Positions 1-64,000 of a DNA stretch of 64,000 bases are shown here, in pieces. The notes beneath the pieces were generated by a model that was not told the origin of the DNA, ran no database searches, and worked only from the letters and a program-made list of their open reading frames with translations. The stretch spans positions 124,001-188,000 of the forward strand of contig JAVXUO010002682.1 of NCBI GenBank assembly GCA_033065855.1, read 5' to 3'. The first letter of the stretch is position 1; every line of letters starts with the position of its first letter. Both the position numbers and the translations under genes were made by a program. The stretch is from Escallonia rubra. Taxonomy: Eukaryota; Streptophyta; Magnoliopsida; Escalloniales; Escalloniaceae.

Positions 1-854
1 CACCTTTAGTAGTAGGTTGGTTGTGGAAGTTAGCAACCAGCGTGTTAGGTTTTGGTAGTATGAACAATGAAATGGAGTTCGTGGTATGATTGCGATATTG
101 CTGTGGTTAAAGGGGTGGTTTAATTATGGTGCTTGCGATGGCTAGACTCGAGTAACTGTGGTGGTGTATATGACGGTGGTCGATGTAATTTAAGACTGTG
201 TTGATTGATGAGGCAATCTGCCGGGTTCAATTATTGATGGTTGTGGCATGTGTACTGGAGTTGAACGGTGGTGAGAAGGATGTGTATGACTGTATTATGG
301 TGTCTGGGTGGTTTGTGTTTGTGAAGCAGTGGGTGTACGGTGCATGTATTTGGGCAGGTGTGTAGGTGTGGTTGTTGGAAAATAGGTGTAACAATGGTGC
401 ATGTGGGACACTGTTGTGTGGGGGTATATTACGTGAGGAGTGCGATTGTGTATATTTTAGCAATAAGGCATGCTTGGTGGGTTAGTGACATCGAGTTAGT
501 TGAGAGAAACTCGGCAACTGTTGATGAAATGCCCGAGAAAGACATGATAAGTTGGACACGGTATTGGATGGACGTGTAAAGGTCAGTAGTTGACTACGGC
601 ATTGAGTTGCTTGAAGACATGTTCAACGGGGATGTTGTGTCATGATCGACGATGCCTTGGGTTATAGAAAAGCTGTAACATCCCAGAATTTTTCTGAACA
701 TTAAACAATCGATCGATCGATCAATCAATTAATCGTTTGTTTACCTAAATTCGATAAGAAAGCCCCGATGTGTATCAGAGCTTCTACAATAACTCAAACT
801 CTCAATTACATTGTTCTTAAATAAAACACTAAAACCTAAATACTCAGAAACTAA

Positions 855-1837
855 GGGTGCGTACACTTACACAATTCTTGTTCGCATTTGTATTATGTTT
901 TTGTTTTCAAGATTTTAGTATTCAGATAGAAAATTCATTCTTGTACTTTCATTATTTTCACACTTCATTTTAACTACTTTTTCTGTCGGATTTATGTACT
1001 TATATAATTTTCATTTTCACTCTTGTACTAGTATCCTTATATTATTTATAATATACATTACCCACACCCTCCCCACCCCCCACTCTCTGCCCTTTCCAAC
1101 CCCGCCCCACACCCTCCCCTGTCCCCCCAATTTCTGGAAATCTTCCCCATCTACTGCCACCCCAAGATGAGGTTTGAATGTCTAATAGGGGAGGGGCTTC
1201 ACTGGAGTACCCGTACGGGATCGACGCTAGCTTCATCGGAGAACGACGAGTCCGTGATTGAGTCGTTCCAGACCTTCCATCCTGACTGCAACGACGCCTG
1301 CCCAGTCTGCCGAGCGAACATATCACCTGAGATGGTGAGTCCAAAGATTGCCGATGGTGAGTCCATCGACGCGTGGCTGGCTTTCCATCCCAACTGCCGT
1401 GCGAACCTGGGTTTTCAAGATCAACTTTCGATTGCCGTGGAAATTGATCTGTCGAGGCAACCCTACTGCCTGAGATAATGATTCCAAAGCACAATCGAAA
1501 AATTATAACGAAGAAGAGAAAGGGAGGGAGCAGAAATCTTTTGAGGTGGGCTATGGTGGTTCAGTGGCAGCTCTGGTCTTTTGAGATGGTGCCATGGTGG
1601 TGCGAGGGGAGAGACAGAGGGAGGGAGCATAAATCTGACACAATTTTTTTTTTCTGACATTAGTTCACCTTCTCCCGAAAAAGGTGAAAACACCCTTGGG
1701 GTGTTTTCACAATTTTTGCTACTGTTTGGAAAAAATACCCAAAACGAATATGAAAAAAAGATAAAAGTACACAAAAAAAGCATATTTTTCATCATCATTA
1801 CAACAACGAATACAAAATTTTGTAAACGTACGGGGCC
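855..1837. mobile_element. PIF/Harbinger-like non-autonomous element (candidate)
   Basis: The left end GGGTGCGTACACTTACAC is similar to the reverse complement of the right end (GGCCCCGTACGTTTACAAAA), and TAA flanks both sides (852-854 and 1838-1840). The similarity of the ends is imperfect over roughly 45 bp, so this is a degraded TIR element at best. The interior at 1040-1480 is unusually GC-rich and carries overlapping open frames on both strands that I do not recognise. At 1684-1711 a 12-bp-stem hairpin (GTGAAAACACCC and its complement) is present. Confidence 0.45.
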
Positions 1838-2989
1838 TAAGTTAACCGTTACTTCCTCGCAGGGGCTTAACCAAAAGAAATAATAACATTTCCAGTCGAC
1901 TTCTTATTCAGTCTCTAATCACTCTAAATATCCTATTGTTAATGATCATCGGCGGAAAGGAAGTCAAATGAGAGTGAGCTTTCGAGAGCCCAGTAAGGTC
2001 GTTCAAAGATTTAAAAACAACAAAACAATTTAGACGATTATTACATTTATAGTTAAATGATATAGACAAACGATTGAAACAAATTTACATTCAAGTCAAA
2101 TATCATCTTTTTGAAACACTTTTAAATGATATCTCAATTATTTCGATATAAATATAGGGACGAGTATCAACTCAATCCCTCAATTAACAGTTATTCAAAA
2201 CACTTTATGTATAATAAAACAGGGATAGAAAACATTGAACATGAGCAGTACACTATAGCAAAGCCACCCGGCAGTGCTCGATACGCTTTACATATGCATA
2301 TGTACACTGCCTAGTCCATTTAGGTACTAGTTTAACCCAACCAACAGACCATCCTTATAACTCCAACAATACGCACCATCCTTATAACTCCCAGGATTAC
2401 TAACTCATGTCAACATTTAGAATAAATGAATACAAATGAAAATGCTTTTCGATAATCGAATTCAATAAACAGATGAGCATGACAAGAGATAAGTACAACT
2501 CAAAATGTTTTACGATGATAAGATCAATAAACATATGAGAATGAAACAGGAATTCCAAACGATCGCTATAAATGCAAGAAAAGCCCATAAATAGCCATAA
2601 TTATTTCTAGCTGAAAATAAAGTCCAAATTTTTTTGTAACAACTTTAAAATATGTATAAAAATTACAGAAATTAAAATTATAATTTAAAAGGTATTAAAA
2701 CTATTTTGAAATTATTCATTTTGCTAAAATCAATGCGATACAAAAACTATAGCAAATCAACTCTAAAAATACCAAACTTATAATCGGACTTATTTATACT
2801 ATAAAAACATTACTAGAATTTTTTCAGAACATTTTCATGAGTTTTAAAGATTTCAAAAGATTTTACGATTTTGAATTTATAGAAAATATTAAAAATACCC
2901 ACGATTTCAGAAAATTATAAAAATTTGCCACAAATTCTAATATGGCCTAACGTACTATACTATTCTCTACTCCCTCACATACCACTCAC

Positions 2990-3900
2990 AACCCTTACAC
3001 TTTATGCACTCAACGCACACACATGCAGACAACACTTACACACACAAAACACACACCTGTAAAACACAGTACACACATACACTCATGCACACAACACTTA
3101 TACACAATCATACATACATGCACACAAGTTCCCCACACTTCACTCATCACACGCAGTAGCTCCTCTTCTTGCTGTCCAACATGTGTAGTACAAACTTTAA
3201 TAAGGTAAGAATCTATTATTGGAAAATTTCCAACACAACACACATGCACAAACACATACAGTCACACAAACCTGCTCACATTACTTACACACAGAGCATG
3301 CAATACACACAGCACACACACGAGCATCCAACTTATACATGAGCTGCCTCTTAGCAGCATCACCATGCACACAGGTCCACACACACACACAAAATAACAG
3401 CACCCACTTCTTTCTTGTCTCTTCCACACACACACAAACACACACTCATGCACTCATGGTTACACTAAAAAACACACTCAAATGGGTTTACACACACACA
3501 ACACTCTTGCCTCACGGCAGTAGCTTTTCCTCTTTATTTTTCCAACACCTAACATAATCTACAACAATCACAGTAGCTTCCCCCCTCCTTCTTGCTGCTT
3601 AATCCCATATACAACACTTCTACTCACAGACACACATTTTTCACACACTGATGCACTCACGCACCACTATTCACTCACAGTACACACACTCACGATCACG
3701 CACAACACACATACGCTACACCCATACTCTCCCTACAGCTCCTACACAATATTTCACAACGTACAACACAGCAATTGCCTCCCGACAATGGCTTCTTCTT
3801 GCTTGACACATGCACGCACACATGCACTCTACAAAACCCACTTCACGACTTTTGCTGCATAAATACATAGATACCCATTAATACACTCACGGCTGTCAAT
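2990..3900. repeat. CA-rich low-complexity tract in the inserted LTR
   Basis: Dense but imperfect CACACA and ACACTCA repeats run over about 900 bp, interspersed with short unique pieces such as CAGTAGCTCCTCTTCTTGCTG. The Thr/His-rich and Val/Cys-rich open frames on the two strands follow from the dinucleotide bias and are not genes. Confidence 0.7.
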
Positions 3901-5962
3901 CGGCAGCCATCGAAATCCCAAAAACCCCACGCATCTCACAAAACACTTACACTCTTGCACAGCAGGCACTCCTTTCTCACGGTTTCTTCCCCATGCCCCT
4001 ATACACATTTTCGTGAGCTTGCAGTCACAGCTACCATGGCTGTGACTTTCCTATATCATACCCACAAAAATCTCATGGCAGCCATTCTTACAGTTCTCAT
4101 AAAACCTTGAATAATTAGATGGAATGGAGTAAAAGACTTACCCGAAAACTTGCCGAAAAACCCTTCTTCCGCTCTCTCCCCGCCTCTCTCTTTCTCAGCA
4201 GTTTTTTAGAAAATAGGGATGAAAAATATAGGGCCGGCTGATTAACAAAGTCTTATATACATATGATTAAACCCTAAGTTGAAATTTACCCAAAACCCCC
4301 CTATACTTTTCATAGTTATTCAAACTTTATCCGAAATTTCTTATTATTACGAAAAGGCCCAATATAGTTATTTATAAAAGATTAACGTACTAAAATAATT
4401 TAAATGGGTCACCCCGCTACACTATTCGTCGCTAAAAGCCGCTAATTAAAATACCGATAATAAGTTAAAAAAAATATCGTCTCTAAAAGTTGTTAATATG
4501 TTAACGATAAAGTACGAAATTGTCGCTAAAGGCTTCTAAAAATATCATTAACGCTAATCATCACTGAAGACCTAAATCGATATCACCTATAATTGCTATC
4601 ATTAAGCTATAACTTATGGTTTCTAAAACTTTGTCACTAAAGGTTACCGATAAAATTTCATTCATAAAAATCAGCGCTAAATCTAGCGTATAAAAGTCTT
4701 CGCTTAAAAATAAATTAAATCACTAGGCAATATTAAGATTCAGGGTGTTACAAAAGCTGAGAACATGGAGATCAAAATAATGGCCTTGACCGTTCTTTTA
4801 GCTAGATGTAGCAGCGAGATTATTGCTCCAGAGATTTTGATGTGGGAAATGGGTAGCGTCATGTAAGTGACTCTTTGATTTAACTAGTGTTTTTATATAT
4901 ATCGTATATATTTATCTTCTGTTAAAAAGTGGTGTATCAACATTGATTGTTTTAATTACGTTTAGCTGATCTGGCTCGATTTGCCAAAAAGCTTTTTAGT
5001 GGTTTATTTCTCATTAAAAACCGGACCAACATGTAAATGATATTTTACTTAGAAATTTTAATGGAACTCGGATTTGAAATATTTGGTGCACGTGAGATGT
5101 TTTGGAATTTGACATTATCGTAAATATTGAATAGCTTGAAAACTATCAAGAGAGGGTGTGAGTATGGTTCGACCATCAATTGGTGAGTGATTGTGTTTAC
5201 CATAAACCAAAAGGTAGTTTTTGTTTATTCAATTGTTGTGCCACATATCCAATGGGGGAAAGTTAGATTTTGTTTATTCAATTGTTGGTCAACGGGGCTT
5301 GTACGTTAATGCATAGTACTGTTGCTTGTGATTTGCCATTTGCGTCAACAAAATTATTTATCCCGGGTGTATGAGGGATTTCAGGCCCTGATCAGGGGGC
5401 TTTTATGCTGACCGCATCATATCATTTGAACTGATGTTGGGATGAAACTGTTTGTCGTGTGGTTATGTGTTAATGATTTTATGCCTAGTTTTGTTCCATG
5501 TTCTCTATTTCCTTGTACTGGATAATTACTTACTTTTTCGATTTTAGATTTTTTAATGTTGCTCTAATATAAGGTGAGTCATTTTCTGGCATGCTATGTT
5601 CCACCTAGTTGAATCATTGGTTACTTACTGAGCACGTGGAAGCTCACTCCTTACTTATCATTTCATGTTTGAAGATAAGGTGATAGCGGTGAATGTGGGG
5701 TCGGAATCTTACGGTGAAGTTCCGAACACTACACTAGATGAGTTGAGTTCTAGTATATGTGTTCTTGTAGTTGTATGAAGTATTGTAATGACATTCAATT
5801 AGTAGAATTTAATTTGGACATGTAAAGGTTTAATTTTTGCTGCAATTCACATTGATTTTAGCGAGTAAGGCCTCGCAGAGCCCTTGGTTTGAGTCCAGTT
5901 GGTCTGCAGCTGGTCATGGATCTAGCTCACATGTCGCCTGTGGGTTCAAGTCGTGACAGAAA

Positions 5963-5974
5963 TGGTATCAGAGC
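5963..5974 (+). other. Primer-binding site (initiator Met tRNA type)
   Basis: TGGTATCAGAGC is the classic plant retrotransposon primer-binding site, complementary to the 3' end of initiator methionine tRNA. It lies four bases (GAAA) beyond the end of the LTR, which fixes both the LTR boundary and the plus orientation of the element. Confidence 0.9.
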
Positions 5975-6802
5975 ATTACGCTCTTGGGATATTAGATTTT
6001 AAGTAATGATCCCAGTAGCTAGAGTATAGAACCTTAAGTGATAATCCAAATTCTGTAGCATGAGGTAATCTTTAAAGTTGCTTAAGTTACGATGACTGAT
6101 TGTGACTTAGGTTTCAAAAGTTATATATCACCAGGAGGACTTACTTCGTTTGAGTGAAGCTAGATTATGATGGTTTGGAGGAATGCGTTTCCAGTTGTCG
6201 AAGCTGGATCAGAGTGTAAAAGCTTTGAGACTTTTGGAAGGTTTTGTGATCTCTTGAAGTTCTACAAGTGTCATAGTGTAAGTGATGACCTAGTAAGTTC
6301 GAACTTAGCATTACGACTTGAACTGGAAATGTGACGTTTAATATTCGTTGGTAATAAATTTGATACGGAGGTTAGGCACTGCTCATCTATTATGTTGGGT
6401 GCTATATATCTGGGTTAGGTAGCAGGATCTAGTGACTTGGACGTTGTAAGTATTATGAAATTCGAGGCCGAATTGCTTTTAACGGGGAGAGGATGTAATA
6501 TACTGGTCTCAAATTGGTCTTATGGTTGATTTTGATTAATATACTTGGTACTCTAGAAATTTGTTCACTCGGTGATATTTAATGACAATTCAGTTGTATA
6601 AATTGAGAAATGTGAAGATACCATTTACAGTTTGGCGAAGCTTTTGATCTAAGAGTATTGATGTTAGAGGTATTTTTCGTTAGTGGATTAAAGTGAGTTA
6701 AAAGTGAAGTGTTATGACGGGGGATGAGATTAGACACGATTAAGAGCAGGAATCTACTGAACACCAAATTTTGAGGACGAAATTTCTTTAAGGGAAAGAT
6801 AA
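5963..6802 (+). mobile_element. Internal remnant of the gypsy element, gag-pol lost
   Basis: Only about 840 bp separate the primer site from the 3' LTR, and no gag, protease, RT, RNase H or integrase frame is visible. The right end has the form typical of plant Ty3/gypsy elements: GAGGACGAAATTTC followed by the purine-rich AAGGGAAAGATAA and then TGTAACACCCC of the 3' LTR. The element is therefore a deletion derivative or a non-autonomous form that would depend on proteins from elsewhere. Confidence 0.8.
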
Positions 6803-7210
6803 TGTAACACCCCAAACCTAGGGTTGGGTTTACTCAGGCATATTAACTTATTACCTTAATGGTAATTCTGGTAGGTGACATTATGAGAGATTTAGCAACG
6901 TTTAATATTTGGGATCTCTAGCTACATTTTTATATGGGCCCTAAGTTGCAAATAACGATTTGGGTGTAATTGGCAATTAATGGAAGTGAGGGGGTTACTT
7001 TACAAAATTGTTATGAAATTAGGGTTTAGTATAAAATTAATGCTATACTTTATCTTTGTTTGGCTATTTTTAGATGGCATAGAGAGATATTGGGAGGAAA
7101 AGGTGGATAATTTAAAATGACAGAGACAAATTTGTGGAAAAAATATAGAAAGATTGGGGGGGGGGGGGGGGTTTAGCTTGCCTTAAATCGAAAATGAGAA
7201 AAAAAAGTTT

Positions 7211-8237
7211 GGGATAATACCATTTTAGTCCCCTGAACTATCCCCGCTTTTTTATTTTGGTCCCTGTACTTTAAAATTCGTTAAATCAGTCCCCGTACTT
7301 TATTCTGTTATCAAATAGAACCCTCCGTTGAGATTTCCCGTCAAAAGAGACCACGTGACAGGCACGTGGTCATTTTTTGAAGGGTATTTCCGGCAAGCCA
7401 CTGGTTCATCTGGTCGCTCCGGCAGCCATCGCCAAGATCGGAAGGGTTCTTGAAACGAACGGCCGAGATCGGAAGAGTAATAGGGTGGGCGTCGCTTCTT
7501 CTTCTCGTAGTTGATCCCTCGTGCTTTGGACTGCGAATCGCGGATTTTACGGAGGTTCATCTGGTTGCTCCGGCAGCCATCGCCAAGATCGGAAGGGTTC
7601 TTAAAACGAACAGCCAAGATCGGAAGAGTAATAGGGTGGGCGCCGCTTCTTTTTCTCGTAATCGCGGATTTTGCGGAGGTAAAGTCGGACGACAGCGCCC
7701 CAAATGGGTTCGACTCGGGCTTGCCTTCGTTCTCTTCGAAGGCGGCGCAGAGGCGACCGATGAGGGCGTCGAGGCTACCCCAGGCCTGGCGGAGGGGGCA
7801 GGGGCAGGGGGCGGGGGGAGAAGGGTGGCCGAACTAGTTGAGGTAGCGGAGGAACTCGAGGACGTGGACGCCGCTGCAGCGGGCGAGGGAGAACGGCAGC
7901 CGGTGGTTGCGCAGGTACTGCCCGAACATGTTCGAGTCCCGGTGCTGGTTCTCGTACCGGCTCAGGGTTGTGGGCATGGACCTTGGATTCTCCATTGTCT
8001 GTTCATTCTTCAACCAAAAAACCCCCCAAAATCCCGTCCATTTGTCTTCACTTGCCGGAAATACCCTTCAAAAAATGACCACGTGCCTGTCACGTGGTCT
8101 CTTTTGACGGGAAATCTCAACAGAGGGTTCTATTTGATAACGGAACAAAGTACGGGGACTGATTTAACGAATTTTAAAGTACAAGGACTAAAATAAAAAA
8201 GCAGGGATAGTTCATGGGACTAAAATGGTATTATCCC
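7211..8237. mobile_element. Pack-MULE with 187-bp terminal inverted repeats
   Basis: The ends 7211-7397 and 8051-8237 are near-identical inverted repeats of 187 bp each, starting GGGATAATACCATTTTAGTC. A perfect 9-bp target duplication AAAAAGTTT flanks it (7202-7210 and 8238-8246). Long TIRs with a 9-bp duplication are the hallmark of Mutator-like elements. The 650-bp interior is GC-rich, has no transposase, and contains host-gene fragments of the ALOG/LSH family on the minus strand. It is therefore a non-autonomous gene-capturing MULE. Confidence 0.9.
7450..7981 (-). pseudogene. Captured ALOG/LSH-family gene fragments
   Basis: ALOG proteins (LSH in Arabidopsis, G1-like in rice) are plant nuclear regulators of organ development with a conserved DNA-binding domain. 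Reading the minus strand from 7981, the frame gives [20 protein letters not shown] and then a leucine-rich stretch ending [10 protein letters not shown] stop follows, then [20 protein letters not shown] and [20 protein letters not shown], which are ALOG-domain signatures. The zinc-ribbon stretch between FLRYLDQFG and FFGHP is deleted, and a frameshift follows NPFGA. The C-terminal piece occurs twice: [13 protein letters not shown] (about 7640-7700) and [20 protein letters not shown] (about 7470-7560); the first lacks nine codons. The duplicated 105-bp block suggests rearrangement inside the element. It cannot encode an intact protein. Confidence 0.85.
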
Positions 8238-9947
8238 AAAAAGTTTAGAGGAATAGAAAGATAAGACGGATAGAGAGAAGGAGAAATGACAGCCGACCCT
8301 AGAGAGGCGGCCCCACTCCCACCTCAGGGCAACCCTATCGTCGACCACACTCAGTCACCGGCAATCAACTCCGACTGCCCCTTCACCGAGCGCCATCACC
8401 CAATGCCTCCACGACCGCAGTACCGCAACCAATGCGCCGCTGCCACCACCACACGGGATTCATCATCGGCCTTCCTTCAATGCTGTAATGACCTTAAACC
8501 CAACCGCTGCCGCCATGCCGTAGAGCTACCACTGACGTGACCTTATCCCCGGCCAATAGTGGACTACCAGTAGATGCTTTGGCCACCGTGACTTTGGCCA
8601 GTGGCCAATCCCTGCAACAACCAGCGGTGACAGCTGTTAACACTCTCTGATCGCCATTGCGATTCACTATGCCACCACTGCCGCAGTGGCTGAAGCCACT
8701 GCATATCACCTCTGTGCCGCCAGTATCAATGCATCATGCTAGGGCGACTTCAAATCAGCATTGCTGAAGCAGTTTCACTGTTAGGCAAAATGGCAATTGC
8801 CGGTCTTGAGCCCTTTTTTCCCAAAATCTGCCAAAATTTTGATCTTTCTTGTACCATTGTCAAATTTGTGAGTTTGTGCTAGTTTGGTGTGATTTGAACC
8901 ATTGCTCTTATTGGTTTCACTGTGGTTATTCTTTGTGGTGTAATGTGTGCGTACTGGATTGGACTGGGGGTAGTGGTGTTGTGCGATGGTACGTTTCTAT
9001 GAGTATACACAGTGGATATGTGTGAGGATGTTGAGCAGCGGGTGGGCACTATGTGTGTAATAGTATGCAACATGTTGTGTGCATAATATGGGGTGTGCTA
9101 TGGAGTTTGTTTTTGGGTGTAGAGCAGCAGTGATGGTGGTGGATTAATTGTGGGGTTATTAAAAGGTGGCACCTGTAGCGGTAGGTTGGTTGTGGAAGTT
9201 GGCAATCGGTGTGTTAGGTTTTGGTGGTATGAACAAAAAAAACAGAGTTCGTCGTACGATTACGATATTGTTGTGGTAGAAGGGGTGGAATAATTATGGT
9301 GCTCGTGGTGGCTAGACTGGAGTAACTGTGGTGGTGTATATGACGGCAGTCGATGGAATTTAAGACTGTGTTGATTGATGAGGCAATATGTCGGGTTCAA
9401 TTATTGATGGGTGTGTCATGTGTACTGGAATGGAACGGTGGTGAGTGGGACGTGTATGACTGTATTATGGTGTCTGGGTGGTTTGTGTTTGTGGAGTGGT
9501 GGGTGTTCGGTGCATGTATTTGGGCATGTGGGTAGGTGTGGTTGTTGTTGGATGATGAGTGTAACAGCGGTGCATGTGGAACACTATTGTGTGGGGGTAT
9601 ATTACGTGAGGAGTGCGGTTGTGTATATTTTAGCAATATGGCATGCTTGGTGGATTAGTGACACCGAGTTAGTTGAGAGAAGCTCGGCAACTGTCGATGA
9701 AATGCCCGAGAAAGACATGGTAAGTTGGACACGGTATTGGATGGATATGTAAAGGTCGGGCAGTTGATTGCGGGGATGTTGTGTCATGATCGACGATGCC
9801 TTGGGTTATAGTAAAGCTGGGAACATGGAGATCAAAAGAATGGCCTTGACCATTCTTTTAGCCAGATGTAGCAACGAGATTGTCGCTCCAGAGACTTTGT
9901 TGTGGGAAATTCGTAGGGTCAGGTAAGTGACTCTTTGATTCAACTAG

Positions 9948-10346
9948 GGTGTGTTTGGATATGGGATTTTGAAATACTGGGTATTTCTAAATGCCCTCAT
10001 TTCGAAATCCCCTGATTTACGAATTCTATCATTTTGAAATATCTTGTTTGGAAAAAATGAAGCAAAAGGTTGTTAAAAAAGGTGGGAGGCAAGATTCCTA
10101 AAAAATAGGGAACTAGTTATTTTGGGTTTGTAAATTACTGATTGTAGTGGATTTGACAAATAACTAGTTCAAACTAGTGATTTGAACTATGGATTTGGTA
10201 GTTCAACCAAATCCACAGTTCAAATCACTTCGAAATTTCAAAAATTTCCTTTTGAATTATCCAAACAAGATATTTTGTCTAGGTGATTAACAAATACCCT
10301 ACTAAAGTCAAATTCCCAGTTCAAATCCTATATCCAAACACACTCC
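9948..10346. mobile_element. Tourist-like (PIF/Harbinger) MITE, 399 bp
   Basis: The termini GGTGTGTTTGGATATGGGAT and the inverted CCTATATCCAAACACACTCC are flanked by the 3-bp duplication TAG (9945-9947 and 10347-10349). The other LTR has the uninterrupted sequence AACTAGTGTTT at 4882-4892, with a single TAG, so this is a true insertion after LTR duplication. There is no coding capacity. Confidence 0.8.
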
Positions 10347-10367
10347 TAGTGTTTATATATATATATA

Positions 10368-10512
10368 GGGTCGTGATCCATTGCTAGCGCTAGCACGTTG
10401 CTAGCGCTGGCACGTTGCTAGCGCTGTTTTGCCGTCCGCTATATAATGTAGCGGACGATAATTCACCGCCCGCTACATTATATAGCGGACGGTGCTAGCG
10501 CTGCTAGCGCTA

Positions 10513-10515
<3 letters not shown>
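10368..10515. mobile_element. Foldback/MITE inserted in a TA microsatellite
   Basis: About 148 bp of non-TA sequence interrupts a TA tract (10354-10367 on the left, 10515-10566 on the right). The other LTR has only a short uninterrupted TA tract here (about 4892-4902). The interior is an imperfect palindrome. GCTAGCGCTAGC-type repeats lie at both ends, and CCGTCCGCTATATAATGTAG in the left half is complementary to CTACATTATATAGCGGACGG in the right half. The structure recalls TA-targeting MITEs of the Micron type; the family assignment is inference. Confidence 0.65.
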
Positions 10516-10568
<53 letters not shown>

Positions 10569-11786
10569 TATATGTTTATTTTCTGTTAAAAAGTGGTGTA
10601 TCAACATTGATTGTTTTAATTACGTTTAACTGCTCTAGCTCGATTTGCCAGAAATCTTTTAGTAGTTTATTTCTCATTAAAAAAAGGACCAGCATGGAAA
10701 TGATATTTTACTTAGAAAATTTAATGGAACTCGGATTTGAAATATTTGGTGCAAGTGAGATGTTTTGGAATTTGACGTTATTGTGAATATTGAACAGCTT
10801 GAAAATTATCAAAAGGGGGTGTGAGGTTGGTTCGACCATCAATTGATGAGTGATTGTGTTTACGATGAACAAAAAGGTGATTTTAGTTTATTCAATTGCT
10901 GTGCCCCATATCCAACGGGGGAAAGTTGGATTTCGGGCCAGGCCCTGTTCAACGGGGCTTGTACGTTAATGCACAATACTATTTCTTGTGGTTTGCCCTT
11001 GCGTCCACAGAATTATTTATCCCGGGTGTGGGAAGGATTTTGGGTCCTAGTCAGGGGGGCTTGTACGCTAACCGCATCATATCGTTTGAATTGATGCTGG
11101 GATGAAACTGTTTGTCGTGAGGTTTTGTGCTAATGATTTTATGCCTAGTTTTGTTCCATGTTCTCTATTTACTTTTACTGGATGATTACTTACTCTGTGA
11201 TTTTAGATTTCTTAATTTTGCAATAATATAAGGTGAGTTATTTTATGGCATGCTATGGTCCACCTACTTGATAATTTTTACTTACTGATCACGTGGAAGC
11301 TCACTCCTTACTTATCATTTTAGGTTTGAAGGTAAGGTGATGGCGGTGAATATCGGATTGGAACCTTAGGGTGGAGCTCCGAACACTGCATTAGCCGAGT
11401 CGAGTTGTAGTATATGTGTTCATGTAAGAAGGATTGTAATGACATTGAAATAGTAGAATTTAATTTGGAGTTGAAAACGTTTAAATTCCGCTGCAATTCA
11501 TATTGGTTTTAGCGACTAAGGCCTGGCAAAGCCCTTGGTTGGAGTCCAGTGGGTCTGCGGCCGGTCACAGATCTAGCTCACGGGCCCACCTGTGGGTTCA
11601 GGTCATGATATGAATGATGGTGGTGGTGGGGCTGTATGGTGAGATGAAGGGATGATAAATGACATTTGAAGAATTCCATTCCCAATTGATAGGCATTATG
11701 GTCTTCATCCTTTCAGTATTTTCATTTGGTCAACAGACATAAGTGCTATTTGTTCCAACTAATGGACATGCGTGTAATTATATTCT

Positions 11787-11971
11787 AGCCTCAAGATCAT
11801 GGGTATAACTAACCCTATAATTTTCTTAACTCTTAACACATTATGCCATTGGTAATATTTTTTTCCTTTTTATTTTGATGATAGAGTCTTTATTTGATAA
11901 ATGATCTGAGTTATGAATTATTCTTGATGAACTTTTGTTGAGTTTGCATTTATATTAATAAATTTTAAAGC

Positions 11972-12016
<45 letters not shown>

Positions 12017-12454
12017 TTAGATGAGTAGGTTTGGTATTATCTTATAAGTCCGTGTAAAAAATAAAAGTCTTATGGCAAATATACGCTAAATTACATGGAC
12101 AACTTAATTAATAACATTTTTGTACTACTAAGATGAAAAAGATCATGCTAGATAAAAATAAAAGAGAGTTTCGAGTACACTATCAAGAAAAATTTAGAGT
12201 AAATTATAGATTTTTTAATTGAAAAGTAGAAAAGTATAATTAAGATTAAGCGCAGTTTTAGACAAATTGTACTCGACGTTAAAACTTAAGATAGAAAAAG
12301 TTGAAAAGACTTGTTTTGCATTCTAATCTTAAAATAAGAGATACATGAAAGTTATACTCCATTTGTCGTTTATTTATGATATGAGTCTTATTATGTGAGT
12401 TTTTCATTTTATCCCGGGGGGGGGGGGTGGGGGGTGGAGAGAGGGAGGGAGGGA

Positions 12455-12493
<39 letters not shown>

Positions 12494-12960
12494 GAAGTAA
12501 AGAGAAAAGAGTATACTTTCGAAAAACATTTTCAGGTTAATTTTTGAACTTTTGTTAATATCACTTAATTATAATTTAAACTTATTCTCGATTTCACTTG
12601 CTAAACTTATATATATGCCATCTATATTACTGGAAATTAGACAACTCCAATATATACACTTGATATTATTTATCTCTAAACACGTTCTTCACTTTTATTA
12701 TTGTACAGTCAAACTTGTAGTGTTTCTTGAGAGTTAGATATTTGTGAAAAATGTTTGAGACTAATAACAATATGAGTGTACCTTGAATAACAAGGTATAA
12801 TGTAGAATAGTCAGGATTCTCTTTAGCGGCAATTTGATATGACGAAAGAGATAAGTATGATAAATAGTAAAAAATATTAGTGATAATTGGCGTGAAAAAT
12901 TCAGGTTTGAAAGTGAGACGTTGTTTTATGCAATGAACTTTTCATACTTCGAGTCTTTGA
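11787..12960 (+). repeat. Copy 1 of an old local duplication
   Basis: This AT-rich block is similar, in the same orientation and order, to 13795-15380. Matching anchors include TTGATGAACTTTTGTTGAGT, the stretch around AAATTACATG-CACTATCAAG, and the stretch from GTTAATTTTTGAACTT to CACTTGTAGTGTTT. It also holds a (TA) microsatellite (11974-12011) and a purine tract of G(12) followed by GA repeats (12416-12491) that the second copy lacks. No gene is visible. Confidence 0.7.
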
Positions 12961-13794
12961 TTAGCAGCTAACAACTGATTTATTATTATACTGCAATTAT
13001 AATAATCGTATTGATTAATTTTAATTGTGTTTTTCACCAAGATTTACAATATTTTTATTTCAAATCACTATATAACTTGCAAAACACGTTAAAAGATTTA
13101 CGAAAATTGTTGGTATTTTTTATTTTTAAAAAGACGAGGCTAAACTACAACATTTTTGACAAAATTCAAATAATTTACTGCTAAAAAGGTTAAAAGTTTA
13201 CTAATGCATCTTTAAGTGACAAAGATGCATGAGTTTAACCAAAACGGGTGTAGATCGAGCCCCCTTCGTATATAATGATCCCAATACATTAAATGACTAA
13301 ACAATTTTTCTCAAAAATACCCTTATAAAATTTACAAAAATTAAGGGTGTTGTATACTTGTAAAAAGGTGAGACGAAATTATAGCATTTCTTTATAAATT
13401 TTAAATTTTAGTTGCTAAAGAGGTTAAAACTTCACTAATGTATCTTTTTGTGACAAAAGAATTGAATTCAACAAACGCGGAAGTGGATCTAACTCAATCT
13501 TATAAGTATGATATGTCTCTCTTTACCTTCAAAGAAAACCTATAAAAACCTAACATTAAAACTTACCAATATCAAATAAACACCCTAATTTTTGCTACTC
13601 TTTAGAGAACCGTTCCTAAGTCCACGTATCATCATGTTCTTTTTTAATATACCTAACCTCAAAATTTTGCATATAATTGCAAATTTAAATTTACTGCCAT
13701 AGGACCGAGATAGAGTATACACAAGTTCGACTATACCTTCTTTTTTCAACATTTATGATAAACTTAGGTGTTATTTTGTCTTAGGGGAAATAGT

Positions 13795-15380
13795 GGGTTG
13801 TTATGATATTTTTAACTCTTAAAACCTTATGCCATAGGTAATATTTTTTTTCCTGTTTATTTTGATGACACATGTCTTAGCATACGATCAATTAACTGGG
13901 TTAGAAATTATGCTTGATGAACTTTTGTTGAGTTTGTACGTATATTATTAATTGAATGCATATGTATAGGATGAAAAACTTATGTTTACGAACATTATTG
14001 AAATTACTTCGTTCATTACTGTTATCTCATATCAACTTCACTCATTCATTTGGTAGAATATATTTCAAGATGACATAAACACAAGTGTATATTGACATTT
14101 TAGATTAGTAGTTGTGGTGTTATCATATGAATTGATGTTAAAAGTAAAAGTCTTAAGGTAAATATATTATATATTAAATTACATGCACAACTTGATTAAT
14201 AGCGTTATTGCACTACTAGAGAGGAACAAGGTCATGCTACCTAAAAAAAAAAAAAAAGAGTTTTAGAGTCCACTATCAAGACAAATTTAGAGTATACTAA
14301 AGATTTTTTAACTGGAAAGTGGAAAAAAGAAGGTAAAATTAAGATTAAACGTAACTTTAAAAAAACAATTACTCGAAATTTGAAACTTAAGATAGAAAAT
14401 TAAAATATGACTTACTCTGATTTTAATATTTAAATAAGACATACATAAAAATTATTAAAGACTAGATCATTACCAAAAGAAAATTAATTGCAGGGGCTAT
14501 TTTGATCCTCAACCATCATCCTACAACTTGTTATAGTACTTTACTTTTTCATAAGATTTTATGTTACTACATCTGTTTGTTGCATCTTTGTAAGTAGATG
14601 CGATGTGGTCTACTTTACTAGATTAAGCTAGTAAGTTGTAATAGTTAGGATAAAAGGAAAAGGAATAAAAAAAGGACTATCAAAGTAGCCCTTTTATGAA
14701 TAAACTATTTTCTCTTCTTAACCAAAAAAAAATAAAAATTTACATCACTCTACATAGAGAAACAAAATAGATAATGAATGATACTGAAAATTCTAAGTGA
14801 TGATATTTTGAACTTTAATGGCGTTACTTGTAGGAAAAATGGCTATAAAAAAAAAAGTGAACGGGAAAAAACTTTAGAAAAATCCTTGGAAATTACGACT
14901 ATTAGATTTGTTGCTTAAGCAACTGAGTTTTTATATATGCCATACCAGATCTCTTGAGTTCATTTGATTCTTGATTTTAGAGATGTAACACTTAAGCTCC
15001 TAAACGTTGTTGTACATTTACTAATCATTAACTCCTTTACGTTAGAAAATTTACTTACGACAATCTCTCTTGAGTTAATTTTTGAACTTTCATTAGTATC
15101 ACTTAGTTATAATTCAAACTTCTTCTCAACTTCATTTCCTAAACTTATATACACGCATAGAAATATACTATAAGAAATTGGACAACTCCAATTTATGCAC
15201 TTGACATTAATTATCTCTAAAACACTTTCTTCACTTTTATTACTACAATGTCACACTTGTAGTGTTTGGTGAGAATAATATATTTGTGAAATATATTGAA
15301 AATTGATTACAATCTCAATGTACCCTGGACAACAAGATATAGCAAGACCATATTTTGTGCAATAAACTTTCGATTGATTT
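13795..15380 (+). repeat. Copy 2 of the old local duplication
   Basis: This is the downstream partner of 11787-12960, with the same anchors in the same order but longer by roughly 400 bp, mostly at 14460-15070. Open frames such as 14964-15173 are short and unsupported. The intervening 12960-13795 is AT-rich single-copy sequence in which I see nothing codable. Confidence 0.7.
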
Positions 15381-15629
15381 ATTTACTATGATTTTATTAT
15401 AATAGTCAACGTTTATAACATATTTATTTCAAATTACTATATAACGTGATCCTTACTGGTGCTAATAAACGTAGTTAGAATGTGCATACATATTTATTAT
15501 GGGTACATGCATATATGGGAGCCCAATACGGTGCCCATACCATAACTTGGATTCAAGAAACATAATGTCCTTCCCAATGACCCACCCCAACCCCCTGACG
15601 CACTATGAAACCAAACAGGAACATTTAGT

Positions 15630-16056
15630 GCAACTCCTAAATTACCCAATCCCCTTTCATTACTTATATAACTTACCCCTACCAAAAGCTAAACACTCGG
15701 AGAATTTCTGAAGATGCAGAACAAGGACAGAAGATGGCTCGAGTATTAGCAAATGGTCGTTTCAATCGGTTCCATTGCGGAAATTATTGAATGAACCTCA
15801 AGAGATAAGCATTCTGATCCAAAATCCTCAGCCGGCTGAAGCATCAGAGCTAATAGAAATGAAGCTGGGGCTTCTTGTTCAAGTCCAAAACTGGTTCTAG
15901 ATTTCAAAAAACTTGGGACCAGGTAAAAGGCTGACCCAGTCAAACTTTTGATTCCTGGTTGTTGGTTCAGAGCAAGTTCATATAAAACTGGAATTATCCT
16001 TTGAGCAGCAATGAAGGTCGGAAGGGATTACGGTCATTGCCAGCAACTTGACCAAA
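15630..16056 (-). repeat. Dispersed 427-bp segment with a shared reading frame (copy 1)
   Basis: The segment is clearly related to 35765-36192 inside the CSN2 intron; for example both contain the run ending in GCTTCTTGTTCAAGTCC-like sequence and GTAAAAGGCTGACC/GT. On the minus strand both copies keep a related frame: ELALNQQPG and SAFYLVPSFLKSRTSFGLEQ here, ELALKQQPG and [20 protein letters not shown] there. I do not recognise the protein. Frame breaks upstream and the absence of a complete gene make it a gene fragment or part of an unrecognised transposon. Confidence 0.6.
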
Positions 16057-17245
16057 CTTCTGATTCCTGGCAAACTCTTGGCTTAAGCTTTTTAGATCCT
16101 TGGATAGATTTTTTTAAATTTGTTATCAAGGCAGCATGTCGAGGTAGAGGACGACATGACATGGTAACAAGTCATGGGTGATTTGAGAGGCATCAGAGAT
16201 GAAGAACTTCAAGCACTTCGAAGAAAAGTCTAAAAGCTTACCAAGAGACTTCAACGATTTGAGGTTCGTAGGAGCAGGTCAAGCCATTGTGAAATTATGA
16301 CAGGGGAGGACTTATAATCTGTTCTGGTGTTGTACAAGCTTAGCCACCCAAAAACTTTCGATAATAACGCAACAAGCAGTCCGTAATTTTAGCTCACTAC
16401 ACAATATCAGGGTCAAAAATTTATGCACGAGGTATATTGTCAAAGCAATCACTTATTAGGAAAATAATGGGAGGAATCCCTTTAGATGTAGAAAGAATGC
16501 CACTTGTTTTAGCATGGGACAACTAAAGTGGAAATGAGCCAAAGATTGTAAATAATGATGCTCAGGAATGGGAAGAGAGTACCCCCAGGGTGAAGACCAG
16601 AAATGACATCCTCCTAAAAAAGACGTGAATAACGATGCTCCCTTTAGTCACGAGAAAATCAAGGAACATAAAACAACTGAAATCCATAAATTTAACGATT
16701 CCATGTTGTGTTTCTCAAAATCATCAGCTGTCATACATAGCATAATAAGCACATCAACAAGACTTCTCTTTCTCTGAACCTCTCTGCGAGTCCAGAAATT
16801 GTAAAGCTCTCAATTCGGTATCATTGAGATAAAGCGTCAAAAGAAACAGATTCTATAAGCTGAGAGGCAAGAAAAAGAGTTAATATTCTCTAATCGTGGA
16901 GACTTCACTGTAAGTTATATTTCAAGTGGTGGCGTGTGTACATAAAGTCTACGCATGGTAAAGCATCAAATGCACTTACAACCCATGATATGGACGTAAA
17001 AGAATAAAACAATAATCAATCAATGCTGCCAAAAAAGTTACATAAAGCATCCAGACTTTTACATCTATAAAAACTTTACCTGGTTTGCCTTTGAACTGCT
17101 ATTCTGTAATTTTTTCTGCATCTCATCTTGGGTGCAAAATCTTGTTAAAGTATAATAGCCATTTCTATCCAGAGGTCAGAAACCTTATAAGTCCAGTCCA
17201 AACTCCCTGATGAATTATGAACGCTGCAGCCAGAATCATATCAAT
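16057..17245. other. 3' flank of the O-fucosyltransferase gene
   Basis: This 1.2 kb directly downstream of the minus-strand gene contains no recognisable coding sequence or RNA gene. The part nearest the stop codon must include the 3' UTR and polyadenylation region, but no signal can be singled out with confidence. Confidence 0.4.
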
Positions 17246-18613
17246 TCAGCAAAAGACCTCATTAGAACCGTAGCTAATTGCACGTAGGCTTGAATGAGAC
17301 ATATTTGCCATCCATGGACGAGGACCTTCAGAATCTCCCAATATATTATACGCATACGACGGCCACTTTACATCCATGCCACATGGCCTTGATACACCCG
17401 TTCTGATCATTTTTTGTGTTCTCTCGAGAACTACAAGGCTCGAAAATGTGGAAAAACTATTTCCCACAAACACATTGGCTCTTAAGCAAACTTCGTAGTC
17501 AATTGCTGACTGAATAAGATAAGGGTGTCTCTTATACATTCCAGCAACACCAAGTTTCTTCTTCTCGTAAGGAAGCAGGCCTTCCTTCCAACCTTTCAGA
17601 ATGGAGTTATCTTCAAGAAGACTATCGGCCACAGCAAGGTAAACAAGTATTGGCGTTTTCAAGCCTACAATGTTTCCCACTCTGCTCATAATCTCCTCCT
17701 TACTACTACAAATTTCACTTATATTTGATCTCTGCTCTAACTTCTTACAGTGAATCATCCAGTCTTTCTCTATCCTCATATGGACAGCTAGATAAGGCAC
17801 TGGCTCCAAGAAGGAGCTACTGACGTGCGTACGGTTTTGTAATAACCCAACTTTGCTTGTAACATTTTGTAACAACCGAACTTCCCTTCTCAGCTCTCTT
17901 CCTAACTCTCTAATTCTGGAGACAACTTTATCTGCTTCAGCAGATATTTCATCCACTAAAACTAAGCACTCAAAAACCTTAGCGTAATCTTGAACCGGCC
18001 AATGATCATGCCATAGAAAAGGGTTCTTTCCAATTATTCGAATTATCTCATATCCATCGTATGGGTCTTTGCTAAACTGTCTTAATTGATCCAAATCCCT
18101 CCCAATCGTCCACTTCCTTCCACTTCCCTTTTGGAGCTCAAAAACGTCACTACCATTTACCAGATCTGAATACCGGCCCAATTGGACAAAACCGTTACAC
18201 AGCGAATTAAACTTGTCAAATTGGAAAACCTTATCAAAGGAGATGGGTTGTAATAGATCGATCTCTTTGTAAAACAGTGAAGCACTTAAGCTCGGCATCA
18301 GAAGAGTTCGATTCAGCATTACTGCAGTGACGCAGGCTCTTGCAAAGGCGATTTTCTGATTGTTTAAACCCCAGACAATCTGCGGAACCTCCAAAAACTT
18401 CATTTTCTTAATTCCGTATCTGGAACTCGGCGGCAAAGAAACGTTGTGGACAAATACCAAGTCATCCTTTCCAATCCCACCAACGCCTGAGAATGCAGGG
18501 GAGAAAATAGTTCTAAAAACAAACGCAATCACAATCAAACCCAGACATTTGCATGCCACCGAATTCAAATGGAGCCCAAAAATTCTCAAACTGTTACAGT
18601 TTGACAAGTCCAT
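17246..18613 (-). CDS. O-fucosyltransferase family protein (455 aa, single exon)
   Basis: This is a plant GT106/O-FucT-family type II membrane glycosyltransferase, expected to act in the Golgi or secretory lumen using GDP-fucose. The sequence shows a short cytosolic N-terminus, one membrane anchor at about residues 23-41 and then a lumenal domain. WGLNNQKIAFARACVTAVML near 81-100 is the usual N-terminal motif. HMRIEKDW at 278-285 corresponds to the conserved H-R-E-D donor-site motif, and FVGNSFSTFSS at 382-392 is the C-terminal signature. Seven N-glycosylation sequons fit a lumenal protein (N57, N101, N153, N250, N260, N297, N437). The frame is intact, and 455 aa is close to the Arabidopsis O-fucosyltransferase 23 type, its probable nearest relative (inference from memory of the family). 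The acceptor substrate is unknown. The start is the first Met of the frame and gives a proper anchor. Confidence 0.92.
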   Translation of the reverse strand: MDLSNCNSLRIFGLHLNSVACKCLGLIVIAFVFRTIFSPAFSGVGGIGKDDLVFVHNVSLPPSSRYGIKKMKFLEVPQIVWGLNNQKIAFARACVTAVMLNRTLLMPSLSASLFYKEIDLLQPISFDKVFQFDKFNSLCNGFVQLGRYSDLVNGSDVFELQKGSGRKWTIGRDLDQLRQFSKDPYDGYEIIRIIGKNPFLWHDHWPVQDYAKVFECLVLVDEISAEADKVVSRIRELGRELRREVRLLQNVTSKVGLLQNRTHVSSSFLEPVPYLAVHMRIEKDWMIHCKKLEQRSNISEICSSKEEIMSRVGNIVGLKTPILVYLAVADSLLEDNSILKGWKEGLLPYEKKKLGVAGMYKRHPYLIQSAIDYEVCLRANVFVGNSFSTFSSLVVLERTQKMIRTGVSRPCGMDVKWPSYAYNILGDSEGPRPWMANMSHSSLRAISYGSNEVFC

Positions 18614-19673
18614 TCTAAAATCCCAGTAACTAATTCATTCCGTTCATATTCCCAACCACAAGAAACCTTCTAAATGTAAATCGAAACCTAGTATACGCTC
18701 GCAATTGCATCCAATCATTGTGATCAACGTTCTCCTGAAATTGCGAATATATCCATTAACATTGCATAACAAAGATGGAGAATTAAAAGAAGAAAAAAAC
18801 ACTGGTATAAACAGCAGCAGACCCGCAGTTCACACCTGTATGTACTTCTAAGTGATATAACGAACTATGTCCTATGCCAATTCCCCCATCCAGAAAGAGA
18901 CAGGGAAGCGCACGAGCAAGAATGAATGTGGAAGTAATCTGGAAACATCGAAATACTTCAATAGCGTAAGATCCACACACACATGCATAAAAGAGTATAT
19001 TGGCTAGTCTTTTACCCAGGAATCTTCGCAGTGAAACCCCCCAACGTCAATCGAAGAAAATTAGCGAGAACCCTCAGTGATAAGGAGATCTGAGATCTGA
19101 AGCAAAACCCAGATGAGAAAAAAGATCACCCGCATAGCTGCATCAAGAAAAAGTGTAAATCTTGAAAACTCCAAGCAAAACACGTCACAGTCATGATAAC
19201 AACAATTTCCGTGTAAAGCTTGCCACGCCAAAGAAGAAGAAGAAAAGAGAAGACATTCAAAAGAAGGAAAAAAGTGAACAGATTCTTTGTTTTAGTATAA
19301 TTTGGATACAAAATAATTACTAGAAAAGAAAAGGGCCGAAAATGGAAGTGAAAAACAATGTCAGGGGATCAGAGAGGAGAGTACAGAGTTTGATCAGGCG
19401 AGACAGTGTCAAAACGAACCCAATCATAGGTGCAAAAGAGTCCCACACGCCTACATGGATTTCATTGTACCTCTGCAGCTGCAGATGGGGTCATTGCTCT
19501 GAGTAGCTACTCCAGTAGTTATTACCAACCGGGACATGCCCCCATACTCTTTGGTGTCCAGAAAATACCCAATCTGTAAAAGAAAAGCCATAGGAATGGT
19601 AATTACCTCTTTTGCCCAATTGGTAAAAGAAAAGCTATAGCAAGCAAAGTGAAAAAAGGCGTGATATGTCATA
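18614..19673 (-). other. Upstream region of the O-fucosyltransferase gene
   Basis: This is the 5' flank of the minus-strand gene, expected to hold the 5' UTR and promoter. CT-rich and GAA-rich patches occur, for example 19225-19275, but no TATA box or upstream intron can be assigned securely. The small open frames here are unsupported. Confidence 0.4.
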
Positions 19674-20005
19674 CTCTATCCGTTCTACGTAATTGGATCA
19701 TTTCTTTTACAAACATATTAATTATTTAGGTCATTTATTGTGTATTTTTCATTCTACCCTTTAGAGAGAGGAGGAGAAAAAATAGAGCATAGAAATAGAA
19801 TAAAAAAGTGTAAGAAGATGGATCAGAGAAAATGAGTTGGTGAAAACTGAAGAGTTAAATGTGGAGAAAGAAATAGAATAAAAAAAAAGTATAAAAAGGT
19901 GAATATGTAAAAATATTTACAGAATCTTTCTTAATTTGAAAGTGATCAATTTTTGTGGGACGGCAAAAAAAAAAAATATAGTCAATTTATGTGGGACAGA
20001 CCGAG
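19674..20005. mobile_element. Stowaway-like MITE, 332 bp
   Basis: The left end CTCTATCCGTTCTACGTAAT and the inverted right end ATTTATGTGGGACAGACCGAG form diverged inverted repeats resembling the CTCCCTCCGTYCC termini of Stowaway (Tc1/mariner) MITEs. TA flanks both sides. The AT-rich interior is non-coding. It lies about 1 kb upstream of the O-fucosyltransferase start. Confidence 0.7.
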
Positions 20006-20740
20006 TATAACATATAGGCAGACCAGATCAAAGTTTCGTTAAAGTTTTTCCATCGTCCGCTAATTTATTTAGGGGACAGGAATTTTGACAAAAATATGGA
20101 GGGAGTCAGAGGGTTTACATGCCAATAGGGTGGACAGTATGATAAATTTACCGTTAGCTATATATATAATGTAACAGATGACAAAGTTTACCTAAAAAAA
20201 ATATTTGGCTCGTCTCTCGGTGATGGATGGACGGTCAGATCGCTTCGACAACTTGACTTAAGTTGCATGCGCTGTCAATTGATTAGCTTCCATGTTTAAT
20301 ATCATAAAAAGAGGTGCACACATACTTGTATTCTCACTTGTGCTAATTTAGCACCGTTCACATTGAATTGAATCATTGAACATGTGGACTGAATAGAGTA
20401 GTAACAGGCGGTGAACTATGAACCACAAACATTTCTACTAAAGTAGTTGACAAAAACCCATCAACAGAAATTTTAAAAAAATGCCAAAATACACATAGAA
20501 ATTTAAGTCATATGAGAACCCACAAGTGCTTTGACGAAAATAACTAAAACATAAAAAGAATCAAACCGTAAGGCCAAAACTAAATAAAATGAGGAATCAT
20601 CTCGAAAACCCATTTACAAGAATCCAACCAAAATAGTATCAACGACGGATGAAATAGTTTAGCAAAATAATACATGATCTGAGAGATGAGAAAGCCTAGA
20701 ATTTAGGAGCGAGGGAATGGGAATGACATAGTTATATATA
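20006..20740. other. AT-rich spacer
   Basis: About 730 bp of AT-rich DNA between the Stowaway-like MITE and the next TIR element. I see no coding sequence, RNA gene or repeat structure in it. Confidence 0.4.
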
Positions 20741-21243
20741 ACTACCGGAAGAAGATTGGCGGAAAAATCACTACATAAGTTGCGAAAAAAGGAACGCCTT
20801 GCATCCAAATGGAAGCTGAGCAGAAAGACTCGCTCTTGAAAACTAAAGCTTAAAGTTATCAGCAGCTACAATGCTAACAAACCTGAGACAAAGGATTAAC
20901 CACCAAGACATGGGGCTGAGACATATACCAACTGTATGTTGATTTTCTTGGCCACAATCAACAATTTATTTTTTTCTTTTTGGGTTTAAAACTTTTTATA
21001 TTTTAAGTGGAAACTGTTATTTGGTTGGTATATATAGGTTTTTAAGCAATCCAATGATACGACATTCTACACGTTTCAAGAGAGAGAGAGAGGAAAAAAA
21101 AGCTATCTCTTTGACCTAAATTTCTGTCTAGTAAATACTTATATTAGTCGTAAAATTGTTGTAGAAATCCGAGATGGTACCGAAGCACCCTGTGTACTGG
21201 AATGTCTCATTATACGAGGAAAACTGATACTTCTTCCGGTAGT
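20741..21243. mobile_element. Non-autonomous TIR element, 503 bp (candidate)
   Basis: It begins ACTACCGGAAGAAG and ends CTTCTTCCGGTAGT, perfect 14-bp inverted repeats, with TATATA-like sequence directly outside both ends (ATATATA on the left, GATATATA on the right). No coding capacity is visible. The right end is immediately followed by another copy of the same terminus facing the opposite way. Confidence 0.55.
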
Positions 21244-21274
21244 GATATATAACTACCGGAAGAAGTATCAGTTT
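21221..21274. repeat. Perfect 23-bp inverted repeat with 8-nt loop
   Basis: The left arm 21221-21243 (AAACTGATACTTCTTCCGGT plus AGT) is exactly complementary to 21252-21274; the loop is GATATATA. A single-stranded copy would fold into a perfect 23-bp stem. It is built from two abutting termini of the TIR element ending at 21243. Confidence 0.9.
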
Positions 21275-21549
21275 GAGCATTTCTTCCCTCCTCTTTCTCT
21301 CCTTCGTATTTCGCTTGCTTATACCTGTACTGTCCCTATTTTTCCTACCTTTTGTTCAATCTCAGTGGTCAAACGTGCGGATCTCGATCGTTAGGGCATT
21401 GGTTTGGTATTAATAAATTTGGGGTGTGTTTCGATAGGGGCAAGTTGCATTGTTATCAACGCGTCTGCTATTATTTACGCTACTGTCTGGCTGCACTCCA
21501 CTAATTTATTACATACTATCTTCTTACTTTCGTTCTCACACTTTGTTCA

Positions 21550-21935
21550 GGATGGCTTATGGTTGCAGGATGGCTTATGGTTGCAGGAAGTTGCATTCGT
21601 TGCATATCGCCCAGAGTACAGAAGGTGTGTCCACTTTTTCATCAGTTTTGGCTTCTTTTGCCTCTAGATCAACACAAGAGTTCAACCGGAATGGATACCA
21701 TTTGTATAGCCAGTTGTGCTCATCAGTTGGTCAGGCCATGATTAATGGTACTCATGTGGTGTGTTGGTTCTTGCAGTTATATTTTGATATCATCTGCTCA
21801 AGTTGGATGGGGCTGTCATCCTTTTTTTCATCATACTTATCTGGATGGATTGTCATCCATACTGATTTGCTTGTTTTGTAACATTTTTCTCCTTATCTTG
21901 GTATATATTCCTATTTTGAATCAAAAGAAAAAAAA
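21550..21935 (+). repeat. Dispersed repeat, possibly a 5'-truncated retroposon
   Basis: The stretch around GCATTCGTTGCATATCGCCC resembles 33440-33520 (ACTCTTTACATATTGCCCGA). Both keep a related frame (LHSLHIAQ here, FHSLHIAR there). It ends in AATCAAAAGAAAAAAAAAAC at 21918-21937, a poly-A-like tail, which suggests a retroposed sequence. A 14-bp motif, GGATGGCTTATGGT, is duplicated near 21550-21575. I cannot name the source. Confidence 0.45.
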
Positions 21936-24900
21936 AACTTAAATTATATATAAGCCGCGTGTAACTAAATTTACATGAGGAAGCACGTTCTCATCTAAAT
22001 GGAAAATCAACTCTGAATACACTTCACATACACTTCATCTTCCATATTTTATTTTGACGGCAGCTTGAGAAGCCACCGCTTCCTCCAATACCACCACTGT
22101 CTTTCATACCACCTCGACCACTTTAAATTCTAAACCACCACCGTCATCACTACCATCATCGCCTTCTAGTTTCTTCGTGGTGCCAGTGTTGGACTTTTGA
22201 TCTTCAAGAACAAATCTAGATCCAAATTTGTATAGGGTTGTCATGGTTGGGCTCTCAAAAAATTTGTGATTTACGGGGATAATGCCATGGCGGTGATTGG
22301 TGGTGATAGATTTAAGGAGGTGGGACGGAAAAGGGATGGAGACGAACCAATACATTAGTGGGTTCGCCAGCAATAATGGTGGTCGAACATGTTTTTGTTT
22401 CTTACAGTAACCTGGAACAAAAGAGCATATTTTGGCCAGTACATGAGTTTGCTTGGCATGAAACGTTTCGATCAGTATAAGCGGTATTCGTCAATATTTA
22501 GAACGGTATGAAATGTTAAATTGTTGAACTGGTAGAAGAGAAAAATGGTACTATGTATTTTTTGTTGGAACATAGTTTAGATTTGCTACCTTAACTTTAC
22601 ATAACAATCAATCGTAAAAATACTTCCAAATCATGTAATGTCTAACCATGAAAAGTTATCAAAACATATGGCTAAAAAAATAAATTAGGCATGCAAAATA
22701 AACATAGTAGTAGCATACAAACGTGCATGTCTAAACAAACTATTAAGTACTTTAACTAGCATGCAATTTGAAGCTATAGAGAATTAAAAGTAAATTTGTG
22801 CTGGCCTGTGAGAGTCGCGACAAAGTTGTTGTCCTAAAGACTTTATCATCTCCATATGCACGGGTTCTAACGAATGATAAACCCTCCAAGATAAAAACCC
22901 GAGGTTCGCAGTGACGCCTTCTCTATTTTGTGCGTCCACAAAAAGACTATTGAACTAGCCCAATCAAGTTGCTTGAAAATCAAAATATAGAAAATGTAGA
23001 GAGCATATAAAAGTATCAAGTACATGTTTTTTATGTGTGTGTTCTCCATGGTAGGAGTGGTGTCCTTTTATAGTAGAAAAAGACTAGAGTTACACACAAA
23101 ATAAATAACAACGGTCAAAAACATTATGAATAAATTTATGACAAGGTTTAACACAATAGGTTACATTGACTAGGATAAATAAAGAAAAAAAGCAAGGTTT
23201 TAAAGCTTTAGTAAAAGAATTTGTAGAAAAAAATAAAGACAAATTCTAACAATCCCCCACAGGGTTGATACCTTAAACTATCAAAATAGTATTGTGGTGC
23301 ACTGCCTCAAAAAAAATATCGGGAAGGATTTATTTTGAAGTTGTCATCTTATTTAATAAGAACAAATAAGAAAAAAAGAACCTGAAGTGACAAAGGTGTC
23401 CAGGAAGGACTATTAATCTACCTAAACTATAAGAGGGGTCCGCGAACTAAGTTACGCATCGGGAATGTATTAGGTACCTGCCGCGCCCTTTCGGTCTCTA
23501 CTTTATTTCTAGTGATTAATGGCCTTAAAATAAACATGTAGCATGCAAAAATATGACAATACCAACCCTAAGTTAATTTTTATGTTTTTTGGCTTGAATT
23601 CGATAACTAGGTCGAATGGCTTACGTATCCGATCGGACTAATAGGAATCAAAATCACCGTACTTCGACTGTGGTTCTACAGGAGGTAGTCTACAATTTGA
23701 CCCTAAACTTAGACAAAGAAAGTGAAAATAATTTTTTTGGTTGTTTTGTAATGGAATGTGACAACGGGAAAAGGGATGACAATCTATATGACTTCTACCC
23801 TATTTAATCTTAATAAAAATTACCTCGCAATGCAGCTTATTTTGACGACTATGTATGCTCGCCGTTAGATCCACGATGCAAAGAACAAAGTGACATTTTT
23901 AAAGTGATTTGGATGGCTAAGATTCTCGAGAGAGGCTGGACGTCACTTTACAAGGAAATGGCGTACAAACTCTAAAGAGAATAAGCTTGAGAAATACATT
24001 AATGTCCGACCCTTAAAATGGAGGCCAATACCCCTTCTTATAGTGTTCAGGATCGCAGGATCTGATAAATTGGCAATACCAATCTGCATAGTTGGAGATA
24101 AGTCAGAATAAGTGATAAAATCGCAGATTGACAAAAGTCAACAAATCGGATAGTATGTAAAAAACCGGCCGGTTCACCCATTAATTAATTAATTTTTTTT
24201 TCTGAATTTCAAGGCATTATTTGATCCTAATTTCGATAATTATCTCTGAAATCACAAATGAGATATACCAGATTCGGGATAATTTCTTAACCATAAAATA
24301 GATGATTTGATCTATAGGTCAAGGATAAATCATGAATTATTCGTTAAAATCATCTAGAAAAATTACATCATTTAGGATAATCTAGACCATTGACTGGACC
24401 TACTCTACATGGCCTTGGACTAATGCAGTGGACTAGACATGTAATGGACTGAACAAGACTGTACTAAACAGGACTGGACAATTGAACTAGACTGGATCAC
24501 ATTAATTAAATAAACTGCACTTAATCATGTACTTAAGACACATTACTAAGCCCAAACTTAATAATGCTTTTTAATTAATAATGAAGCCCATTATTCGATT
24601 AATTAAAAGTGCCTACAAGAATAGGGTGTCTACAGAGCCCCTCAGGGATGGAGCGCACTGGTGAGCGAACATCACCGAAAAAGAAGGACAACACATTTTT
24701 GTTGTGAAAACACAAAAAAAGACCACGTGACTCAAAGAAAGACTCAAGGACTCATACAGATATGAGGTCGAACCTTTGCAAAGGTTTCCTACGTATCCTC
24801 CAAGGAGAAATCAGACCAAAATAGTTCGCTGAAATATGAATATCGTTCGATACTGGAGCCAACAATAACAATGATTGGCCATCAAACACAGAATTCAGAG

Positions 24901-25235
24901 CTAAAACTTGAATTGGAGCCGGAAACTCACTACCTAAGAGCCTGAGCCAACAATGGTTGGTCGCTTAGGCAAATGAGAATAGCATGTCTAAAACCCAGAA
25001 CCAATCGTAATGACGATTGGTCGTCTAGACACATTGAAGACTGGATTTGGAACCGGAACTGGAACTGGAACTGCCCGTTGCCGAAGCTCTCAAGAGAAGT
25101 TGAAAGGGTCGACAGACAAAGTTGTATACCTAGGAAACAGAGCCAACAATGCGCCACCGAGTGGTTTGTTGCCTAGATAGTATACTCCTAGAAGTCAGAG
25201 CCAATGGTAACGACAATTGATTGTCTAGACACACT
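21936..25235. other. Unassigned AT-rich intergenic DNA, probably retroelement debris
   Basis: No host gene or RNA gene is seen. Short degenerate internal repeats appear at 24950-25235, such as GCCAACAATGGTTGGTCG and CTAGACACATTGAAGACTGG, leading into the tandem array that starts at 25236. The phrase ACCGGCCGGTT (24165) recurs as ACCGGTCGGTTGA in the array. Small open frames (22104-22373, 23616-23807, 23943-24134) have no recognisable domain. Confidence 0.4.
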
Positions 25236-26028
25236 GAAGATTGGATATTGAATAGGAACTAGAGATCGAATTGCCCATTGCTGGAGCCCTCAAGATAAGT
25301 TGAAAGGCTCGACGGAAAGGGAAATAAATTTGACCATTGACAGAGCCTCTAAGACAAGCTGGAAGGGTTGACAGACAAAGTTAAAGCTGGAGCTGGAAAT
25401 ATCGTAGAGACAATTGATTGTTGATGTGAATGAATCAGTTCATTTTACAAGAAGGTGCGAACACAGAATCTTGTATTACCTTACATCATACAAGAGTCAT
25501 TAGATAGAGCAATTGATTTAAGAAAGCTAGGTAGTAAATAACCAAGGGATCAGGTACAAGACATACACATGCAGGCATACACATACCAGATGACAACGCT
25601 TTCAGGCAAATAAACGTATATCATGCGACAATGCTCAGGCAGACAACCCCAAATTTATAAGGATGATGGAAGCATTCAAAGCACACAAGCATACAAGCAT
25701 GCATCATTTTTTTTTAATTTTAAGAATGGGTCAAAAACCGGTCGGTTGATCAAAACTGTTTGAGAGATTTGAAAATTTGAAACTTTAAGTCAAAACTTGG
25801 CAGGTTAGTCAGCATGTTTTTGCAAATTTGAAAATTTGCAGGAGAACCGACCCATTAGTCAAATGTGATTTTTGAAATTCAAAGAGTCGAAAACCGGCCA
25901 GTTAATCAGAGACTTTGACCGACATAAATGACAAAACCGCCGGTTGAGCACAGGACTTTCTGGAGAATTCTATTGCTAGGAATGTTTTATGAATTCCTTT
26001 CCATTTGTATCTATTAAAAATTCCAATT
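25236..26028 (+). repeat. Tandem ~790-bp repeat, unit 1
   Basis: The unit starts GAAGATTGGATATTGAATAG and is followed head to tail by a very similar unit at 26029. It contains TGGGTCAAAAACCGGTCGGT and ACCGGCCAGTTAATCAGAGA, and imperfect ACCGGC-type motifs recur. No coding domain is visible. Confidence 0.9.
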
Positions 26029-26815
26029 GAAGATTGGATCTTGAACATGAACTAGAGCTCGAATTGCCCATTACTGGAGCCCTTAAGATAAGTTGAAAGG
26101 CTCGACGGACAGGGAAATAAATTTGACCATTGACAAAGCCCCTGATGGAAGGGTCGACGGACAAAGTTAAAGCTGGAGCTGGAAATGTCGTAGAGACAAT
26201 TGATTGTTGATGTGAATGAATCGGTTCATTTCACAAGAAGGTGCGAACACAGAATCTTGTATTACCTTACATCATACAAGAGTCATTAGATAGAGCAATT
26301 GATTTAAGAAAGCTAGGTAGTAAATAACCAAGGGATCAGGTACAAGACATACACATGCAGACATACACATACCAGATGACAACACTTTCAGGCGAATAAA
26401 CGTATATCATGCGACAATGCTCAGGCAAACAACCCCAAATTTATAAGGATAATGGAAGCATTCAAAGCACACAAGCATACAAGCATGCATGATTTTTTTT
26501 TTAATTTTAAGAATGGGTCAAAAACCGGTCGGTTGATCAAAACTGTTTGAGAGATTTGAAAATTTGAAACTTTAAGTCAAAACTTGGCGGGTTAGTCAGC
26601 ATGTTTTTGCAAATTTGAAAATTCGCAGGAGAACCGACCCATTAGTCAAATGGGATTTTTGAAATTCAAAGAGTCGAAAACCGGCCAGTTAATCAGAGAC
26701 TTTGACCGACATAAATGACAAAACCGCCGGTTGAGCACAGGACTTTCTGGAGAATTCTATTGCTAGGAATGTTTTATGAATTCATTTCCATTTGTATCTA
26801 TTAAAAATTCCAACT
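26029..26815 (+). repeat. Tandem ~790-bp repeat, unit 2
   Basis: This 787-bp unit is nearly identical to units 1 and 3, with scattered substitutions. The 62-aa minus-strand frames at 25976-26164 and 26763-26951 span unit junctions and are almost the same because the DNA is repeated; they are not evidence of a gene. Confidence 0.9.
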
Positions 26816-28760
26816 GAAGATTGGATCTTGAACAGGAACTAGAGCTCGAATTGCCCATTACTGGAGCCCTTAAGATAAGTTGAAAGGCTCGACGAACAGG
26901 GAAATAAATTTGACCATTGACAAAGCCCCTGCTGGAAGGGTCGACGGACAAAGTTAAAGCTGGAGCTGGAAATGTCGTAGAGACAATTGATTGTTGATGT
27001 GAATGAATCGGTTCATTTCACAAGAAGGTGCGAACACAGAATCTTGTATTACCTTACATCATACAAGAGTCATTAGATAGAGCAATTGATTTAAGAAAGC
27101 TAAGTAGTAAATAACCAAGGGATCAGGTACAAGACATACACATGCATGCATACACATATCGGATGACAACGCTTTCAGGCGAATAAATGTATATCATGCG
27201 ACAATGCGCAGGCAGACAACCCTAAATTTATAAGGATGATGGAAGCTAGACTTGGCAAAAAGAAGACCATACCCGTTACCCGAACCGTACCCGGTCCAAA
27301 ATACCGGGTACGGGTACCAATATTCAATACCCACCAAAATCTGACCCGTACCCGAACCAACCCGTAATTTCGGGGTAAATGCGGGTCGGATACGGGCTAC
27401 CCAATTTGTTTACTATATAAGTATAACCCTTCTCAGGCTTTTCATGCTTTTCATTTTTCAATTCATTCTGTTCTCTTTCATCCATCTGTGCCTCCCTCCC
27501 TCTCTCTTCCATCTGCGCCTCTCTCCCTCCCTCTCTCTTCCATGTGCGCCTCCCTCCCACTTTCTCTTTTTCTCTCTCTCTCTCACGACATCGCTCCATC
27601 GCAGGGCATCGTTCTCTCCAGCTCACCATTCAGATCCATTGGCAGCCACTTCAACTCACGGCGTCCAAAGCCGTCCATCGTCACTGTCAAGCTTCGTTGC
27701 CACATCCGCCTCCAGTCTCCGATCAGATCCGCCATGGATCAGGCACAACTCCGCCGCAACAGCTCTGTCGCCACCGTCCATCGTCCCTGTCAAGCTCCGT
27801 CGCCACCGATCTGGAAAGAGAAATTTATGGCACAGACCAAAGTCGTCTATGATCGAATATTGTTTTTGCTTACGTGATAATTTATTTTTCAGACTTGTAT
27901 TATGTTTATGTTTACAGATCTGCTTGTATTATTTATACAGATCTGCTTGTATTATTGTGTTAATTTTTTGTATTTATTAACTGCTTCAGATCAGACTTAG
28001 GAATTATTTGGTAGGTGATTTTGCTAGTAGTTGTGTTAAGACTTAAGATAAAGATATTATGGTTACTGTGTTTGGAGTCTGGGAGTTGAGATGATTGGGT
28101 TGGATGATCAGATGTGAGAATTGAGATTGATATCTGCTAATAAAAAATAATTAAGATGAAAAAATAGTCCAGTGAAATTAAGGTGAATTGATAAGGGAAA
28201 AAAAACTAATATATTTGTTAATAAAAAAATTAAAATTAATCAATTTACCCGCCGGTAATACCCGGCCCGTCAAGGTAGGGTACAGGTACTGAAAATCCCT
28301 ACCCGGGAAAAATCGGGTAAAAATTACCCGAACCGCTTTTATCCGTACGCGGCCGGATTTTACCCGTACCCGCCGGGTATACCCGTTTGTCAGGTCTAAT
28401 GGAAGCATTCAAAGCACACAAGCATACAAGCATGCATCATTTTTTTTTAATTTTAAGAATGGGTCAAAAACCGGTCGGTTGATCAAAACCGTTTGAGAGA
28501 TTTGAAAATTTGAAACTTTAAGTCAAAACTTGGCGAGTTAGTCAGCATGTTTTTGCAAATTTGAAAATTCGCAGGAGAACCGACCCATTAGTCAAATGGG
28601 ATTTTTGAAATTCAAAGAGTCGAAAACCGGCCAGTTAATCAGAGACTTTGACTGACATAAATGACAAAACCGTCGGTTGAGCACGGGGCTTTATGGAGAA
28701 TTTTATTGCTAGGAATGTTTTATGAATTCCTTTCCATTTGTATCTATTGCAAATTCCAAT
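26816..28760 (+). repeat. Tandem ~790-bp repeat, unit 3, split by a hAT insertion
   Basis: Positions 26816-27246 and 28407-28760 together make one unit of about 790 bp. They are separated by the hAT-like element at 27247-28398 and its duplicated target. Units 1 and 2 show the unbroken site GATGATGGAAGCATTC. Confidence 0.9.
27247..28398. mobile_element. hAT-like non-autonomous element, 1.15 kb, 8-bp TSD
   Basis: The termini TAGACTTGGCAAA and the inverted TTTGTCAGGTCTA are flanked by a perfect 8-bp duplication ATGGAAGC (27239-27246 and 28399-28406). Units 1 and 2 of the host repeat give the empty site. Both subterminal regions (27270-27400 and 28240-28390) are crowded with ACCCGTACCCG-type motifs, as expected for transposase-binding subterminal repeats. 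The interior is CT-rich (27470-27600), then Ser/Pro-rich in translation, with no transposase. Confidence 0.9.
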
Positions 28761-28923
28761 TTGAGTCGAAAATTCTCTTTATTTCTCCGTTCATATGCAT
28801 TTCATACATTCCATATATGGGGTTGGGTAAAATTTCATGTGATTGAGTAAACAGAATATAAATTCCATCATTGCTAGAGCATCTTTAATGAATTGTTTAT
28901 TATATATTATTATTATGATTCTC

Positions 28924-30638
28924 TATAACATCCTAGAAATCCGAAACTCCGTCGCCTTGAACTTCCGGAGCGTTAACCTACCACATCACATCAAACCTGC
29001 CAAATCTTGTTTACAAACACATACTGCGAAGCATCTAATCCGACATCAACTCAAATTCTTCAAAATACAAAATTATAGAACTGCTTGAACTTAAACTATT
29101 AAAAACTAGGTTCTTTACAAACTCGAGTTCTTATAAAGAGAGTTGACAGTACCGACCCACGCAGGGGTCTCCCTACACAGTAGTGATGGCTCACCAGAAT
29201 CTCATACAGACTCTAAACCCATTCCTGAGCATGTTACAGCTGATCATTACCTGCAGACGGAAATCAAACGAAGGGTGAGCTTTTAAGAGGTCACTAAGAT
29301 TGTACAAGAACAACCGAAGGAATTACAAAACGATTCAAAAGAATCCATTGGACGATAATGTTTTAAAACATTTTGACAGTCATGAACAGTCTGATAAATT
29401 CCAAAACGATCATAATCAGTCCTTAGTATATACTAAAAACGACCAAAGACAATCTTAGATAGACACCAGAACAAATATTGACAATAATCCCAATTTCGAA
29501 ACGAACATTAGCAATCATAACCAAATGCTAATACGATCATTTGAAGATCATTTCAAAGCCATCATTTTAAAATGCAATGATGATTTTCCCAAAGAGTTCC
29601 AAAACGATTACAGACACTTCAAGAGAAATAGGGGAAGGGTTTCAGACGATCACAAAAAGTTTGATCACAATCTGGGGAGGAGTTTCACTCGATCCCCTTC
29701 AATCAGAAAACAAGACATTCATTTGAACATCATTCTCAAACACTCATTATAAGATACCATGTAAACAAATCAGAGATGTTAATCCTGGGCAGAAGCAATG
29801 CTATTCAGGCAATATGCAGAAAGTGTACCCATGTAATGCATGATGTACGATAACTAGACCTTCTCATTAAGGTACTAGCCCCGCATAATTATGCAGGTTC
29901 AGACGTCTTATAACGCCTCCCCACTGAACCACTGAACAGATTCTCAGGTTAACACAAAAACAACAGTCACAGAATAAACAAGAAATTCACTGCTTAAAAT
30001 GCAATAAAATGAGCACCAACATGAATTCAAATAACCGAACCCATTAAGGTTCAGTAACAATTAAGCATACCGATATAATTAATCACTCATAATTCCAGAA
30101 TAACCACAAAAAAATAACAAGAACGATTATGCAGTTATCAGATATATGCACAACAATTCTGAAGAAGAATGCAAACAATTATCGAATTTGCTCAGCGTCT
30201 TATATTAAATTTCATCAGTCATAAAAAATTCAAGTATGAGGTGGCATTACCTTATAATCCATCTTCCCCAAATATGACACAATGTCTAACTTTCAAATAT
30301 TGCAATTTGGCCCCAAAGTTTCCATATTTGCAAAATAACCTCAAACTTTGTATAATTACATTTAAGCCCCAGAATTATTCCAATCTCTACTAACTTAGCC
30401 AAATGTCACTAAAATATGTACTATCACTCATTTTATTAATTTTTTATCACTAAAAAAGGAAAAAATATATAATTTACATTTCTGCCCCCAAAGTTTTCCA
30501 AAATTACTAAATGACCCCAAAAGTTTTCAAAATTACATTTTTGTCCAAAAATTATTTTAAGCTTCCATACTAATGCCCATTTATTTTTTGGATCTCCGAT
30601 AGTTATTTTAAACCGTTCCAAAAGTGCGAAATATTACA
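28924..30638 (-). mobile_element. Left LTR of a decayed gypsy-like element (probably its 3' LTR)
   Basis: The sequence from TATAACATCCTAGAAATC is paralleled in direct orientation by 32004 onward (TGTAACATCCCAGAAACTCG) for about 1.3 kb. Shared stretches include CCGACCCACRCARRGGTCT, GCTGATCATTACCT and the CTAGACCTTCTCATTAAGGT block. I place the right end at GAAATATTACA (30638). Read on the minus strand this becomes a purine-rich AAAAAAACATGAGAA followed by TGTAATATTTCG, the layout of a polypurine tract before a 3' LTR. Minus orientation is therefore inferred; the exact end is uncertain. Confidence 0.65.
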
Positions 30639-32003
30639 TTCTCATGTTTTTTTCAAAAGACTTCTAAATCAATTCCACTCCGATCTCTCTCAGATTTCTT
30701 CTATCTAGGAGTTCTAGATCATCCATTCTAACCTAATCACTCTCCTAATTTACAAGTACCCCAAATCTCTTCTTTATCTCTCTCAATTTCGCACAATGAT
30801 GGAGGACCATGTGAGAACTTGCAAGGGGCATGAGGGAGGTCCCCAAATTGGCAAGATCAGCCGATTCCAACTATAGACTTGAGCCGAGGATCGTTCGTTG
30901 CTCACCCCGGAGCAAGGGACTCTTCTTAGTGCACTCTATTTTGCGTAGGAGGTAAGTTTCCTTGAATTTTTTCTCCTAGACACACAGTATTTCATCGTAT
31001 CTCATACACACACCCTGCCCATGCACGGTAGGCCCCATCTTTATGGTTTTCATGCAACCCCTTCATGAACAGAACGGTTCCTTAGGTTTTCTCTTTTGCT
31101 TTTTGAATTTGCAGCCCCTCCCTGGGAACATGTGATGTAGGGGCTCCTCTAACCTTATGAGAGAGTGGTGCAAAAAACTCCCTGATCTCATTAAGGATAG
31201 GATAGCGCTACGTGCTTCCCTCCCTTCTTGGACGGAGATCATGCTTTTACTTGAATTAAAAGCATCTTTTATGCCTTGCCTAACATTGGTGGGATTTCAC
31301 CAACACTTTTCATATGCCATTCGGGGAGGCCACAGTCAACCTGTTTGATTTCATAAACGTCATCGGTGTTTGTTGTCGAGGGAAGCCAATTCTGTGGGCC
31401 AATGATCTTGATAAGGATACACCTTGTGGTCCGTCTACTTGGCTACGAGCCATCCTTCAAGAAGGGTGGTTCATTACTTTTGGGTTCCATTTGCGATCAC
31501 TATGAGCGGATGAACTTGGATGCAATGGAGACCGTAGCAGTTGATCAGTTTATCCATGGTTTTCTGCTCTACATTCTAAGGGAAACCCTATTTAGCAATA
31601 AGGATGACTCAATCCAGCTGTGGTGCCTTCAGGCCATTGAGGTGATTGGGGATATTAGAAGGTGTGACTAAGGTACTCCTGCTCTGGCTCACTTGTATCG
31701 GTCGATGGGTGCGGTGTCCTCGAGGCAGTTGCTTAGTTTTATGGGATTTTATGATGTCTGGGAGGTTTGTCTTAGCTCTTTGAATATTTTCTAACAATTC
31801 CTCAATGCTTATTCTTAACATACACTCAAATGTGCCTTGTTTTGTTCTCGGATTTGGGCTTTTGAGGTTCTGGTGTCTCTCGCTCCTCACTTGATGAAGG
31901 CAGCTCCTGCTGTGACTACACCGGCGATGATTCGGTAGAACTTTAGGGATAGCGGGATGGGGTGTAGAGTTTATGCACCGAGATAGTTTTAATGGGCTGA
32001 GAG
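30639..32003 (-). mobile_element. Shortened interior of the gypsy-like element
   Basis: Between the two LTR copies lie only about 1.37 kb, without gag or pol. Almost all of it is occupied by a broken plant-mobile-domain gene running in the opposite direction. No primer site of the TGGTATCAGAGC type is seen beside the right-hand LTR, so the interior has been cut down or rearranged. Confidence 0.6.
30797..31945 (+). pseudogene. Plant mobile domain (MAIN-like) pseudogene
   Basis: The plant mobile domain (PMD) is found in the host proteins MAIN and MAIL1, involved in silencing and genome stability, and in many transposon-borne relatives. The frame starting at 31157 gives KKLPDLIKDRIALRASLPSW. 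After a frameshift near 31290 it reads WWDFTNTFHMPFGEATVNLF, matching the TFHLPFGEAT core. After another frameshift near 31470 come FIHGFLLYILRETLFSN and IEVIGDIRRCD, then an in-frame stop where PMDs have WG, then TPALAHLYRSMGAVSSRQLL. IWAFEVLVSLAPHL near 31855-31895 fits the next conserved block after a putative intron. At least two frameshifts and stops make it non-functional. It lies antisense to its inferred host retroelement, just upstream of the inferred 3' LTR. Confidence 0.75.
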
Positions 32004-33345
32004 TGTAACATCCCAGAAACTCGGAGCTCTATCGCCCCGAACTCTCGTAACGTTAAACTACTACATCAGTTTAAACCTATCAAATCCTATTTACTGACAC
32101 ATACTTCAAAGAATCTAACTACACATCAACTCAAATTCCTCAAAATACAAGATTTCAGAACTGTTTAAGCTTAAACTATTAAAGCTTAGATTCTTTACAA
32201 CTGAAGTTCTTATAGAACGAGTTAACAATACCGACCCACACAAAGGTCTTACTATACAGTAGTGGTGGGCTCACCAGAACCTCACTCAGACTCTGAACCC
32301 ATTCATGAGCATTCTACAGCTGATCATTACCTATAGAATGGAGTCAAACGAATGGTGAGCTTTTGAGATCTTAGTAAGGTCATTCAAGGAATAACCGAAA
32401 GAATTACAAAACAACTCAAGAGTTCATCTGATGATAATTTCTCAAAACATTTCAACAATCGTGAACAATTTAGTAACTTCCAAAACAATCATAATTAGTC
32501 ATAAGCATAACACCAAAAACGACCAAACAAACATAGACAGACACCCAAACAAACATTAACAATCATCCCAGTTTCCAAAACCAACATTAAGAGCTATAAC
32601 CAAATACCAAAACGATCATTTGAATATCATCTCCAAGCCATTATTTTTAAAATGCAGTGATGATTTTTCAAAGGGTTTTAAAATGAACACATATACTTCA
32701 AGGGAAATAGCGGAATGGGTTTTTGACAATCACAAACATTTTGATCATAATATGGGGAAGAGTTTCAACTTAATCCCCTTCATTCATATATCAAAACATT
32801 CATTTGAACATCAATCACAATATAGGAAGGAGTTTTACTTGATCCCCTTCAGTCAAATGACAAGACATTCACTTAAACATCATTCTCAAAACAATCGTTA
32901 AGATACCATGTAAACCAGTTAGAGATGTTGATCTTGGGCAGAACCAATGCCATTCAGGAAATGTGTAGAAAGTGTACACATGCAATGCATGATGTACGTA
33001 ACTAGACCTTCTCATTAAGGTACTAGCCCTGCATAATTACAAAGGTTCAGACCTTATAACGCCTCCCCACAGAATAGATTCCCATGTCAACACAGAAACA
33101 ACAGTCACAAAATTAATAAGAAATTCACGGCTTAATGGGCAATAAGATAAGCACCAAGATGAATATAAATAACCGAAATAATTAAGGTTTCAATAACAAT
33201 TAAGCATAGATATAATTAATCACTCAGAATTCCAGAATAACCACAAATAAATAGTAAGAACGATTGCAAACAGTTATCGAATTTAAGCATAATAATTCAA
33301 CACAAGAATTGTCATACATTCTGTTAATCAGCTTCATATTATTTT
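32004..33345 (-). mobile_element. Right LTR of the decayed gypsy-like element (truncated)
   Basis: Partner of 28924-30638 in direct orientation, recognisable up to about 33345. Beyond that the sequence changes to material related to 21550-21650, so the LTR is truncated or interrupted. Its start TGTAACATCCC is better preserved than that of the left copy and matches the start of the 4.08 kb unit at 674. Confidence 0.65.
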
Positions 33346-34580
33346 CTGACTTCCTCACTCTGATTTCGTGACACAGATGACTCGTCGGGGTTTGAGTGAT
33401 GTACATAGTGTTAGTTCTCTTCAGAGTTTGCTACATAGCTGCAGTGCGTTCCACTCTTTACATATTGCCCGAGAAAAAGACAGTATTTTGACTTTATCAT
33501 CTGCACTAGCTCATTTTGTGATCATTCAGGTGACGCCTTACAGCAAAACGAGTTTGGTGTGGTATCGGATGCTGTTGCCTTATTCTGAATGTTGCTAGTT
33601 GCAATTTGTGCTTCCTCTTGGTCTTTTGATAGTGAATTTGCCTGCTGCTTTACTTTTAGTTATGTTTTGCATTTTACTTTATTTTGCACCGGATGAGCAT
33701 GTCCTCCAGTTTGTTTTTATCTTTTTTTTTTTTTTTTTTTTTAATTTCCCAAAGGAAAATACTAGAACTGCAATATGGGTAACCGCGGGGCGTGGAATCG
33801 ACGCGGGTGCATTTTCCCCCTTGCCAACTCAACCAACCCCCTTGGTTAGTTTGTTTTTATCTTGGACCGTAACTTATTCACTTTCTTTATTTATCATGGT
33901 CTATATTTCTAGTTTGACCACACACACACACATACAAATACCCACTGTTTTGTTTGTTTCAGCTTATTCCAATTCTCTGAAACATTTCGAAAGATTATTT
34001 TCATCTGCCACTACATCCAAGCACCTTATCCACCCACCGATCGCCATCCCCACCAAAACCACCTGCCCTCCACCGCTGCCACTCATCGCCACCGCCCATC
34101 ATCGCCAAACACCACCTGCCATTGCTACCACCAACCACCTCTCCCGTTTGTCACGACCAACCACTGCCACCTCATCCCACGCCCACGAACACCTACCACC
34201 AACTCAACCCCGTTTCCTCCACCACGGCAGCACCCTCTTAATAACACTTGCCATACAAGATTACACCTGTTTTGATTTTGCAAAATCATTTCAAGAACAC
34301 GTACCATGCAAAATTAGCATAAAAATTTCTATAAAGATTCATCTTTTTTTTTTTCAAGAACAATTACCATACGTGCAACTCTAGCAGGGACCGGAAACAC
34401 ACTAATCAGAGTATTCACTTCCCATAGGACAAGGAAAAGTCACCTTTGTTTTCTATTTAGTCCTACTTTATCTGCAACGCTAACTTTAATCTGCAACACC
34501 CCTCTTTTCAGCAAGTGCTGTTCAGCAAACTTGACATAAGAGACAGAAACCGTATGCCAACGGAGATCCTCTAACAAATC
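33346..34580. other. Intergenic region downstream of CSN2
   Basis: 33368-33600 resembles the dispersed repeat at 21550-21650. A T-rich run follows at 33722-33744, then C-rich low-complexity DNA (34010-34210) full of CCACC and CATCGCC motifs. The latter gives a 261-codon open frame (33599-34384) of biased composition, without a recognisable domain and crossing the repeat boundary; I do not call it a gene. The part next to 34581 should include the CSN2 3' UTR. Confidence 0.45.
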
Positions 34581-37500
34581 TTAAACAACTCGATTGCTAA
34601 CAGTTTGATACAGAGACTTGAGTTGTGTGTTCCATTTCTCTACAGCAGCGTACTTCTTCATTCCCTTAGACCTGCAAGGTATACATCTCAACGATAATGA
34701 TCATTGATATAAAAAAATTGGTGTGTATAAATTGCATTTGTTGTGCTTTTGTGTGTGCACACGCACGCGCATGCATGTGCGCGCATGTGTGTCTACAAGT
34801 TAGTTTTAAGGATTTATGAACATCCAAATATGATAGTTGACCTGTCACTACGCTCCAATAGCCTGTTCACTTGATCAATGTGCCCTTGTACTCGGTTATC
34901 CAATATCAGTGACACCAGCAGTTGTTCAACATCTCCCTCTGGCACATTAAGCTCCTAATGACAAAAAGGGTTAGTAAAACAACCAAGGAAAGCAACTGAA
35001 GTGAAACCTTTCAACCAGAAGGACGTGAATAACATGTAGTCAAAGAAGGTTAACCACTGACTTAACCTATCTGACCAAAGACCATATGTATTAATGAGGG
35101 CAAGTATTTGCGCAACAAAGATAATCTAATTTATCATTATTCTACTACAAATATATAGAAAAAAATACATTTAAAAATGCACGGTAAATGAACAATAACG
35201 TATCAAACAACAGAACCGTTCTTCACACGTGTTGCAATCACACAATGACATTAATTTTCTTAATATGGACATATTATTCAGCAGATGGTGCCCAGACAAT
35301 AAATTGAATTTAAGATCCTTCCCATTCAAACCAACCCCCCCCCCCCCCCCCCCACCCAAAACAACAAAAACCCCTGACGTGATATGGGACCAGAAGGGAA
35401 GAATTGTTGAGAAGAAAAAGATAGAAATTAGACAAGAAATCCAAGCATAAAGTAATCAAGAAGAGGAGAACATATACATACATATTCAATTATTTGGAGT
35501 TAACTCGCCCTACTGGTGTTCCTTTAACAATTTTATTGAGGAGATAGCTCATCATAACTTACGCACTGATACAACCCTGATGAATAGATAGAAACAACAA
35601 GGCAGCCCAATGCACAAGGCTCTCAGCATAGTGGGGTCTGGGGAGGGTTTGATAGGAAGGCTGTCACCATCAAAGCCATGGTATTGAAGTAGAACCTAAC
35701 AATACTCATGCTGCCATAATGCTCACTCTCTGCCCCTATAGATATAGTGACTATATGTCGAATAAACTCCTAGACTACCCAATCCCTTTCAATTACCTAT
35801 GAGTTATAACTTATCCCCTCCCAAAAGTAAAGCTCTTGGAGAATTTGCAAAGATGTGGTACAAGGACAAAAGATGGCTCGAGTAGTAGCAAATGACCTTC
35901 TCAATTTGATCCATTGTGGAAACCACTGGTTGAATCGCAAGAATTAAGGACTCTGATGGACAACTCAGCTGGCTGAAGCTTCAGAGTCAACGCAAATAAA
36001 GCTGGGACTACTTGTTCAAGTCCAGAACTGGTCCTAGATTTCCAAAAACTTCGGATCAGGTAAAAGGCTGACGTGGTCAAACTTTTCCTTCCTGGTTGTT
36101 GCTTCAGAGCAAGTTCATTTATAGCTAGGGTTCTCCAGTAAGCAGTAATGATGGTTGGAAGGGTTCATGGTCATTGCCAGCAACTTGACCATATTGAGGA
36201 TTTGAGGTGAAGGATTTTTTGCACTTGCAATGACAAAGCCAGCTATGATTTGCTGTGAGATGCTATTGCTGCAATTGTTAAAGTCTGGTGGCTCTGGTAA
36301 GCACTGATGCAGAAATGATAACGGAATTCCAGAAGGGGAGCAGTATTTTGATGCAAGGATGGACAATGAACTTGGAGGGGCTGTTTGGCACAAAGAATTG
36401 ATTTGTTAATTGAGAAGTTTCTATGCTCTCAGTGTTGAATTTTGAGACAAAGAAGAAGGCAGCTGGGGTGAGGATGATGCCCAAAAAACATAAATGTTTA
36501 GTTAAAGGGGTAGAGGAGCAAGACTAAACCAATGGATAGGTAGATTAGAGAAACATGGCGAAAAATAAAGTCTCATTAATCTGCATCATATTGCGTTGCC
36601 TTAGATATATAATAAAGAGATACAATCTGATGGAGGTGGAGAAGTTGAAAAAGGAGGATCTTTATTCCTCTAAGGTTGCTTATGTTTGATAATAGTTACT
36701 AGGTTGGCTGTAACTTGGAATGGGCTTGTTTTATTAAGGTAGTTTAGTCTTTCCACTCGGTTGCTTCATAGGTAATTATTATCTTGTTTTTGTAGCAGAA
36801 ACTGTATTCTATTTACCCATATGTAGCAGTATTGAACTTATTTACCAAGGTAATTGTACCTTGTGAATATGTGCCTTCGAAACACGGCTTTGGAAGGAAT
36901 ACGTTTTTGGATCTAGATTATTTTTTGTAAGTCTACAAACCTCATGAAAAATTGGAAAAGAAACTCTTCCCTTTCTGCCAGACTCACATGGTATCTCAAA
37001 TGTCGCCTCTGTTAGAAAGTAGGACCCAAATATACCAACACCCCCCCACCCCCACACCCCACCCCCCAAACACAAAACGCCACTAGTCAATCACTGCCGA
37101 CCCACATCATCATCATGTCCAAAGCCTATCTTTACGATACCCCATCAACACCCACCACATAACACCAAGCCACCCCATCACACATACCATCTGATATATA
37201 CCAACCACCATCCCATCCCTAGAATAGTGATCTAGTGAATCAATATGAATAGGTAGGGCTAGAATGTAGATAACGTTTTAGAAAAAAAAGCAAGAATAGT
37301 ACTGATATGGCTGGACGAAAGTCACGAAACAAAATCATTCTGCATAACAAAAAAAGACCGTCGTACTAAACAGTTCTTCCTTGAAGATGTGATTACAAAA
37401 CAAGATTTGTGGTTTTACTTCTCCAACAAATAATAAAGTGCTTTGAAAGAGATGCTAATCCTCAATCCAACGTTCTCAGTGTCATACCTAGGCACATCGA

Positions 37501-40500
37501 TCTTAATATCAGTGCCACTTCTACAGATGTATACGCATACTCACACATGCATGCATGCATAAACTCATACATTCATATACATAAATACATCTCTCTCACT
37601 CAGTTTGTCTCTCAATCATGTTACATGGACTCACCAAAATGCGTGAAGTACCCGTGTCAGACACTTGGACATGGGTACAGGGATATCTGTCCTACACATC
37701 CCGTAGGATATGCCACTAAGAACACTACATTATAGTGTTTCTTTTAGTTTGTTGTTGCTTGGAGATGATTTCAGTTTTAAATTAAAACGATATGCATAAC
37801 TTAAAACACCATGTGAACTAATGAATAGCTGAAAAACAATAATAGATATGAATATTTTGTTGTGTCCCCATGTCTTGAGTTTGGAGAAATAGAAGAATCT
37901 GACACTTGGATACGTATCAGACTCCAACACTCGTACCGAGTCCATGTAAGATAGCTCCTAATCTTGCTTCACAAATCCAAGTAGACGTGACTCTTGTAAA
38001 AGAATTGCTTTCGTTACCTCCTGTTTGCAGACGAACTCCCATTAATACCCTCATTTTGCAACCGGTACTACGAACCCTTGTTGATTCTGAATTTCGTCCG
38101 CAATTGCAGAAAGAGTACTGAGCTATGGTCGGAACTCTATTTCCACCCAGTAAACTAAGGCTCTGTTTGACAACATTTTTTTTTTAATTTTCAGTTTCCA
38201 AAAAAAACAAATTAAAGAGCAGTTTAATTATATATTTTTTTTAAAACAAGTGGGTGTTTGATAACCCAGTTTTTATTTTTTTGTGTTTGATAACCCATTT
38301 TTTATTGAGTTTTTTTTTTGTGGTGGTTTGCGGTGGCGGTGGCTGGTGGCCACCGACCGCCGGCGGTGGTCGTCGGAGGTTGCCGCCGGCCGGCGGTGGC
38401 CAAAGTTGGCCGCCGGTGGCCGCCAGCGGTCGGCGGCGGTTGCCGGCAGCCGGCGGTGGGAGGGTGGTGGTGGTTGTTTCAAAAAAAAAAAACCAAACGG
38501 GAAAAAAATAACTGATTTTTGGAGTTTTTTTTTTCTTCTTCAGTTTATAAACTGGTTTTTTAAATTGAAGAAGAAAAAAAAAATTTGGTTACCAAACGCA
38601 ACTTTTTTTTCCAATTTCCAAAACTGAAAAAAAAAACTGTCAAACAAGGCCTAAGTCTTAGCAGATACAACGGGTATTCACCGAGATTTGAACCGAGGCG
38701 GAATTCATAGCATATTGTACCGCAAAATGCTTAAAATGGCACGTACCGGCTATGTTACATGGATTCGGTACAAGTGGCCGGATTGGTTACATGTCCAATG
38801 TTGGATTCGTCTAATTTTTAATACACCTGACCCAAGGACAAGGCAAATGTTCATACTTGGTATTACTTTTTAGTTTTTTCTAAGGTAGAACAACGTTTTA
38901 TGTGACGCACTTGGTTCTAATTGAGAACTAGTCTCGTCTCAAAGCCAAACAAATTAAAAGAAACACAATAAGATAATGTTCGTAGTACCATATCCTATGA
39001 GATGTAGCGGACACATTCCATACCCGTGTCGAGTGTCTGACATGGGTACTTCACGCATTTTGAAGACTCCATGTAACACAGCCACCAGTTGAAACAGAGC
39101 AATATGGAACGGAATTTATAACTACACTCACCATTAACAATTGCATCATGAACGGTGGCTCCAACCCTCCACCCTTTCCCCAAACCTATTACTCATATTA
39201 CTGATCTATAAAATCACTTGAATCTCTTTTGCAAATAGAGTAAAAGACCTTAGGGCCGGGAATAATAGTAATTCCACAATCACCAAATGAATCTTAATTT
39301 AACGGGAAGAACGAAAGAGGAAAATATAGCTGCAAAAAAAAAGATTGGGGTTAGACTAGGAGTAGAACATTGCGACAAACGAGTGAAATTTCGAAAGCAA
39401 TCATCATCATCTTCATAGGAACCTTTGACATCGCCTTCGGGCCTCAACCAATAACCACCAAAAGTTCTTTTCACCCATATGGGATGGCTTGTAATTATAT
39501 GCAATGAGGGACATTATGCTTACAAAAAATTGGAATAATTGGAACTTCAAAAGTATTACTAATGCACCCCGAGCATTAGATTTCAGTAGCCGCGTTGCGT
39601 GACTTCCTTCGACTGGGCATTTGGAAGACAAACTTTTTAGTGAAGCCCATCCATACTCTTTCATCAAAAACTCCTCGCTTAACCAAATGGACTTTATGGC
39701 CCAGCATTCACCTGGGTTAGTTTTTCCACTAGGTTTCTTCAGAGCCAAGTACTATAAGATATTTTAGCTATGAGGAGGTTCCTTAATGCTAGAGTACGCC
39801 TGGAGATATTTCGGCAAGTTCAAAGTTTCCTTCAATGTTAAGTAGTTTAGGGGCATTTTGGTACTTCAGCTATAGATTAGGGTTGTAATCTCTCATATGT
39901 AGCTGGATACTTGATATTTGATATTTGATCTCGGATCTCGGACTGTGTTATTGGGTAGTTATTTCCCTACAAATCAAGCACTAGGCTTGGGCAATAGAAT
40001 CCTCCTTTAGAGGTGTAATGAGCTCCACCTCCCCTGATTAAATGCTCTCTCAAGTTTTTCATGCATCCTACTAGTAACTCACTATAATTGAAGTACCAAA
40101 GTAACCCTAAGGATTAAAAATCATATTCAATATAAGAAACGGCAAAAATATATATATATATATATACTCTTACATACATATATTTTGTTTGATAAGTAAG
40201 ATATACACCTAACTGAATTCTTAATACCAGTGCTACTAATCCCTTTCCATTTCCTCTCAACCATCCCCTCACCACCCCAATCATTAGGAAGTTACTCAAG
40301 CTCAAATCTGCCCTAACCATTTATACAAGAATCATGCTTAGCTACTAGAATATAGCTCAACTGTTCCAGCACCAGATGTTTAATAGTATTAAGCCCCAAA
40401 CGCACACACTGCATGATACTATACTCCCAGAACCAGATGGGCGATTCAGAAAACAATTCAGTCAATAATAAAGCTGCAGAAATGTCGAGATACATACCTA

Positions 40501-43500
40501 AAGCAAGCAACAAAAAGGAATTGGTACCTTAGATATGAAAGGAATTCTGATTCTCGTGTATGGTTTGATGAGCTTAAGCAACACCTGAGTTCTGATCTTC
40601 TTTAATAGGTCTTCAATATAGTTTCTGATAAAATGGTCATCCATTATTGTTCTTCTGTTACTCTGCAGATAACCATCTTGCCAACGTCACTTGGGCGAAA
40701 TGGCTAGTGTACAGATGGAAGTGTAATATAATACCAGACTGCATATAACCTACCTTGAGGATTTTCTCAAATTCGAATATCTCATTTCTTTGATAGGCTG
40801 CAATCAAATCCGTCATTGCCAAAATTTCGGGGTCATTCTTGTATCTGCAGACATATATGATAAGATTTCAAAACAAAAGCCACTTAGGAAAATCATTCCC
40901 ATGTTGAATACACAAATTTTAAGTGACACATACGGTTTTGCTTCTTGTCCATCAAATGGATTAACTTCAGACTCCATCAGCATATTTGCGAGAACCAAGT
41001 ATCTGCCACGTCACAGAAGAATGTATGAAGGGGAGGGGAGGAAAAAAAAAACTCCCGTTGCGTCTTCTATTTGTTTGGCATATAAAACCTAGAGGAGGAA
41101 ATTTGGTAATATCTTCATGTTGTGCCATTTCATAGGTGATGTTATCAAGTAAACAGTTTGCATTGTCCAAAACTTGAATGTATTTTACTAGTCTACTGCA
41201 GATCTACATTTACTTGTGCAGAGTAGTTTCCATACAAGAATATGAGGTTTGATATCAATGACTAAATGATGTGTAAATAGTTCAAACATACTTGAGACAT
41301 TGGATACGCCGCTGGTTCCCAGCTTCGTCATAATTTTTGAAGGCTTCAAAAAAGTCAGTAGCTGCTTCTGCCCACTGACGCTCTACCATATGCATTTTGC
41401 CACCACATTCATGAATTATCCCCATTATCCTCGGATGTGGTATTGCTGATTTGATTGCAAGTGCTTTTAGGTACAGTTGCTGTCATTAATCACAGTAATT
41501 CATTATGTTTCAGAACATTCAACATACATGCACAAACAACTCAGCAAGTGCTTTTTGGTTCAGTTGCTGAAATTGATCACAGTAAGCAATTAAGGCTCAG
41601 TACATTCACTTTACATGCACAGACAAATAAACAGTGTGCTAAACCTCCTCTCTTTTTCCTCAATCTGTGCACCATTTGTCACTAAAGGTGCACTAGCAAC
41701 TAGATCTTTACCTTTTAGCAGCAAATGAGATATTACCAGCTTGCTAAATAAATTAATTAAGACATCCTAATTGAAATGAAATCAGCGAATCCAGACTATA
41801 ACCTCAATTCAATCTTGTAAACATGATTGACTTGACTACTAAGCCCTTTGTTAACAGTCTATGCTTTCAAATTCACATTGCTACAATGACTAGATAATGG
41901 TTCGACCAAATTAGTTCTCTTGCAAGCATTCAGAGAGTTTCTAGAATGAGAGGATTAAAGAACGCTTAGAAAAAAGGTTATAAAAAAGTTTGGAAAAGGT
42001 CCATAAAAATGTTGACCCCCTTTACTTTAGGCAAATCCTTGTAAGAGAGCACTATTTTTTCCTCGTTGAGAAGCATAAAACCACATTCTGTCCATGATTT
42101 CATCTTAAGCTTGACTTAAAAGTTGATTACATACTCCCGGAATGTTTTGGATCGTGTCTTCCACTCGGTTTCCATCAAGCGGCCTCCACGTGACTTCAAG
42201 TGGATTCCGAACTTTCCAGAGGCCCAACAATTTTCATGTAAAGTTCGCATGGGTTTCATGCTTCAAAGCTATTCTCGTAGTCATCGAATCAAAATATGTA
42301 TCGTGTATCGAATCCCCAATTTCACATATCGCGTGTCATTAGATATGCATCAATATCTTCACATCATTAGAAATAACATATAAGCACTTGGAAAACGGTA
42401 TGTGGGGACGCATAAATGATCTTGCATCATGAATCTAGCGTAACACCTCTAGTACAATGTCTAATTCAGAAGACAAGTTGATAGTACAAATTTCAGAAGT
42501 CAAAGCCCCCAAAAAGTTAGAAGAAAAGGGGAAAGGGGAGAGTGAGAGCAGTTAGAGAGAAGAGGGACAAGAAAACTCAAAGCCCTAGGCTTTAATTCTA
42601 AATAGTGGTCGTCGGCACACGCATTAACAAAAAATATGTAAACCTACTCGATACAAATAATAAGAAGTACATAAAAGGGGAAATGAGTTTACCATGAAAA
42701 TGGAGACGAAGAGGGAAGGAGCAGTAGAAATGCAGTAAAAAAGTTGACGGCTGGATATTTGGTGGAGTGGTTGGAATAATGGGATGAAGAAGAAGTTTTA
42801 ATGGAGTGGCTTGCAGCGGTTGTTTATTAAATTTTGAGAAACTTTACAACAATGACCTTGACTAATTTTTTTGAATTTGAAGTTAATATATTATGAAGGC
42901 ATATAGTTGAAGTTTCAAAAAGGCTTCACCACAAGGGTGCTCTCTCTTAATAATAGTACAAATACTATAATCCAAAGCTGGATACTAATGAAATTACAGT
43001 AGAATTTATATGCTAACACGACTTGGACAGAAAGAAAGACATTGCGACTAAAATAACTAGAATGCTGTGATTACCATAAAACTTGAAATAAGTCAAACTA
43101 AATTACTACCAAGGACGCTTTCTACATCGCATAGTCTTTGTGTTGCATCAGTAAGATACTGACAACTATAGCTATTCTAGGCCCAAAATCTATGGTAAAA
43201 CAGAGTTTCAGTCTCGGTCAAAATTTGAGTGCCAACATCAGATTGATCCGCTCCAAGGGAAATTGAGGTAGAACGGAAAGAGAATCGATTGACGAAAAGG
43301 TTAAGAATCAAAGGTAGATTCACTCTCCAGTAAGGGCTTAGGATGCTTCTAGAATATGTAGGAGGAAGAAAGAGAGTCAGTATAGCTTGTTAAATCCATC
43401 TATGAGTAATCGTACATTGCAACCAAGCCTAGACGCATAGACAAACTCAACTAAATTTATAACATGAACTAAATGAATAAGAAACAACTTAAAACACGAA

Positions 43501-46500
43501 ACCTATTTGTGGCAACAAAAGTAAAAAACAAAAACAAAAGAAGAAAAGCTGATTTTCCTACATTTGACCCAGCATTATCCTTCAGTATGGCTTGCTACTT
43601 AATGAAAATAACAAACATGATACGCATTGCTTGGGTTACGAAAGCATATAGTAATCAAAACTTGAATAACTCTAACCCCCATGCATTTCAAGAAGCCATC
43701 TTTCTCAAATAACAACTCTATTACGGAATTTCACCTTGATGACTCATCGCTCTAAGCTTCTTACCATCTAGTTTGTAAACTGCAATGTATTTTCTTGTTA
43801 AGAGAGGCTAAACGTTTATTAAAAATAAGTTTCAACTCCATCTTGAAGTCCCAATCTTAGTTGCACAGATCGTCGGTGGGAGTAGAAGCGGGTGCGATGT
43901 CCTCGAATGGGAGCATCACAACTATAGTGGGAATCAGGATGGGAGCGGGATACAGTGCAAATCTGGTAGCAAGGTTCCAGGCTGGGAGCATGACTAGGAT
44001 TGAAGAATCCTGCAACTAAGGTGCCAGACTCCCCATTTTCTCAGAATGCTCGATTCGCAGCCCATTTAGATACTATATGATCAAATTTAGATGATTTAGG
44101 AGTGATATAAGATATGTTAGGGGTTTGATTAAGTCCATCGGAGATTTGATTAAGAAATCCAATCAACTGGTGATTAAGTTAATTGCGATTCCATGTTTAT
44201 GCAACCGAGTAGCTAGTTGAAGAGTGAACTCTTGAGTTTCAATATTCTGTTCCTCTTCCTCCCACATCACTTCATTCCTTTCTCTTCTGAGAGTCAATAC
44301 AAAAATTTCTGGAGATTTCACTATCGTGGACAAGTATGCAAACATCGAATTTGTACAAATTCTTGCTTTTGTTTAAGAGGAAGCGATGAAAAATATTGGA
44401 AGACTATAAGAAACATCAACCAAAATCTTCTCACCGTACCTACTTGCCTATAAACCTTTAGTTCGTGGGTAAGAATTAATTTGTCATAATAAGAATACCA
44501 GGCCCAATCACCGTTACACTATCCTGTCTAACACCACCAGAGCAGCCGACGGTGCACTTTGAAAATTTTCAGATTTTGAACATCGCTGGTCAATGCACAT
44601 TTCATACTATTTTTTATGCATAGCGCTCAAACGTTAAATGCATTTAATCAGTAATATCTACCACCTAATGAAAGCCGTGAGCGTCAGTAAGTTTGTTCTC
44701 CAACGTCCTCTGTATGAAACTACTCTTATACCCTTTATTAGCCAAAACAGAACCTTCAGGTATCCCGTACCCAGACATGAAGTCGATGAGACTGCAGCAA
44801 AACAACGTCAAGTCTAATGACTTTAACAGACTTATTATTTATTAGTGTTCAGTGCTACTCTTGCAATACTCCATATGAATTCAAGCATACAAAATGTCTT
44901 ACATGCCTGCCAAATTTCACACATGTAGTCATACAGTATCTCATTGAAACATCAATCATGCAGCAAACAATTTCTGACCTTGAGTTTTTTGTTATTCTTG
45001 GTCTCGGTGTACATTTGAATCTCAATTGCATAAACCTCCAAAAGCTGGGTTCCTTTCTTCTCATCATCACTACCATCCCCTTTTTGGCAAGATTTGTGCA
45101 GCTCCTTCAAAATCTGTCAGCGTGCATAAGATCAGTTTTGGTACTCCATAAGACATTTTGTGTGAGAAGTCAGATGCATACCTTATTCATTCGACCATAC
45201 TCGCGCATGTCAAACCAGATCTTGCAAAGCTTAAGATTCGTCTTAAACCACAACCTCTACGGAGCAAAAAAAAAAAAAAGATCATGTAGAGGCTTCCATA
45301 AAAGGGGAAACCTTTAAAGAGTGATGCAATATAACCTCTAACCTCATTTTTAGCCTCTTCAAGGGCCTTCAGGGTGGTCTGATAAAACTCTTGCAAAAGC
45401 CCAAAATTCTGGCTAGCAGACCCAGAAACAAAATCCATGATACTGTTTATACATTTCTCACTATAGTTTCGTGTCACTGCTGATTTAATGTAGGTCAACA
45501 TCACCCTATAGGCTTCCATCATCTCTTTATACCTCCCTAAACGGTAATGAAGCTTGACAGTTTGCTTGAGCGCTTTGAATCCCCTGATGAAACAGTCAAA
45601 ACGAATCAAAGCCAGTTGACAAATTTAACCATTAGTCAAGCCCAAGTCAACGATAGCTCCCGTGTAAATTTCTAAACATGAGGAAGCCCTATTTAATCCA
45701 TAAGGTGCAAAATTTGTTCTTCTACTCTTCTGTTTCACTGGAATACTTCTAAATTCATTTGGAAGTGACAAATGTACTAGACCAGCAAAACTAGTCTTAA
45801 CAAGTTGTCAGATGTTTGCTTTGGAGAGAAAACGGCATTCATCTAAGATATTCTCCTAGATGTAAGATAGACGAATGGTGCACTGATGGGATATTTATAC
45901 AACTACTGCCTTCTTCCCATTGTTCTGAGTCTTGCCGCACATTGCAGGATCTAATAAGCTCACCATTCTGCCTTCTCTGGTTCCATACGCACTACCTCAG
46001 CGAAGCCCGCAAGTGCACCCTGGGGATCAGTCTCAACCAAACCTGCCAATGTTTCAAGGAACAAGCTTTCATGATTATGTGCCAACTTCGCAGTAAAACT
46101 AACCCACTCTAAGATAATTAAATGGTACTTAGAACATGATACAAATGTCGCTGTATAGAACTACAGTAGGAAAGACAGAGAAGCAAAAAACTTGTCTTAC
46201 AATAACCATATTCTCCCCGTGTAAGTATTCAAGTCATTCATTATTCTATGAACGGTACATAAGTAATACCTACCTGTCAAAGAAAAGGTGTAGGAGTAAT
46301 GTTTTCTTCTCTACGAGCTCCAGAGTTGGCGTCTACAAGTAATAAGCCCCAACTCAAGGACATTCATGTGTCAAATATACAGAATAAAGACAAATTCAAA
46401 GGAGATGGTCTCAAGTGAAGTAGGATGGCCACCCCTGAGGATTGCCTACTCTGCTGTCATTGACTGTTACTGCAAAGGTCAGATATAATCATGTTATCGG

Positions 46501-48244
46501 AATCTTTTTTGGACACTGTACACTTTACCCCTCATCTTGCAACCAAACCCTCCAACCCAACCTTGTTACCGAAGACACTAAACACAATATAAAAAGACCG
46601 ACACACCCACCCACTCAACCCCACCCTACCATAAGTATCCAATGCAAATAGCTGACAAACCAATCACATGTTAAGAAGGAAAATTTCCTAGCCTGTTAGT
46701 ATACTTTCAACATGCATACAGCATCCCAGTTAAGAGTTGTGCTTTAGCTCCACTCTGGAATAAGCTCCCTTCAGATCTTACTGTACTTTTAGCTGCATTT
46801 CAATAACATCACAGCCAAGTACTGCATCTTTGGCAAGACTGCTGGATGATAAATTCTCAGGGTTGAGAACTTCTATTTGCTTGAGATTATTAATGAACCC
46901 AACAGATTGTGTAATCAAGCGTTCACAAATTTAAGTCTGCAAATAGATTTCCAAGTCCAGTCTCAGTCCTTGTGAATGTCAGAGGTCAACCCATAATTGA
47001 ATTAGATACTCCACCCAGGCTACATCATCTTTCAGCAAGAACCTAGGTTCATACTAATATGGTGAATGTCAAAGCCTTGAATTTGGATACAGAGCAGGTT
47101 CATCACACATGGTTATGAATCCTCTTCATATACGGATTGCCAGCAGTAGGAGAAAGATTGTACAATCCACAGGAAGCAGATTTCGATAGAGAGAATGGAC
47201 AAGCTTTGGTAGTCCGAGAAAGAAGAGTATTTTTTTTTTTTGGTCAAAAAAGAAGAGTATATCCCACAGATCTTCTTGCTTAGTGGGACTGTAGGAGCAC
47301 ATCCATAGAAGATATAAAAGAGCGGACAAAGGAAAAAGGTGACGGGGAGGAAAAGTATCACCAAAGTCTCAGAGAAGAAGAGAAAAATGGGACCTATTAC
47401 CAAAGACTCAAACTTAAAGCTAACCAGGCTGCAACTTGGTTTGGCTATAACTAGCAGCACTGCGGCTACTATTTCCAGCCTGTTATTAGTAGTCGGATTG
47501 TGAAGCACTTCCATGGAATAAATCTTGTACCTGCCCTAAGATAACGCCACATATATTGTGTACCCTCCACCACCACAAATGCTCAATACGCCCATGACAC
47601 AACCCCCATCATATTGAACTCACGTCACGACTCACAACCTTCAGCTCTAAACCTCGAAGTTAAAGCCCACTACTCCAGTCTCCAGCTATTCTGAATCATA
47701 GCTGATAGTTGACTGCTTCGCTGTTGGATCACTAAAGCACACATGGACATACACATTCACGCATCAATGCAGAAAAGATCAAGAAGCTAAAATACTCCTC
47801 CATTCCATTGGATTTTTCCCATTTCACTTTTTGCAAATTCCTAGTATCAAAACATGTAAGCGTTGACTTTTTCATTAATTTTATTCTACCTTGACTTGCC
47901 AAAGGATACTTCAATTTGATTTTTACACGACACAAGTAGCGAAATCTATCTTAGGACTCTGCAAATAGATAAAAGGGGAAAAAGCCAACAGAACGGATGG
48001 AGAATAAAACAAGGGAAGGGAAATACCTTTGGAGTTGTAATATTGGTTCTCAATGTCAACGTCCTGCTCCTCGGCCTCCTCTTCCGAGTACTCGAATCCA
48101 TAATCCTCCATATCAGCATCTACAAATCCATAATCCAACCAATTATTAGTATGTGTATGTGTGCGTGTGGCGATCAAAATGGCCGATGATGCGTTAAGGA
48201 AGGAATACGAAATGAAGAATAAAAATTGTAATACCGGAAGCCAT
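34581..48244 (-). CDS. CSN2: COP9 signalosome subunit 2 (12 exons, 439 aa)
   Basis: CSN2 is a PCI-domain scaffold subunit of the COP9 signalosome, the complex that removes Nedd8 from cullin-RING ligases (FUS12 in Arabidopsis; nuclear, needed for light-regulated development). Exons on the minus strand: 48235-48244, 48027-48119, 45964-46042, 45343-45583, 45182-45256, 44979-45113, 41292-41479, 40934-41002, 40754-40844, 40528-40662, 34842-34954, 34581-34671. All introns are GT-AG and phases join without a stop. The start reads [18 protein letters not shown] (acidic N-terminus), then [70 protein letters not shown] and [20 protein letters not shown] (helical-repeat to PCI parts) follow. The C-terminal helix is [18 protein letters not shown]. 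The length equals the usual plant CSN2. His234 stands where Arg is expected before ECGGKMH. Intron 10 is 5.6 kb and intron 6 is 3.5 kb. Confidence 0.96.
35335..35353. repeat. C(19) homopolymer in CSN2 intron 10
   Basis: An uninterrupted run of 19 C. Similar runs occur at 7156-7171 (G) and 59938-59952 (C). The exact length is likely to vary between individuals and to be error-prone in assembly. Confidence 0.8.
35765..36192 (-). repeat. Dispersed 427-bp segment (copy 2) in CSN2 intron 10
   Basis: Partner of 15630-16056. Its minus-strand frame keeps [20 protein letters not shown] and [20 protein letters not shown] but ends in a stop soon after. Further upstream on the minus strand, 36115-36484 has other open frames in different phases that I do not recognise. 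It lies in the same strand sense as CSN2 but is spliced out with the intron. Confidence 0.6.
37616..37954 (+). mobile_element. ~330-bp MITE family, copy A (CSN2 intron 10)
   Basis: The left end ATGTTACATGGACT and the right end GAGTCCATGTAAGAT are inverted. The interior has AAGTACCCGTGTCAGACACT near the left and TCGTACCGAGTCCATG at the right. It shares structure along its whole length with copies at 38750-39080 (opposite orientation) and 56981-57310. No coding capacity; superfamily not certain. Confidence 0.75.
38159..38651. mobile_element. Tourist-like (PIF/Harbinger) MITE, 493 bp
   Basis: The ends GGCTCTGTTTGACAAC and GTCAAACAAGGCC are inverted and flanked by TAA on both sides (38156-38158 and 38652-38654). 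Between A/T-rich arms sits a GC-rich core at 38318-38480 made of GGCGGTGGCCG-type repeats. This gives open frames in several phases on both strands; these are compositional. It lies in CSN2 intron 10 between two copies of the 330-bp MITE. Confidence 0.75.
38750..39080 (-). mobile_element. ~330-bp MITE family, copy B (CSN2 intron 10)
   Basis: Inverted relative to copy A. It starts CTATGTTACATGGATTCGGT and ends GACTCCATGTAACACAG, and near its right end carries CATGGGTACTTCACGCATTT, the complement of the left part of copies A and C. Copies A and B are about 800 bp apart in opposite orientation and could pair in the CSN2 pre-mRNA. Confidence 0.75.
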
Positions 48245-49300
48245 GATCTATGCGTTGATGATGTGCTGATTAGAGCTTGTTTTTGGGAGCGTCGCCGGAG
48301 CTTCCTCAGTTAGGGTTCGTGCTTTGTGTGCATATACGCCCCAGTGAAGCTCGTATGTTGATTAGTGAAGACAGGATTCCTTCTCGAAACATTTGCGTAA
48401 TGTCCTTCACTTGTGAAGGTTTTGCATTTATGCCCCACAAAAGACAATGTTTAATTGCCTGAACTCCCTCACCACCTTGCAAAGAGTAGGAGGAAATAAA
48501 AATTAGCTGCAATGCCTATTATTAATTAATAATTAATTAATTAATGTTGTTGATTATTTGACGATTGTTAATTATAGTTATCATTTTATGGAGGGAACAC
48601 GGCCTCTTGTTTAAACTTAGGTTGCAGCCCAAAAAATTTTGCACGATTAGGGCAAACTCCTTTGACAAACGAAAATCGATTAAGAGGAATCCACGTACTT
48701 TCAAGGAAATATAGATAATTTGGCAACGAGAGAACACCATTTTGTTATCAAGGATCCATTGAAGACGAAAACAATCCCAAATTGTTCACCAAGATAAAAG
48801 TAATAGCAATTTTGGCATATCTCGCTTGGGTACCGTGAACGTGCACTTTTATTATGTATTCATATTAAGTTGATAATTTGGCTTATTGTGAAAACACTAC
48901 CGCCACAATTGTACCAAATGTCACCATCTACTTCAACAAATGCCTAAATTGAGAATTCAATCAAATGGGCCCGCATAAGCAGCATGGGGCCACAACCATT
49001 TATGGGATTTAAAGCTCATATGTCTTCCAATTTGGATATTTCATGTACAGCCCAATTCCAAAACTTTGCTCCTTGAAGTCTCCATTAGCCCTACGTTTAT
49101 CCATAGTAACAATAGCAGCAGGCACTGGGGCAGCATGCCTTCTTTGCTTACATCGGCAAGAATTACCGCCGATGGCTCCACGACGCATGGGACCGGGCGA
49201 AGAAGATGCCCCCGGGGGTTCACTATCACCCCAACGCCCCCGAACCAGCTTCAAAACAACATTTCAGTTTCTGTGATTACATTCCTGGACTAAAACTGTG
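48245..49300. other. Upstream region of CSN2
   Basis: The 5' flank of the minus-strand CSN2 gene, including its 5' UTR and presumed promoter. An ATTAATTA-type repeat lies at 48519-48544. I cannot assign a TATA box. A moderately GC-rich patch at 49040-49250 gives open frames on both strands without a known domain; a real gene there is not supported. Confidence 0.4.
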
Positions 49301-49490
49301 TAATTAAAAACTTGGCGCGGGAAAAACACCGAAACACCCCTCGCGGGGTGGCAAATTACCGAAATGCCCCTGGCATCAGGAAAAATCTCAAAGGTGCCTC
49401 GAAATTCTACTTTACGCTTCGTGAGTTCATCATTGGCCTAAAAAGTACTTTACGGATTTTTCGCGCAAAAATCGCGAACCGGTGTCCGGG

Positions 49491-50126
49491 GCGAGCGCTG
49501 AAAGGGCCGTTCGGGCAAAAAAATAGCAAACGGCTCCGGAATGGCGCGAAATCCTGGGGAATGGAACTTCCCAACATCCTAGGGTACTCGTAAAAGTTTC
49601 GCGCGAAATCGCGCTAGCTTGGTATTTTAAATTAGACTGCGAAGGTACACGGTTCCCCGTAGCAGTTAGCCCCTCTACAGTGCTTGGAAAAATCTGAAAT
49701 TTTTACCTGATACAGATGCTTTCAGAATAACTAGGGTCTCTTTTTTACACTTTGGCCAAATCACGCTCTAGCTATTTTTTATAAATCCGTGAAAAAGCTG
49801 TCTAATTAAAGGGCGAGCGCTGAAAGGGCCGTTCGGGCAAAAAAATAGCAAACGGCTCCGGAATGGCGCGAAATCCTGGGGAATGGAACTTCCCAACATC
49901 CTAGGGTACTCGTAAAAGTTTCGCGCGAAATCGCGCTAGCTTGGTATTTTAAATTAGACTGCAAAGGTACACGGTTCCCCGTATCAGTTAGCCCCTCTAC
50001 AGTGCTTGAAAAAATCTGAATTTTTTACCTGATACAGATGCTTTCAGAATAACTAGGGTCTCTTTTTTGTACTTTGGCAAAATCTCGCTCTAGCTATTTT
50101 TTATAAATCCGTGAAAAATCTGTCTA
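49491..50126 (+). repeat. 322-bp tandem repeat, two units, CpG-rich
   Basis: Unit 1 (49491-49812) and unit 2 (49813 to about 50126) both start GCGAGCGCTGAAAGGGCCGT and run in parallel almost identically to GATACAGATGCTTTCAGAAT and TATAAATCCGTGAAAAA. The sequence is rich in CGCG and palindromic bits such as TTCGCGCGAAATCGCG, quite unlike the AT-rich surroundings. No coding domain. It appears to be the left part of a larger non-coding element extending to about 51490. Confidence 0.85.
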
Positions 50127-50545
50127 TAAATGTAATGTAATACGCTATTTTGAATCGCTATAAATGTAATACGCTAAGTGTAATACGCTGACTTGATGTA
50201 TAAGGAAATTCAAAATACTTACTTGTTGTGACTTGATGTATTTGAAGAAAAATCTACCGATCTTCTAGCGATTATTCACCGATCTTCTTCTAGCGCTAAA
50301 ATTTTTTGGTTTGTGGAGAAAAAATGCGGAGCAGAGCAGAAATGTGGAGAAGAATGGTTGGGGGGAGGGGATTATAAATAGAGAAGAAAAAGGAAGAGAG
50401 AAGAAAAAAGAGGGTTGGTGTCTGCAGAAAAAACCCGTGAGTGGTGGCAGAAAAAAAATTTTGGCGGGAACCACTGCAAAAAAGGACAGTCACGGGGAGG
50501 AAGGACAGAGTCACGGGGAGCCATCAGGCGCGTGGGGGGAGGGGC

Positions 50546-51046
50546 GCCACGTGGCAGAAGGAGAGGGCAACCCGCGGGGCCCCTTCACGCGGTTGGGCCA
50601 CGTGGCAGGAGCGGGGGAGGCCACGTGGCACCGCCATCGTACCAACAGGCGCAATTTCCCTTGTTTGGCCACGTGGCAGCGCGTGGCAGGCGCGTGGAGG
50701 CCACGCGGCAACAACCGGCGTCCCTTCACGCGGTTGGGCCACGTGGCAGACGCTGAAGAGGCCACGTGGCACCAACCGGCGCCCCTTCACGCGGTTGGGC
50801 CACGTGGCAGGCGCGGAGGAGGCCACGTGGCACCGCCATCTTACCAACAGGCGCACCTTCCCGCGTTTGGCCACGTGGCAGGCGCGTGGTGGCCACGTGG
50901 CAGGCGCGTGTAGGCCACGCGGCAACAACTGGCGTCCCTTCACGCGGTTGGGCCACGTGGCAGACGCTGAGGAGGCCACGTGGCACCAACCGGCGTCCCT
51001 TCACGCGGTTGGGCCACGTGGCAGGCGCGGATGATGCCACGTGGCA
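50546..51046. repeat. G-box array: 14 perfect GCCACGTGGC palindromes
   Basis: Fourteen copies of the 10-bp palindrome GCCACGTGGC, plus two CCACGCGGCA variants, occur in 500 bp. They sit inside a higher-order repeat whose typical unit is CGGTTGGGCCACGTGGCAG, then a short spacer, AGGCCACGTGGCACC and a CCGGCGYCCCTTCACG link. CACGTG with these flanks is the core G-box bound by plant bZIP and bHLH factors. Long open frames on both strands (150-200 codons) are produced by the repeat and encode no recognised protein. Whether it acts as a binding array or is simply transposon sequence cannot be told from the sequence. Confidence 0.9.
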
Positions 51047-51131
51047 GCCTTGGCTCGAATTTTTTTTTTTTTGTGTCAGCCAATCAAAAAATTTGAAAAT
51101 TTTTGTGTGGGAGCCACCCAAAATAAAAGCC

Positions 51132-51405
51132 ACCAACCGCTTCTTTTATATGCGGTTGGTTGTTTAAAAAATTGTTAAAAAAAAAGGGGTTACCAACCGC
51201 TTCTAAGAGAAGCGGTTGGGCAAAAAAAAATTTGTCCCAACCGCGTATAAGAGAAGCGGTTGGGTGGAGTGGTTTTTTATGGTGGGCCCATGTCAAAAAA
51301 ATAATCATGCCCAACCGCTTCTCTTACATGCGGTTGGGCTTTTTGTGGTGGGGCCCACGAGAAAATGACACAGTACCCAACCGCTTGTCTTACAAGCGGT
51401 TGGGT
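51132..51405. repeat. Five successive short hairpins with a common GCGGTTGG stem
   Basis: Palindromes lie at 51132-51160, 51193-51219, 51236-51264, 51309-51339 and 51375-51405. All share a CCAACCGC arm and its complement GCGGTTGG, with loops of 3-13 nt. The best two are perfect over 12 bp (51193-51204 with 51208-51219) and 14 bp (51375-51388 with 51392-51405). Loop sequences differ while arms are kept, and spacers contain AAAAAATTTG and GGGCCCA pieces. The array follows the G-box array directly and ends beside the (AT) tract. Confidence 0.9.
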
Positions 51406-51446
51406 GGAGAAATTTTTTTTCTCCACCGGTGGGTGTGGATCGGGCC

Positions 51447-51448
<2 letters not shown>

Positions 51449-51489
<41 letters not shown>
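51449..51489. repeat. (AT)20 microsatellite
   Basis: Uninterrupted AT dinucleotides bounding the right edge of the CpG-rich region. The foldback at 10368 is also bounded by a TA tract, which may reflect insertion into TA repeats. Confidence 0.9.
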
Positions 51490-51492
<3 letters not shown>

Positions 51493-51762
51493 AAGGTTGA
51501 TTGTGGATATGGCATGGTGGCTGTTGGGTGGTAGTGGTTGTGACTAATATATGAGCTATTTGAGGAAGATGAAGTGGAGAGTTGGATTAGATATGGGTCA
51601 TTTTTGGGTCATATGGGTATTGGGTAAAAGGAACCTAACTAAGAATCCATGGACATACGGGTCATATGGATTAGTTGTTGTGCTCGCAGCCACATGCTTT
51701 TTTTTCAATTCAAGGCCAGGTTTATGATTTTCATTTGCACCAATGTCTTGATGGCCTACTGC

Positions 51763-52661
51763 TAGGGATGGCAATAGGACAATTCGGTGCATATCTTATG
51801 AAATTCGTAACCCCTTGGTGAAACCCCACTCCGCCCTGCTAGCGGGTTATATGAGTGCAATACCATCCCTGATCCTAAGCTAATTTAAGAAACTCGACCC
51901 CGCCCCGATCCGCCTAATCTTTTTACCCCTAAAAACCAGAGCACCGCGGCACCCTCTACCCACAGCTACAGACGACAATCACCCACTATTTCCTAGCTAT
52001 AGCCCCTGATAAGATCGTTCGGATTCGCTTGATAAGGTATAATGACAATCACATGATTGATGAGACGAGCATGCTAATGAGGCTTGGAATGAAAACTTTT
52101 ACCCACCACCACCAAATGAAAAGAGCAAATTCAGCAAAAAAAAAAAAAAAAGAAAAAGGAAAGAGCGAAGTTCTTTCCAATCTGGAAAATCGCCAATCAA
52201 ACCTGCAGTGCTGATGGTGGAGTGGTGGTGACAGAGGATGGTGGGCAATTATATGGTGATAATGGTGGACGTTTATGTGGTGATGACAACATAGGTGGTG
52301 GTGACAGTGTTTGGTCGCGGTGGAGGTGGAGGTGGTGGTTACGGTGTTTGGTCGACTGTGAGTTGGTGGTGACGGTGGTGGTGAGGTGGAGGTTGTTTGT
52401 GGTTGGCCTCTTACAGTGAGACGGAGAGAAGAAAAAGGTAGCGACGCTGGGTAGAGTCGGCAGAGAGAAGGAGAAAATGTAGGGTTTGGTGAGACAATTA
52501 TATATCCTAGGATGGATGACTGAGATTCGCTGCGGGCTCAGGGGTGAAAATGTAAATACAGCATACCCACCCCATAACCCGCTCAAAGCCAATATAACCG
52601 GCTCCTGCTGGGTTGAGGCAGGTCGGAGGTCTGCTAGGTGCAGATCTAATTGCCATCCCTA
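51763..52661. mobile_element. hAT-like non-autonomous element, 899 bp, inside a LINE
   Basis: The termini TAGGGATGGCAAT and ATTGCCATCCCTA are perfect inverted repeats. They are flanked by CCTACTGC (51755-51762) and CCTGTTGC (52662-52669), an 8-bp duplication with two differences. The interior includes a GGT-rich stretch (52210-52400) and no transposase. The LINE coding frame resumes at the right-hand duplication, and a compatible short frame (QCLDGLL) precedes the left one. Confidence 0.8.
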
Positions 52662-55600
52662 CCTGTTGCAGGCTAAAGAGGTGTATTGGGCCCAGCGATC
52701 TAAGAACCCTTGGGTAGAGTTGGGGGATCGAAACAAATTTTTTTCCCCCACATCCTCTTTGATTCGTAGAAGAAAGAACAAAGTGGTTTCCTTGAAATCT
52801 GATGCAATCACATAAACCCATGAAGAGGACGTTAGGTTGTTTCGTTAATTACTTTAAACGAATTTTTACGCCATTGCCGGTATCATGGAATCTAGGAATT
52901 ATGGAGGGGATATGCGTGTTTGGTCTCTTTAAAAGGGCTCTAAGACCAACTCAGGGGCAGGAGTTGGTAATTCCTTTCTCGGTTCCAGAGGTAAGGAAGG
53001 TAGCCTATTGGTAATTCCTTTCTTTGTTACAGAGGTAAGGAAGGTAGCCTTTCAGATTGGGCCCCTTCCAGGCTTCTGGCCTGGATGGAATTCACCGATG
53101 CTAGAATCTCATGCGCTCTGATATTACTGATGTAGTCTTATCCTTCCTCAACTCAGGTTATACGCTTAGGGAAGTAAATCGTACATTTCTTACTCATTCG
53201 CAAGAACGAATTTCTAGAATGCCAGAGGATTTTAGGCCAATTAGTTTATGTAATGTGATATACAAAATAATATCCAAGGTGATGATGAATCCTATGCAGC
53301 CATTGATGTCGTAGCTCATCTCTCCTTGCCAAAATGCGTTTGTGCCTAGGCAGAAATTATCAGATAATGTTGTTCTGGACCAGGAACTGACTGACTATAT
53401 TCGAAGGCAGAAAAGGGGAAAACTGTTTGTGTTGCTCTCAAATTAAATATAAGCAAAGCATATGATCAACTTCGATGGGATTTCATAAAGGCGGTTTTGG
53501 ATAGACTAGGGTTTCCTGAGCGACGAGTGCATTTAATTATGCAGTGTGTAACAACGGTGTCTTATTCCATCTTGGTCAATGGGACCCATGATGGAGCATT
53601 TCCAGCCTTCTTATGTAATAAGACAAGGTGACCCATAATCTCCGTATTTGTTTATTTTGTGCCCAAAAATATTAACCACTGCTTTGGCACAGGGTGAGCT
53701 AAAAGTTGAGTTGGTAGGCATCAGAGTTGGGCGACACTCTCCACCGGTATCACATCTGATGTGTGCCGAAGATATTTATCTATTTTTCTGTTTAAATAAG
53801 GAGTATAAAGCACATATTGCGACAGTCAAGGAAATTCTTATGATATATAACAAGTCATCTGGATAAAAAATTAATTGGGATAAGTCGGCTCTTACTCTAA
53901 GTCCAAATGTGAACCCTGAAGTTCTATCTCACGTGGATGCTGCCTTTCGCTTTACGTCTCAGGATTCCTTAGGTAAATATTTGGGAAATCAGTTGGATAT
54001 TTCCATTAACAAAAGGGACATTTGTCATAGCTTGGTACAAAAGGTTCAAGATAGATGTAGATCGTGGATGTGACTGTTGCTTAACAAGGCGGGTAGAGCA
54101 ACGTTAATTCAGTCAGTGTTATCTTCTTTGTTCATTCATTATATGATGGTCTTTAAATTTCCACGGTACCTTTGCAAGAAGATAGATGAGATTCTAGCTT
54201 GATTATGGTGGGCTGGAGATATATCTCATTGCTCAATTCATTGGGTGGCTTGGCCTATTGTTTGTCTACCTAAACACCTGGGTGGACTTAGATTTAGGGA
54301 TACCAGGTCTTTTAATGAGGCGCTATTAGCTAAATAAGCTTGGCGGATCCGGCAACATCTGGATACTTTACTTGCTAAAGTATTATGTGGTCGTTATTGA
54401 GGTTAAATGTGTCAGACATGCGTGCATGTCTTGGGTCTGGTAAAGTATTTTAGCTGGTCGGCGGATGTTTAAACAAGGGGTTCAATGGCGAATTGGCAAT
54501 GGTGAATCAATCTCACTTTGGAACGATTGCTGGCTTCCCCAATTGCCGCCTCCATTGCTTAGTTCTTATCGAACACTTGCTAATGGCCATATGAGAGATT
54601 CTGACTTGATTAAGCCAGACACCTTTACGTGGGATCGGGGTCGAGTCTTCCAAAAGTTCCCATCATCTGTTGCTCATCAAATCTTTGGGTTACTTCATGC
54701 CTGTGATGGACGACAAGACATTCCTAACTGGCCTCACAGGACTGATGGAAAATTCTCGGTCACGACAGCCTATCGGATGGTTCAGTCGCTTAATTGCGGC
54801 ACTACTCACATTGATACCTGTCTGAGGCCAGCTTTGTGACGTAAAATCACCAAAAATCTAACTTTCCTATGGCAATTTATCAGGCAGAGACTTCCACTTC
54901 GCACGGAGTTAATTAAACGTGGTTGTGGTGCTTCGGACAGTTTCTCAAACAACTGAGCACTTATTCTTTCAATGTTATTGTGTGCAACCCATTTAGGCAA
55001 GTATTAAAGTTACACATCCAGGGCATGTGACTTCTATAGCCTCGGTGAGATCCTCGGTGGCTGGGGCGGCCAATTTTGCAGCAACCGAAACTCTTAGTAA
55101 ACTGCCTCTGGATAGCGATTGCATTGAGGGTTATCTGGTATGATCGTAATCATGCTATTTTCGGTGAGGATGTTTTTCATTCGCAGCGCTTAGTATATCA
55201 CTTGCATGAGCTGGTCAGATTGATTGCTAATACAACTCGGTTTCGACGACGATTCAGTGAAACACTGTCAAATTTGATGTCCCCTACTCCATAGGGCGAG
55301 CGTCCTTGCTGTTTGACTTTGCTACTGTTAATTAGTTAAATTTATAGCTCGACATGTATTTGTGCAGATCACAGTGCAGAGTGAGTTTTTTTTTTTTTTT
55401 TTTTGATAATAAGAGAATTGCATTGATAATTTAAAGATACACAATCGCTCGGTTGTAGAGCTTGCAGACATTATCGGTCACGACATTTCCGTGACTCAGT
55501 ATACATGACCATAAAGGCCGACACTAACAAACACCTAATAAATTTATACACATTACAATTGAATTAAAGCAGAGCATATCCTACACTTTAACACAACTTA

Positions 55601-56050
55601 AAGTAACATGCAAATTTACAGGTGAAAACTGAACATAAATAAAAACACACTATAAGTGCAGAGTGAGTTAAGTATGCATGGTACCTCACTATTTTGATGA
55701 GCCCGTGAGCTAGTTTTGCTTTTTGATTGTACATTGGCACAGAACAGGCAACATGCTCTCGTTGAGCTACTGGATGGTGTTTTAATGGTGGTCTGTTGAG
55801 ACCTTGTTCAACCACGCGGTGTGAGATATCTGCTTACTTAACGGATCAGAATATTATCCATATTTTTGGCCGGATCGGCTAAGACCTTGTTCAACCACCT
55901 GTATCTGCTTACCTAACGAATTTTTGGCAGATCTACTGCATTATGCATTTATCTTTACTGATATGTTAATACTGGGTTATCTATAACTGGTGCAAATCTC
56001 CTACTTTTGAGCGGTATATATTTTTATTATTTTCCAAAAAAAAAAAAAAG
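52662..56050 (+). mobile_element. Decayed LINE (L1-type) ORF2 remnant
   Basis: Plant L1-type ORF2 pieces occur in order on the plus strand. These are AKEVYWAQRSKNPWVELGDR (pre-RT region, from 52674), EDFRPISLCNVIYKIISKV (RT, about 53224-53280), ISKAYDQLRWDFIKAVLDRL (about 53449) and LMCAEDIYLFF, where the catalytic F-A-D-D box should be (about 53757). A zinc-finger-RT region follows with GVQWRIGNGESISLWNDCWL (about 54479). Stops and frameshifts separate them and the RT aspartate pair is altered to ED, so it is inactive. The endonuclease half is missing left of the hAT element. An A-rich run at 56035-56050 may be its tail. A reversed LINE tail interrupts it at 55388-55654. Confidence 0.85.
55388..55654 (-). 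mobile_element. 5'-truncated LINE tail, reversed, 15-bp TSD
   Basis: A run of 17 T (the poly-A tail read on the other strand) precedes GATAATAAGAGAATTGCATT, a common plant LINE 3' end. The 267-bp insert is flanked by a perfect 15-bp duplication AGTGCAGAGTGAGTT at 55373-55387 and 55655-55669. It was therefore inserted by target-primed reverse transcription, after the surrounding LINE. Confidence 0.85.
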
Positions 56051-56423
56051 GGGGGGGAATGAGCTAGATGATCCACAACCAAATCGGTCAAAATGGGTAA
56101 GTCACCCAGTTATATCCATCCCGTTTAACCCTCACCCAAACCTAGCCCACCCACCTAATTTCCCACCCCTAACCCTAGGTTAAATGAGGTTTTGGGGTGT
56201 CATATATACTGGCAAATCCAATGTTAATCGCTATTCTAGAGACGTTAAATTAACAGACAATTGAAAATACAACAGCAATCCAAACACATCCATGTGACCC
56301 AGTAACCAAATTCAAGTTCTGTGCCAACAGAAGACGTCGTTTATCTCGGCTTATCTTTTATTGTTTTGTGAAAAAAGATAGCAGAATACAAGCAAATCTG
56401 GCTGCCTGCACGGTAACTCCATT

Positions 56424-59352
<2,929 letters not shown>

Positions 59353-59855
59353 CTGCATATCAGAACAGGAGTAAATAAGGGGCGTGTTAAGATTCATCCC
59401 AATAAGGAAAAAGTATCAAAGAGCTTAATGAAAATATTTTGTGCATAAATTTAGCGGGACAAAACAAAAACCCCAAATATCAAGTCAAATTTAAGGAATT
59501 GTCTGCCAAAGAATTGATAAATAACAGAACGAAAGACTACGTAAAAACAGATGAACTTATGTCTGAGTTAAAGTTGAAAACTGGTAAACTAGAATAAACG
59601 TTGAATTACAAAGCATCCACAAATTTTTTTCCAACTACTTAAACCTCTCTAAGCAACTGATGTCCTACCCAAAAGGCTTAGGCATGAAGATAACATTACC
59701 AAAAACTACGATTACTGCTTAAAAGAACACTGGAGACTGTTCATTTCACTTTTCTCATATTGTGGCTTCGTGTATATATAAGATGATTACCTATGCATGT
59801 AACTAACTAGATAAGAAAGTGGAGATAAGTAAATGATTACAATATTTAAACTAGT
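59353..59855. other. Spacer between HINT exon and Copia RNase H
   Basis: About 500 bp that should contain the rest of the HINT intron and the Copia 3' LTR. A TATATATA-type motif at about 59772-59780 could be LTR promoter sequence. I could not place LTR ends or a target duplication, and found no HINT start exon here. Confidence 0.4.
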
Positions 59856-61707
59856 CTATCTTGTGATGAATTTGAATTTGATTTGGTGAACGTGTTTGAG
59901 TGGGTGTTGGCCATATGACATGCTCCAATACCCACCCACCCCCCCCCCCCCCACCCCGCCGCGCAAACTTGGACCGAAGTAATCGAAACCGAGGCAAGGA
60001 CAAGGGCTTTGTGATGATGTCGGTGGGCTGGCCGACGGTGAAAATATATCGAAATCGAGAGCTTTGCGAACAAAGTGGTAGTCAATTTCAACATGCTTAG
60101 TATGCGCATGGAAAAACCAGGTTAATGCAGAGAGATAAACCAAGCCAATGTTGTCACACCAAAGTTTGGGGGGAAGGGACGGTGCAAGATGAAGTTTAGC
60201 CAAAAGCGATTTGAACCATTCAAGTTCAGAGGCAACAGTTGCGATGGCTTTGTGTTCGGCTTCCGTACTCGAGCGAGCTACCAGAGGTTGCTTGCGTGAA
60301 CTCCAAGAGATGAGATTGCAGCCAAGGTAAACACAAAAATCACTGGCGGACCGACAATCATCCGGACATCCAGCCCAGCATCGGAGTACGCCGATAAAGA
60401 GAGATTTGAAGATTTGGTGATGCATAAGCGAAAATGGAGAGTGTCTTTAAGGTAGCGTAAGATACGCTTGACAGCCGACCAGTGTTCAGATGTGGGTGAC
60501 TGCATAAATTGAGCAACCTTGTTGACCAAAAATGAAATGTCAGGTCTGGCAAACGAAAGATACTGAAGTGCGCCAACGATGCTGCGATATGCAGTGGGGG
60601 AGGGATAGGGATCACCACGATGTCGAGAGAGTTGAGTTGAGGTGGCCATGGGAGTGTGGACCGGCTTTGCCGCATCCAGATGGGTGCGTTTAAGGAGATC
60701 AGTGATATATTTTCTTTGAAGAAGTAAGAGACCACGATTCGTGAGAATAACTTCAATGGCGAGGAAGTAGTGAAGGGACCAAGATCTTTTACCGAGAATT
60801 TGGCATTAAGTGCACACACAATACGATTAATAGCCGGTAATGAATTTCTAGTGAGGATGATGTCATCAACATATATGATAAGACAGATAAAAAATTTCTC
60901 GGTGCGAAATATGAACAGAGATGTATCCGAACTAAATCCAAGGTGGAGCAGCCGTTAGGAAAAACGTACGTTCTAGGCACGTAGGGCTTGCTTGAGATCG
61001 TAGAGAGCCCTGAGTAATTTGCACACATGGTTAGGGAACTGCGGATGTTGAAAACCAGGGGGATGTGCCATATGTACATCTTCATCGAGAAAACCGTTTC
61101 GGAACGCATTGTTCACATCAATTTGACGAAGACTCCAGCCAAAATACACAGCTATGAGAGAATCAGGCGAACTGTAGTGGGTTTGACAACAGGAATGAAT
61201 GTCTCACCATAGTCAACTCCTCCTTGTTGACGATAGCCCTAGGCAACAAGTCGGGCTTTGTGGCGGTCAACCGAGCCATCAGCATGGCTTTTAACACGGA
61301 ACAACCGCCAATAAGGTTGGCATTATGTGGTGGAGGTGTCAAGTCCCACGTGTGATTAGGTAGTAGAACGTTGTATTCGTCCTGCATGGCATGGTGCCAA
61401 TGGGAATGTGAAGCAGTTTGGGAGTAACAAGTTGGTTCAAGTTCAGTGACAAAAGCCGTTAGAGGATATTTGGAAGTGAGAAATGTTTTGGGTTTTGGCA
61501 TGCCGTCGCGGGAGCGGTGACCATAGAATATGTAGAAGAAATTAGGGGCTTGGGTGGTTGTGATGGAGGTGGGTTATTGATAGGATATGTTGTGTTGACG
61601 TGTGGCAGAAGAGATGAGGGATGTGGAGAATTAGTACGAGGTGAGGGAACTTGCGAGTGGGGGGATTCAGAGGATATGTTTTGCACGGGGGAGGGGTTAA
61701 TGTGGGG

Positions 61708-62400
61708 CTATGAAGCACCGGTGCGGCAGTCAGGAAGAAGCACCGGCACCAGGTGCACACTGGTGCGTGTCCGAAACTTTTTTTTTTCCAATTAATTTTC
61801 TGGATCTGGGTGCGGCTCCGACACGCACCCAAGGTTTTTTGGCAGAGAGTAGAAGAAGAAGAAGAAAGAGAAGGAGAAGAGAAGAAGGAGAGAAATAAAG
61901 GGAAGAAGGAGAAGAGAAGAAATAACTCTGTCGGAGCGTTGAGGGTCTTCCGGCAGGAGAGGCAACCGGCGAGGGACTTCCGGCAGGAGAGGCGACGACC
62001 ACTCCTTACTGTGATGTTTTCTATGTCTCTAACTGCTGACGGCTGTGTTATAAGATAGGGATAGGGTTTCTATGAAACTTCATCTTTATTATGTTTAACT
62101 CCCAGGTCTATTGACAATCTTGCAAAATAGCCCCACTACTTATAAAAAAAAATACAACTTCTACTAACTTTGTCATACCTGGCTCTGCACTTTCAATGTT
62201 TCTAAAGCAGCCCACCAAATTAACAAAACACCTTATTGTTTGTCTAAAATAACATTATTTTTGTTATATACAAATACTATACGTAATAAATTTTTGCCAT
62301 ATCCCTGCCGCACTCGTATCCTATTTTTTGAGAAAATGACGTATCGGCGTATCCGCACCCGTATTGCATCCGCACTCGCACTGGAATCCGTGCTTCATAG
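61708..62400. mobile_element. Non-autonomous TIR element in the Copia, 693 bp, 8-bp TSD
   Basis: The termini CTATGAAGCAC and GTGCTTCATAG are perfect 11-bp inverted repeats. They are flanked by a perfect 8-bp duplication ATGTGGGG (61700-61707 and 62401-62408), so a hAT-type insertion is likely. Subterminal GGTGCGTGTCCGAAAC and CCGACACGCACC motifs occur at 61760-61830. The interior is GAAG-rich (61845-61925). It interrupts the Copia linker between integrase and RT. Confidence 0.8.
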
Positions 62401-62777
62401 ATGTGGGGTGAGGTGGATGAAGGGGATGGCGTGGAGTGGTGGGAGTCAGAAGAGGTGTTGGTGTTGGAGGGGTTAATGGGAGGTGATGTGAAGGAAATTT
62501 GTTATGTTTGGAAGTTAGAAGATTTGGTGGGAAGTGAAGAATAAGGTGACGGTAGAGTTTTTGAGAGAGAGTTTTGGGGAGGTGGGCCTTTGTGTAGTGG
62601 AGGAGATAAAGGGTGAGAGAAATTTAAAAGGTGGCAGAAGATTGAGTGGTGGAGATAAGATAGGAAAGTTTGAATTTGAAGGAAAAGGGTATGCGGGTCT
62701 TGGATAAGGGGACAAAGGTGATGAGGAGTTAGAGTGAAAAGAGGGAGTGGGCCGTGTATGAGGGGATAGATGGCAGG

Positions 62778-63023
62778 ATACATGGGAGTTAGATGGAAAT
62801 GAGGAGAGGGATGAAGTGAGTGGTGGGGCCGGTTGGTAAGATAAAGAATTTTGTAGGTGGGTATTAGGGTGAGGAATATTTGACGGTGTGGTTAGCAAGG
62901 ATACATGGGAGTTAGATGGAAATGAGGAGAGGGATGAAGTGAGTGGTGGGGCCGGTTGGTAAGATAAAGAATTTTGTAGGTGGGTATTAGGGTGAGGAAT
63001 ATTTGACGGTGTGGTTAGCAAGG
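62778..63023 (-). repeat. Perfect 123-bp tandem duplication in the Copia linker
   Basis: 62778-62900 and 62901-63023 appear identical base for base, starting ATACATGGGAGTTAGATGGA and ending GTTAGCAAGG. As 123 is 41 codons, the Pro/Ser-rich linker frame repeats a 41-residue block containing LLTTPSNIPHPNTHLQNSLS. Identity in an otherwise mutated element indicates a recent event. Confidence 0.9.
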
Positions 63024-64000
63024 CATGTAATGTGGGTAAGGGAAGAATGGTTTTTTAAGGAAGAATATTTTCGTCGAAAATGACATGGAGGGTAATGTAG
63101 GTTCTGCCATTGAGGGGGTCAAGGCACCGATATCCCTTGTGAAGGGTATTGTAGCCCAAAAATATACCCAGTTTGGAACGAAAATCAAGTTTGTGCTTGA
63201 CATAAGGTCACAAGTGTGCGCAACATAGACAATCAAAAACTTTGAGACATGTAAAGTCTGGCTTAGCGTGAAATAGGTTTTCAAGGGGACATAAATTCCG
63301 GATAACGGGGGATGGAAGACGATTAGTGAGAGACACGACAGTGGTGAAGGCTTCATCCCAGTATTTGGGAGGTAGGTGAGCATGAGCAAGCATGGAAAGG
63401 CCTTTTTCCACAATATGACGGTGCTTGTGTTCTGCAACACCATTTTGTTCATGAGTATGGAGGCACGAAACCGGTGGAAAATACCGTTTTTACTACAAGC
63501 TGTTTGGAGCGGGCGGTATTTGCCACCCCAATCAGATTGAAGGGTTTTGATAGAATTGCTGGTTAAGTTCTCCACTAGCTTCTTAAATTGAATGAAAACG
63601 TTCATAATATCCAACTTTAATTTGAGAGGAAAAATCCATGTGTAACGACTAAAATCATCAATGAAATGAACATAGTAGCGATAGCCTCGATGAGACACAA
63701 CAGAGGATGGACCCCAAAGGTCACTGTAAATTAATCCCAAAGGTGATGAAGAGATTACATGAGAAAATTCAAAAGGAAGCTTATGACTTTTACCAAGACA
63801 ACATGCCTCACAAGTCATAGCATCACATTTATTTGATGCAGTAGGAAGTGAAAACTAATGAACTACTTGAAAGACAACATGGGACGGTGGATGGCCGGGG
63901 CGTTGATGGCAGAGACATAGGGGGGCACGAACACCAAGGACAGAGAAGATGCAGCCGATGGCAAAAGCTGATAGAGGCCATTTTTGAGGTGACCTTGTGT

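Follow-up and report, generated by a model that had tools for sequence, protein, structure and literature searches.

Arrays of G-box palindromes in the long arms of a (TA)n-targeting Mutator-like transposon family of Escallonia rubra

Introduction

MuTAnT, a (TA)n-targeting family of Mutator-like elements (MULEs) in Medicago truncatula, is described as having terminal inverted repeats (TIRs) of 47 bp on average and an autonomous copy of 4.9 kb, and its putative autonomous member has a Jittery-like mudrA transposase (PMC4486113). The family reported here is, like MuTAnT, a MULE flanked by (TA)n with a terminus starting with GGGG, but it departs from that description (PMC4486113) in its arms of up to 3 kb, a median distance of 12.2 kb between paired termini, its G-box arrays, and its genes for a plant mobile domain (PMD) protein and an Ulp1-type peptidase. 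Microsatellite targeting is also shared with the SaTar/AgS-MULE elements of guayule and rice, including Micron (PMC5907723). According to the same source, the target site duplication is short in some members that are not inserted in a microsatellite (10 bp in the guayule case), and full-length AgS-MULE1 is a 5.3-kb element with 400-bp TIRs; the consulted part of that account mentions no G-box array (PMC5907723).

Dense arrays of a short motif have been reported from VANDAL elements, where VANC21 binds YAGTATTAY arrays in tandem repeats (PMC5735166). VANDAL21 and Hiun are, as described, MULEs with dense short-motif tandem arrays in fast-changing non-coding DNA, as is the present family (PMC5735166, PMC10398659), but the motif is a different one and the DUF1985 match found here lies below the cut-off. 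A MULE survey gives the TIRs of the non-TIR group as absent or short and degenerate, and TIRs in general as 14–500 bp in its text and up to 640 bp in a table; it places the FAR1 domain in Jittery-group transposases and the PMD, often antisense, in MUDR-group elements (PMC6446971). Set against these groups, the present family has FAR1 and PMD together, and with kilobase arms. The light-signalling factors FHY3/FAR1 are described as transposase-derived proteins that bind CACGCGC; they carry the same FAR1 DNA-binding domain family as the element transposase reported here, but are domesticated host genes (PMC8599713). A search of literature titles and abstract openings found no description of G-box arrays at MULE ends, which is not proof of their absence from print.

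Results

A dense G-box array with higher-order repeat structure

The window, that is, the whole 64-kb stretch of DNA analysed, contains 14 exact matches to the palindrome GCCACGTGGC, all of them inside 50546–51045. The inner octamer CCACGTGG was observed 14 times; 100 dinucleotide shuffles averaged 0.31 occurrences and never exceeded 3, so that none reached 14. Together with reversed-pattern controls in the genome, these shuffles rule out a chance origin of the array, in agreement with the preliminary description, which had counted 14 perfect palindromes in 500 bp and placed them beyond chance. The slots are mostly paired at 22–23 bp, and longer spacings of 38 or 48 bp separate the pairs. The higher-order tandem repeat that had also been described was recovered: its two copies, roughly 202 bp and 214 bp long, share 90% identity over an alignment of 270 bp and are composed of units of about 61 bp; the unit CGGTTGGGCCACGTGGCAG quoted earlier was found in the window. 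The coordinates of all features are given in Table 1.

A 27-nt module with the form of an imperfect palindrome, CCAACCG-N13-CGGTTGG, occurs in seven strict copies in the window, in array linkers as well as in hairpins outside the array. As the module recurs in both places with identical arms and loop length, we regard the array and the hairpins as one structure. The original delimitation of the feature (50546..51046) thus holds for the array but covers only a part of the feature, which spans 49206–51448.

Table 1. Positions of the features in the window
Feature	Position	Strand	Basis or remark
CSN2 5' end	47925..48244	-	Translation, ATG inferred at 48244; outside the element
Truncated right arm of giant Mutator-like transposon, subfamily I	49206..51448	+	Homology to arms of other copies
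Inner part of the arm, aligning across subfamilies I–IV	49206..49488	+	BLAST to 14 subfamily II–IV loci, 77–98%
322-bp tandem repeat inside the arm, two copies	49489..50126	+	TRF 2.0 copies, 97%; matches in other copies
TATA-like TATAAATAG	50373..50381	+	Reads towards the array and the element end; putative function, assigned from sequence
G-box array	50546..51045	.	16 slots, 14 perfect GCCACGTGGC; adjacent spacings mostly 22–23, 38, 48 bp
Variant slot GCCACGCGGC	50700..50709	.	Mismatch-tolerant slot count
27-nt module CCAACCG-N13-CGGTTGG	50772..50798	.	In array linker; second strict linker copy 50986–51012
Variant slot GCCACGCGGC	50914..50923	.	Single change identical to that at 50700, equivalent place in the duplicated higher-order unit
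Five terminal hairpins with 27-nt module	51133..51403	.	Starts 51133, 51193, 51237, 51311, 51377
Fixed terminus	51423..51448	-	Read inward on the minus strand = GGGGCCCGATCCACACCCACCGGTGG
(TA)20 microsatellite, outer side	51449..51489	.	Presumed insertion target; many other copies have (TA)n flanks

The window copy is a truncated arm

The long matches of the window arm to the arms of other copies are about 90% identical. The outer end of the arm lies at 51448 and its inner break at 49205/49206. All 13 junctions compared in other copies run on past 49206, whereas the homology of the window stops there; the window copy is therefore a single truncated arm of 2243 bp, without the coding part. Several other copies contain more units of the 322-bp repeat than the two of the window, and the 0.4-kb stretch between these repeats and the array is likewise homologous to other copies. 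The array is almost certainly part of a MULE arm.

A protein-like sequence, YIGKNYRRWLHDAWDRAKK, adjoins the truncated end of the transposon exactly (49149–49205) and may be a gene fragment or filler. On the same side of the arm lies CSN2, identified by one downstream exon that matches COP9 signalosome subunit 2 chains. With the start codon placed at 48244, the array is 2.3 kb upstream of the gene, the distance previously given. Since the array belongs to a genome-wide family, this proximity is most likely a coincidence, as had been allowed for from the outset, and is probably incidental.

Other elements were seen on the outer side. A short hAT-like element (51763–52661) has the ends TAGGGATGGCAAT...ATTGCCATCCCTA, and its flanking 8-mers CCTACTGC/CCTGTTGC agree at six of eight positions. 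Frames resembling a degenerate LINE reverse transcriptase, identified only by eye, occupy 52670–55320, and the hAT-like element seems to interrupt them upstream; the single frame that was tested (54447–54836) had no Pfam match. The region 63015–63854 (-) gave a sub-threshold match to an integrase core (rve; 30.3 bits, cut-off 32.6) that fits a degenerate copia-type element, and a 123-bp tandem duplication, 100% identical as reported, lies at 62775–63023.

A genome-wide family with fixed termini

The assembly from which the window comes (566 Mb, 3222 contigs) was searched for the termini and for the array patterns. The element terminus had 296 + 321 = 617 matches with at most three mismatches, and its reversed control 0 + 0; a repeat family with fixed ends, which the preliminary description had suggested looking for, is thus present. 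Among the 100 exact termini listed, 24 inward-facing adjacent pairs lay 3.3–15.2 kb apart (median 12.2 kb), and one close pair had a different arrangement. The pattern GGGCCACGTGGCAG had 571 + 489 matches by strand against 1 + 1 for the reversed control, and many clusters among the places listed were inverted pairs.

The fetched pairs share a fixed outer end, GGGGCCCGATCCACACCCACCGGTGG, which varies only slightly and in most cases follows (TA)n. The family has terminal inverted repeats as expected of a MULE, seen in its fixed ends and in the inverted arms of locus L017 (1030–4026 and 5945–8884), which are 97.2% identical; arms reach up to 3 kb. Most of the printed termini adjoin (TA)n, with exceptions that include L017, L018, and L055/L056. 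L017, which lies outside a pure microsatellite, has the 9-bp sequence AATAAATAA on both flanks, within the 8–11 bp range of target site duplications. Ten further pairs were compared: in eight the two flanking 9-mers are identical, but all of these lie in (TA)n, a context in which identity implies only a duplication of odd length, and two pairs lack a duplication. At L027 (~1950–2080), an adjacent element ends in the same (TA)n tract; in its hairpin, CCAATCGC...GCGATTGG replaces CCAACCG...CGGTTGG, both arms being altered together, as if the palindrome rather than its letters were kept.

The extended G-box GCCACGTGGCA had 2250 + 2068 matches by strand against 125 + 122 for the reversed control, a count in which the fully palindromic TGCCACGTGGCA scores on both strands. 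Every multi-site cluster among the first 100 matches listed (C10, C24, C25, C27, C39, C79, C97, C98, and C99) matched the MULE clade, so that in this sample such arrays are not a general feature of transposons. Two patterns had no match in viral contigs, and bacterial genomes gave three single 19-mer matches, about the two that simple arithmetic predicts.

Coding content of the family

The C194 element contains, between its two arms, a 780-residue frame (L022:566-2905(-)) with a MULE transposase domain (PF10551, E = 9.6e-33). The same frame has a FAR1 domain at its N-terminus (42.6 bits, cut-off 28.1; E = 1e-10) and a SWIM finger (30.7 bits, cut-off 19.6), the combination expected, by domain content, of a Jittery-group transposase. 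Separate ORFs of this element encode a plant mobile domain (E = 4e-46) and an Ulp1-type peptidase C48 (E = 2e-14); by position, they run towards the transposase gene, tail to tail. The PMD ORF also matches DUF1985 with 29.8 bits, below the Pfam cut-off of 35.1, and PMD is its best match. The TIRs of VANDAL/VANC elements are absent or short and degenerate, whereas those of this family measure kilobases.

A CACTA element, the first idea suggested by the subterminal repeats, was considered as well. No CACTA terminus was recognised by eye, and this reading was replaced in view of the fixed GGGGCCC end, the 9-bp duplication, and the MULE transposase. The family is a MULE of the known (TA)n-targeting type with unusually long and elaborate arms. 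Of the three readings put forward at first, namely titration of factors, an enhancer, or the subterminal array of an unrecognised transposon, the last has strong support in the fixed termini, the inverted arms, the encoded transposase, and the 9-bp duplication in one copy.

The palindrome is conserved while the surrounding DNA changes

The per-site mismatch to a reference unit was determined in 34 arms of subfamily I, using 25- and 23-nt unit windows picked by their total mismatch to that unit, a choice by which very diverged copies of either part can hide. In the 77 distinct A units it amounted to 0.027 for the palindrome and 0.338 for the linker; in the 45 distinct B windows, which include a few non-array units, the values were 0.056 and 0.287, and in all 230 B windows 0.076 and 0.175. 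In the window alone, the palindrome of the A units had no mismatch and the linker 0.238. The four 38-bp B units of the window count against a general rule, as their palindrome (0.067) is no better kept than their linker (0.060).

The outer 0.6–1.0 kb of 45 arms from four subfamilies (34 arms of I, five of II, four of III, and two of IV) was compared for shared k-mers, the termini having been found by search patterns and the subfamilies assigned per locus by the analyst. Low-complexity sequence aside, no 10- or 11-mer was shared by half or more of the arms of every subfamily unless it overlapped GCCACGTGGCAGGC; here the two arms of subfamily IV belong to one element, so that "half" means one arm, and the sample leaves out the arms of L016, L026, L028, L029, L030, L033, L035, and L037 and some second arms. 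Between subfamilies I and III, the transposases are 86% identical, the PMD ORFs 84%, and the peptidase ORFs 70%, and the inner arm parts (49206–49488 and the 322-bp repeat) align at 76–98% across subfamilies. The window array and its terminal hairpins had no match in the subfamily III loci and only a 33-bp match in IV. As judged from these alignments, the outer kilobase is exchanged between subfamilies and the palindromes are kept. The number of perfect palindromes per arm is 8–16 in subfamily I (34 arms), 2–3 in III, and 1–2 in IV.

Conserved across arms in which linkers and outer flanks vary, the palindrome behaves like a site that selection maintains at the level of the element. Against this, the left arm of L027 has no CACGTG in 1 kb (one of the 45 arms). 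The 23-bp spacing, the commonest in subfamilies I and II, is never found in III and IV, where neighbours are at least 31 bp apart. The FHY3/FAR1 site CACGCGC was tried as a common denominator of the arms and rejected, being absent from the arms of III and IV and from four of the five arms of II, and common only in I.

A second FAR1 lineage has the same palindrome near its ends

Three FAR1-domain ORFs (81.7 bits each, cut-off 28.1) at C1767, C1947, and C3026 define a further lineage, here called V, which was picked because three ORFs of equal length were listed. Its copies are about 99% identical (G000:C1767, C1947, C3026; L069–L071, L074–L078). The termini start with GAATAAACTTTCGC and are unrelated to those of the window family; the inverted repeats match over 231–363 bp within the fetched pieces. 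A 9-bp duplication is perfect in C3026 (TAACTAATA), agrees at eight of nine positions in C1947, and is lacking in C1767. The right-flank 9-mer of C1767 equals that of C3026 and its left one differs; one copy may be rearranged or chimeric. On account of the inverted repeats and the 9-bp duplication we call the lineage MULE-like. Local alignment of its FAR1 domain with that of the window family scored 57; 300 shuffles averaged 27 and reached at most 56, so that the similarity is only distant.

At all six ends of lineage V, GCCACGTGGC lies 48–49 bp from the end and a second CACGTG follows 23 bp further on; two of the ends have a third CACGTG at position 100. The chance expectation for the palindrome in 120 bp of this composition is 1.2e-4. 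Ten other high-scoring FAR1 loci (L059–L068), not delimited by element ends, contained eight CACGTG in 32.7 kb, which is the chance level. The alignment of L072 with L073 is confined to some 226 bp at the end on the FAR1 side; the two reveal no element ends and have zero and one CACGTG, respectively. L079–L082 are two duplicated pairs with homology over nearly the whole overlap, in which neither element ends nor CACGTG were found; L079 and L080 have one CACGCGC-type site each. As these other FAR1 loci are without usable ends or at chance level, lineage V represents one independent case.

Discussion

The retention of the palindrome amid changing DNA suggests a candidate protein-binding site, perhaps for the element's own enzyme. 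According to our proposal, GCCACGTGGC, in many cases accompanied by a second CACGTG at a distance of 23 bp, would serve as the binding site of a protein that the element needs, and the most likely binder would be the element's own FAR1-domain transposase. Such binding could serve synapsis and cutting, autoregulation, or both, and tandem duplication may have expanded an original site pair into the 8–16 sites per arm of subfamily I. That the arrays are expanded protein-binding sites kept by element-level selection, most likely for this transposase, is a reading that we hold with about even confidence. Two points favour the transposase: the sites have a subterminal position in both lineages, and the domesticated relatives FHY3/FAR1 bind CACGCGC, a heptamer that differs by one step from the CACGCGG found in the variant slots and nearly matches CACG[TC]G. 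Several observations speak against this reading, namely the B units of the window, the wider spacings in subfamilies III and IV, the L027 arm that lacks CACGTG, the frequent occurrence of CACGCGC in arms of subfamily I only, and the chance level of CACGTG at the ten other FAR1 loci.

The main rival to transposase binding is the recruitment of host bZIP/bHLH factors (HY5, GBF, ABF, PIF) to high-affinity sites, the array acting as an enhancer in the arm that drives the element's genes. GCCACGTGGC is an optimal bZIP G-box, and since the extended palindrome is a textbook high-affinity bZIP site, binding by host proteins predicts the same conservation. The observed/expected CpG ratio is also consistent with this, being 0.95 in the array and 1.27 in the repeat region at 49285–50130, compared with 0.68 in the whole window, and the TATA-like TATAAATAG lies beside the array. 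However, this TATA-like sequence reads outward, away from the element's genes, and the restriction of multi-site clusters to the MULE clade among the first 100 GCCACGTGGCA matches listed also argues against host recruitment, which we consider possible but rather unlikely.

Alternatively, the gene set with PMD and Ulp1-type peptidase might encode a VANC-like protein whose binding to the array would lift silencing, in the manner of VANC21. The dense short-motif tandem arrays in fast-changing non-coding MULE DNA do resemble VANC targets as described (PMC5735166), and the PMD ORF has its weak DUF1985 match (29.8 bits). The latter is below the cut-off of 35.1, however, and PMD matches better. Moreover, VANC motifs differ between related families, whereas the palindrome discussed here recurs in four subfamilies and in lineage V. 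CpG decay was tried as a sign of low methylation in the arms. The ratio of CpG to other transitions was about 0–7 in arm segments, 7–12 in the transposase coding region and its flanks, and 3 in the PMD coding region; these values are mixed and non-independent, so that they give a hint only and favour low arm methylation at best weakly. Overall, an anti-silencing role of the array appears improbable.

It is quite unlikely that the arm simply grew by slippage as a passive minisatellite whose palindromes have no role. The preliminary description had named an ordinary expanded minisatellite with no binding in DAP-seq as the finding that would remove a regulatory reading, and a minisatellite is partly what we see: units and higher-order units are duplicated, their number expands and contracts between arms, and the B units of the window show no better retention of the palindrome than of the linker. 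As a full account it fails, since the palindrome is conserved above the linkers and across subfamilies. The parts of the unit do not diverge alike over the 34 arms, palindromes are retained where the outer arms are otherwise unalignable, and the palindrome recurs at the ends of lineage V. Finally, it is very unlikely that the array is retained near CSN2 to act as an enhancer, or as a decoy for factors of light signalling, a possibility that draws on its position 2.3 kb upstream of the ATG. The array belongs to a family whose termini number in the hundreds, and nothing marks the window copy as selected, its 14 sites falling inside the family range of 8–16 (34 subfamily I arms).

Returning to transposase binding, a broader version of it is more tentative, and we regard it as possible rather than probable. 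FAR1-class MULE transposases may in general recognise the G-box palindrome; the cis-code of light signalling (CACGTG for HY5/PIF, CACGCGC for FHY3/FAR1) would then overlap with the code by which transposon ends are bound, the site preference of FHY3/FAR1 would have been inherited from terminal binding, and giant MULEs would be spreading 8–16 perfect G-boxes per arm.

Whatever binds them, the genome is rich in extended G-boxes, many of which lie in mobile arms, and this matters for G-box surveys, for the titration of transcription factors, and for new enhancers in the vicinity of genes. In addition, the family offers a natural experiment in which the outer ends of a transposon are replaced and one 10-bp motif persists. 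The finding would become important if FAR1-type transposases were shown to read the G-box. Should the palindromes prove to be sites of the transposase, a comparison between the domesticated factors and living transposases of the FAR1 type would directly test where the DNA-binding preference of FHY3/FAR1 comes from.
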